Of a stretch of DNA of 35,761 nt, positions 1-35,761 are shown in pieces. Every line of letters starts with the position of its first letter. The stretch's first letter is position 1. A program made the translations under genes and the position numbers. Source of the DNA: Muribaculaceae bacterium (lineage in GTDB: Bacteria; Bacteroidota; Bacteroidia; Bacteroidales; Muribaculaceae); contig JAFQSX010000009.1 of NCBI GenBank assembly GCA_017409345.1, positions 1 to 35,761 on the forward strand. Direction: 5' to 3'. Below the pieces are notes generated by a model. It saw nothing but the letters and a program-made list of their open reading frames with translations, was not told the DNA's origin and searched no databases.

Positions 1-49
1 ATTTATGCAAGGTAAAACATCACTTAAGGAGTTGACGATTGGAAATACA
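1..49 (+). repeat. 46-49 bp unit, four near-identical copies inside the LRR gene
   Basis: The unit begins ATTTATGCAAGGTAAAACAT and encodes F-M-Q-G-K-T-S-L-K-E-L-T-I-G-N. It recurs at 514-562, 709-757 and 1642-1690. The first 46 bases are identical in all four copies, including synonymous positions. That is closer identity than protein-level repetition needs, and points to recent duplication or gene conversion. Confidence 0.9.
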
Positions 50-3000
50 GTAACCACGATTGGCGCCAATGTATTCTCTGGTTGCAGTGGTTTAACCTCA
101 GTAACTATTCCCAATTCAGTAACCACGATTGGCGCCAATGCATTCTCAGGTTGCACCGGCTTGACTGAGGTCAATATCACAGATTTATCAGCATGGAGCA
201 AAATTAATTTTGGTAATTCTGATGCAAATCCACTAAATTATGCACATCATCTTAAACTAAATGGCACAGAAGTAATAAATCTTGTTATTCCAAATGATAT
301 TACCGAAATAAAACAATATGCGTTCTTCGGTTGCACCGGCTTGACCTCGGTTACCATAGGCAATTCCGTTACTACAATTAGCGACGCTGCGTTCTCCGGT
401 TGTAGTAGTTTGGCAAAATTGAATATAGAAGATGGCGTAGAATCAATTTCAGGATTAAGTTTCCCTGATTCACCTATAGATACTCTTTATTTAGGTAGAA
501 ATACCTCAGATACATTTATGCAAGGTAAAACATCACTTAAGGAGTTGACGATTGGAAATACAATAACAACGATTGGCGCCAATGCGTTCTCCGGTTGCAG
601 TAGTTTGGCAAAATTGAATATAGAAGATGGCACAAAATCAATTACAGGATTAAGTTTCCCTGATTCGCCTATAGAAACTCTTTATTTAGGGAGAAATACT
701 TCAGATGCATTTATGCAAGGTAAAACATCACTTAAGGAGTTGACGATTGGAAATTCAGTAACCACAATTGGCACAGATGCGTTCCAAGGTTGCACCGGCT
801 TGACTTCGGTAACTATCCCCAATTCAGTAACAGAGATTGGCAATAGTGTGTTCTCCGGTTGCAGTGGCTTGACAGAGTTGACAATTGGCAATTCGGTAAC
901 CACGATTGGCGACGCTGCGTTCTCAGGTTGTAGCGGCTTGACAGAGATAACAATTCCCAATTCGGTAACCACGATTGGCACTGGAGTGTTCTCAGGTTGC
1001 TCCGGCTTGACCTCTATCACCATCCCAAATTCCGTTACCCAGATTAGTGATGATGTGTTCTCGAATTGCAGTAGCTTGACAGAGTTGACCATCCCCAATT
1101 CAGTTACTTCGATTGGAAACTCAGCGTTCTCAGGTTGTACCGGCTTGACTTCAGTGACTATTCCTAATTCCGTAACCACGATTGGCGACAGGGCGTTCAT
1201 AGGTTGCACCGGCTTGACCTCAATTATCATCCCCAATTCCGTTACCGAGATTGGCGACAATGCGTTCTTTGATTGCAGCGGCTTGACCGAACTAATAATC
1301 GAGGATGGAACTGAAACTTTAACATTGGGATATAACAAATCTGTCCTACGTGACGCCGGCTTGTTCAATGATTGCCCTCTTGAAATATTATATCTTGGAA
1401 GAAATTTAAGTTATAATACTGGTAAAGACTATGGCTACTCTCCGTTCTATAATAGTTACAATGTTATAAAAAAAGTAACTATAGGCAGTTCGGTAACCTC
1501 GATTGGCAAAGATGCATTCAGAAGTTGTAGTAGTTTGACAAAATTGAAAATAGAAGATGGTCTAGAACCTATATCAGGATTAAGTTTCCCTGATTCATAT
1601 AGGTTAGATACTCTTTATTTAGGTAGAAATACTTCAGATGCATTTATGCAAGGTAAAACATCACTTAAGGAGTTGACGATTGGAAATACAGTAACCACGA
1701 TTGCCATAGGTGCGTTCTTAGGTTGCACTGGTTTGACCTCCGTTACCATCGGTAATTCAGTAACCACGATTGACTACAAAGCGTTCTCAGGTTGCACTGG
1801 CTTGACCTCAGTAACAATTCCCAATTCAGTTACCGCAATTGGCTACGAGGCGTTCGAGTATTGCAGCGGCTTGACCTCAGTAACAATTCCCAATTCAGTA
1901 ACCACGATTTACACAGGTGCGTTCTCAGGTTGCTCCGGCTTGACCTCTATCACCATCCCAAATTCCGTTACCCAGATTTGTGATGATGTGTTCTCGAATT
2001 GCAGTAGCTTGACAGAGTTGACCATCCCCAATTCAGTTACTTCGATTGGAAACTCAGCGTTCTCAGGTTGTACCGGCTTGACTTCAGTGACTATTCCTAA
2101 TTCCGTAACCTTGATTGACTACTATGCGTTCTCTGGTTGCAATAAAATTACGGTGGTAAATTCTCATAACACAACAGCTCCTACAGGTGCACCTTTTGAA
2201 GATGTTGTTAAACAATCGGCAATTCTCAATGTGCCATCATCGGCAATTGCTTCATACCAGTCAACCGAAGGATGGAAAGATTTTGCCAATATTCGTGAGA
2301 TGGCAATGAATGGTAATTATGATTTTGAAGTTGACGGAATTTATTATCGCATTATTTCATTGACCGACTTGACTGCCGAAGTTGTTGCTAAAGATGACAC
2401 CTACAATAGTTATTCAGGAGAAGTGGTTATTCCTGAATCAGTATCTTATCGCAATCGTGAATTTAAAGTGATTTCAATAGATGCTATGACATTTAGTTAT
2501 TGTAGCGAGTTGACATCATTGACAATTCCACAAACAGTAACAACTGTCGGAAAGTTGGCATTAAATGGTTGCACCGGCTTGAAATCGTTGATAATAGCCG
2601 ATAGTAATACAGATTTAGTCACAAACGGAAGCTTTGATAGTTTGGCTTATGAAACTCTATATTTAGGCCGAAAAGCATCAGTGGATTTCAAGAGTTTGAC
2701 AGACTTAAAAGTTATTACATTAGCAGGAGGTGTAACATCTATAAACGACTCCGCATTCTTAGGTTGCACTGGCTTGACCTCCGTTACCATCGGTAATTCC
2801 GTATCCTCGATTAGCTGGTATGCGTTCTATGGTTGCACCGGCTTGACTTCCGTAACTATCGGCAATTCCGTAACCACGATTGGCGACGAAGCGTTCAGAG
2901 GTTGCAGCAGCTTGACTGAGGTAAATATCTCTGATTTATCAGCATGGTGCAAAATTAATTTTAATAGTTATGATGCAAATCCGCTAAATTATGCCTCTCA

Positions 3001-4948
3001 TCTAAAACTAAATGGCACAGAAGTAACAAATCTTGTCATTCCAAATGATATTACCAAAATAAAACAATATGCGTTCGAAAATTGCCGCGGCTTGACCTCA
3101 GTAGCTATTCCCAATTCGGTAACCTCGATTGGCTACGATGCGTTCAGACGTTGCACCGGCTTGACAGAGATAACAATTCCCAATTCCGTTACCACGATTG
3201 GTTCGTCTGCGTTCTCAGGTTGCACCGGCTTGACTGAGGTGTCCATCCCAAACTCTGTAACCTCGATTGGCTCGTATACCTTCTCAGGTTGCAGCGGCTT
3301 GACAGAGATAACAATTCCCAATTCGGTAACCACGATTGGAGTATCTGCGTTCTCTGATTGCAGCGACTTGAAATCAGTAACTATCCCCAATTCCGTTACC
3401 GAGATTGGCGACAAAGCGTTCTATAATTGCACCGGCTTGAAATCAGTAACCATCCCCAATTCGGTAACCTCGATTGGCAGCAAAGCATTCTCAGGTTGTA
3501 TGTTGAATACTCTTGTTATTATGGAAGGGGTAAATCCAATTGCTATGGATGGTAATATATTCGCTGGTAGTTCTCTTACTTCGATATACATCGGTCGCAC
3601 TATGACAAATGTAACCTCTCCATTCAGTGGAATAACCTCGTTGTCAAAGGTTACATTGGGTCGTGGCATGACTTCATTGCAAAGTGATGCATTTGCAGGT
3701 TGTACAGGAATCAAAGAATTGGTAATCGAGGGAGGCGAAAGTGCAATCACAATAGATTGTAAATTCAACGACTCTCCAATAGAGAAATTGCACATTGGCC
3801 GTAATGGCACATACGCGTTCAACAATCGTGTTGACCTCAAGGAGGTATCAATAGGTGATAATGTTACATCACTACCTAACAATGCATTTAACGGTTGCTC
3901 TAATATCACATCATTGAAACTTGGAAACAAGTTGGAAACAATAGGCAACGGAGCATTTACCGGTTGTGCGACTTTGATGAATGTGTATTCTACTAATCTC
4001 ACACCTCCAACAGGTGTTGTGTTTGACAACAAGACCTATTTGCAAGGTACATTGTATGTGGTTAAAGGCAGTAAAGCTGCTTATGAAGCTGCCGATGGTT
4101 GGAAAGAATTCTGGGAAATCATTGACAACTTGCCATTTGAAGTAAATGGAATTTGGTATAACATTGATGAATATGGTAATACTAAAGCAGTGATGAATCC
4201 ATCGGGCGATGCTTATTCGGGTGCAATCAGCATTCCTGCAACAATTGAGTATGACGGAAAGGTATATCCTGTAACAGCAATTGATGCTGAAGCATTTGCA
4301 AATGCTATCAATGTAACATCAATCACTATTGAAGATAGCGATCTACCATTGACAATCGGTGCTTCAGCTACTGAGATTTCAGCAATGAGCAACGACAGCA
4401 CAAGCGTGTTTGGCGAATGTATGCTCGACTCGGTTTATGTGGGTCGCAACTTGAGTTACCAAGATGCACCATTTGCCAATATCTCTACATTGAAGAAAGT
4501 GACTCTTGGAAGCAAGGTAACGACAATGGGTGGCGCGATGTTTGCAGGCTGTGAAAACATTGAAATGGTATATGCTATGGGCACAACTCCTGCTACTGAA
4601 GCTGAGTTTGAATCAAAAGTTTATGACCATGCAACATTGGTGGTACCGGTTGGAACATTGAATGTTTACTCTGTAGCCGATGGTTGGAAAGAGTTTTTCA
4701 CTATTCAAGACGTTAACGGCAATGTTGGAGTTGAAGACATTGTGATTAATGGTGAGGATGGTAGCGAACCAACAATAATGGTGGAAAATGGCGAAATCGT
4801 TGTTAACGGTGATGAAGATGCACAAATCGCAGTTTACTCTATCAATGGTGGCCTCATCTATCAAGGTGTAAATCGTCCGGTGGCTGTTGCCAACAAGGGT
4901 GTTTATGTAGTAATTGTTAATGGTGTCGCAGTGAAAGTGATGTTGTGA
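2..4948 (+). CDS. BspA-like leucine-rich-repeat surface protein with T9SS-type C-terminal tail, 5' partial
   Basis: The reading frame is open through the left edge of the window, so the gene is 5' partial; the ATG at position 5 is internal, because the same T-F-M-Q-G-K context recurs three more times downstream. At least 1,647 residues are present. Nearly all of it is LRR_5 (BspA/TpLRR) repeats with a period of about 23 residues, of the form LTSVTIPNSVTTIG..AF.GC. They are interrupted near residues 715-800 and 1350-1420 by non-repeat linkers containing VNGIYYRI/VNGIWYNI-like segments. The last 70 or so residues (VENGEIVVNG...VYSINGG...GVYVVIVNG...VKVML) look like a type A sorting domain recognised by the type IX secretion system, so cell-surface export is inferred. 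BspA-family proteins bind host or microbial ligands; no ligand can be read from this sequence. The family call is firm, the role open. Confidence 0.93.
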   Translation, partial: FMQGKTSLKELTIGNTVTTIGANVFSGCSGLTSVTIPNSVTTIGANAFSGCTGLTEVNITDLSAWSKINFGNSDANPLNYAHHLKLNGTEVINLVIPNDITEIKQYAFFGCTGLTSVTIGNSVTTISDAAFSGCSSLAKLNIEDGVESISGLSFPDSPIDTLYLGRNTSDTFMQGKTSLKELTIGNTITTIGANAFSGCSSLAKLNIEDGTKSITGLSFPDSPIETLYLGRNTSDAFMQGKTSLKELTIGNSVTTIGTDAFQGCTGLTSVTIPNSVTEIGNSVFSGCSGLTELTIGNSVTTIGDAAFSGCSGLTEITIPNSVTTIGTGVFSGCSGLTSITIPNSVTQISDDVFSNCSSLTELTIPNSVTSIGNSAFSGCTGLTSVTIPNSVTTIGDRAFIGCTGLTSIIIPNSVTEIGDNAFFDCSGLTELIIEDGTETLTLGYNKSVLRDAGLFNDCPLEILYLGRNLSYNTGKDYGYSPFYNSYNVIKKVTIGSSVTSIGKDAFRSCSSLTKLKIEDGLEPISGLSFPDSYRLDTLYLGRNTSDAFMQGKTSLKELTIGNTVTTIAIGAFLGCTGLTSVTIGNSVTTIDYKAFSGCTGLTSVTIPNSVTAIGYEAFEYCSGLTSVTIPNSVTTIYTGAFSGCSGLTSITIPNSVTQICDDVFSNCSSLTELTIPNSVTSIGNSAFSGCTGLTSVTIPNSVTLIDYYAFSGCNKITVVNSHNTTAPTGAPFEDVVKQSAILNVPSSAIASYQSTEGWKDFANIREMAMNGNYDFEVDGIYYRIISLTDLTAEVVAKDDTYNSYSGEVVIPESVSYRNREFKVISIDAMTFSYCSELTSLTIPQTVTTVGKLALNGCTGLKSLIIADSNTDLVTNGSFDSLAYETLYLGRKASVDFKSLTDLKVITLAGGVTSINDSAFLGCTGLTSVTIGNSVSSISWYAFYGCTGLTSVTIGNSVTTIGDEAFRGCSSLTEVNISDLSAWCKINFNSYDANPLNYASHLKLNGTEVTNLVIPNDITKIKQYAFENCRGLTSVAIPNSVTSIGYDAFRRCTGLTEITIPNSVTTIGSSAFSGCTGLTEVSIPNSVTSIGSYTFSGCSGLTEITIPNSVTTIGVSAFSDCSDLKSVTIPNSVTEIGDKAFYNCTGLKSVTIPNSVTSIGSKAFSGCMLNTLVIMEGVNPIAMDGNIFAGSSLTSIYIGRTMTNVTSPFSGITSLSKVTLGRGMTSLQSDAFAGCTGIKELVIEGGESAITIDCKFNDSPIEKLHIGRNGTYAFNNRVDLKEVSIGDNVTSLPNNAFNGCSNITSLKLGNKLETIGNGAFTGCATLMNVYSTNLTPPTGVVFDNKTYLQGTLYVVKGSKAAYEAADGWKEFWEIIDNLPFEVNGIWYNIDEYGNTKAVMNPSGDAYSGAISIPATIEYDGKVYPVTAIDAEAFANAINVTSITIEDSDLPLTIGASATEISAMSNDSTSVFGECMLDSVYVGRNLSYQDAPFANISTLKKVTLGSKVTTMGGAMFAGCENIEMVYAMGTTPATEAEFESKVYDHATLVVPVGTLNVYSVADGWKEFFTIQDVNGNVGVEDIVINGEDGSEPTIMVENGEIVVNGDEDAQIAVYSINGGLIYQGVNRPVAVANKGVYVVIVNGVAVKVML
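988..1177 (+). repeat. 190-bp intragenic duplication, copy 1 (copy 2 at 1921-2110)
   Basis: Bases 988-1177 match 1921-2110 with a single visible difference, AGT versus TGT (Ser versus Cys in the Q-I-[S/C]-D-D-V-F segment). The copies are 933 bp (311 codons) apart, so the frame is preserved. Neighbouring LRR units differ from each other far more, so this is a recent in-frame segment copy. Confidence 0.92.
1921..2110 (+). repeat. 190-bp intragenic duplication, copy 2
   Basis: This is the partner of 988-1177, differing at one base. Together the copies could recombine to delete or expand 311 codons of the LRR array. Confidence 0.92.
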
Positions 4949-4980
4949 TAATTGCACACTAAGTAGAAATTTTTTATAGC

Positions 4981-5016
4981 AAGAGGCGTAACTTCGCAAG
5001 AGGTTGCGCCTCTTTT
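4981..5016 (+). terminator. Rho-independent terminator of the LRR gene
   Basis: AAGAGGCGTAAC (4981-4992) pairs with GTTGCGCCTCTT (5003-5014), a 12-bp stem with one G-U pair, followed by TTTT. It lies 32 bp after the TGA stop. Confidence 0.85.
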
Positions 5017-5035
5017 GACTTTATACCCCTAAGAA

Positions 5036-5094
5036 TTAGGCAGAATGATAGAATAAACAAAAGAAACCGGACACGGCACACTATGTCCCTACGG
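5036..5094. repeat. Dispersed extragenic repeat: inverted 'TTCATTCTGTCC' module plus REP-like palindrome
   Basis: In the 266-bp gap between the LRR gene and glnA, the segment 5036-5066 is the reverse complement of a module seen at 33051-33081 and 33703-33733 (core TTCATTCTGTCCTTCTGTC). It is followed at 5073-5094 by a degenerate GGACACGGC..ATGTCCCTAC palindrome, read in the same direction as the copies at 33089 and 33740. The two modules are therefore in a different relative orientation here than in the other copies. Confidence 0.6.
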
Positions 5095-5134
5095 CTCATC
5101 TTTCCTCTTTATCTTTCATTTTTCTACAATATTG

Positions 5135-5166
5135 ATTGTGAGTTTTATCGCAAATATCTATATTTG
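5135..5166 (+). promoter_or_regulatory. Putative glnA promoter
   Basis: A TATATTTG -7 box at 5159-5166 fits the Bacteroidetes TAnnTTTG consensus, with an ATTG -33-like box at 5135-5138 and a 20-bp spacer. The predicted leader is about 40 nt. Confidence 0.6.
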
Positions 5167-5214
5167 TAGTTTGAAAATCTGTTTAGACAATTTATAACTC
5201 AACATAATAACATT

Positions 5215-6717
5215 ATGGATAAAGAACTTGCACTAAACCCCAATAGGGTTGTGGCTTATCTCGGTAAACCTGCAAAGGAATTTACCAAGGCCGACATTAT
5301 TCGCTTTATCAGCGAAAACGAAATTCGCATGGTCAACTTTATGTATCCTGCCGGCGATGGACGTTTGAAAACTTTGAATTTTGTAATCAACAATTTGGCT
5401 TATCTCGACGCTATTCTCACTTGTGGCGAACGCGTTGACGGCTCAAGCCTTTTCCCATTTATCGAGGCAGGTAGTAGCGACCTTTATGTGTTGCCACGTT
5501 TCTCTACTGCGTTCCTTGATCCATTTGCCGAAATCCCTACCCTTTCAATGCTCTGCTCTTACTTCAACAAAGATGGCGAACCTCTTGAAAGCTCTCCCGA
5601 AAACACTCTTCACAAAGCGTGCAAGGCGTTTAACGAGGTTACTGGCATGGAATTTCAAGCAATGGGAGAATTGGAATATTATGTTATCGCTCCCGATGAT
5701 GAAATGTTCCCTGCTACCGACCAAAAGGGTTATCACGAATCGGCTCCTTATGCTAAATTCAACGAATTCCGCACTCAATGCATGGCATACATTGCTCAAG
5801 CTGGCGGACAAATCAAATATGGTCACTCTGAAGTGGGTAACTTCACTATCGACGGTATGATTTATGAGCAAAACGAAATTGAATTCTTGCCTGTGAATGC
5901 CAAAGATGCTGCCGACCAACTCATGGTGGCGAAATGGATTATCCGTAACCTCGCATATCAATTGGGCTACGACATCACTTTCGCTCCAAAAATCACTGTG
6001 GGCAAGGCCGGTTCAGGCCTACACGTTCACATGCGCATTGTGAAAGATGGTCAAAACCAAATGCTCGATGGTGGAGTGCTCTCAGCAACTGCTCGCAAAG
6101 CTATCGCTGGTATGATGGAACTCGCTCCTTCAATCACTGCATTCGGTAACACCAACCCAACATCATATTTCCGTCTTGTGCCTCACCAAGAAGCACCTAC
6201 AAACATCTGTTGGGGCGACCGCAACCGCTCGGTATTGGTGCGTGTGCCTCTCGGTTGGGCAGCTAAAGCCGACATGTGTCAAATCGCCAATCCTCTCGAA
6301 GGACCAAGCAACTATGACACTACTCAAAAACAAACTGTTGAAATGCGTTCTCCCGACGGATCTGCCGACATCTACCAACTCATTGCCGGTCTTGCCGTAG
6401 CATGCCGCCACGGTTTCGAACTCGAAAACGCATTGGAGATTGCCGAAAAGACTTATGTGAACGTAAACATTCACAAAGCCGAAAATGCCGACAAGCTCAA
6501 TTCATTGGCTCAACTTCCCGACAGTTGTGCAGCATCGGCCGACTGCCTCGAACGCCAACGTGCTATCTTCGAAAAGCACAATGTGTTTAGTCCTGCAATG
6601 ATCAACGGCATCATAAACAAACTTCGCTCTTACGACGACAAAACACTCCGTCGCGACATTGAAGGCAACCAAGATGAAATGCTCAAAATCGTAAGACGCT
6701 TCTTCCACTGCGGATAA
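5215..6717 (+). CDS. glnA: Glutamine synthetase (glutamate-ammonia ligase)
   Basis: The 500-residue protein catalyses ATP-dependent amidation of glutamate to glutamine, the entry point of ammonium assimilation in the cytoplasm. The N-terminal beta-grasp region contains the YPAGDGR segment near residues 44-50. The catalytic domain shows MGELEYYV with metal-binding Glu152/Glu154, GSGLHVHM at 266-273, and the substrate/ATP segment SYFRLVPHQEAPTN followed by GDRNRSVLVRVP at about 317-345. The conserved EMRSPDGSAD is at 376-385. The adenylylation tyrosine motif of enteric GSI (NLYDLP) is absent, so control by GlnE-type adenylylation is not expected. A promoter lies upstream and a hairpin terminator downstream. 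The last 34 bases of the gene are duplicated 9 kb away at 15745. Confidence 0.96.
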   Translation: MDKELALNPNRVVAYLGKPAKEFTKADIIRFISENEIRMVNFMYPAGDGRLKTLNFVINNLAYLDAILTCGERVDGSSLFPFIEAGSSDLYVLPRFSTAFLDPFAEIPTLSMLCSYFNKDGEPLESSPENTLHKACKAFNEVTGMEFQAMGELEYYVIAPDDEMFPATDQKGYHESAPYAKFNEFRTQCMAYIAQAGGQIKYGHSEVGNFTIDGMIYEQNEIEFLPVNAKDAADQLMVAKWIIRNLAYQLGYDITFAPKITVGKAGSGLHVHMRIVKDGQNQMLDGGVLSATARKAIAGMMELAPSITAFGNTNPTSYFRLVPHQEAPTNICWGDRNRSVLVRVPLGWAAKADMCQIANPLEGPSNYDTTQKQTVEMRSPDGSADIYQLIAGLAVACRHGFELENALEIAEKTYVNVNIHKAENADKLNSLAQLPDSCAASADCLERQRAIFEKHNVFSPAMINGIINKLRSYDDKTLRRDIEGNQDEMLKIVRRFFHCG

Positions 6718-6719
6718 TC
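6684..6719 (+). repeat. 36-bp direct repeat at the glnA 3' end (att-like, left copy)
   Basis: These 36 bases (from CAAAATCGTAAGACGC to GCGGATAATC) cover the last codons and stop of glnA and are repeated perfectly in the same orientation at 15745-15780. The sequence beyond (6720-6783 versus 15781-15838) is related but diverged and ends in the same type of terminator hairpin. This is the pattern left when an element inserts in a gene's 3' end and restores it. Confidence 0.9.
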
Positions 6720-6746
6720 GCGTTTCACGACATTTCAATACACAGC

Positions 6747-6783
6747 AAAGGGAGCCCCAATCGAGACTCCCTTTGATATTTTT
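6747..6783 (+). terminator. Terminator of glnA (copy A of a three-copy family)
   Basis: AAAGGGAG (6747-6754) pairs with CTCCCTTT (6767-6774), followed by GATATTTTT. Near-identical hairpins occur at 7776 and 15804. Confidence 0.88.
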
Positions 6784-6817
6784 AGAAATAAAACTCTATT
6801 AGTTTATAAATAATTTT

Positions 6818-6825
6818 TATCTTTG
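6818..6825 (+). promoter_or_regulatory. -7 box of the DUF3791/DUF3990 operon
   Basis: TATCTTTG followed by C fits TAnnTTTG. The -33 box is weak. The predicted leader is about 40 nt to the ATG at 6873. Confidence 0.6.
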
Positions 6826-6872
6826 CAAAACCGAAATGTCTGACATTTGTTTAAATAGAAACATTTTTAGAT

Positions 6873-7088
6873 ATGACTTTTGAACAATTAGATTTTGCGA
6901 CTTTTTGTATAGGTAATCTTGCAGTGAGGTTAAATATACCTCAACGCGAGGTTTATAATCAATTGAAGACATCGGGCATTCTATTCGATTATATCATAAA
7001 AGGATATGATGTGCTACACACTTTCAGCAAGGAATACCTTATGAATGATATTATTTCATATATGAATGAGAAAGGAGTAAAATTATGA
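6873..7088 (+). CDS. DUF3791 family protein, probable antitoxin-like partner (first copy)
   Basis: This 71-residue protein matches the DUF3791 pattern by inspection: an N-terminal FATFCIGNLA helix, NIPQREVYNQL, then GYDVLHTFSKEYLMNDI. It is predicted cytoplasmic, with no signal or membrane segment. Its stop overlaps the next start (ATGA at 7085-7088), so the two are probably translationally coupled. DUF3791 genes are habitually next to DUF3990 genes. An antitoxin role is inferred from the size and the operon layout, not shown by the sequence. Confidence 0.75.
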   Translation: MTFEQLDFATFCIGNLAVRLNIPQREVYNQLKTSGILFDYIIKGYDVLHTFSKEYLMNDIISYMNEKGVKL

Positions 7089-7555
7089 TTGTTTACCATG
7101 CGTCACCTTTTATTATTGAAAAGCCCGATGTAAATCATTCTCGAGAGAACCTTGACTTTGGCAAAGGTTTCTATTTAACAACACTTCATGACCAAGCCGT
7201 AAAATATGCCCAAAGGTTTAAACTCCGTGGCAAAGAAGCATTCGTTAACAAATATGAGTTATGCGACGATTTTAACTCCCTTGAAGTAAAACGATTTTTA
7301 TCGTACGATGAAGAATGGCTTGATTTTGTATCAGCTTGTCGCCGTAATGCCGACTCGTCAACTTTTGACATTGTTATTGGAGGTATCGCTAACGACAAAG
7401 TTTTCAGAACAATTGATTTATATTTCTCCGGAGACATGAACAAAGATGAGGCTTTACAAAAACTCAAATTTGAACAACCCAACAACCAACTTTGCATACG
7501 GTCGCAAAATGCAATAAATAAATGCTTAAATTTTTTAGGCGCTGAGGATATATGA
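7085..7555 (+). CDS. DUF3990 family protein, ADP-ribosyltransferase-like, putative toxin
   Basis: The 156-residue protein opens with the YHAS motif (residues 4-7), followed by SRENLDFGKGFYLTT and a QAVKYA helix. This arrangement recalls the H and Y positions of the H-Y-[EQ] ADP-ribosyltransferase fold. The third position could be Gln in PNNQLCIRSQ near residues 136-145. The middle contains FDIVIGGIANDKVF, typical of DUF3990. No signal peptide is seen. The gene is coupled by ATGA overlaps to a DUF3791 gene on each side. Enzymatic modification of a cellular target is plausible, but neither target nor activity is known from the sequence. The family assignment is by recognised motifs rather than a search. 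Confidence 0.78.
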   Translation: MIVYHASPFIIEKPDVNHSRENLDFGKGFYLTTLHDQAVKYAQRFKLRGKEAFVNKYELCDDFNSLEVKRFLSYDEEWLDFVSACRRNADSSTFDIVIGGIANDKVFRTIDLYFSGDMNKDEALQKLKFEQPNNQLCIRSQNAINKCLNFLGAEDI

Positions 7556-7773
7556 TTGACAATGCTAAATTATCAGTATTAAATGCTAAAAACGCAAGGA
7601 TAATTGCTCTACTTGCCAAGCATTTCAACAACTCATTAGAAGTTGCAGCCGATGTCTTTTATCAATCAGAAACATCGCAACTCATTTTTAATGGCATTGC
7701 CGACCTCCATTGCAGGAGTGACCAATACCTCGCCGATGAAATTTACCAAGAATATTTAGAACGCAACATATAA
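7552..7773 (+). CDS. Second DUF3791-like small protein
   Basis: The 73-residue protein aligns loosely with the first DUF3791 product: an ARIIALLAKHF helix, then VAADVFYQS, then GIADLHCRSDQYLADEIYQEYL where the first copy has GYDVLHTFSKEYLMNDI. The start overlaps the DUF3990 stop (ATGA at 7552-7555). With the first gene it brackets the putative toxin, giving a small/large/small operon ended by the terminator at 7776. It may be a second antitoxin subunit with a different role; this is inference. Confidence 0.65.
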   Translation: MIDNAKLSVLNAKNARIIALLAKHFNNSLEVAADVFYQSETSQLIFNGIADLHCRSDQYLADEIYQEYLERNI

Positions 7774-7775
7774 CC

Positions 7776-7812
7776 AAGGGAGCCCCACTCAAGGCTCCCT
7801 TTGATATTTTTA
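7776..7812 (+). terminator. Terminator after the DUF3791/DUF3990 operon (copy B)
   Basis: AAGGGAGCC (7776-7784) pairs with GGCTCCCTT (7793-7801), followed by TGATATTTTT. It lies between convergent transcription units. It is nearly identical to copies A and C, so the toxin-antitoxin-like operon sits between two homologous terminators. Confidence 0.87.
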
Positions 7813-7824
7813 ATTTAACCATCT

Positions 7825-10170
7825 TCAAAACTCCAACTTATTTTTTGATTCAGTACCGGTGTCGACTCCTTCGTTTTTCAACCCTTGTTTTGCTTTTTTA
7901 ATTGTTTTACCAAAATTCACCCGATAGGTAACACCGATTACCACCATATTTGCACCATCTTTTAAACAAAACTCATTATTTACCGGGTGTATTGTTGACA
8001 ATTCATTCGTTTTATACATTACTCCTTTATCACTAAATGGGTTAAATATTCCGGTAGTAAACCAAAAATCACGCCATTTATATTGCACCATAATCACATT
8101 ACATATTTCAGGTGTTTTCATTATATTCCCCGATAATGAATATCGTGGTTTAATATCAAACTGGCCGGTAAATCGCCAATTCTTTATAGCATATGATGCT
8201 TGAATACGTGTGTAGAAATTATCAAACGTCTCAATATCTCCAAATCCCGAAAATGTGTATCTATCCCAACCGGCAACACAATATATCATAAAGTTTTTGA
8301 TACCGGTATAACTCAAATGCAATTCGGCGTTCAGCAAGTCATCATGTTTAGCATTTTGACTCTGTTGCATAAACATATTGTAATATGGGTTTAACTCTTC
8401 TGAAATATATGTATATTGACTGTAAATTGGATCTATATCACGAGAATGAGCCAACCACAAACTTGCATTCACCTTTGGAGTGGCATATCTTAGATAGATG
8501 CGATTACGGAAATAGGTTGATGGTTTAAGGGTTGGATTGCCCATTTGATATAAAACATCATCAATACGTTTTACGATTTCACTTTGAGAAGACAACCCCG
8601 GCATTGACGGGTCAACCATAAACAAATAGTTCAAACTCCATTTTGAGTTAATCTTAAAATTAAGTGTCGCCTTACTATTGAACCGAAATGAGTTTTGTTC
8701 AACATTTCCATTATCAACATGATAATAACGTCCACCAAGTCCGGCACTATAGGTAAATTTCTTTATGCGTCCCGATATTGAGCCATATAAATAAAGATTA
8801 TCGTTATTTTGTTTTGAAATTTGAAATTTACCACCATTCAAAGCATATTGATTCTCTGCATAATTATGATAATAATTTACTCCATATTTTGTTTCAAAAC
8901 TACAATATGCTTTTGTATATAAAGCCTCCGTACCGGCACGCCAAGAAGAATTGTCGGCACTACTTGACTGTGAATAAATATTTGATGTTGAATTATATTC
9001 TAAATTGCTATTGCTTTCTCCACCTCGCATATTCCCATAAGCATTAAATTCTATTTTTGAGGTTTTATTTATGTGATGACGAAAATACAAATCCAAATTA
9101 GGAGAAAATCCTTTATCATTATCTATCAACACTGAGCTATATTCAGTAACGCGATTTCCCAGCGTTTGACGCACCGCATTATTTGTAGTTTGCTCACAAT
9201 TATCAATATTGTCCCTGAAAGTTACGGCAAACAATGTTGCCGGACTATGCATATATGTATATCCAACCGAAATACTATTTGACAATCTCTTTAATATTGA
9301 TGGCACTGGCAATGTTTCTCTTGTAATAGGTGTTTCTCTGCCAATAAACGACTCCGTACCCTCACTATACGCATCATCAAAATCACGCCAACGGTTTCCA
9401 TAGTCAATAGTCCATTCTGATTTACTATAATTATATGTCCCTCCTACATTAAAGTTCGTCAGCCCCCCTACTGCCGCCATACCATTTGCAATTACACTTC
9501 CACCTTTTGCGACCGGTTTTGTGATAAAATTTATCACACCCATCACCGATGTACCATATCTGATGTCCGATACATTTGAATATTCTATACGCAAAATATT
9601 GTCATTGTTTAACGACTGAATACGAGAGTAATCTACCTGACGACCATTTATTTGAAATATCGCAACTCCGTTTTCAATTGTCACTCGATTTAACGACGAG
9701 TTCACTTGCAATCCAGGAAGTTTATATTGCATCTGCTCCAATAAATCAATCGAAGTGCCTGATTGTTTGATTTCATCTGCCGTGGGGAACACAATATAAT
9801 TGCATCCCTTTTCAATTACATTTTGTGCCACTACTGTGATTTCGCCAAGCAATTCAGGAGCCTCAGCCAATGTTATCGCACCTAAATCTACATTTCGACC
9901 GACACTTTCAAATTTCACGTTTGAAGTCATTAAGCCCACCATCGACACTTCAACTCTCATATCTCCCTTTTGATTGGTTTCTAATAAGAATCTTCCATTA
10001 TCATCTGTCAATACACTCCCTATTGCAGTTATTGAGTCTTTATACAAAATCACACTTACTCCACTCAATAGTTCTTTTTCCGAATCAAGGACTTTTCCTG
10101 TAATTGTGTAAGCACACAAAAACTGAGGTACCAGCATCGACAAAACAAACATTAGAACATTAACTTTCAT
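7825..10170 (-). CDS. Outer-membrane beta-barrel family protein, TonB-receptor-like (barrel 1)
   Basis: The 781-residue protein begins with a Sec signal (VLMFVLSMLVPQFLCAY). A carboxypeptidase-regulatory-like domain follows, starting ITGKVLDSEKELLSGVSVILY. Next is a plug-like region at about residues 125-220 (LLEQMQYKLPGLQV, INGRQVDYSRIQ, GTSVMGVINFITKP), then a long barrel rich in alternating aromatic strands with an OMP_b-brl_3 look. A TonB box is not evident. Such proteins sit in the outer membrane and take up or bind large ligands. No SusD-type lipoprotein accompanies it. Its promoter carries a TAC(A/C)C-N4-GGGTA dyad shared with barrel 2 and the ThiF gene, and it is divergent from the LuxR-type regulator. 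Confidence 0.87.
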   Translation of the reverse strand: MKVNVLMFVLSMLVPQFLCAYTITGKVLDSEKELLSGVSVILYKDSITAIGSVLTDDNGRFLLETNQKGDMRVEVSMVGLMTSNVKFESVGRNVDLGAITLAEAPELLGEITVVAQNVIEKGCNYIVFPTADEIKQSGTSIDLLEQMQYKLPGLQVNSSLNRVTIENGVAIFQINGRQVDYSRIQSLNNDNILRIEYSNVSDIRYGTSVMGVINFITKPVAKGGSVIANGMAAVGGLTNFNVGGTYNYSKSEWTIDYGNRWRDFDDAYSEGTESFIGRETPITRETLPVPSILKRLSNSISVGYTYMHSPATLFAVTFRDNIDNCEQTTNNAVRQTLGNRVTEYSSVLIDNDKGFSPNLDLYFRHHINKTSKIEFNAYGNMRGGESNSNLEYNSTSNIYSQSSSADNSSWRAGTEALYTKAYCSFETKYGVNYYHNYAENQYALNGGKFQISKQNNDNLYLYGSISGRIKKFTYSAGLGGRYYHVDNGNVEQNSFRFNSKATLNFKINSKWSLNYLFMVDPSMPGLSSQSEIVKRIDDVLYQMGNPTLKPSTYFRNRIYLRYATPKVNASLWLAHSRDIDPIYSQYTYISEELNPYYNMFMQQSQNAKHDDLLNAELHLSYTGIKNFMIYCVAGWDRYTFSGFGDIETFDNFYTRIQASYAIKNWRFTGQFDIKPRYSLSGNIMKTPEICNVIMVQYKWRDFWFTTGIFNPFSDKGVMYKTNELSTIHPVNNEFCLKDGANMVVIGVTYRVNFGKTIKKAKQGLKNEGVDTGTESKNKLEF

Positions 10171-10211
10171 ATTTTATCAAATTAAATGAGTTTAACTTAT
10201 TATTTCTGATG

Positions 10212-10256
10212 TAAAATTACCATAACAGCATCTCTGCCACAATACACAAAAGGGTA
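10212..10256 (-). promoter_or_regulatory. Barrel-1 promoter with conserved dyad operator
   Basis: On the minus strand a TAATTTTA -7-like box (plus 10212-10219) lies exactly 31 bp, first base to first base, from TACACAAAAGGGTA (10243-10256), a one-mismatch version of TACCC-N4-GGGTA. The intervening bases also resemble those at 14693-14737 (AAAATTACC, AAC, CATCTC). The dyad overlaps where a -33 box would sit, which suits an activator site. Confidence 0.6.
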
Positions 10257-10365
10257 AAAGTACCGAATCTGCCAATTTTACTTACCCAAAGCAAATGCAC
10301 CCAAAGCAGCCCATGCCGCAAATGGCATCAATCAAAATTACAAAACATTAATTTACAACCACTTA

Positions 10366-10412
10366 CCCCCCCCTATAAAGTTTGTTTTTTTGCAATAAAA
10401 TCTTTACCTTTG
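10366..10412 (+). promoter_or_regulatory. Promoter of the LuxR-type regulator, with C8 tract just upstream
   Basis: A TTTG -33 box (10381-10384), a 20-bp spacer and a TACCTTTG -7 box (10405-10412) match the Bacteroidetes consensus on both elements. A run of eight C at 10366-10373 lies 7 bp upstream of the -33 box. The predicted transcription start near 10419 rules out translation from upstream in-frame starts and supports the ATG at 10436. Confidence 0.75.
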
Positions 10413-10435
10413 CAGTAAATAAACCTGAAAGGATT

Positions 10436-11197
10436 ATGGCAAAAATTGACGATTTCTTTATCCCTGATAATTCTGTTGCAATCATTTCTGACGCTTCTTA
10501 TGAGGGGATTCAACATACTATTGATGAGATAGAAGCTTTTTCACGATTAACATATAAGAGTGTTTATATCATCGATTATTATAAACGCAACTTCCTCTTT
10601 GTCGCTAAAAATCCGTTGTTTTTATGTGGGCATACTCCCGAAGAAGTAACAGAACTTGGATATAATTTCTACATTGAGAATGTTCCACCCGAAGACCTAA
10701 AATTCCTACTTGAAATAAATGTCAAAGGATTTGAATTCCTGAAAGAGATTCCCGCCAAAGAGAAAAAAGAATATACCATATCATACTGCTTTAACATTAT
10801 CAACAAACAATCAAAAAAGAAACAGCTAATAAATCACCAAATTACCCCATTACGATTAACGAAATCGGGAGAAATTTGGTTAGCGTTGTGCGTAGCATCA
10901 ATTCCATCAAATGGCACTGTTGGAGAAATCATAATGTCAAGGAATGGAGCTAACACCCAATGGAGATATAGCCGAGAAGGGAAACGATGGAAAGAAGAAC
11001 CTCGCTTTGAATTAAACGAAAATGAGCTTAACGTTCTGAAGTTCTCAGCAATGGGTTACACCATGAATGAAATCGCCGAGTTGGTGCATCGTTCTTTCGA
11101 CACCGTTAAAGTATATCGAAAAAATATATTTGAAAAACTTGGCGCCGAGAACATCAGTGAGGCGATAAATATCGCAATGAATTATCGTCTGATTTAG
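10436..11197 (+). CDS. LuxR-type helix-turn-helix transcriptional regulator with PAS-like N-terminal domain
   Basis: The product is 253 residues from ATG 10436. The reading frame continues upstream to 10382, but that segment contains the promoter. The C-terminal 60 residues form a GerE/LuxR HTH: ELNENELNVLKFSAMGYTMNEIAELV, then RSFDTVKVYRKNIFEKL and ENISEAINIA. The N-terminal part (to about residue 175) resembles a PAS-type sensor fold, with HTPEEVTELGYNFY and PPEDLKFLLEI segments. No receiver aspartate pocket is apparent. It lies between the two barrel genes and points opposite to them, so it is the natural candidate to bind the TACCC-N4-GGGTA dyads of the three neighbouring promoters. That link is inference. 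Confidence 0.85.
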   Translation: MAKIDDFFIPDNSVAIISDASYEGIQHTIDEIEAFSRLTYKSVYIIDYYKRNFLFVAKNPLFLCGHTPEEVTELGYNFYIENVPPEDLKFLLEINVKGFEFLKEIPAKEKKEYTISYCFNIINKQSKKKQLINHQITPLRLTKSGEIWLALCVASIPSNGTVGEIIMSRNGANTQWRYSREGKRWKEEPRFELNENELNVLKFSAMGYTMNEIAELVHRSFDTVKVYRKNIFEKLGAENISEAINIAMNYRLI

Positions 11198-11224
11198 GCT
11201 CAATTAACTAACAAATAAAACCTT

Positions 11225-11261
11225 GAGAAGTGCCAACATTATGATTTTTTTGACACTTCTC
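11225..11261. terminator. Bidirectional terminator hairpin between the regulator and barrel 2
   Basis: GAGAAGTG (11225-11232) pairs with CACTTCTC (11254-11261). T-rich sequence follows on both strands, and the hairpin lies between the convergent ends at 11197 and 11269. Confidence 0.7.
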
Positions 11262-11268
11262 CATTGTT

Positions 11269-13599
11269 TTAATGCTCTTCATTTGTTCGGTTTAAGATAT
11301 TATCATTATTGCTTCTTTTCTTAAACGGATTATTTATCATATTGAATGTGTAGCGAGCCATTATCGTAACTCCTCGAGTATCATTTATATTGTGATTATA
11401 AATATATGTATTATGATAACGGTTCTCACTCCATTTTGCCATACTTCTTCGCAATAAATCATTAGCAGTTACTCCAACTAACAACTTACCTTTACACAAG
11501 ATTGTCATAGCACTTAAATCAATCGTTGCTGTTGGAGCCATTACATAATAACCTTCATTTGATTTTGAATTATATCCAAATTTAGTGCCTAACATATATT
11601 TATTAGCGATAGTAAATTCCAAGTTTGCATATACACTCCATCTCAAATCATTTACTTTTATTGTCTCATTCAAATATGGATATAAGATATTTGGTATTTT
11701 CGCATCAGCATGAAGTCCCATATTAAACCAATTTTTTTGATAAAAATAATCTGCAGATATTGACCAAATCTGTGAACGATCAATGTTAATAGGTTTCTCA
11801 ACAATATTATTTCCCTCATTTAAATATACTGTAGTTATTTTATCTGTAATATTCCGATATGCCAATTCTAAATTTACCCCAAATAGATTTGCACTAAGAT
11901 TAATGCGGTCAGTGAACGAAGGTTTTAGCAATGGGTTACCTGTAGAATATTCATTTTCGTTTATATAATAAATCGTAGGTCGCAATTGCGAATAAGTAGG
12001 GCGTGCAATTGTTCTTCTATAATACAATGTGAGATTTACATTTTTATTGAACTTATATCCAAAACTTATATTAGGCAAGAGGTTGGAATATGATTTTGAG
12101 AAATCATCAGTCTGTTCTCTATTGTCAAATATTTTCACATCAGTATAGTCATATTCATAGCGAAGGCCCCCTTTTAGCGTAAATTTATTCCATTTGCGTG
12201 AAAATGTATAATAAAACGAAGCATATCCATTATCTCGTTCGCTGTTTTGAATGTCATTATTCATAATAACATCTCCACTATTATTTACATAACCGGCATT
12301 TGCTCCGATATTGCTTTTCAGTTTTCCTGATGTGAAATTATAGTCTGCCGACAATGTGTATATATCATAATCATTAATATTCTTTATTGCATTATTTATG
12401 CTATTTCCTGTTTGCAAATTTATTTCTTCAATATCCTTATAATCATTATGAACTGTTGTAGCATAGTCTGCGACGATCAGCAAATTAGATGTTTTGTTTC
12501 TGGTCCATTGATAACTTGCAGAAACACTATGACGATCATTATTATAATCCATTGACGCAGGATTATTGTATAAATAATTCATTCCATTAAAGATGTTTAA
12601 TATATTGTCATTATTCATATCCGTTCTATAGAAAACTCCATTATATTGCAGGCCTAACACACTTTTTCTATTTAGAGCATAATTCACACCTGCAAATAAA
12701 TTCCAGTTATGAACTCTTGCCGAATAATTAGTAGTGTCAAACTTTTCATATATTCCATTCTCTTTGGTAATTATAGTATGACTATCATTATAGCCCTCTG
12801 TATTTCCCAATGTGTAACTTAATGAAACATTTCCTGACAAATTACCATTCTTACCATCTACTGTAAAATTTGTAGTATTGCTCACTCTTTGCTTTATATC
12901 AACAGCATCTAACAAACTAGCAGCAAGATAATCTTTTATAGGTTTCTTTGTGTAAATTTTTATTACACTTTCGGTTTGAGAACTGTACTTTGCATCTGGT
13001 TCTCGTATGATTTCAATTTTGCTCACATTGCTTGGGCTTAATGCTCTCAATTCTGAATTATTCATTACCTTTTTATCGTTTATGTATATTTCAGAAGAAC
13101 CTTTCCCTATCACAGAAATGACATCATTGTTATCAACTATAACTCCAGGTGTCCAACGCAACATATCAATACCATTCCCGGCATTTCCCATGATTGTTCC
13201 TGATAAACTGCGAATGGTATAATCTGCTCCATCATGTTCAACGCTAAGTTTAGGTGCTCTTACCACAACTTCATCTAACATATGTGACTTGAGCTCTAAT
13301 TGAATATTTCCCAAATCTAATACTGAAGCACTATCCACTTTATTAAATCGTTTTGTATATTCACTATAACCCGCAGAACTGACATTTACCAAAATTCCGC
13401 CCTCAATATTCCCAATATTTACCTCAAACTCATTTTCATATCCACAAAACTGCATAGCAGAACATTTTAACGAGTCGTCAGGAATAACCGAAACATTGTA
13501 TATCAAATCGGCATTTTTATTAAAATTACCCTTTATCACTGTCGCTGACATATTAAGAGCCAACAACCCACAAGCAACAATCAATAAGTCTTTTTTCAT
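11269..13599 (-). CDS. Outer-membrane beta-barrel family protein, TonB-receptor-like (barrel 2)
   Basis: The 776-residue protein has a short signal peptide (LLIVACGLLALNMSATV). A beta-sandwich-like N-terminal region to about residue 100 replaces a clear carboxypeptidase-regulatory motif. A plug-like domain follows (LDEVVVRAPKLSV, GIDMLRWTPGVIVDNND, IYINDKKVMNNSELRAL, IEIIREPDAKYSS), then a barrel with many Asn/Tyr-rich strands. It resembles the OMP_b-brl family and barrel 1 in architecture but not closely in sequence. The outer membrane is the expected location; the substrate is unknown. Its promoter contains two copies of the TACCC-N4-GGGTA dyad. It may form a functional set with barrel 1 and the ThiF-like protein. 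Confidence 0.86.
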   Translation of the reverse strand: MKKDLLIVACGLLALNMSATVIKGNFNKNADLIYNVSVIPDDSLKCSAMQFCGYENEFEVNIGNIEGGILVNVSSAGYSEYTKRFNKVDSASVLDLGNIQLELKSHMLDEVVVRAPKLSVEHDGADYTIRSLSGTIMGNAGNGIDMLRWTPGVIVDNNDVISVIGKGSSEIYINDKKVMNNSELRALSPSNVSKIEIIREPDAKYSSQTESVIKIYTKKPIKDYLAASLLDAVDIKQRVSNTTNFTVDGKNGNLSGNVSLSYTLGNTEGYNDSHTIITKENGIYEKFDTTNYSARVHNWNLFAGVNYALNRKSVLGLQYNGVFYRTDMNNDNILNIFNGMNYLYNNPASMDYNNDRHSVSASYQWTRNKTSNLLIVADYATTVHNDYKDIEEINLQTGNSINNAIKNINDYDIYTLSADYNFTSGKLKSNIGANAGYVNNSGDVIMNNDIQNSERDNGYASFYYTFSRKWNKFTLKGGLRYEYDYTDVKIFDNREQTDDFSKSYSNLLPNISFGYKFNKNVNLTLYYRRTIARPTYSQLRPTIYYINENEYSTGNPLLKPSFTDRINLSANLFGVNLELAYRNITDKITTVYLNEGNNIVEKPINIDRSQIWSISADYFYQKNWFNMGLHADAKIPNILYPYLNETIKVNDLRWSVYANLEFTIANKYMLGTKFGYNSKSNEGYYVMAPTATIDLSAMTILCKGKLLVGVTANDLLRRSMAKWSENRYHNTYIYNHNINDTRGVTIMARYTFNMINNPFKKRSNNDNILNRTNEEH

Positions 13600-13625
13600 A
13601 ATTTTATTTTTAATGATTTATAATG

Positions 13626-13709
13626 CAAAGTTATATGGATAAAGAGTGTCTTTATATACCCAAATGGGTATTACCCATTAAACTTTAAATTATTACCCTT
13701 TTGGGTAAT
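13626..13709 (-). promoter_or_regulatory. Barrel-2 promoter with two dyad operators
   Basis: The minus-strand -7 box TAACTTTG (plus 13626-13633) lies 31 bp, first base to first base, from the perfect dyad TACCCAAATGGGTA (13657-13670). A second, longer dyad ATTACCCTTTTGGGTAAT (13692-13709) is centred 37 bp further upstream. The same spacing is found at 10212/10243 and 14693/14724. Confidence 0.68.
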
Positions 13710-13712
13710 TTA

Positions 13713-13906
13713 GGGGAACTTCTATAAATTGCTTTGTGGAGATTTATGAATTTTATTTGAGCAGATTTTTGTTTTTGTTGAATGAGCATAGCGAGCTATG
13801 CGATTGAAACAAAGGCAAAAAGATGCCAAAGAAAAGCATAAAGCACACAAAAGAAGTTCTCATCAACTAATGTTAAATTCATTCGTGGAATTTATAGAAA
13901 TACCCT
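13713..13906. mobile_element. MITE-like palindromic element, about 194 bp, no coding capacity
   Basis: This fills most of the 324-bp gap between barrel 2 and the ThiF gene. The ends form imperfect terminal inverted repeats: left GGGGAACTTCTATAAATT, and the right end read in reverse GGGTATTTCTATAAATT, each followed by an ATGAATTT block. The centre has a perfect GCATAGC-GA-GCTATGC hairpin (13786-13801) flanked by T-rich and A-rich arms that extend the pairing. No transposase is encoded. The element abuts the upstream dyad of barrel 2. A MITE is the best reading, but a structured RNA cannot be excluded. Confidence 0.5.
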
Positions 13907-13923
13907 TAATCATGTGCATAATA

Positions 13924-14679
13924 TCACCTTTTTGCTGTTAAGAAATAAAATTGAGGAATTTTTTTATAGTCTTTTTCTGTTGCAATATCAAATAGCAAAT
14001 TGGCAACTAACCCTCCAACAATCCATGATGCCACCGATAGTTGAGGCAAATTTAAGTTATCTGAACCTTTTTCAAATTGATTTATCATATCTTCCAACCA
14101 TATCTGTGGAGCTCCCCAATAGCGAAAGTAATCAGCAATATATTTGGAGAATCCAACTCTATCTTTTCCCAAATTTTCATTCTCCCTCAAGTCTTTTAAT
14201 CGGTCATTTGACAATTTGGCAATAGTAGCCAGACCGGCCCAACCCAAATTATAGGGTCGAATTATAGGGATATCCATTTTTTTACTACATTGATTAAACA
14301 TCTCCGAGAGATGAGAGGATGGTTCAAGCGAATCTACTACAATACCATGTTCAGAAATTATCTCATATAAATCTTTTAATTCTAAATCTGAATTAATTAT
14401 CTTTATTCTCGCTGAAGTATTTATTTTCTCCAACCTGCTTTTAAGAGATTCAATCTTCAATCTCCCAACATCTCTCTCTTCATAATTTTGCCAACATAAG
14501 TCTGATGTATCCACTACACCACTATCAATGAGTGTAATTGTTTCAAATCCCAAACGCAATGCACACTCGGCAATCACACTCCCCAATCCTGCTCCGACAA
14601 ATAAAACTTTTGTCTGTTTTACCTTTTGTTGTTCTTCGAGTGTAATGTAAAATCTGTTCCTTTGATAACGTTCTTCCAT
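13924..14679 (-). CDS. ThiF/MoeB/E1-like adenylyltransferase family protein
   Basis: The 251-residue protein has a Rossmann nucleotide-binding motif GAGLGS at 29-34, an acidic strand end IDSG (Asp52), the ERDVGRLKIESL segment with Lys75, and VVDSLEPSS with Asp116. These match the ATP-binding core of ThiF/MoeB enzymes, which adenylylate the C-terminus of a ubiquitin-like or peptide substrate. The usual NLxRQ is replaced by SDLCWQ (59-64), losing the conserved Asn and Arg, and no CxxC zinc pairs or clear catalytic cysteine motif are visible. Activity may therefore be altered or lost. No ThiS/MoaD-like partner is encoded nearby. The promoter is of the same type as those of the two barrel genes. 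Confidence 0.8.
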   Translation of the reverse strand: MEERYQRNRFYITLEEQQKVKQTKVLFVGAGLGSVIAECALRLGFETITLIDSGVVDTSDLCWQNYEERDVGRLKIESLKSRLEKINTSARIKIINSDLELKDLYEIISEHGIVVDSLEPSSHLSEMFNQCSKKMDIPIIRPYNLGWAGLATIAKLSNDRLKDLRENENLGKDRVGFSKYIADYFRYWGAPQIWLEDMINQFEKGSDNLNLPQLSVASWIVGGLVANLLFDIATEKDYKKIPQFYFLTAKR

Positions 14680-14692
14680 ATTATTTTTTGCA

Positions 14693-14737
14693 CAAAATTA
14701 CCCCAACGCCATCTCCCTCAAAATACCCAAAAGGGTA
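14693..14737 (-). promoter_or_regulatory. ThiF-gene promoter with conserved dyad operator
   Basis: The minus-strand -7 box TAATTTTG (plus 14693-14700) lies 31 bp, first base to first base, from the perfect dyad TACCCAAAAGGGTA (14724-14737). The predicted leader is very short (under 10 nt). The whole segment resembles the barrel-1 promoter at 10212-10256. Confidence 0.65.
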
Positions 14738-14760
14738 ATTCTAACAATTATTTTCATATT

Positions 14761-14794
14761 AAAAGAGGCTGCGTCTGAATCCAGACACAACCTC
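14761..14794 (-). terminator. Terminator of the pRiA4b-ORF3-like gene
   Basis: On the minus strand GAGGTTGTGTCTG pairs with CAGACGCAGCCTC, with two mismatched or wobble positions, and is followed by TTTT. It lies 27 bp after the stop of the minus-strand gene. Confidence 0.75.
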
Positions 14795-14821
14795 CATTTG
14801 CATTACATATCGTTATCAAGT

Positions 14822-15769
14822 TTAGTATTTCGTTGTCATTATTGCTTCCTCCCAAATATCATCAAGAAGGTCTTGATGATATTCTATATTAAATTCATTT
14901 GAATCATAGTCGAGGTCCATGCAATACCATTCCAAGCGCTCTTTATCATCTTTTGATTTGCGTTTCTTTTTGAGAATCTCTAACAGTTCGGCATATCCCC
15001 ACACTCCACCACAATCTTCGGGTGGGCACTCGCCAACACCCTTTACCACTTTTAGGCAAGGTTGCTCACCGGGCTCATATTCTCTAATACATTTTAACCA
15101 CACTTCATGTTCCCAACCATCGCCAAAGTCATATTCATATTTTATGCGATCTTTTTTCTCTCGCAACAAAAAACTGATGGGATATTTATTTGCATCTAAT
15201 GCCATCACTGATTGAAATGAGCCAAACAGTTCCCCATCTTGTTTTATACATACTGTATTTTTGAAATTAGCTGTTTTAGTTTTAAACTGATGCAGATGTA
15301 TATTATCCCAACCCATTACATCATTTACCACAAATGCGAATAACTCCAAGGTAATATTTGACGGAACTTTTACTTCCCGCCACACCGGAACAGGAGAATC
15401 TTTCAATTTTATTCTCACATGATATTCCTTTGGCTTATCCCCAATAAAACAATTTTCGGGAAACGCAAACGGATCGTCTTCATCAGAATAGTCATCTTCA
15501 AGACCTTCTGAACCGGCAAATTTCATCATTTGCGCCAACCCTTTCATAGGGTTATCATCGTCAAATGCTATTTCCTCCATCGATGGCATTGGAGCATCTT
15601 TCCCATTCTTTTCGTAATAATCATTGACTTTGTCAAAATCAATTCCCATCATAGCCGATAATCCTAACATATCTTCAAATGAAGATATTCCAAAACTATC
15701 AAGCACTTGTTGCTTTCTTGCCTGCAACTGTTCATAAAATATTACAAAATCGTAAGACGCTTCTTCCAC
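14822..15769 (-). CDS. Plasmid pRiA4b ORF-3 family protein, start uncertain, possibly 5'-truncated
   Basis: Up to 315 residues. The C-terminal two-thirds match the pRiA4b ORF-3 family: YHVRIKLKDSPVPVWREV, then FAFVVNDVMGWDNIHLHQF, YEYDFGDGWEHEVWL and CPPEDCGGVWGYAELLEIL. The N-terminal part is a charged helical region (LQARKQQVLDSFG, then SSFEDMLGL). Biochemical function is unknown in the family, whose members are frequent on plasmids and islands. The only start in this frame before an upstream TGA is a GTG at 15767-15769, which lies inside the 36-bp copy of the glnA 3' end, so the first eight or nine residues are antisense glnA sequence. The next ATG is at 15670 (residue 34). The original 5' end was probably lost at this junction. 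Confidence 0.8.
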   Translation of the reverse strand: MEEASYDFVIFYEQLQARKQQVLDSFGISSFEDMLGLSAMMGIDFDKVNDYYEKNGKDAPMPSMEEIAFDDDNPMKGLAQMMKFAGSEGLEDDYSDEDDPFAFPENCFIGDKPKEYHVRIKLKDSPVPVWREVKVPSNITLELFAFVVNDVMGWDNIHLHQFKTKTANFKNTVCIKQDGELFGSFQSVMALDANKYPISFLLREKKDRIKYEYDFGDGWEHEVWLKCIREYEPGEQPCLKVVKGVGECPPEDCGGVWGYAELLEILKKKRKSKDDKERLEWYCMDLDYDSNEFNIEYHQDLLDDIWEEAIMTTKY

Positions 15770-15780
15770 TGCGGATAATC
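15745..15780 (+). repeat. 36-bp direct repeat of the glnA 3' end (att-like, right copy)
   Basis: Identical to 6684-6719. It is followed by diverged glnA-downstream sequence and terminator copy C, then by the peptidase gene, which is the arrangement expected of the original glnA downstream flank. It marks the right edge of the 9-kb accessory block. Confidence 0.9.
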
Positions 15781-15803
15781 AACATCTCACAACTCTATAC
15801 AAC

Positions 15804-15838
15804 AAGGGAGCCCCAATCAAGGCTCCCTTTGATATTAT
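15804..15838. terminator. Terminator copy C, between the repeat and the peptidase gene
   Basis: AAGGGAGCC (15804-15812) pairs with GGCTCCCTT (15821-15829), followed by TGATATTATTT. It was probably the ancestral glnA terminator, facing the convergent minus-strand peptidase gene. Confidence 0.82.
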
Positions 15839-15849
15839 TTATTCGTCTT

Positions 15850-17892
15850 TTATTTCACAATTCTATCTACGGCATTGAGGATTGGGTCGGTGCTTACGCT
15901 TGCACCTACGGCTTGTTGCATCCAATGGTTAGGTGTCAAGCGACCGAGTTTGTAGATACGCATCAATTCGTCGGCAAAGGCTTTCTTGTCGGTGAATTTT
16001 GCGAGATGTTCTTCGAGCTGGAATTCCACAATGTGTCCCAATGGGTAATAAGGGAGATACATAGGCGAATTTACCATGTGAGAATACACTGCCAAGATGG
16101 GTGAATCTTTCTCACCAAGCACAGGTTGATAATATTTGTTCCACACCTCTTTGGCTATTGTGATAGTGGCATCACGAAGTTCGGCAGCTGAGGCTTGAGG
16201 GTGAGCATATAGCCATTGCCACACACGCATATCAACCAACGACACACCCATTATCTCATACAATCCCCAGAAAATATCAAGCGTGGTGTTGTCATCGATT
16301 TGTTGGTCATATCCGAGCAATTTGAGGTCACGTTTTTGGAACACGAAAGCCAACGCTTCGGTAAATCCGGTGTTAGGCACTCCTGCCATCATAAAATGGT
16401 CGATGAGATATAAGTCGATAGTTTGCTCCACGTTGTGACCAAACTCATGTACGGCGATATTATATCCCTTATAGTCCATTCCTTCACTTCCTATGCGAGT
16501 GCGAAGAAGCGAATTTTCCCAACGACCGGCGGCACCCCATGCGTGACCCGAACCACGAGCACCTTGCACCTTTATTTTACTTGCGATAAATTGCGCATCA
16601 GCGTCAGAGAAGCCCAACTCTACAAGCATACGAGGCATATCTGCTTCAAACGCTTCGGGAGTAGGATATTTAGCTTGTGTTTGCGCTGTGAGATCATCTT
16701 CCGAAATTGCGCTACGGCTCTTAAATCCGTCATACCAAATATCGTAAGGACGAAGGTCGCGACCGAGGCGTTTTTTAATCAATTTACCCACTTTCTTGGC
16801 TTGTGGCGACGAAATAAGATTCACAAACAATGCCTCAATCTCTTCGGGGGCAATCTCCATTCCGCTCTCAAAGTTTCGGGCAATTCCGGTGGGGCGTTGT
16901 GGCTCATACTCGTCAACTTTGAGCATTGTTTTATAGTGAGCCAATATGCGTTCATATCGGCGAGTATCCTCGGCTGCCAAAGTCACCTCTGCTCCATCTT
17001 TCCATGTGAGGTTGCTATAAGGAGCCCAATCATATGCGCCATTGTTTATCACCTCTAACGGAATTGTTCCGTCAATGATACGCAACATCACTTGATATAT
17101 CATCTCTTGTTTCTCGCGAGCATTAGGCAAGTTGGCATAGTTTGATTTTATCTCGTCGCGGAGGTTCCAGTGCGAAAGCAACACCATATTTTCGGGGAAC
17201 AATTTATTACCTTTCTTGTCGAGGAGATGTCCCATCATGATGTTATACGATGCGATATAATTCTCAGCATCGGCATTGGCTTGCGCAGTCTCTTTGTTTA
17301 ATGCTGCAGGCACTCGCGAAGTGAACATATCGCCCATGCGAGCATAAGCCCATTGTTCACGGCTCCAATTCCCGCCCATTTCATTCTTTTCTTGAAGCGT
17401 GAAATTAGGGAAGTTGAGAATGGTGATAAAAGCCACCTTGTTTTCATAAAGGTCATTCCACAAATGCGAGTATGGATTAAACGCACTCATGATATAATCG
17501 ATATTTGTAGGCTCGGGGCCTGCCAAAATCGTTGGCAAACTCAATTCGATTGCCACTTGGTTTTGTGTGCCGAGCAACACCTCGTAGGCAGTGCTTAATT
17601 TGTCAAACAATTCACGACGAGCCTCTGGCGATGCGGCATAGTTATCTTTCACAAACTGCACAAACTCATCGGCCGTACCATCTTCGGCTTGCCAAAGGGC
17701 TGCTACTTGCGATGCACCACGTTGCAACAATTTGCCATCAATCGACGCATCATCAGCAGTCATCTGCCCCACCAATTCAGTCACTACGGCATCATCAATC
17801 ACCTTTGCCTCCAGATTATTCACTCCTACTATCATCATAATCGCTAAAACAATAAATTTAATCGTTCTCATCATATCGTTTTGTTTATTCAT
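15850..17892 (-). CDS. Secreted HExxH zinc metallopeptidase-like protein
   Basis: The product is up to 680 residues with an N-terminal signal (IKFIVLAIMMIVGVNNLEA). The zinc motif HEFGHNVEQ lies near residue 482, with a downstream GFTEALAFVF at about 509-518 supplying a probable third zinc ligand. This is a gluzincin (MA clan) layout as in M3-type oligopeptidases. Zinc-dependent peptide cleavage in the periplasm or at the surface is inferred; the substrate is unknown. A minus-strand promoter (-7 at 17903-17910) predicts a start of transcription close to the first ATG, so translation from Met7 or Met8 is possible. It is convergent with the duplicated glnA tail and divergent from the aldolase-like gene. 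Confidence 0.82.
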   Translation of the reverse strand: MNKQNDMMRTIKFIVLAIMMIVGVNNLEAKVIDDAVVTELVGQMTADDASIDGKLLQRGASQVAALWQAEDGTADEFVQFVKDNYAASPEARRELFDKLSTAYEVLLGTQNQVAIELSLPTILAGPEPTNIDYIMSAFNPYSHLWNDLYENKVAFITILNFPNFTLQEKNEMGGNWSREQWAYARMGDMFTSRVPAALNKETAQANADAENYIASYNIMMGHLLDKKGNKLFPENMVLLSHWNLRDEIKSNYANLPNAREKQEMIYQVMLRIIDGTIPLEVINNGAYDWAPYSNLTWKDGAEVTLAAEDTRRYERILAHYKTMLKVDEYEPQRPTGIARNFESGMEIAPEEIEALFVNLISSPQAKKVGKLIKKRLGRDLRPYDIWYDGFKSRSAISEDDLTAQTQAKYPTPEAFEADMPRMLVELGFSDADAQFIASKIKVQGARGSGHAWGAAGRWENSLLRTRIGSEGMDYKGYNIAVHEFGHNVEQTIDLYLIDHFMMAGVPNTGFTEALAFVFQKRDLKLLGYDQQIDDNTTLDIFWGLYEIMGVSLVDMRVWQWLYAHPQASAAELRDATITIAKEVWNKYYQPVLGEKDSPILAVYSHMVNSPMYLPYYPLGHIVEFQLEEHLAKFTDKKAFADELMRIYKLGRLTPNHWMQQAVGASVSTDPILNAVDRIVK

Positions 17893-17902
17893 TTCTAATC
17901 CT

Positions 17903-17979
17903 CAAAATTAGCAATAATTTCCGTTATTGCAAAAAGAGCGAAATTTCATATATTTTATTAATTCGTTTTTATATCTTTG
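17903..17979. promoter_or_regulatory. Divergent promoter pair for the peptidase and the aldolase-like gene
   Basis: On the minus strand, TAATTTTG (plus 17903-17910) has a TTTG -33 box (plus 17930-17933) with a 19-bp spacer. On the plus strand, TATCTTTG (17972-17979) lies 22 bp before the ATG at 18002. Confidence 0.65.
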
Positions 17980-18001
17980 TGTTATCAAATGATTATATAT
18001 T

Positions 18002-19027
18002 ATGATATACTTCGATTCTGATTATATGGCAGGGGCTCACCCCGAAGTGTTGCAACGACTCATCGACACAAATCTTGAACATACCGTGGGATATGGTTGC
18101 GACCAATATACCGAACAAGCCATCAACCACATTCGCGAGGCATGTGATTCACCTAAAGCCCAAGTATTTTTTATGGTTGGCGGCACACAAACCAATGCCA
18201 CCATCATTGATGGCATTTTGGCTCGACACGAAGGAGTATTGGCCCCCGAAAGCGCACATATCAATGTACACGAAGCCGGAGCCATTGAAGCCACCGGCCA
18301 CAAGGTACTCACCCTTCCCCAACACGAAGGTAAGGTGTGGGCCGATGAAGTGGAGCACTACATTGAAGAATTTTATCGCGATGAAACATTTTTACACATG
18401 GTCGCTCCCGGAATGTTGTATATCTCATTTCCCACCGAATATGGCACAGTATATACACTTTCTGAACTTGAAGCATTGAGCCAAGTGTGTCATGACGCAC
18501 AAATACCCCTCTATATTGATGGTGCACGATTGGGCTACGGACTTGCCGCCAAAGAAGGGAATGTTACACTCAAAGATATTGCACGATTGGCCGATGTATT
18601 TTATATCGGAGGCACAAAAATGGGAACATTGATGGGTGAAGCAGTAGTTGTAACCAATCCCGCATTGCTCAAAAACATGACTCCACTCATGAAACAACAT
18701 GGGGCATTGCTCGCCAAAGGCCGACTATTGGGAGTGCAGTTTGCCACTCTTTTTTCTAACGATTTATACCTAAACATTGGACGATATGCCGTAGAGTTAG
18801 CCATTACTCTCAAGAACGAATTCTTTGCCCGAGGATATGACATCGTTGTTGACTCCCCTACCAATCAGCAATTCTTCCGACTCCCTAACGATCTCATTGA
18901 CCAATTAAAACAACACGCAAGTTTTGAATTATGGGGACCTCCAGGCAAAACCCACTCTATCGTCCGCTTCGTCACCTCCTGGTCCACAACCTACAACGAC
19001 ATCAACCGGCTTATTGAATTGATATAA
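18002..19027 (+). CDS. Threonine-aldolase-like PLP-dependent (beta-eliminating lyase family) enzyme
   Basis: The 341-residue cytoplasmic protein is of fold-type I. The start (YFDSDYMAGAHPEVLQRL) and FFMVGGTQTNATIIDGIL (about 57-74) match the low-specificity threonine aldolase family. PLP contacts include LYIDGARLGYGLA, and the Schiff-base lysine is in IGGTKMGTLMGEA near residue 202. These enzymes split threonine or allo-threonine to glycine and acetaldehyde. It is shorter and more diverged than typical LtaE, so the substrate could be a different beta-hydroxy amino acid. It is monocistronic, with a promoter at 17972 and a hairpin downstream. Confidence 0.85.
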   Translation: MIYFDSDYMAGAHPEVLQRLIDTNLEHTVGYGCDQYTEQAINHIREACDSPKAQVFFMVGGTQTNATIIDGILARHEGVLAPESAHINVHEAGAIEATGHKVLTLPQHEGKVWADEVEHYIEEFYRDETFLHMVAPGMLYISFPTEYGTVYTLSELEALSQVCHDAQIPLYIDGARLGYGLAAKEGNVTLKDIARLADVFYIGGTKMGTLMGEAVVVTNPALLKNMTPLMKQHGALLAKGRLLGVQFATLFSNDLYLNIGRYAVELAITLKNEFFARGYDIVVDSPTNQQFFRLPNDLIDQLKQHASFELWGPPGKTHSIVRFVTSWSTTYNDINRLIELI

Positions 19028-19050
19028 AATGGTTTCAATCAAAGGTTAAA

Positions 19051-19083
19051 ATTCTTTCCAATTCTGCAAACATTGGAAAGAAT
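19051..19083. terminator. Hairpin after the aldolase-like gene
   Basis: ATTCTTTCCAAT (19051-19062) pairs perfectly over 12 bp with ATTGGAAAGAAT (19072-19083). It sits between convergent gene ends. There is no strong T-run, so terminator function is likely but not certain. Confidence 0.55.
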
Positions 19084-19096
19084 TGGACTATATCTT

Positions 19097-19492
19097 CTAA
19101 TTTGGAAAGAAATCAACAATTATCTGATTCAACTGTTGCTCTATATCCTTAAACTCCTTATCTAAATCAAGAGTTTTTACCATTATTCTATTTCCACCAA
19201 ACTTAGCATCCATAACAGGTAAAACACGTTCTTGTGTTTTGGCATATAATAACACACCCGATACATTCCCCTTTTTCTCTACATCCTTATTTTTTACATA
19301 AGTAAAAATTTGATATAAATTATTGGAATGAATAGTTTTATGATCAAAGTTTGTCTGCAAAGTTTTTGTATAATATTTTGTGTCAATTATCAACGTGTGA
19401 TTTTCATCGACAATAACAATATCACTTTTCATTCCAGGCAAAAAGTCTATCACACAATCACGTTCTTCCGACAAATCCCATTTTAATTGCAC
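19097..19492 (-). pseudogene. mcrC remnant (C-terminal PD-(D/E)XK part of a McrBC-type restriction subunit)
   Basis: The 131-codon frame opens with a GTG, and a TAA lies in frame 15 bp upstream of it. It encodes LPGMKSDIVIVDENHTLIID followed by TKYY. This is the catalytic D...D-x-K core of McrC-type restriction proteins, with a following NLYQIFTYV and a GVLLYA segment. McrC proteins are usually 350 or more residues, so about two-thirds is missing from the N-terminus, and there is no mcrB GTPase gene nearby. The break lies next to a G7 tract at 19519 and the promoter of the following operon. It is best read as a decayed remnant of a modification-dependent restriction system, though expression of a stand-alone nuclease domain cannot be excluded. 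Confidence 0.72.
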
Positions 19493-19518
19493 AACAGTTA
19501 AATTATGTTAAAAATTAT

Positions 19519-19545
19519 GGGGGGGTAATTTTCTACCTATATTTG
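19519..19545 (+). promoter_or_regulatory. Promoter of the LPP20/CsgG operon with G7 tract in the spacer
   Basis: A TATATTTG -7 box at 19538-19545 lies 39 bp before the ATG at 19585. A run of seven G (19519-19525) lies 12 bp upstream of the -7 box, where the spacer to a -33 box would be. Slippage here would alter promoter spacing. Confidence 0.55.
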
Positions 19546-19584
19546 CGAATAATTTGGAATAAGTAATAACATAATTTTTTTAGT

Positions 19585-20235
19585 ATGAAAACAACTCTAT
19601 GCTCAAAGTTCAAAATCCTTATTTGTCTAATGCTTTTTTGTGCAATAATACCTATGCATCTAAATGCTCAAAACAAGTTGGATAAAAAACAGGAAAAAGA
19701 GGTTACCAAAATCGCAAAAAAGGTTTCAAAAGATTTAGAAAAGCAAGGGTGGATTGTATCGGGAGGAATAAACACTCTTGAGGGGTGCCTGGTAGAACAT
19801 CACACAAAATTAAAACTCAATTCCGATTTGCAACCGGTAGAAGGTACGGTGTATAAATGCCGTTCAAGCAACGCGTGTAAACAAGCTGCGGTAATGAATG
19901 CACAAACCGAACTTGCACAAACTATTTGCGCCGAAATTCAAGGCACAACACGACAACTCACAGTGACTGATGTGATTTCGACCGAAGAAAGCGATAAGTT
20001 GGTGACAGCCTTTGGCAAAAACATCAACACAAATTTGAGTGGAGCATTCTCGCGTAGTTTTGCAATAGAGAAAGATAATGGAGATGGCACACGAGCTTAT
20101 AGAATTTACTTTTTAGTGGATAACAAAAAGATAAATGAAGCCACAAAAGCGGCTTTGCAAAAGTCGTTAGATGAAGTGAAATTAGCAAAAGAAATAAGTG
20201 ACGAGATTTTTAATATAATTGAAGTAGAGAAGTAA
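19585..20235 (+). CDS. Exported LPP20/FlgP-like protein, first gene of an envelope operon
   Basis: The 216-residue protein has a signal peptide (ILICLMLFCAIIPMHLNAQ) with no lipobox cysteine, then a Lys-rich helix and a segment (CKQAAVMNAQTELAQTICAE) like the Ala-rich helix of LPP20-type domains, where a conserved stretch of residues processes through repeated helices. The C-terminal half has GTRAYRIYFLV and a basic/acidic helix. Periplasmic or outer-membrane location is expected. It is followed after 7 bp by a second LPP20-like gene and then a CsgG-like gene. The family call is tentative, because similarity is to general pattern rather than strict motif. Confidence 0.6.
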   Translation: MKTTLCSKFKILICLMLFCAIIPMHLNAQNKLDKKQEKEVTKIAKKVSKDLEKQGWIVSGGINTLEGCLVEHHTKLKLNSDLQPVEGTVYKCRSSNACKQAAVMNAQTELAQTICAEIQGTTRQLTVTDVISTEESDKLVTAFGKNINTNLSGAFSRSFAIEKDNGDGTRAYRIYFLVDNKKINEATKAALQKSLDEVKLAKEISDEIFNIIEVEK

Positions 20236-20242
20236 CCCTATT

Positions 20243-21280
20243 ATGTCAAAAGTCCTATCGGTCTTGTTTATATTAATGGCAAATATCTCGGTATTTGCCT
20301 CTAATTGTTATTGGTGCAACTCACAGTGGAGAGATGCGAATTATCCTCAAGATGTATACTATGTGGGGTATGCATCTTATATGAAACAAATAAATGAATC
20401 GCAAAATGATGCCATATCAAAGGTAAAAGAGGAGGCACTTCATCAGTTATCACAACAAATAATTGTAAACGTCAGCAGTGCAAGCACCTCCAACATTACC
20501 ACAATTAACTCCAATCAAGGATATAATGAACAAGAAATCTTTGAACACATATCGTCAATAACAACTCAAGCCAAAATAACGAATATAAAAATAGAGAGTT
20601 TTTATGACAACAAAACGCTTACAGCTCACGCAATGGCGTTTGTGGTCAAAGAAGAATTAATCAATACATATCACAAGGAATTGGATATACTAATTTCCCG
20701 TATTGACAGCCACTTTGCAATATCAAACTCTTTGATTGAGAAGAATGAAAAGACTATAGCAAAGAATGAATGTGATTCGGCATTGATGTATATTCCAAAA
20801 TTGGAGGATTGCATAAAAATGCTGGTAGTAATTGACCCTAATTTTTCACATGGTGGATATTTGACTAAACTATCTGATTATAAAATCAATGCTCAATCTC
20901 TGAAATCGCAGTTGCAACAATGTATAAAGGTTTTTTTGAATATAGAGGGCACAATAGCGACAATTTACCAAAATTTGCTTTCAGGAGAGCTATTAGGCAG
21001 ATTGACTGGAAATGATTGTTCGGTGTGTGAAAATGAACAAGAAGCCGATTATATAATAACGATATTGCCGAATCTTAGACATTCTAGCCGTGATGGAGAT
21101 ATTCAGTATATGTTCGCCGATATTAACGTGGATTTATACAACACATATAAAAGCAAGATAACATACACTAATAGTTATTCGGTAAAAGGTGCCGGGGTTT
21201 CGGAAGATAAAGCTATCCGAAAAGCCATTTCAAAAACGGTCAATTTAATTTTTAATGATTTGATGACTAAAATAAAATGA
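20243..21280 (+). CDS. Exported LPP20-domain protein
   Basis: The 345-residue protein has a signal peptide (VLSVLFILMANISVFASN). The mature N-terminus, with W-C-N-S-Q-W, YPQDVYYVGYASYMKQI and NDAISKVKEEALHQLSQQI, fits the LPP20 pattern (hydrophobic YYVGYA followed by an Ala-rich helix). The C-terminal part (ADYIITILPNL, IQYMFADINVDLYN, SEDKAIRKAISKTVNLIF) resembles the second domain of FlgT-like proteins. The stop overlaps the start region of the next gene by 4 bp. The protein is likely periplasmic and acts with its operon neighbours. Confidence 0.68.
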   Translation: MSKVLSVLFILMANISVFASNCYWCNSQWRDANYPQDVYYVGYASYMKQINESQNDAISKVKEEALHQLSQQIIVNVSSASTSNITTINSNQGYNEQEIFEHISSITTQAKITNIKIESFYDNKTLTAHAMAFVVKEELINTYHKELDILISRIDSHFAISNSLIEKNEKTIAKNECDSALMYIPKLEDCIKMLVVIDPNFSHGGYLTKLSDYKINAQSLKSQLQQCIKVFLNIEGTIATIYQNLLSGELLGRLTGNDCSVCENEQEADYIITILPNLRHSSRDGDIQYMFADINVDLYNTYKSKITYTNSYSVKGAGVSEDKAIRKAISKTVNLIFNDLMTKIK

Positions 21281-22479
21281 TAATGAAACACTTTATATAT
21301 TATTTATTCTTCGCGCTTGTGGTGCTTGTTAATGGTAATGTCGTTAAGGCTGAGACTAAAGTATTGAAAGTGGCAATATTAGACCCAGCAACTCCAGGGA
21401 ATAATGACCCAGCATTGCAAATGGGGGTTAGAGAGTTAATCAGTAACTGTTTTGTGAATTATGGGCAAGAATACTCCATTGTAGAACGCTCACAATTAGA
21501 TAAAGTAATGCAAGAGGCAAGATTTAGCAACACCGATGCAGTAGATGAATCGCAAGCTACTGAATTAGGTAGGCTTGCCGGAGCCGACAGGGTGGTACTG
21601 TCGGTGATTTCGAAGATGGGAACACGTTCACTGATTAGTGTCAAGATGATTAATGTAGAAACTGCGAGTGTCGTAAAACAGCAGTCTAAAATTGTAGAAA
21701 CTGATTTGCTTTTAGATGTTATTGAGCCTGTTACAATGGTTCTGTTAGGAAAAGAAAACACATCAACTAACATCGAAACACCTTTGGTGGCTAAAAACAA
21801 TACAACCACCCATAAAAATAACAAAACAATAGTTGTAACAGAAGGTACCACTGACCCATTTGCCGACGAGATAGGTGAACCGGGGGAAATCCCATCAATA
21901 AAATGTAAAGTTCCGTCGCAATTAAAAGATTTTAGGTCCGAAATGCTTATTCCACTCTTAGATGCCGGCATAATTAATGTGGTATATGATTGGTCTGAAC
22001 TCCGAATATTTGATATGCCAATTAATACATTTTTACAAGAACTATACGAAAATGACCAAGCAAAAATAGCTAATGAGCAGTTGCAAATTGATAACCATAT
22101 AAGGTCGTCAATATCTCCATTTATTGATAAAGCAAATGAAAAATTAAAAGATGTTCAATTATCGTCAATAAATGATAAAAGTCCGATTCGATTGATCATA
22201 AAGATGAGAGATTCTTACAATTTATCATTTGTTATCGATTATATATTTGTAAATGTTGAAACTAATGAGGTGCTGAGTGGGGTTAGAATTGAGAAAAAAG
22301 CGTTCCCAGGAAGACTTATATTACCAAGTGCTCCGCAAGTTCTCGCTGCACTAAAAAAGAAAAATATAACGACGTCAATACATCTTTTTAGTTTTATGTC
22401 AACAATAATGGACAAAATGGGAGGTGAGTTTGGAAAAAAATTAAATAACGCTTTAAAAGACGCCAAAAAGAAAAGATAG
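21277..22479 (+). CDS. CsgG/LpoB/FlgO-like exported protein
   Basis: The 400-residue protein has a signal peptide (IYYLFFALVVLVNGNVVKA). Residues 30-155 match the CsgG/LpoB/FlgO fold: LKVAILDP, YSIVERSQLDKVMQEARF, DESQATELGRLAGADRVVLSVI, then SLISVKMINVETASV. A Thr/Asn-rich linker (about 165-190) and a second domain without a recognisable family follow. CsgG proteins form outer-membrane secretion channels, LpoB activates penicillin-binding proteins, and FlgO is an outer-membrane flagellar accessory. No lipobox is present. Start alternatives are ATG 21277 or ATG 21283. In context it makes a three-gene envelope complex candidate with the two upstream genes. Confidence 0.75.
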   Translation: MIMKHFIYYLFFALVVLVNGNVVKAETKVLKVAILDPATPGNNDPALQMGVRELISNCFVNYGQEYSIVERSQLDKVMQEARFSNTDAVDESQATELGRLAGADRVVLSVISKMGTRSLISVKMINVETASVVKQQSKIVETDLLLDVIEPVTMVLLGKENTSTNIETPLVAKNNTTTHKNNKTIVVTEGTTDPFADEIGEPGEIPSIKCKVPSQLKDFRSEMLIPLLDAGIINVVYDWSELRIFDMPINTFLQELYENDQAKIANEQLQIDNHIRSSISPFIDKANEKLKDVQLSSINDKSPIRLIIKMRDSYNLSFVIDYIFVNVETNEVLSGVRIEKKAFPGRLILPSAPQVLAALKKKNITTSIHLFSFMSTIMDKMGGEFGKKLNNALKDAKKKR

Positions 22480-22560
22480 CCATTTCTTATGAAGCCGCTT
22501 AACTACGGAATAGGTAATATTGGTGAGTAAACACTAACCCAGCAATGCGTAATATACCAC

Positions 22561-22601
22561 AAATCGGGGGGGAAGATTCAAGAAGATTTTTCCCCTGATT
22601 T
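22561..22601 (+). terminator. Imperfect GC-rich terminator-like hairpin
   Basis: AAATC-GGGGGGG-AA (22561-22574) pairs with the TTTTTCCCCTGATTT segment ending at 22601, with wobble pairs. It includes a G7 tract at 22566-22572. It lies between the CsgG-like gene and the methyltransferase promoter. Confidence 0.5.
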
Positions 22602-22626
22602 TCATTGTTTTGAGAATAAAATCCCC

Positions 22627-22634
22627 TATCTTTG
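22627..22634 (+). promoter_or_regulatory. -7 box of the RNA methyltransferase gene
   Basis: TATCTTTG fits TAnnTTTG. It overlaps the upstream in-frame TTG (22632), so the true start is the ATG at 22653. Confidence 0.65.
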
Positions 22635-22652
22635 CCCAAAATTGTTTTAAGA

Positions 22653-23453
22653 ATGGCAATAATAGAGATTTCATCGATGAGGTTCCCGGGGGTGGAGGTG
22701 TTTACTTCGCTCACGGAGGCGCAGTTGCGCAATCGTCTTGATCCGGAGAAGGGGGTGTTTATTGCTGAGAGCCCTAAGGTTATCAATGTGGCTCTTAATG
22801 CTGGATATGAGCCTATTTCTCTGCTGTGTGAACGGAAACATATCACGGGCGATGCGGCCGATATTATTGCCCGATGTGGCGACATTCCGGTCTATACAGG
22901 CGACCGCGATTTGCTTGCTTCGCTCACCGGATATACGCTCACGCGCGGGGTATTATGTGCTATGCGTCGCAAACCTCATCGAAGCATTGAGGAGGTGTGC
23001 CACGATGCCCGACGCATTGTGGTGATTGACGGCGTGGTCGATACTACAAATATCGGAGCGATTTTTCGCAGTGCGGCGGCTCTTGGCATCGATGCGGTAT
23101 TGCTCACTCCCACTTCGTGCGACCCTCTCAACCGTAGGGCGATAAGGGTGTCGATGGGGTCGGTGTTCCTCGTCCCATGGACTTGGCTTCATGAGCCGAT
23201 AACAGCTCTCAACAATATTGGATTCAAAACTGTGGCAATGGCTCTGACCGACGATTCGGTATCGATTGACGACCCTACTCTCGTGGCCGAAGAACGCCTT
23301 GCAATAGTGATGGGCACCGAAGGCGACGGACTCGCCCACTCCACCATCGCTAAAGCCGACTATGTGGCACGCATACCGATGAGTCACGATGTGGATTCGC
23401 TCAACGTTGCAGCCGCAGCAGCCGTAGCCTTCTGGCAACTTCGTACACGATAA
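22653..23453 (+). CDS. TrmH/SpoU family RNA 2'-O-methyltransferase
   Basis: The 266-residue product starts at ATG 22653, chosen because the -7 box covers the upstream start. The N-terminal RNA-binding part (RNRLDPEKGVFIAESPKVI) resembles the SpoU substrate-binding domain. The knotted catalytic domain has motif 1 (DTTNIGAIFRSAAALGIDAV), motif 2 (IVMGTEGDGLA) and motif 3 (IPMSHDVDSLNVAAAAAVAF). It uses S-adenosylmethionine to methylate a ribose 2'-OH in rRNA or tRNA; the exact site is not readable from the sequence. Its GC content is higher than that of the upstream envelope operon, suggesting core-genome origin. It appears monocistronic. Confidence 0.9.
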   Translation: MAIIEISSMRFPGVEVFTSLTEAQLRNRLDPEKGVFIAESPKVINVALNAGYEPISLLCERKHITGDAADIIARCGDIPVYTGDRDLLASLTGYTLTRGVLCAMRRKPHRSIEEVCHDARRIVVIDGVVDTTNIGAIFRSAAALGIDAVLLTPTSCDPLNRRAIRVSMGSVFLVPWTWLHEPITALNNIGFKTVAMALTDDSVSIDDPTLVAEERLAIVMGTEGDGLAHSTIAKADYVARIPMSHDVDSLNVAAAAAVAFWQLRTR

Positions 23454-23503
23454 TGCCAAGCCATATCATCTTAAAGTCTTGCTCTTCTCAATCTTTCAAC
23501 TTG

Positions 23504-23559
23504 CCCATTTGCAAAAAAATCACTATCTTTGCAGTCGGAAAGGGATATACAGTCCCTTT
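23504..23559 (+). promoter_or_regulatory. Promoter and leader hairpin upstream of a small ORF and the efflux operon
   Basis: A TATCTTTG -7 box at 23524-23531 is followed by a perfect 7-bp hairpin AAAGGGA...TCCCTTT (23539-23559) and AAATTTTT. No better promoter is seen in the remaining 300 bp before the efflux operon. Confidence 0.55.
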
Positions 23560-23567
23560 AAATTTTT

Positions 23568-23666
23568 ATGGTTAAGACAACATTAGAACGTTATTATTTT
23601 AGAAAAGTTTTTCGAACCAACAAACTCCATTCTTTCCACAAATGGGGCAGATCTAATTCAAATTAA
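23568..23666 (+). CDS. Small 32-residue basic ORF, possible leader peptide
   Basis: ATG at 23568 to TAA at 23664-23666, directly behind the strong promoter and hairpin described above. The product (MVKTTLERYYFRKVFRTNKL, then HSFHKWGRSNSN) is highly basic and aromatic, with no signal or membrane segment. The following 195 bp to the efflux operon hold only a dyad (23704-23728) and AT-rich sequence. It could be a leader peptide for the efflux operon or an independent small protein. It is unsupported by any family match. Confidence 0.4.
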   Translation: MVKTTLERYYFRKVFRTNKLHSFHKWGRSNSN

Positions 23667-23703
23667 CACACAATAATTACCTATTTTTATAACCACAATT
23701 TGA

Positions 23704-23728
23704 GTCTTTGATTGAGAAATTCAAAGAC
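23704..23728. promoter_or_regulatory. 8-bp dyad in the efflux operon leader
   Basis: GTCTTTGA (23704-23711) and TCAAAGAC (23721-23728) are a perfect inverted repeat with a 9-nt loop. It could be an operator or an RNA hairpin. The rest of the 23667-23861 gap is AT-rich, with two TGATTATC direct repeats and nothing else recognisable. Confidence 0.4.
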
Positions 23729-23861
23729 AACAAAATCGCGTCTTTTCATTAGTTTAGCGAATGATTATCGAATCAATCGCAGATAATAATTTGTGATTAT
23801 CCTTCACATATAAATTCAGTTAATTTTATCATTTTACAATCACTAATAAACTCTTATTTGT

Positions 23862-25175
23862 ATGATTAAAGCACGTTTAGTTATAATGTTGCTATGTTCA
23901 TTTATTGGCATAATGGGATGTTTTGCTCAACAACGCTACTTGTTATCGTTAGAGCAAATGTTTGCTTTAGCCGATGAAAATAGCAAGACATTAAAAGTAG
24001 AAACTTCAGCCGTATTAGAAGCCGAACAAGCCATCAAAGTTGCAAAAAATGGTTATCTTCCCGATATCGACATTTCGTTATCGGCTAGTTATCTAGGCAA
24101 TGGCACCTTACTTGATCGAGATTTTTCAAATGGGCAAAGTGTTAAGATGCCTCATTTTGGAAACAATTTTGCCTTTAAAGCATCACAATTAATATATGGA
24201 GGTGGAGCCATCACTAATAGTGTTGCCATGGCAAAATTAAAAAAAGAAATGGCTAACATTAATAAAGAAGCAACACGTAGTCAAATACGATTTTTGCTCA
24301 CCGGATTTTATCTTGATTTATATAAACTACAGAATGCTATAAAAGTATATGATAATAATATCAATCTTGCTAAAAGAGTAATTAAAGATACAAAAGTTCG
24401 CAATGAGGCAGGAATCGCTCTTCAAAACGATATTACCCGTTACGAATTACAACTTAAGAACTTGGAGTTGGCAAAAAGACGCGTTGAAAACTCGGCCGAA
24501 ATACTCAATTATGACTTGATAACGATGCTCGGCCTTCCTGCCGATACATATATCCAACCCGACACCTCGTTACTTAATCAATCTTTATTGACTCACGATT
24601 TAACTTATTGGCAAAATCTTGCCAACAACAATGCTCATGCTATTAAGCAATCATCACTTGCCGTAAAGATGGGAGAATGTAGCGAAAAGTTAGCACAAGC
24701 CGAACGCCGTCCGACTATTGCTCTCATTGCCGCCAACAATTTTGACGGGCCAATAACCATTGAAGTCCCTGCTATTAACAAGAATTTCAATCATTGGTAT
24801 GTGGGCGTGGGCATATCGTTCAAACTCTCTTCGTTATACAAAGCAAACAAAAGCATCAAACAAGCACAATTCAACACCGAGACCAATCGGTTGAAACAAG
24901 ATAATATAATTGAGCAAACAGCAATTGCAATTCAAGCCGATTACACTAAATACCTTGAGGCTTATGACGAAGTTGCCACATTAGAGAAAAGCGTACAACT
25001 CGCCAACGAGAACTACAACGTCATTGAAAATCGCTATCGAAACGACATTGCACTCGTTACCGACATGCTTGATGCGTCAAACCAACTTCTTGATGCAGAA
25101 TTGCAACTCACAAATGCTCGAATAAATTTGATATTCAACTATTATAAATTAAAAAACAGTTCAGGTAATCTATAA
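23862..25175 (+). CDS. TolC-family outer-membrane efflux channel
   Basis: The 437-residue protein has a signal peptide (LVIMLLCSFIGIMGCFAQQ) and two repeats of long coiled-coil helices. The first repeat has SLEQMFALADENSKTLKVE and VAKNGYLPDIDISLSASYLG; the second has KMGECSEKLAQAERRPTIALI. The C-terminal helix RYRNDIALVTDMLDASNQLL is the family's typical signature for the second half. It forms the trimeric outer-membrane duct of a tripartite pump. It is 12 bp upstream of the adaptor gene in an OMF-adaptor-MFS operon. Confidence 0.92.
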   Translation: MIKARLVIMLLCSFIGIMGCFAQQRYLLSLEQMFALADENSKTLKVETSAVLEAEQAIKVAKNGYLPDIDISLSASYLGNGTLLDRDFSNGQSVKMPHFGNNFAFKASQLIYGGGAITNSVAMAKLKKEMANINKEATRSQIRFLLTGFYLDLYKLQNAIKVYDNNINLAKRVIKDTKVRNEAGIALQNDITRYELQLKNLELAKRRVENSAEILNYDLITMLGLPADTYIQPDTSLLNQSLLTHDLTYWQNLANNNAHAIKQSSLAVKMGECSEKLAQAERRPTIALIAANNFDGPITIEVPAINKNFNHWYVGVGISFKLSSLYKANKSIKQAQFNTETNRLKQDNIIEQTAIAIQADYTKYLEAYDEVATLEKSVQLANENYNVIENRYRNDIALVTDMLDASNQLLDAELQLTNARINLIFNYYKLKNSSGNL

Positions 25176-25187
25176 AATCATCTCATT

Positions 25188-26222
25188 ATGAAAAGAAAAA
25201 CTAAAAAACTAATTTACAATATCATTGCTTGCATTCTTCTCATTGGCGCCATCATTTGGGTGTGTGAAAAATTTGTTCATTTAGGGAATGTCGAATTTAC
25301 CGAAAACGCGCAAGTGAAACAATTAATCGTTCCTGTAAATTCACGAGTGCAAGGATTCATCAAAGAAATTCGATTTGATGAATACTCTAAAGTCTCTAAA
25401 GGCGACACTCTCGTCATCATTGAAGACACAGAATACCGTTTCTTGGTAGCACAAGCCGAGGCCAATCTCGAAAATGCTAAAACAGGCAAAGATGCCATGC
25501 ACAATGCCATTTCAACTACCAACACCAACCTTTCCGTAACCGATGCCAGCATTGAAGAGGCACGAATACTACTTGAGAATGCCGATAGAAATTACAAACG
25601 ATTCAGCACCCTTTTCGAACAAAATGCTGTCACTCGCCAACAATATGACGACATGCACACTGCTTATTTAGCGGCTAAAGCACGATATGAAATGCTCAAA
25701 AATCAAAAAGAGAGTGTGCGTTCAGTAAGTCGCGAACAGAACACTCGATTAGGACAAAACGTCGCCGGCATAAAATTGGCTGAAGCAGCATTGGATTTAG
25801 CACGATTAAACTTAACCTATACTGTTATCGTCGCTCCATGCGATGGGTTTACCGGTCGCAAAGAGATTCAAGAAGGGCAATTGATTCAACCCGGTCAAAC
25901 ATTAGTAAATGTGGTTGACAACAACGACAAGTGGATTGTGGCTAACTACAAAGAGACACAAACTGCAAATATTCAAGTTGGACAAGAAGTAGAGATTGAA
26001 ATCGATGCTATACCCAACCACACATTCAAAGGCATAGTTCGTTCAATGTCACATGCCACAGGAGCATCATTCTCTCTTTTACCACAAGACAACTCTTCGG
26101 GCAACTTCGTAAAAATCGAACAAAGAATCCCCATTCGCATTGACTTCACCAACGATAATGATGCAAAAGCGATGGAGCGAGTGAGTTCGGGCATGAATGT
26201 AGAATGTAAAGTACTATATTAA
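25188..26222 (+). CDS. HlyD/EmrA-family periplasmic adaptor (membrane fusion protein)
   Basis: The 344-residue protein has an N-terminal membrane anchor (LIYNIIACILLIGAIIWVCE). Its first lipoyl half is VNSRVQGFIKEIRFDEYSKV, then KGDTLVIIED. A coiled-coil hairpin with long helices covers about 80-200, and the second lipoyl half is VIVAPCDGFTGRKEIQEGQL. Beta-barrel segments IQVGQEVEIEIDAIPNHTFKG and RIPIRIDF follow. It bridges the inner-membrane MFS pump to the TolC-like channel. The stop overlaps the next start by one base (TAATG). Confidence 0.93.
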   Translation: MKRKTKKLIYNIIACILLIGAIIWVCEKFVHLGNVEFTENAQVKQLIVPVNSRVQGFIKEIRFDEYSKVSKGDTLVIIEDTEYRFLVAQAEANLENAKTGKDAMHNAISTTNTNLSVTDASIEEARILLENADRNYKRFSTLFEQNAVTRQQYDDMHTAYLAAKARYEMLKNQKESVRSVSREQNTRLGQNVAGIKLAEAALDLARLNLTYTVIVAPCDGFTGRKEIQEGQLIQPGQTLVNVVDNNDKWIVANYKETQTANIQVGQEVEIEIDAIPNHTFKGIVRSMSHATGASFSLLPQDNSSGNFVKIEQRIPIRIDFTNDNDAKAMERVSSGMNVECKVLY

Positions 26223-27838
26223 TGGGACATCATCACAATCCTAATCAACCTTTTTCAATCCCACAGATTCGTTTCATCCCTGAGCCATTGAAGCCATGGC
26301 TATTGATTCTTTTCATCATCGTATTCAACTGCACAGGGGGAGTGTATCTTGCGGCAGTGAGTGAAATGGTTGGTTCTACTCAACTTTTGCAAGAAGACAT
26401 CATGATGGCAGGATATGCCTCATTGGTGGGCATGGCCTTGTTCTTCGCCATTATGTTTAGGCTGAAATGGGCCGTCAGACCTAAAACAGCCCTTGGATGG
26501 TGTATTCTGATATTAATTGCAGCCAATGTGATATGTATGCACACCGGGAGCGTGCCGGTCTTGGTTGGAGTAAGTCTTGTTTCAGGATTTTTCCGCATGT
26601 GGGCGATTTATGAATGTAACTCCACAATTCAATTATGGATTACGCCCAAACGCGATATGTCAATATGGTTTTGCTACATCTATTTAATGGTAAACGGCAC
26701 CATTCAACTCACAGGCATTGCAGCATTATCATTCTCGGTGTGGGCTTCATGGCAATATATGTATTGGTTTATAATTGGAGCATTATTGCTAATATATCTC
26801 ACTGTGATTATATGCTATAAAGGGATATCTATAATGCCTCGACTTCCATTATATGGCATTGACTGGATAGGAATGTTGTTATGGGGAACTACTGCAATGT
26901 CTATCCTATTTATATGCGTTTATGGCGAGCATTATGATTGGTGGAATTCTCAACACATCGTTTTTGCCACAGTGCTTGGTGTCTTGTCGCTTAGCCTCAA
27001 CCTATGGCGTGCGACAATCCTACGACACCCATATATCTCTCTTGTGATTTTCAAAATTCCGATTGTGCCTACTTGTGTTGCAATCATTTTGATTATGGAC
27101 CTACTGTTAGCACCATCCCATATCTTTGAACATGCATTGATGGAAAGTGTATTAGGCTATGACCAACTAAATATTTCAACCCTCAATTGGATTTCCATTA
27201 TAGGCGTTGTCATTGGGATATTATTCACATGGCAAACTTTTGCTCGACGCAAATGGACTTATCAACGAATGCTCGTCATTGCATTTTCATGTTTCTCTTT
27301 TTACTTGGCTTATTTCTATTTCTTCATTGACTATAACATCCCTAAAGAGTCGTTATATGCCCCTATCATTGCACGATCGGCAGGGTATGTAATTGTGGCC
27401 GTGCTTATGCTTACTGCAAATGCACGTCTGCCCTTCCCCTATACTTTCTTGCACGGACTATCATTTCAAAACATGTTTAGTGCCGCTTTAGCCGGTCCGA
27501 TAGGTACTGCCATAGTGGGACGGATATTAAAAGTTTGTATGACTCGCAACACAATGATTTTAAGTGAAAATATGGACAATATCTCATACTCTTCATCTAA
27601 CATCAATTTAGGCGAATTTTATGGAATGGTACAATTACAATCCTTGCTTGAATCGATGAAAGAGATATATGGCTGGCTACTATTTATTTCTATTCTTTGT
27701 TTGATTGGGCTTATGTTGCGATATAGCAATATCCGTCCGATAAGACTTATTGAGCCTACCTACCAAGTCATACACAAATTTATCCGTAAAGACATTAAAT
27801 TGCGAATTCATTTTCGCAAACGTAGCATGGCTAAATAA
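26222..27838 (+). CDS. MFS efflux transporter (EmrB-like position in a tripartite pump)
   Basis: The 538-residue polytopic protein has about 12-14 hydrophobic segments, beginning WLLILFIIVFNCTGGVYLAAV. It is encoded directly behind the adaptor and TolC-family genes. A His-rich MGHHHNPNQP N-terminus precedes the first membrane segment, and a basic tail (RKDIKLRIHFRKRSMAK) ends the protein. The canonical MFS loop motif between helices 2 and 3 is weak, so this is a diverged member. The substrate is probably a drug, bile salt or lipid-like compound, inferred from the operon type only. Confidence 0.85.
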   Translation: MGHHHNPNQPFSIPQIRFIPEPLKPWLLILFIIVFNCTGGVYLAAVSEMVGSTQLLQEDIMMAGYASLVGMALFFAIMFRLKWAVRPKTALGWCILILIAANVICMHTGSVPVLVGVSLVSGFFRMWAIYECNSTIQLWITPKRDMSIWFCYIYLMVNGTIQLTGIAALSFSVWASWQYMYWFIIGALLLIYLTVIICYKGISIMPRLPLYGIDWIGMLLWGTTAMSILFICVYGEHYDWWNSQHIVFATVLGVLSLSLNLWRATILRHPYISLVIFKIPIVPTCVAIILIMDLLLAPSHIFEHALMESVLGYDQLNISTLNWISIIGVVIGILFTWQTFARRKWTYQRMLVIAFSCFSFYLAYFYFFIDYNIPKESLYAPIIARSAGYVIVAVLMLTANARLPFPYTFLHGLSFQNMFSAALAGPIGTAIVGRILKVCMTRNTMILSENMDNISYSSSNINLGEFYGMVQLQSLLESMKEIYGWLLFISILCLIGLMLRYSNIRPIRLIEPTYQVIHKFIRKDIKLRIHFRKRSMAK

Positions 27839-27849
27839 ACTCAATCCAT

Positions 27850-27956
27850 GCCGATATCGGCAAGATAACCACAATTTCGCTTCAAATTCATGCACATTCT
27901 TGCCGATATCGGCAAAATATAGTAATTTTGCACCAAATTAATATCATTTGCCGATA
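27850..27956. promoter_or_regulatory. Palindromic operators and promoter of the Fic gene
   Basis: A perfect 16-bp palindrome TTGCCGATATCGGCAA lies at 27900-27915, a 12-bp core copy GCCGATATCGGC at 27850-27861, and a half-site TTGCCGATA at 27948-27956. A TAATTTTG -7 box at 27923-27930 sits between the second and third sites. This layout suggests autoregulation by the N-terminal DNA-binding domain of the Fic protein. Confidence 0.72.
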
Positions 27957-27959
27957 GAT

Positions 27960-28847
27960 ATGACCGATATTATATCAGTTAAAGAATTTGCACTGAAACA
28001 TAATATTTCAGAACGTACAATTCGAAATTATTGTGCTTCAGGGAAAATCAAAGGAGCATTTTTGACAGGTAAAACTTGGAACATTCCTTCTGATGCTCCA
28101 ATCCCCAACTCTTCTCGAAAAAGAAACAAAACTACATTACTCGCCACCTTGCGAGATCAGATGGTAACAAAACTAAAGGGTGGGATATATCATCGCATTC
28201 AAGTTGACCTTACTTACAATTCAAACCACATTGAGGGGAGCAAACTTTCGCACGACCAAACCCGATTTATTTTTGAAACAAACACTATAGGTCAATGCAA
28301 CGAGAACCTTAATATTGATGACATCATCGAAACTACCAACCACTTTCGTTGCATCGATTTAATAATCGCCAATGTAAACAAAAAGCTGTCGGAACGTTTT
28401 ATTAAAGAGTTACATAAAACGCTTAAATCCAGCACCTTCCAGAGCACCAAACAATGGTTTGCCGTTGGTGACTACAAACGCATGCCTAATGAAGTGGGAG
28501 GACAAGATACCACTGCTCCCGAAAACGTAGCTCAAGAGATAACGGAATTATTGAATCAATATAATTTCATCAAAACAAAAAGTCTTGATGATATACTTGA
28601 TTTCCATTTTCAATTTGAACGGATTCACCCTTTTCAAGATGGCAATGGTAGAATAGGCCGTTTGATAATGTTTAAAGAATGTCTTGCAAATAGAATTGTA
28701 CCATTTATTATAACCGACGAACTGAAATACTTCTATTATAGAGGATTGCAAAATTGGCCCAACATAAAAGAATTTCTTCGCGACACTTGCCTTTCGGCTC
28801 AGGACGATTTTAAAACGATTCTCGATTCTTTCAAAATCAAATATTAA
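27960..28847 (+). CDS. Fic-domain AMPylase-type protein with N-terminal helix-turn-helix
   Basis: The 295-residue product starts at ATG 27960; the in-frame TTG at 27948 lies in the operator half-site and is not preferred. Residues 1-45 resemble a MerR/excisionase-type HTH (VKEFALKHNISERTIRNYC, then KTWNIPSDAP). The inhibitory motif SNHIEG (S88-G93) lies before the Fic core, as in class II Fic proteins. The catalytic motif HPFQDGNGRIGR (about 223-234) is complete, so AMP transfer to a protein hydroxyl is expected once inhibition is relieved. The target is unknown. It is followed after 4 bp by an EamA transporter gene, probably in one transcript. Confidence 0.92.
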   Translation: MTDIISVKEFALKHNISERTIRNYCASGKIKGAFLTGKTWNIPSDAPIPNSSRKRNKTTLLATLRDQMVTKLKGGIYHRIQVDLTYNSNHIEGSKLSHDQTRFIFETNTIGQCNENLNIDDIIETTNHFRCIDLIIANVNKKLSERFIKELHKTLKSSTFQSTKQWFAVGDYKRMPNEVGGQDTTAPENVAQEITELLNQYNFIKTKSLDDILDFHFQFERIHPFQDGNGRIGRLIMFKECLANRIVPFIITDELKYFYYRGLQNWPNIKEFLRDTCLSAQDDFKTILDSFKIKY

Positions 28848-28851
28848 ACCA

Positions 28852-29757
28852 ATGCTCGCTCACCGAAAATCAATAGGACATATTGCGTGCTTTATTGCAT
28901 ACGCTATTTTTGGGGTAAACATCATAGTGTGTAAAGACCTCACAAGCAGCAATGCCATTTCGCCTATCGCACTGTTTTGCTTGCGGTCGATTGGTGCAGG
29001 GGCAATCTTTTGGCTTATATCATGCTTCATGCCATCGGAGAAGGTGGAGCGCAAAGACTATCTGAAGATATTTGCCGCATCGGTGTTAGGATTTTTCCTC
29101 ACCCAACTCACATTTCTCATGGCAATACCCCTCATCACGCCACTCGACTGCTCGATAGTGAGTTCGCTCTCCCCCATCTACACCATGATAATCGCCGCCA
29201 TAGTGTTGCGTGAGCCTATCACCTTCAAAAAAGCCGGAGGAGTGGCATTGAGTTTGGTGGGCATTCTATACCTTATCCTCAACAGCACCACCGGCACCGG
29301 AGGCATCACACAATCACAACCCATAGGCATCATCTTGATGATACTCAACAGCCTTTGTTTCTCGCTCTACCTCGGCATATTCAAACCCACTATCAGTCGC
29401 TACTCACCCATCACCTTTATGAAGTGGATATTCCTTTTCTCCACACTCCTATCACTCCCCATTGCCAGCAGCGAAATAATATCGATTGATTATGGCGCAT
29501 TGCCTCACGCGTTTATCTTCGAGCTATCGTTCCTCATCATCTTCGCCACCTTTATCACCTACCTACTCATTCCCATTGGCCAACAACGCATACGCCCGAC
29601 GCTCGTGAGCATGTATTCCTACGTGCAACCCATCATCGCCATTGTCATCAGCATCTACATAGGCATGGACACCCTCAGTTGGCAAAAAGTCCTTGCCGCC
29701 GCAATGGTCTTTGGTGGTGTAATCCTCGTAACCCGCAGCCGCTCCGCAAAAGGATAA
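28852..29757 (+). CDS. EamA/DMT-family transporter (RhaT/RarD-like exporter)
   Basis: The 301-residue inner-membrane protein has about ten hydrophobic helices in two EamA repeats. The first contains ACFIAYAIFGVNIIVCKDL and FCLRSIGAGAIFWLIS, ending near LVGILYLILNS. The second runs from IGIILMILNSLCFSLYLGIF to LAAAMVFGGVILVTRS. Family members export amino acids, nucleosides or other metabolites; the substrate is not readable. It lies 4 bp behind the Fic gene but has higher GC content, so shared transcription may be incidental. It is convergent with the next gene, leaving a 13-bp gap. Confidence 0.88.
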   Translation: MLAHRKSIGHIACFIAYAIFGVNIIVCKDLTSSNAISPIALFCLRSIGAGAIFWLISCFMPSEKVERKDYLKIFAASVLGFFLTQLTFLMAIPLITPLDCSIVSSLSPIYTMIIAAIVLREPITFKKAGGVALSLVGILYLILNSTTGTGGITQSQPIGIILMILNSLCFSLYLGIFKPTISRYSPITFMKWIFLFSTLLSLPIASSEIISIDYGALPHAFIFELSFLIIFATFITYLLIPIGQQRIRPTLVSMYSYVQPIIAIVISIYIGMDTLSWQKVLAAAMVFGGVILVTRSRSAKG

Positions 29758-29770
29758 AATCGACAACCTC

Positions 29771-30595
29771 CTATCTCTCTTCCACTACATCGATGGCGAG
29801 GGTGGAGCCGAGGGGGATTTTCTTCCATGATGATTGGGGAGCATAGCGATAGAAGGTGTGGCCGGTCATGATGCTTGTGCGCATCTGAAAGTTGCGATTG
29901 GGGAAGTTTTCAAGGAATTCAACGGCTATCACATAGTCACCTTTATCTATCGCGATGGGCGTGGGTAACTGAAAGGTAAATCTACCATTTTCTATCGCAT
30001 CTTTTGTGTAAAGGAATTGGTGCGACGACACAAGATTATTGGCGTATTTATCTCCTTGCGTCTTGTAAAGATTCAATCTGAACGGCATACGCACGAGCAT
30101 ACTATCATTTTCCACAATAGCAAAACTCACATTCTTTATCCACGCTCGTTTCTTGGTTTTGAACTGCATACCCATCTCTTTTCCGGCACCACAATCACCC
30201 TCTACAACAAGAAACATCGACCCTTTTGCCGACTTTCGGCCATAATGTTTTGCTTTTGTTTTGATGGGCATCACATCCACTTCGGGCAATGGATATTCGA
30301 CCGCTTCGAGAGCAAACTCTTTGCATTTTCGTGCATCAGCCACACTCATTGTCAACTCACCATACCCCACGCAAGAGATTCGCAACGAATCGCCGTCGAG
30401 TTCCATAGGAACATCGAGCGAGAAATGCCCCACGGTGTCGGCGAGAGTGCCGAGAGTGCGTTCCACCACTCCCACCGACGCATATGCTATCGGCTCACGA
30501 CTTTGAGCATCAATCACTGTTGCCTCAATCTTTTGGGCATATGAGAAGTGTGTAGCCGCCACCACGACGGCTACCACGATAAAAAACTGTTTCAT
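29771..30595 (-). CDS. Secreted carboxypeptidase-regulatory-like-domain protein
   Basis: The 274-residue protein has a signal peptide (FFIVVAVVVAATHFSYAQ). A carboxypeptidase D regulatory-like domain covers about residues 22-100 (IEATVIDAQSREPIAYASVG, then GHFSLDVP and LRISCVGYGELTMSV). The remaining 170 residues form a beta-rich region (FRLNLYKTQGDKYANNL, FTFQLPTPIAIDKGDYVIAV) without a barrel. The same N-terminal domain starts many TonB receptors, but here it is a free envelope protein. It follows the XRE gene by 15 bp on the same strand and may share its transcript. Confidence 0.78.
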   Translation of the reverse strand: MKQFFIVVAVVVAATHFSYAQKIEATVIDAQSREPIAYASVGVVERTLGTLADTVGHFSLDVPMELDGDSLRISCVGYGELTMSVADARKCKEFALEAVEYPLPEVDVMPIKTKAKHYGRKSAKGSMFLVVEGDCGAGKEMGMQFKTKKRAWIKNVSFAIVENDSMLVRMPFRLNLYKTQGDKYANNLVSSHQFLYTKDAIENGRFTFQLPTPIAIDKGDYVIAVEFLENFPNRNFQMRTSIMTGHTFYRYAPQSSWKKIPLGSTLAIDVVEER

Positions 30596-30610
30596 TTCTA
30601 TTCTATGCTT

Positions 30611-30823
30611 TTATTCTTCGTCGGCACGATATTCTATAATATCGGCAGGTTGGCAATCGAGAGCCTTGCAAATGGCGTCGAGCGTTGAAAAACGTATCGC
30701 CTTTGCCTTTCCGGTTTTCAATATCGAGAGATTGGCGATTGTGATGCCCACTCGTTCCGACAGCTCATTGAGCGACATTTTGCGTCGCGCCATCATCACA
30801 TCAAGATTTATTATTATAGCCAT
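30611..30823 (-). CDS. XRE/Cro-type helix-turn-helix regulator
   Basis: The 70-residue protein is almost entirely an HTH_26-like domain: MMARRKMSLNELSERVGIT, then IANLSILKTGKAKAIRFSTL and DAICKALDCQPADIIEYR. This small regulator commonly pairs with DUF2975 membrane proteins, and that gene is located 18 bp upstream. It is likely a transcription factor whose activity is coupled to the membrane partner. Confidence 0.88.
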   Translation of the reverse strand: MAIIINLDVMMARRKMSLNELSERVGITIANLSILKTGKAKAIRFSTLDAICKALDCQPADIIEYRADEE

Positions 30824-30841
30824 AGTCCGTGTCCTCCCTGG

Positions 30842-31315
30842 TTAAATCGTAAGATTATTCTCCTCTGCCACATCTGTAGCAATACGATAGAGGAACGAAA
30901 ATACAAACGCAATAACTGCGACTCCCACCATAGTTTCATCAATCACAATTTTTGTCAATCGTTGCGAATAAATCATTTCGGGAAGATTGGCAGCACAAAA
31001 ATCATAGAATACCCACACAATGCCCCACCACATTATCAACTTCCAACAACCACGATTAAACATTACACCTCGCTTTAAGCTACGCAACTGCTTTACAAAA
31101 AATATCGTTTGAATAGTTATCAAAACAAGAGCCAACACCGAATATCCTATTACAATAGCCCACCTCAACGGCTCAAACTCATTCCAATTTACGACATCAT
31201 CACCCATAAAAGTAAACACTGAACGACCAACTGTCCAGTAAATCCAAAACAAAGCCACAATCGTAGCAAAAATTACTAACGGCAAAATTTGATGATAATA
31301 CTTTTTTGAATCCAT
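30842..31315 (-). CDS. DUF2975 membrane protein
   Basis: The 157-residue protein has four hydrophobic helices, approximately at 10-28 (ILPLVIFATIVALFWIYWTV), 51-70, 89-108 and 126-145. The size and topology, together with the downstream XRE gene, fit DUF2975. Function is unknown; a membrane sensor or anti-regulator for the XRE protein is inferred. A candidate -7 box TAAATTTG (plus 31369-31376) precedes it. Confidence 0.8.
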   Translation of the reverse strand: MDSKKYYHQILPLVIFATIVALFWIYWTVGRSVFTFMGDDVVNWNEFEPLRWAIVIGYSVLALVLITIQTIFFVKQLRSLKRGVMFNRGCWKLIMWWGIVWVFYDFCAANLPEMIYSQRLTKIVIDETMVGVAVIAFVFSFLYRIATDVAEENNLTI

Positions 31316-31424
31316 AATAAAATAGTTTTTAGATTATACATTTTTGTGGGGACAATATTCCATTTATCAAATTTACATTCTACCCCATTCTCTCATTCCG
31401 ATACACATTCCATAGCCAAGGATA

Positions 31425-31484
31425 CTGTCCCTCTGTTTGCAATGCAAATAGGGGGACGAGGCGCATAGCGCCGGAGGGGGTTAA
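31425..31484 (+). repeat. Two-hairpin G-rich repeat, copy R1
   Basis: The order is CTGTCCCTCTG, hairpin TTTGC-AAT-GCAAA (31436-31448), TAGGGGGACGAG, hairpin GGCGC-ATA-GCGCC (31460-31472), GGAGGGGGTTAA. R2 at 35681-35746 (opposite strand) and R3/R4 have the same conserved frame but different hairpin arms. Confidence 0.8.
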
Positions 31485-31657
31485 TTCCTCTGCAATGTAA
31501 TCTGTTTCTAAAAAGCATTCCCAAATGACCACGCGCGCAAAATCAATCAGAATTGCCATTTATCGAAATTCGATATGCAAATATATAATCAATTTATTGA
31601 AAAACGATAAATTTTACCTAAATTTTAATATTTTTTATCGTTTATCAATAAAAAGGG
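31485..31657. other. AT-rich intergenic stretch with two TATCG dyads
   Basis: Within the 400-bp gap between the DUF2975 gene and the lipoprotein gene there is TATCGAA-A-TTCGATA (31561-31575) and the inverted pair AACGATAAA (31603-31611) / TTTATCGTT (31634-31642). No ORF or promoter box of note was seen. Confidence 0.4.
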
Positions 31658-31696
31658 AAAAAAAACTCCGCAAATGCACTTTGACACTTGCGGAGT
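31658..31696 (-). terminator. Terminator of the small lipoprotein gene
   Basis: ACTCCGCAA (31665-31673) pairs with TTGCGGAGT (31688-31696), with further partial pairing inside. On the minus strand the hairpin is followed by a run of eight T. It lies 20 bp after the lipoprotein stop. Confidence 0.87.
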
Positions 31697-31716
31697 GAAT
31701 ATAATATTTTTCGTTA

Positions 31717-32100
31717 TTATTCAGTTTCCTTTTCGAGTTCTTCTTGTAATCCTTCAATGAACCCTCCTATTATTGCACCGCCACTATTAATAATGTCACC
31801 TATTTCAGAGCCCAATTCTTGTGTTTTGCGCTCGGTTATCTTTGACAATATTTTTCCTTCAATGCGTCCTAATTCCTTCTTTTGTTCGTAAGAAAAGTCA
31901 CAAGTTTGAGCCTCTTCATGAATCACCTCATATTCAGTCAGCAGTTCAGTCCAATCTTCATCAGTGAAATTCTCACTATTATTAAGACGATTATAAATAC
32001 TTTCAAGGTCGCTCAATACCTTGTCCTCCTTTGATTGACATGCTGTAATAGACAAAGTCAAAACACATAGCAAAATTGCTATAAATAAATTCTTCTTCAT
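31717..32100 (-). CDS. Small lipoprotein of unknown function
   Basis: The 127-residue protein has a type II signal (FIAILLCVLTLSITAC), with the lipobox L-S-I-T-A-C and acylated Cys21. The mature part is acidic and helical (SDLESIYNRLNNSENFTDED, then YEQKKELGRIEGKIL). Near the C-terminus is a Gly-rich helix IINSGGAIIGGFIEGL that could embed in or pack against a membrane. I do not recognise a named family with certainty. It is transcribed alone and ends at a strong terminator. Confidence 0.8.
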   Translation of the reverse strand: MKKNLFIAILLCVLTLSITACQSKEDKVLSDLESIYNRLNNSENFTDEDWTELLTEYEVIHEEAQTCDFSYEQKKELGRIEGKILSKITERKTQELGSEIGDIINSGGAIIGGFIEGLQEELEKETE

Positions 32101-32122
32101 AAGTATTTGTTTTTAATAATTA

Positions 32123-32683
32123 TTATTTCATTTTTTTGCCATCGGCGAAGGCGTGGCCGGCGGGGGTGCCGAGGGGGAGGTAGTGGTGGCCGATGGGGTC
32201 GTAGGTGATGGGGTTGAGAAGCGACACGTCGATTTTGCCGTCGGCGGTGAGAATTCGTTCATCGGCCGACACGTTGACAATGCGTCCCACCATGTGGCAA
32301 GTTTCCTCGTCATACGACACCAACTCACATTCCACCGTCATGGGCAGTTGGTCGATTATCGGTGCGTTGACAAATTCCGACTTTGTAGCGGTAAACCCAG
32401 CCTTGGCAAACTTGTCGGGTTCCTTGTTCCCCGACACAATCCCCACATAGTCACATTCCACCACCTTGTCGGCAGTGGCCATGCTCACGGTGAATGCACG
32501 TGTGGCAAGAATATTTTTTGTGGTCTTATGCCCTTCCGAGAGGCACACACATATCATATCGTCGGTATAGACACCGCCCCATGCCGCATTCATAGCATTG
32601 GGCACACCATTTTCATCATACGCCGCCACGATAAACACCGGCATAGGATATAACCATGTCTTTACTCCAAAATTCTTTCTCAT
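32123..32683 (-). CDS. Flavin reductase family (FMN-binding split-barrel) protein
   Basis: The 186-residue product starts at ATG 32683. An upstream in-frame ATG at 32728 exists but adds a poorly conserved Lys/Asn-rich stretch. MPVFIVAAYDENGVPNAMNA, then WGGVYTDDMICVCLS and KTTKNILATRAFTVSMA match the flavin reductase-like FMN-binding domain. The C-terminal YDPIGHHYLPLG is also family-typical. It probably binds FMN and transfers electrons from NAD(P)H; the partner is not evident. Confidence 0.87.
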   Translation of the reverse strand: MRKNFGVKTWLYPMPVFIVAAYDENGVPNAMNAAWGGVYTDDMICVCLSEGHKTTKNILATRAFTVSMATADKVVECDYVGIVSGNKEPDKFAKAGFTATKSEFVNAPIIDQLPMTVECELVSYDEETCHMVGRIVNVSADERILTADGKIDVSLLNPITYDPIGHHYLPLGTPAGHAFADGKKMK

Positions 32684-32728
32684 AATTTCTTGTTTTATAT
32701 TTTTATTTTCATCTTTTATAAACAACAA

Positions 32729-32832
32729 AAATCCTCAGCATCAAAGATTAGACAAAATGACAAAAATTTCAGAATGACAGAATTTTTATCTCACATTTTC
32801 ATCGTAGGTCATGCCTTACGGCATTTTTGAAA
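32729..32832. other. Intergenic region with degenerate repeat module
   Basis: Positions 32743-32790 (GATTAGACAAAATGAC and CAGAATGACAGAAT) resemble, in reverse complement, the TTCATTCTGTCC module at 33051 and 33703. No gene was seen. Confidence 0.35.
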
Positions 32833-32970
32833 CCTCCTCCCGGCTTTGCCGTACTCCTCCTAAAATTTTTCAAATTTCAAGAGGAGAGCTAAAATACCTT
32901 AGTCAATAACCTTGGCAACTCCTGCCCTGCTCGAAGAGATAGGGGAGGTGGCACAACGTGCCGGAGGGGT
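32833..32970 (+). repeat. 138-bp structured repeat, copy R3 (copy R4 at 33531-33666)
   Basis: The order is CCTCCTCC, hairpin CGGC-TTT-GCCG, TACTCCTCC, an A/T loop closed by GAGGAG, then CTCC..CCCTGCTC-GAA-GAG..AGGGGAGG, hairpin GGCAC-AAC-GTGCC and GGAGGGG. Its 3' half has the same frame as R1 and R2. R4 is mostly identical 695 bp downstream but has CCCC-TT-CGGGG in place of the first hairpin. Confidence 0.85.
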
Positions 32971-33050
32971 AAATTTAAATTAACTCGGTCAAGCTTCGTT
33001 GAGCCCTTCGGGGGAAGTTAATTCATAATGCATAATTGCCATGCGTCTGC

Positions 33051-33111
33051 CTTTTTGTTCATTCTGTCCTTCTGTCTAATTCGTTTCTGATACGGCACGC
33101 CGTGTCCCTAC
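33051..33111 (-). repeat. Repeat module plus REP-like palindrome (copy 1)
   Basis: TTTTTGTTCATTCTGTCC and its continuation (33051-33081) are followed by GATACGGC-AC-GCCGTGTC (33089-33106). On the minus strand this reads GTAG followed by the palindrome, the layout of REP elements. Related copies are at 33703-33761 and 5036-5094. Confidence 0.68.
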
Positions 33112-33115
33112 AATA

Positions 33116-33427
33116 TCAATCCTCAATTGCTTCGATGTAGAAACTCACGGGGCGGAAGCCGTCGTTACATGATATCATGGCCGAATGGGGATTCTTCATC
33201 CAGCCATCGTAGAAATTGCCGCCACCATTGGCCAACTCGGACACAAACGACTGCATCGACTCCCACGCACTATCGCACATGTCGTGGGGTTTCTCTCCGT
33301 CAACCACAATCCATTGCTGCCCTTCACACACATCGCAAGCATGCTCAATGGGGTTTTCATACTTCGCCATCAAGTCGCGATAACATGCTTTGCGTATTGC
33401 TGTGATTCTCACCTTTTTCATCGTCAT
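33116..33427 (-). CDS. TIGR04076 family protein (paralogue 1)
   Basis: The product is 103 residues (101 if translation starts at Met3, 33421). It shows the family layout: KKVRITAIRKACYRDLMAKY, then CDVCEGQQWIVVDGEKP, CDSAWESM and a C-terminal DGFRPVSFYIEAIED. Cysteines at about 30, 33, 50 and 86 could form a metal or redox site, but function is unknown. The C-terminal 15 residues (DGFRPVSFYIEAIED) are identical to those of the paralogue at 33768, and overall identity is roughly 60%. It lies within a duplicated gene-plus-repeat unit. Confidence 0.78.
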   Translation of the reverse strand: MTMKKVRITAIRKACYRDLMAKYENPIEHACDVCEGQQWIVVDGEKPHDMCDSAWESMQSFVSELANGGGNFYDGWMKNPHSAMISCNDGFRPVSFYIEAIED

Positions 33428-33530
33428 CTAATTTAATTATAAGAGGATTAGAACATTGCAACAGAACACACAAGAAAATATATTTGTTCTTCTGTCAAAA
33501 AACATCATGCATTGTGAATTATTCTAACCA

Positions 33531-33666
33531 CCTCCCCCCTTCGGGGTACTCCTCCTAAAATTTTTCAAATTTCAAGAGGAGAGTTAAAACACCTTAGTCA
33601 ATAACCTTGGCAACTCCTGCCCTGCTCAAAGAGATAGGGGAGGTGGCACAACGTGCCGGAGGGGTT
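33531..33666 (+). repeat. Structured repeat, copy R4
   Basis: It matches R3 at an offset of 695 bp, with the first hairpin changed to CCCC-TT-CGGGG, one loop base changed and two or three other differences. With the following REP-like element it fills the 340-bp gap between the two TIGR04076 genes. Confidence 0.85.
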
Positions 33667-33702
33667 AAGTATATTCACAATTCATAAATTTCATGCGTCC
33701 GC

Positions 33703-33761
33703 CTTTTTGTTCATTCTGTCCTTCTGTCTAATTCTTTTCGGACACGGCACGCCGTGTCCTT
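33703..33761 (-). repeat. Repeat module plus perfect REP-like palindrome (copy 2)
   Basis: The TTCATTCTGTCC module is followed by GGACACGGC-AC-GCCGTGTCC (33740-33759), a perfect palindrome with 9-bp arms. The offset from copy 1 is 652 bp. Confidence 0.75.
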
Positions 33762-33767
33762 ACAATA

Positions 33768-34073
33768 TCAATCCTCAATCGCCTCGATGTAGAAGCTCAC
33801 GGGGCGGAAGCCGTCAGGACATGAAATCATAGCCGAATAGCGATCCTTCATCCAATCGTCAAAGAAGTCGCCTTTGCCACGGGCAAGAGTCTTCACATAT
33901 AGTTCCATCGTTTCCCACGCCCAATCGCATAATCCGGCAGGTCTTTCTCCATTTTCCGAAATCCACACCTCACCTTCCTTTATCTTACAATCAAAATCCT
34001 TCGATCGCTCATATTTTGCAGCCAAATCATCATGGCTCACCTTGCGTATCGCTGTAATCTTAACCTTTTTCAT
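33768..34073 (-). CDS. TIGR04076 family protein (paralogue 2)
   Basis: The 101-residue protein starts KKVKITAIRKVSHDDLAAKY, with CKIKEGEVWISENGERP, LCDWAWETM and the shared C-terminus DGFRPVSFYIEAIED. It keeps the WAW signature of the family better than paralogue 1, which has DSAW, so it is likely the parental copy. It lies 28 bp behind the acetyltransferase gene on the same strand and may be cotranscribed with it and the patatin gene. Confidence 0.8.
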   Translation of the reverse strand: MKKVKITAIRKVSHDDLAAKYERSKDFDCKIKEGEVWISENGERPAGLCDWAWETMELYVKTLARGKGDFFDDWMKDRYSAMISCPDGFRPVSFYIEAIED

Positions 34074-34101
34074 AGCTAATAAATTTAAGGGAATTATATT
34101 G

Positions 34102-34671
34102 TTACTTTAATTTCTTTATCACTCGGCACGGATTTCCCACAGCCACACAATGGGCGGGAATATCCTTCACCACCACACTGCCGGCACCAATGGTAGCCCC
34201 CTCGCCTATCGTCACTCCCGGCACAATCACCACATTGGCACCAATCCACACATTATTGCCAATCGTTACCGGACGCGCATATTCGAGCCCCTTGTTGCGT
34301 TGCTCCACATCGAGAGGGTGTCCCGAAGTGTAGATGCCGCAATTAGGAGCCATAAACACATTATCGCCAATCGTCACCGGAGCCTCATCAAGAATCACCA
34401 AGTTGTGATTGGCATAAAAATTCTCGCCCAAAAAGATATTATAACCATAGTCGCACCAAAACGACGGCTCGATTGTGAAATTCTCGCCACAACGGCCAAA
34501 CAACCCTCGCAACACCTCGCCACGCTGTGGAGTGTCGTAGGGCAACGAGTTATATCGTTGGCACACGGTTTTACATCTATTGCGCTCTGCTATGAGTTCT
34601 TCATTATAATTGGCATCGTATAGCTCGCCACGAAGCATTTTATCTTTTTCCGATAGCTGTTCCATAGTCAT
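34102..34671 (-). CDS. Sugar O-acetyltransferase (maltose/galactoside acetyltransferase family)
   Basis: The 189-residue protein starts with the Mac domain ([20 protein letters not shown]). Left-handed beta-helix hexapeptide repeats follow ([48 protein letters not shown]), with the catalytic His in TSGHPLD near residue 117. It transfers acetyl from acetyl-CoA to a sugar hydroxyl in the cytoplasm. The 11-bp gap to the patatin gene upstream suggests an operon. The natural acceptor is unknown. Confidence 0.92.
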
Positions 34672-34682
34672 TAACTTAGTTT

Positions 34683-35546
34683 CTACTTTTCAAAAATCAC
34701 CTTTGAGGCCAATTCATACCCCTCGTTATAAAGGTCGAGGAGCTTCGATGTGTCGCACTCCATGCGGTCAACCACAATGGGGCGTTGAGGACGTATCACC
34801 GTCAATTCGCCCGCATCCTCGAGCCGTTCCACCAATTTGAGCTGCTCATTATACACTCGACTGCGATTGCGTATCGCCTCACGCAACGCCGGATATTTGC
34901 GATACATCAACGGTGGCACAAAAGCCGCTTTGTGGGGCTTGCGATAACCGCGGTTGCGAGTCACCACCACCACATTGTTGTCATACCCCAATTCCCGGGC
35001 ACGGAGCAACGGTATGGAATCGGCAATGCCGCCATCGAGCATCGGCAAGCCATCAACATAGGCTATGGGGCACACAAACGGCAAACTGCTCGACGCTCTC
35101 ACTATGTCGATGATGCGCTCGGGCGACTGCTTCTCCTCAAAGTAGCACGCACGACCGGTTTCGCAGCTCGTCGTCACCATCTCATATCGCTCAGGGCATT
35201 GAGCATACCCCTCATAGTCATACGGAATAATCTCGTTGGGAAACGTGTCGAACAACAAATCAAAATCCATGATATTTCGCTTTGTCAACAGATAACGAAA
35301 CCCAATGTAACGATATTTCTCGAGCAAATCGATATTGCTATACTTCGCACGGCCACGCTGACGCGACATATACGAGAGTCCGTTGCAAGCCCCGGCACTC
35401 ACCCCTATCGAATAAGGGAACCTGATGCCACGATCCATGAAGTTGTCGAGCACACCGCAGGTAAACACCCCGCGCATGCCTCCACCCTCAAGCACAAGCC
35501 CCGACCGCTCATTCAATATCACTCGTTTACCGTCCATATATTCCAT
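34683..35546 (-). CDS. Patatin-like phospholipase
   Basis: The 287-residue product starts at Met 35546. The frame continues to 35600, but a minus-strand -7 box (TACCTTTG, plus 35555-35562) lies in that extension, so a start at 35546 or the next Met (35537) is preferred. The catalytic dyad motifs are complete: oxyanion GGGMRG, nucleophile elbow GVSAGA, and [10 protein letters not shown] with the active Asp. It hydrolyses acyl ester bonds of lipids. No signal peptide is present after trimming, so it is cytoplasmic or membrane-associated. The protein resembles the YjjU/RssA-type bacterial patatins. Confidence 0.9.
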
Positions 35547-35632
35547 ATCTATAGCAAAGGTAATGAAAAGATACGAAAACAACATCGCGAACTCCAACAA
35601 TTTAACCCAAATGTAAAAATTAAAGGGAATTA

Positions 35633-35640
35633 TAACTTTG
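35633..35640 (+). promoter_or_regulatory. Possible rightward -7 box leaving the window
   Basis: TAACTTTG fits TAnnTTTG and faces the right edge, but no gene start is visible before the window ends. Confidence 0.3.
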
Positions 35641-35680
35641 TTGGCACAATTTTCGGCATAATGAGTTGATTGTTATATGG

Positions 35681-35746
35681 TAACCCCCTCCGAATTGCAT
35701 TCGCAATTCTCGTCCCCCTATTTTTCTACGAAAAACAAAGGGACAG
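35681..35746 (-). repeat. Two-hairpin G-rich repeat, copy R2
   Basis: The reverse complement reads CTGTCCCTTTG, hairpin TTTTTC-GTA-GAAAAA, TAGGGGGACGAG, hairpin GAATTGC-GAAT-GCAATTC, GGAGGGGGTTA. The frame is identical to R1 at 31425 but both hairpins have different, still perfectly paired, arms. Confidence 0.82.
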
Positions 35747-35761
35747 CCAAATTACTAATAG

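Follow-up and report, generated by a model that had tools for sequence, protein, structure and literature searches.

Promoters with a dyad in fixed phase mark what is most likely a receptor-only derivative of the N-acyl-cyclolysine circuit in Muribaculaceae

Introduction

The window analysed here is the whole stretch of 35,761 nucleotides from a Muribaculaceae contig. The preliminary description proposed that three of its promoters share a TACCC-N4-GGGTA dyad and that a LuxR-type regulator encoded nearby reads it. This raises two questions: whether the dyad is the operator of that regulator, and to what kind of circuit the genes belong. The genes concerned are as follows.

7825..10170, minus strand: barrel 1, outer-membrane beta-barrel with a CarboxypepD_reg domain, 781 aa
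10436..11197, plus strand: transcriptional regulator of putative PAS-LuxR type, 253 aa, candidate for an AclR-like receptor and activator
11269..13599, minus strand: barrel 2, outer-membrane beta-barrel OMP_b-brl_3, 776 aa
13924..14679, minus strand: ThiF/AclA homologue, 251 aa, likely a pseudo-enzyme, without adenylation motifs

Phase, co-occurrence, synteny, the absence of FeeM from the assembly and the loss of motifs were read directly from the sequences. As the whole explanation, we believe with a probability of roughly 75% that the regulator uses the dyad as its operator, that activation is of class II, and that the window holds a receptor-only derivative of the N-acyl-cyclolysine (ACL) circuit.

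Results

The three promoters consist of the following elements.

10212..10219, minus strand: barrel 1 -7 box TAATTTTA, last base off consensus
10243..10256, minus strand: barrel 1 putative operator dyad, imperfect, TACCCTTTTGTGTA
13626..13633, minus strand: barrel 2 -7 box TAACTTTG
13657..13670, minus strand: barrel 2 proximal putative operator dyad, exact, TACCCATTTGGGTA
13692..13709, no strand assigned: barrel 2 second (upstream) putative operator dyad, core 13694-13707, extended palindrome, 37 bp from the proximal dyad
14693..14700, minus strand: ThiF gene -7 box TAATTTTG, 23 bp after the dyad
14724..14737, minus strand: ThiF gene putative operator dyad, exact, TACCCTTTTGGGTA

The proposed positions and the 31-bp phase between box and dyad (gap 23) were confirmed at all three promoters, with exactly 23 bp from dyad end to -7 box in each. 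The 2.09-Mb genome holds exactly three copies of TACCC-N4-GGGTA, all of them at this locus within 1.1 kb. The sharing is exact for barrel 2 and ThiF and imperfect for barrel 1: on its own strand the barrel 1 dyad reads TACCC-TTTT-GTGTA (one mismatch), and the last base of its -7 box is A instead of G (one mismatch), so that the TAnnTTTG box is exact at two of the three promoters. The 14 bases of the barrel 1 dyad recur as phased sites at two other loci (L249 and L250). The extra copy proposed for barrel 2 at 13692-13709 is present; the dyad proper covers 13694-13707, and the wider span is the extended palindrome. In the window and its relatives, 73 pairs of neighbouring dyads lay 14-60 bp from each other, and 63 of these pairs had a spacing of 37-39 bp. 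The upstream dyad of barrel 2 was considered as a source of divergent transcription, a reading that was rejected because the plus strand has no phased -7 box by the relaxed criterion.

Across the genome the exact dyad by itself shows no over-representation (3 sites vs 4 for the reversed pattern), and with up to one mismatch 26 sites were found vs 61 reversed. With up to two mismatches the window holds 11 dyads, which is weakly high (shuffle mean 6.3; 3 of 100 shuffles reach 11). In a relaxed search of the window, four sites, including one poor G-tract match at 10364, fell at gap 23, and the remaining 51 gaps between 9 and 60 had none or one each. The window and the loci of regulator homologues, 37 in total, contained 68 gap-23 sites vs 0.4 expected from shuffled sequence. 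When the spacing was left free in 51 regulator-bearing genomes, gap 23 accounted for 50 of 56 matches. Gap 26 was considered as a second spacing and discarded: all 16 of its boxes are CACTTTTG or TACTTTTG + G and form part of the neighbouring dyad of a tandem pair. The data indicate that clustering and phase, not the dyad alone, are far beyond chance.

Among 397 genomes of the family, 65 carry the phased dyad (120 sites; two for the reversed pattern, with the control counts read by eye). It was found in 42 of 51 genomes with a close regulator homologue vs 23 of 346 others among the matches listed (Fisher 3.6e-31, uncorrected for kinship). Close homologues scored 387 bits or more and were separated from distant ones by eye, among the matches listed. 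Nine of the 51 regulator-bearing genomes have no exact phased pattern. Genus g33 contributes 12 of the 23 phased-dyad genomes without a close homologue, and 11 of these 12 have a distant one among the matches listed. At 21 of 80 named loci no phased dyad was present with up to two mismatches; in a sample of the phylum the figure was 2 of 18 loci. Chryseobacterium keeps gap 23 with the palindrome TACAC-N4-GTGTA. The suggestion that the regulator at 10436 reads the dyad gains from these results, because the phased dyad follows its homologues across family and phylum. The dyad is also not scattered at random through the genome, since the exact copies are all at the locus and the phase recurs near regulator homologues. 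The promoter class appears to be typical of a phylum-wide signalling circuit and not a local oddity.

The regulator has a C-terminal GerE/LuxR helix-turn-helix (residues 195-247; PF00196 41.3 bits, cut-off 23.5). Its predicted model (pLDDT 91) matched 3clo best and also matched the quorum-sensing receptor VqmA over 168-181 residues. It is 60% identical to the regulator of locus L220 and homologous to regulators that stand beside FeeM and AclA-like ThiF. The regulator tree leaves out L169 (stops in translation), L098, L110 and L112, and L039 was omitted from A1. The ACL system described by Linares-Otoya et al. in 2025 reportedly includes AclA and AclR. By homology and gene neighbourhood, the regulator is probably the ACL-circuit receptor (AclR) or close kin. 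The K/Q covariation between recognition helix and half-site was rejected as proof of contact, as it comprises two independent changes only and is not significant (sign test p 0.5; 39 rows, after removal of rows that combine the two half-site types or have residues other than K and Q).

The preliminary description held that the dyad takes the place of a -33 box and that the regulator's own promoter has a -33/-7 pair and no phased dyad. The latter is correct.

10381..10412, plus strand: the regulator's own promoter, TTTG-N20-TACCTTTG, no close phased dyad

The former needs revision. The dyad abuts the -33 position, and the bases there are mostly kept. At 98 distinct phased sites in the window and relatives, the three bases past the dyad were T (86), G or T (69 and 17) and G (87), which is the place of a TTG with a 20-bp spacer. 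Within the window, barrel 1 has a TTG at spacer 20 and ThiF has one two bases further on, at spacer 18, and no TTG is present there at barrel 2. A putative activator site that abuts the core promoter at a fixed spacing, here gap 23, is a class II trait, and from the geometry only we infer an activator rather than a repressor. The regulator might also bind the dyad and repress, its dimer blocking polymerase until a ligand releases it. The position of the dyad beside -33, the T, G/T, G mostly kept by relatives and the TTG of window ThiF and barrel 1 (spacers 18 and 20) would suit such a repressor. It would have no need of a gap fixed at 23 bp across the phylum, however, and barrel 2 lacks a TTG at the -33 position. 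Activation is also the usual role of known PAS-LuxR regulators and LuxR-type receptors. We consider repression unlikely.

In homologous ThiF enzymes, adenylation depends on the Arg of the NLNRQ motif and the Asp of the NALDF motif (roles per MoeB/ThiF). Among solved structures, the best match of the window ThiF is Tenacibaculum discolor AclA (PDB 9egb), with 40% identity over 245 residues. The window protein retains the fold and length, with SDLCWQ replacing SNLNRQ and DSLEP replacing NALDF. Both motifs are lost in the window and at L099, and both are intact in 16 of 16 ThiFs with FeeM in the locus. TrzS needs an Asp of the adenylation motif, according to PMC12856293. Half-ThiFs, mostly of 170-190 aa, occur at many loci.

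Many regulator homologues have a ThiF enzyme in their neighbourhood, together with an N-acyl amino acid synthase of FeeM type. FeeM and ThiF of these relatives often each stand behind their own phased dyad, a suggestive arrangement that would fit autoinduction. At four FeeM-bearing loci (L132, L153, L168 and L170) no phased dyad precedes ThiF by the set criterion; L170 has a weaker one. Two profiles found no FeeM in the window genome (G000, 75% complete), G003 (92%) or G008 (90%), and the same profiles matched in four control genomes outside profile building. The Pfam FeeM model performs poorly on this subfamily, with L170 scoring below the model's cut-off, and it matched in 0 of 16 genomes; profile A4 found none in 13 of those 16 (all but G042, G202 and G222). 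Across the order, 0 of 295 genomes matched at E 1e-15, a cut too strict for remnants; G454, apparently one of the 295, holds a FeeM fragment (2.6e-13). This count is not to be read as absence of FeeM from the order, as complete circuits occur in the window's own family. G197, G347 and G192 each combine a complete FeeM/ThiF circuit with a regulator closely related to the solo receptors. A search upstream of the window's regulator found no FeeM remnant. One weak element lies there.

10364..10377, minus strand: dyad-like stretch in a G tract, two mismatches, 23 bp before TAATTTTG at 10333-10340

Its position is that of the FeeM promoter in relatives, and it is possibly the relic of a FeeM promoter that was lost, or else a chance match.

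Since no FeeM was found and the adenylation motifs of ThiF are lost, the window locus is most likely a synthase-less, receptor-only derivative of the ACL circuit, and this copy probably makes no ACL. The circuit could instead be complete, with an unassembled or diverged FeeM elsewhere and a ThiF still active despite its altered residues. The assembly is 75% complete, ThiF keeps its fold, length and phased promoter, and an intact ThiF stands at L245 in an assembly without FeeM. Set against these are the failure of two profiles to find FeeM in all three genomes while matching the four controls, and the contrast between the motifs lost in the window and L099 and those intact in every FeeM-locus ThiF. 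A complete circuit seems improbable.

Discussion

Binding, activation, the ligand and an outside source of the signal are steps that we infer. In the proposed mechanism, a dimer of the adjacent putative PAS-LuxR regulator (10436-11197) would bind the dyad operator. The centre of this dimer would lie 30 bp before the -7 box, abutting the -33 place, and the dimer would act as a class II activator by recruiting RNA polymerase. A second dimer could occupy a second dyad 37-38 bp further out. Complete loci combine the regulator with a FeeM-type N-acyltransferase, an AclA-type ThiF cyclase and often outer-membrane barrels, and the phased operators that their FeeM and ThiF genes often carry would provide autoinduction. 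In the window, FeeM would be gone, ThiF, which has lost the adenylation residues, would remain under the operator, and the output would be the two outer-membrane barrels. More tentatively, at what we would put below even odds, gut Muribaculaceae may hold large solo AclR-type families that sense the ACLs of others, with ThiF now a non-catalytic, signal-binding partner under the receptor's operator. ThiF would then first lose its adenylation residues (window, L099, L156) and later its adenylation half.

Another, global transcription factor might read the dyad, the neighbouring regulator being coincidental. A close regulator homologue is missing from the 23 phased-site genomes noted above (12 or more of them when a distant one is left out of account), as such a factor would predict. 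The Fisher association and the close linkage of dyad and regulator speak against it. So do the two phased TACAC-GTGTA sites that the Chryseobacterium luteum genome contains when one mismatch is allowed, both of which lie at the regulator locus, and the changes of half-site and recognition helix, which coincide, if in few independent events. We regard this as very improbable. A chance palindrome near AT-rich -7 boxes would agree with the exact dyad not being enriched over the reversed pattern, but it is contradicted by all phase and co-occurrence results and ruled out by the phase statistics.

The repeated dyad would mark a stripped-down copy of a recently discovered chemical-signalling circuit whose signal-making enzyme is seemingly lost. 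With the 45-bp signature (dyad, 23 bp, -7 box), candidate targets of the circuit can be listed from raw genomes or MAGs without expression data. It may predict promoters that answer the receptor, possible sender species and species that only listen. Paired receptor and operator variants (TACCC vs TACAC half-sites) could be used for orthogonal sensors. If the pseudo-AclA idea is true, it would be an example, from the gut microbiota, of a signal synthase that became an accessory of a receptor.

Comparison with known systems

The OxzA/OxzB, TyzA/TyzB and TrzA/TrzS oxazolone pathways pair a FeeM-like acyltransferase with ThiF (PMC10404671 and PMC12856293). As described there, amino acid N-acylation is likewise followed by ATP-dependent ThiF cyclisation; the product class and the bacteria differ, and flavin oxidases form part of those pathways. 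Neither paper contains the word LuxR. Oxazolone synthesis by the FeeM-ThiF pair, a reading drawn from them, was set aside because the closest solved ThiF is AclA.

The best structural match of the regulator, 3clo, is a Bacteroides thetaiotaomicron protein of LuxR type (NP_811094.1). The two align structurally at 19% identity, and the 3clo entry title gives no function. VqmA of Vibrio cholerae (PDB 6ide, 6kju, 6ugl; autoinducer DPO bound in 6ugl) is 14-15% identical to the regulator, with an rmsd of 12.8-14.3 over both domains, as the domain orientation differs. PimM-type PAS-LuxR regulators of Streptomyces share the C-terminal LuxR helix-turn-helix, which in them follows a PAS domain of the kind presumed for the window's regulator, and they are known to activate co-located clusters; their phylum and targets are different.

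The nearest system is the ACL signalling of Bacteroidota (Linares-Otoya et al. 2025, Nature 646:423, as named in review PMC13419125). Both systems have a LuxR-type regulator, ThiF and, in relatives of the window, a FeeM-type acyltransferase in one locus; the window ThiF is of AclA type, and outer-membrane genes are co-located. The window copy differs in having no detected FeeM and a ThiF without adenylation motifs, while receptor, pseudo-AclA and targets are kept. The fixed 23-bp phase of the putative operator is established here from sequence.

The phased dyad in the window

The genes concerned are as follows:
7825..10170, minus strand, barrel 1
10436..11197, plus strand, LuxR-type regulator
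11269..13599, minus strand, barrel 2
13924..14679, minus strand, ThiF homologue

The 31-bp offset between the -7 box (TAnnTTTG) and the dyad (the 14-bp palindrome TACCC-N4-GGGTA), proposed in the preliminary description, was seen in all three minus-strand promoters, at 10212/10243 (barrel 1), 13626/13657 (barrel 2) and 14693/14724 (ThiF). It equals a 23-bp gap between the dyad end and the first base of the box. All three promoters share both elements as described, except at barrel 1, where the dyad differs at one base and the -7 box has A as its final base. The regulator's own promoter, TTTG-N20-TACCTTTG, has no close phased dyad, also as described. The exact dyad occurs three times in the 2.09-Mb genome, always inside the window and spread over at most 1.1 kb. 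Across the whole genome there was no enrichment over the reversed control, either for exact copies (3 vs 4) or with up to one mismatch (26 vs 61). Because the exact dyad is not enriched, the signal is the clustering and the phase, not the palindrome as such. The window's dyad pair lies 37 bp apart. Elsewhere in the window, between 954 and 3466, TTCCCAATTCGGTA or a near copy appears at 954, 3108, 3315 and 3453 within a 1647-aa ORF, marking a repeat inside a large protein.

Spacing and conservation in relatives

Homologues of the regulator were 100% identical in G003, 75% in G008 and 46-48% in G016, G019, G021 and G024. The dyad (at most one mismatch) and the 23-bp gap were kept in the five of these six relatives for which neighbouring promoters were available; no dyad was found in G021, where the regulator sits at a contig end. 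In 397 family genomes, TACMC-N4-GGGTA-N23-TAnnTTTG gave 120 sites in 65 genomes and the reversed pattern two occurrences (control columns read by eye). Close homologues, defined as at least 387 bits in the regulator profile search and split by eye, were present in 51 genomes; 42 of these carried a phased site, compared with 23 of the 346 others (Fisher 3.6e-31, kinship ignored), and 69 of the 120 sites lay within 6 kb of a close homologue.

In a search of these 51 genomes that allowed any gap from 9 to 37 bp, 23 bp accounted for 50 of 56 matches; the rest were at 19 (three), 30, 31 and 37. Across 80 named loci, 781 kb in total, the distance from dyad to TAnnTTTG, measured up to 70 bp, was 23 bp 68 times, 60-62 bp 20 times and 19, 28 or 40 bp four times; the 60-62 class is a second dyad further out. 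Of 73 pairs of neighbouring dyads 14-60 bp apart, 46 were spaced by 38 bp, 11 by 39 and six by 37. The exact site was present in 40 of the 80 loci and a gap-23 site with one or two mismatches in another 19 of the remaining 40; 21 of the 80 had neither. Under a relaxed criterion, 37 loci (the window, six from the 80 and 30 added later) gave 68 sites at gap 23, where shuffled sequence predicted 0.4.

The module 7825-19027 was also compared with its counterpart in G003, another species-level genome. The regulator and ThiF proteins are 100% identical, the surrounding proteins 96-99%, and identity is 85% for a 341-aa protein at 18002-19027. This likeness could reflect recent exchange or strong conservation. 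Loci of the circuit that are of Bacteroidota type also occur in three records labelled Oscillospiraceae, Staphylococcus and Saccharibacteria (L114, L140, L145), which are probably mis-binned or misnamed MAGs.

The protein that reads the dyad

The preliminary description had named the adjacent LuxR-type regulator as the candidate. Both halves of the palindrome vary together while the gap is constant: TACAC-N4-GTGTA stands at 23 bp in Chryseobacterium luteum and some gut lineages, and the two such sites in the C. luteum genome (at most one mismatch) are both at the regulator locus. At one recognition-helix position in the GGGTA group, K goes with TACCC in 23 of 26 regulators and Q with TACAC in 13 of 13; as just two independent changes are involved, the pairing is only suggestive. 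Because palindrome and receptor seem to change together, and because of linkage and co-occurrence, we believe that the adjacent regulator is likely the reader of the dyad.

The dyad is centred 30 bp upstream of the -7 box and lies directly beside the position that a -33 TTG would occupy at spacer 20. In most relatives this position reads as a degenerate T, G/T, G. In the window, TTG occurs at spacer 20 (barrel 1) and 18 (ThiF); none was found at the -33 position of barrel 2. From the fixed gap, a palindrome suited to a dimer and the weak -33, we infer a likely class II activator site. The modelled regulator (pLDDT 91) has a LuxR HTH and an N-terminal domain and aligns with VqmA, a quorum-sensing receptor, over parts of both; the HTH was the sole domain called by Pfam.

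Putative regulon

Proteins of at least 50 residues downstream of 101 phased sites (window and 80 named loci, relaxed criterion) were grouped by loose single-linkage clustering. Outer-membrane barrels (33) and ThiF homologues (31) formed the largest clusters, followed by the DUF6624 family (7), esterases (5), porin-like proteins (4), two pairs and 12 singletons; the DUF6624 and esterase labels came from Pfam, the porin label by eye. The predicted output in the window would be the two barrels and the ThiF homologue.

In G197, the contig with the FeeM locus carries a tandem dyad pair and a phased -7 box (L242, 936-986) at a distance of some 7 kb from the regulator; the complete circuit there may thus control additional genes. 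In a Paraprevotella MAG, a phased dyad with one mismatch (L170, 5124) precedes a sugar-nucleotide epimerase-like gene (4101-5078), and two more sites lie elsewhere in the genome. Short GG-type peptides occur beside FeeM/ThiF/regulator circuits in C. luteum (L153, 1-2652) and an Arachidicoccus MAG (L168, 7782-9836), in both with a C39-type transporter or peptidase and in C. luteum with a radical-SAM maturase (by eye). These circuits possibly control a peptide product.

Search for FeeM and probable decay of ThiF

Profile searches found no FeeM, the N-acyltransferase of N-acyl-cyclolysine (ACL) signalling, in the window genome (75% complete), G003 or G008; the profile matched four control genomes left out of its building. 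Among the 51 genomes carrying a close regulator homologue, three had FeeM. The NLNRQ and NALDF motifs were intact in 16 of 16 ThiF proteins with FeeM in the locus, including L168, whose FeeM reads with stops near its start. Of five ThiF proteins without a full FeeM, three (window, L099, L156) had lost both motifs and two (L220, L245) kept both. In 38 of 107 tree rows, tblastn matched a half-ThiF but gave no full-length match; those listed were 171-192 residues long, and one 127.

The window's regulator groups with that of L099 in the tree (SH-aLRT 96), and L220, whose locus holds a ThiF with both motifs and also a FeeM fragment, is adjacent (89; long branch). The simplest reading of these sequences is that FeeM was lost and ThiF then decayed, while receptor, operators and barrels would have been kept. 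Upstream of the window's regulator, a weak dyad-like stretch (10364-10377) with a -7 box occupies the position of the FeeM promoter in relatives. It may be a ghost promoter or a chance match; a search there gave no FeeM remnant.

Comparison with the known circuit

The circuit of LuxR-type receptor, AclA-type ThiF and FeeM is of a known kind, and the primary ACL paper may already describe its operator. Working from sequence, this analysis would add the precise operator geometry and its apparent co-change with the receptor, together with putative receptor-only derivatives in gut Muribaculaceae whose ThiF seems to have decayed.
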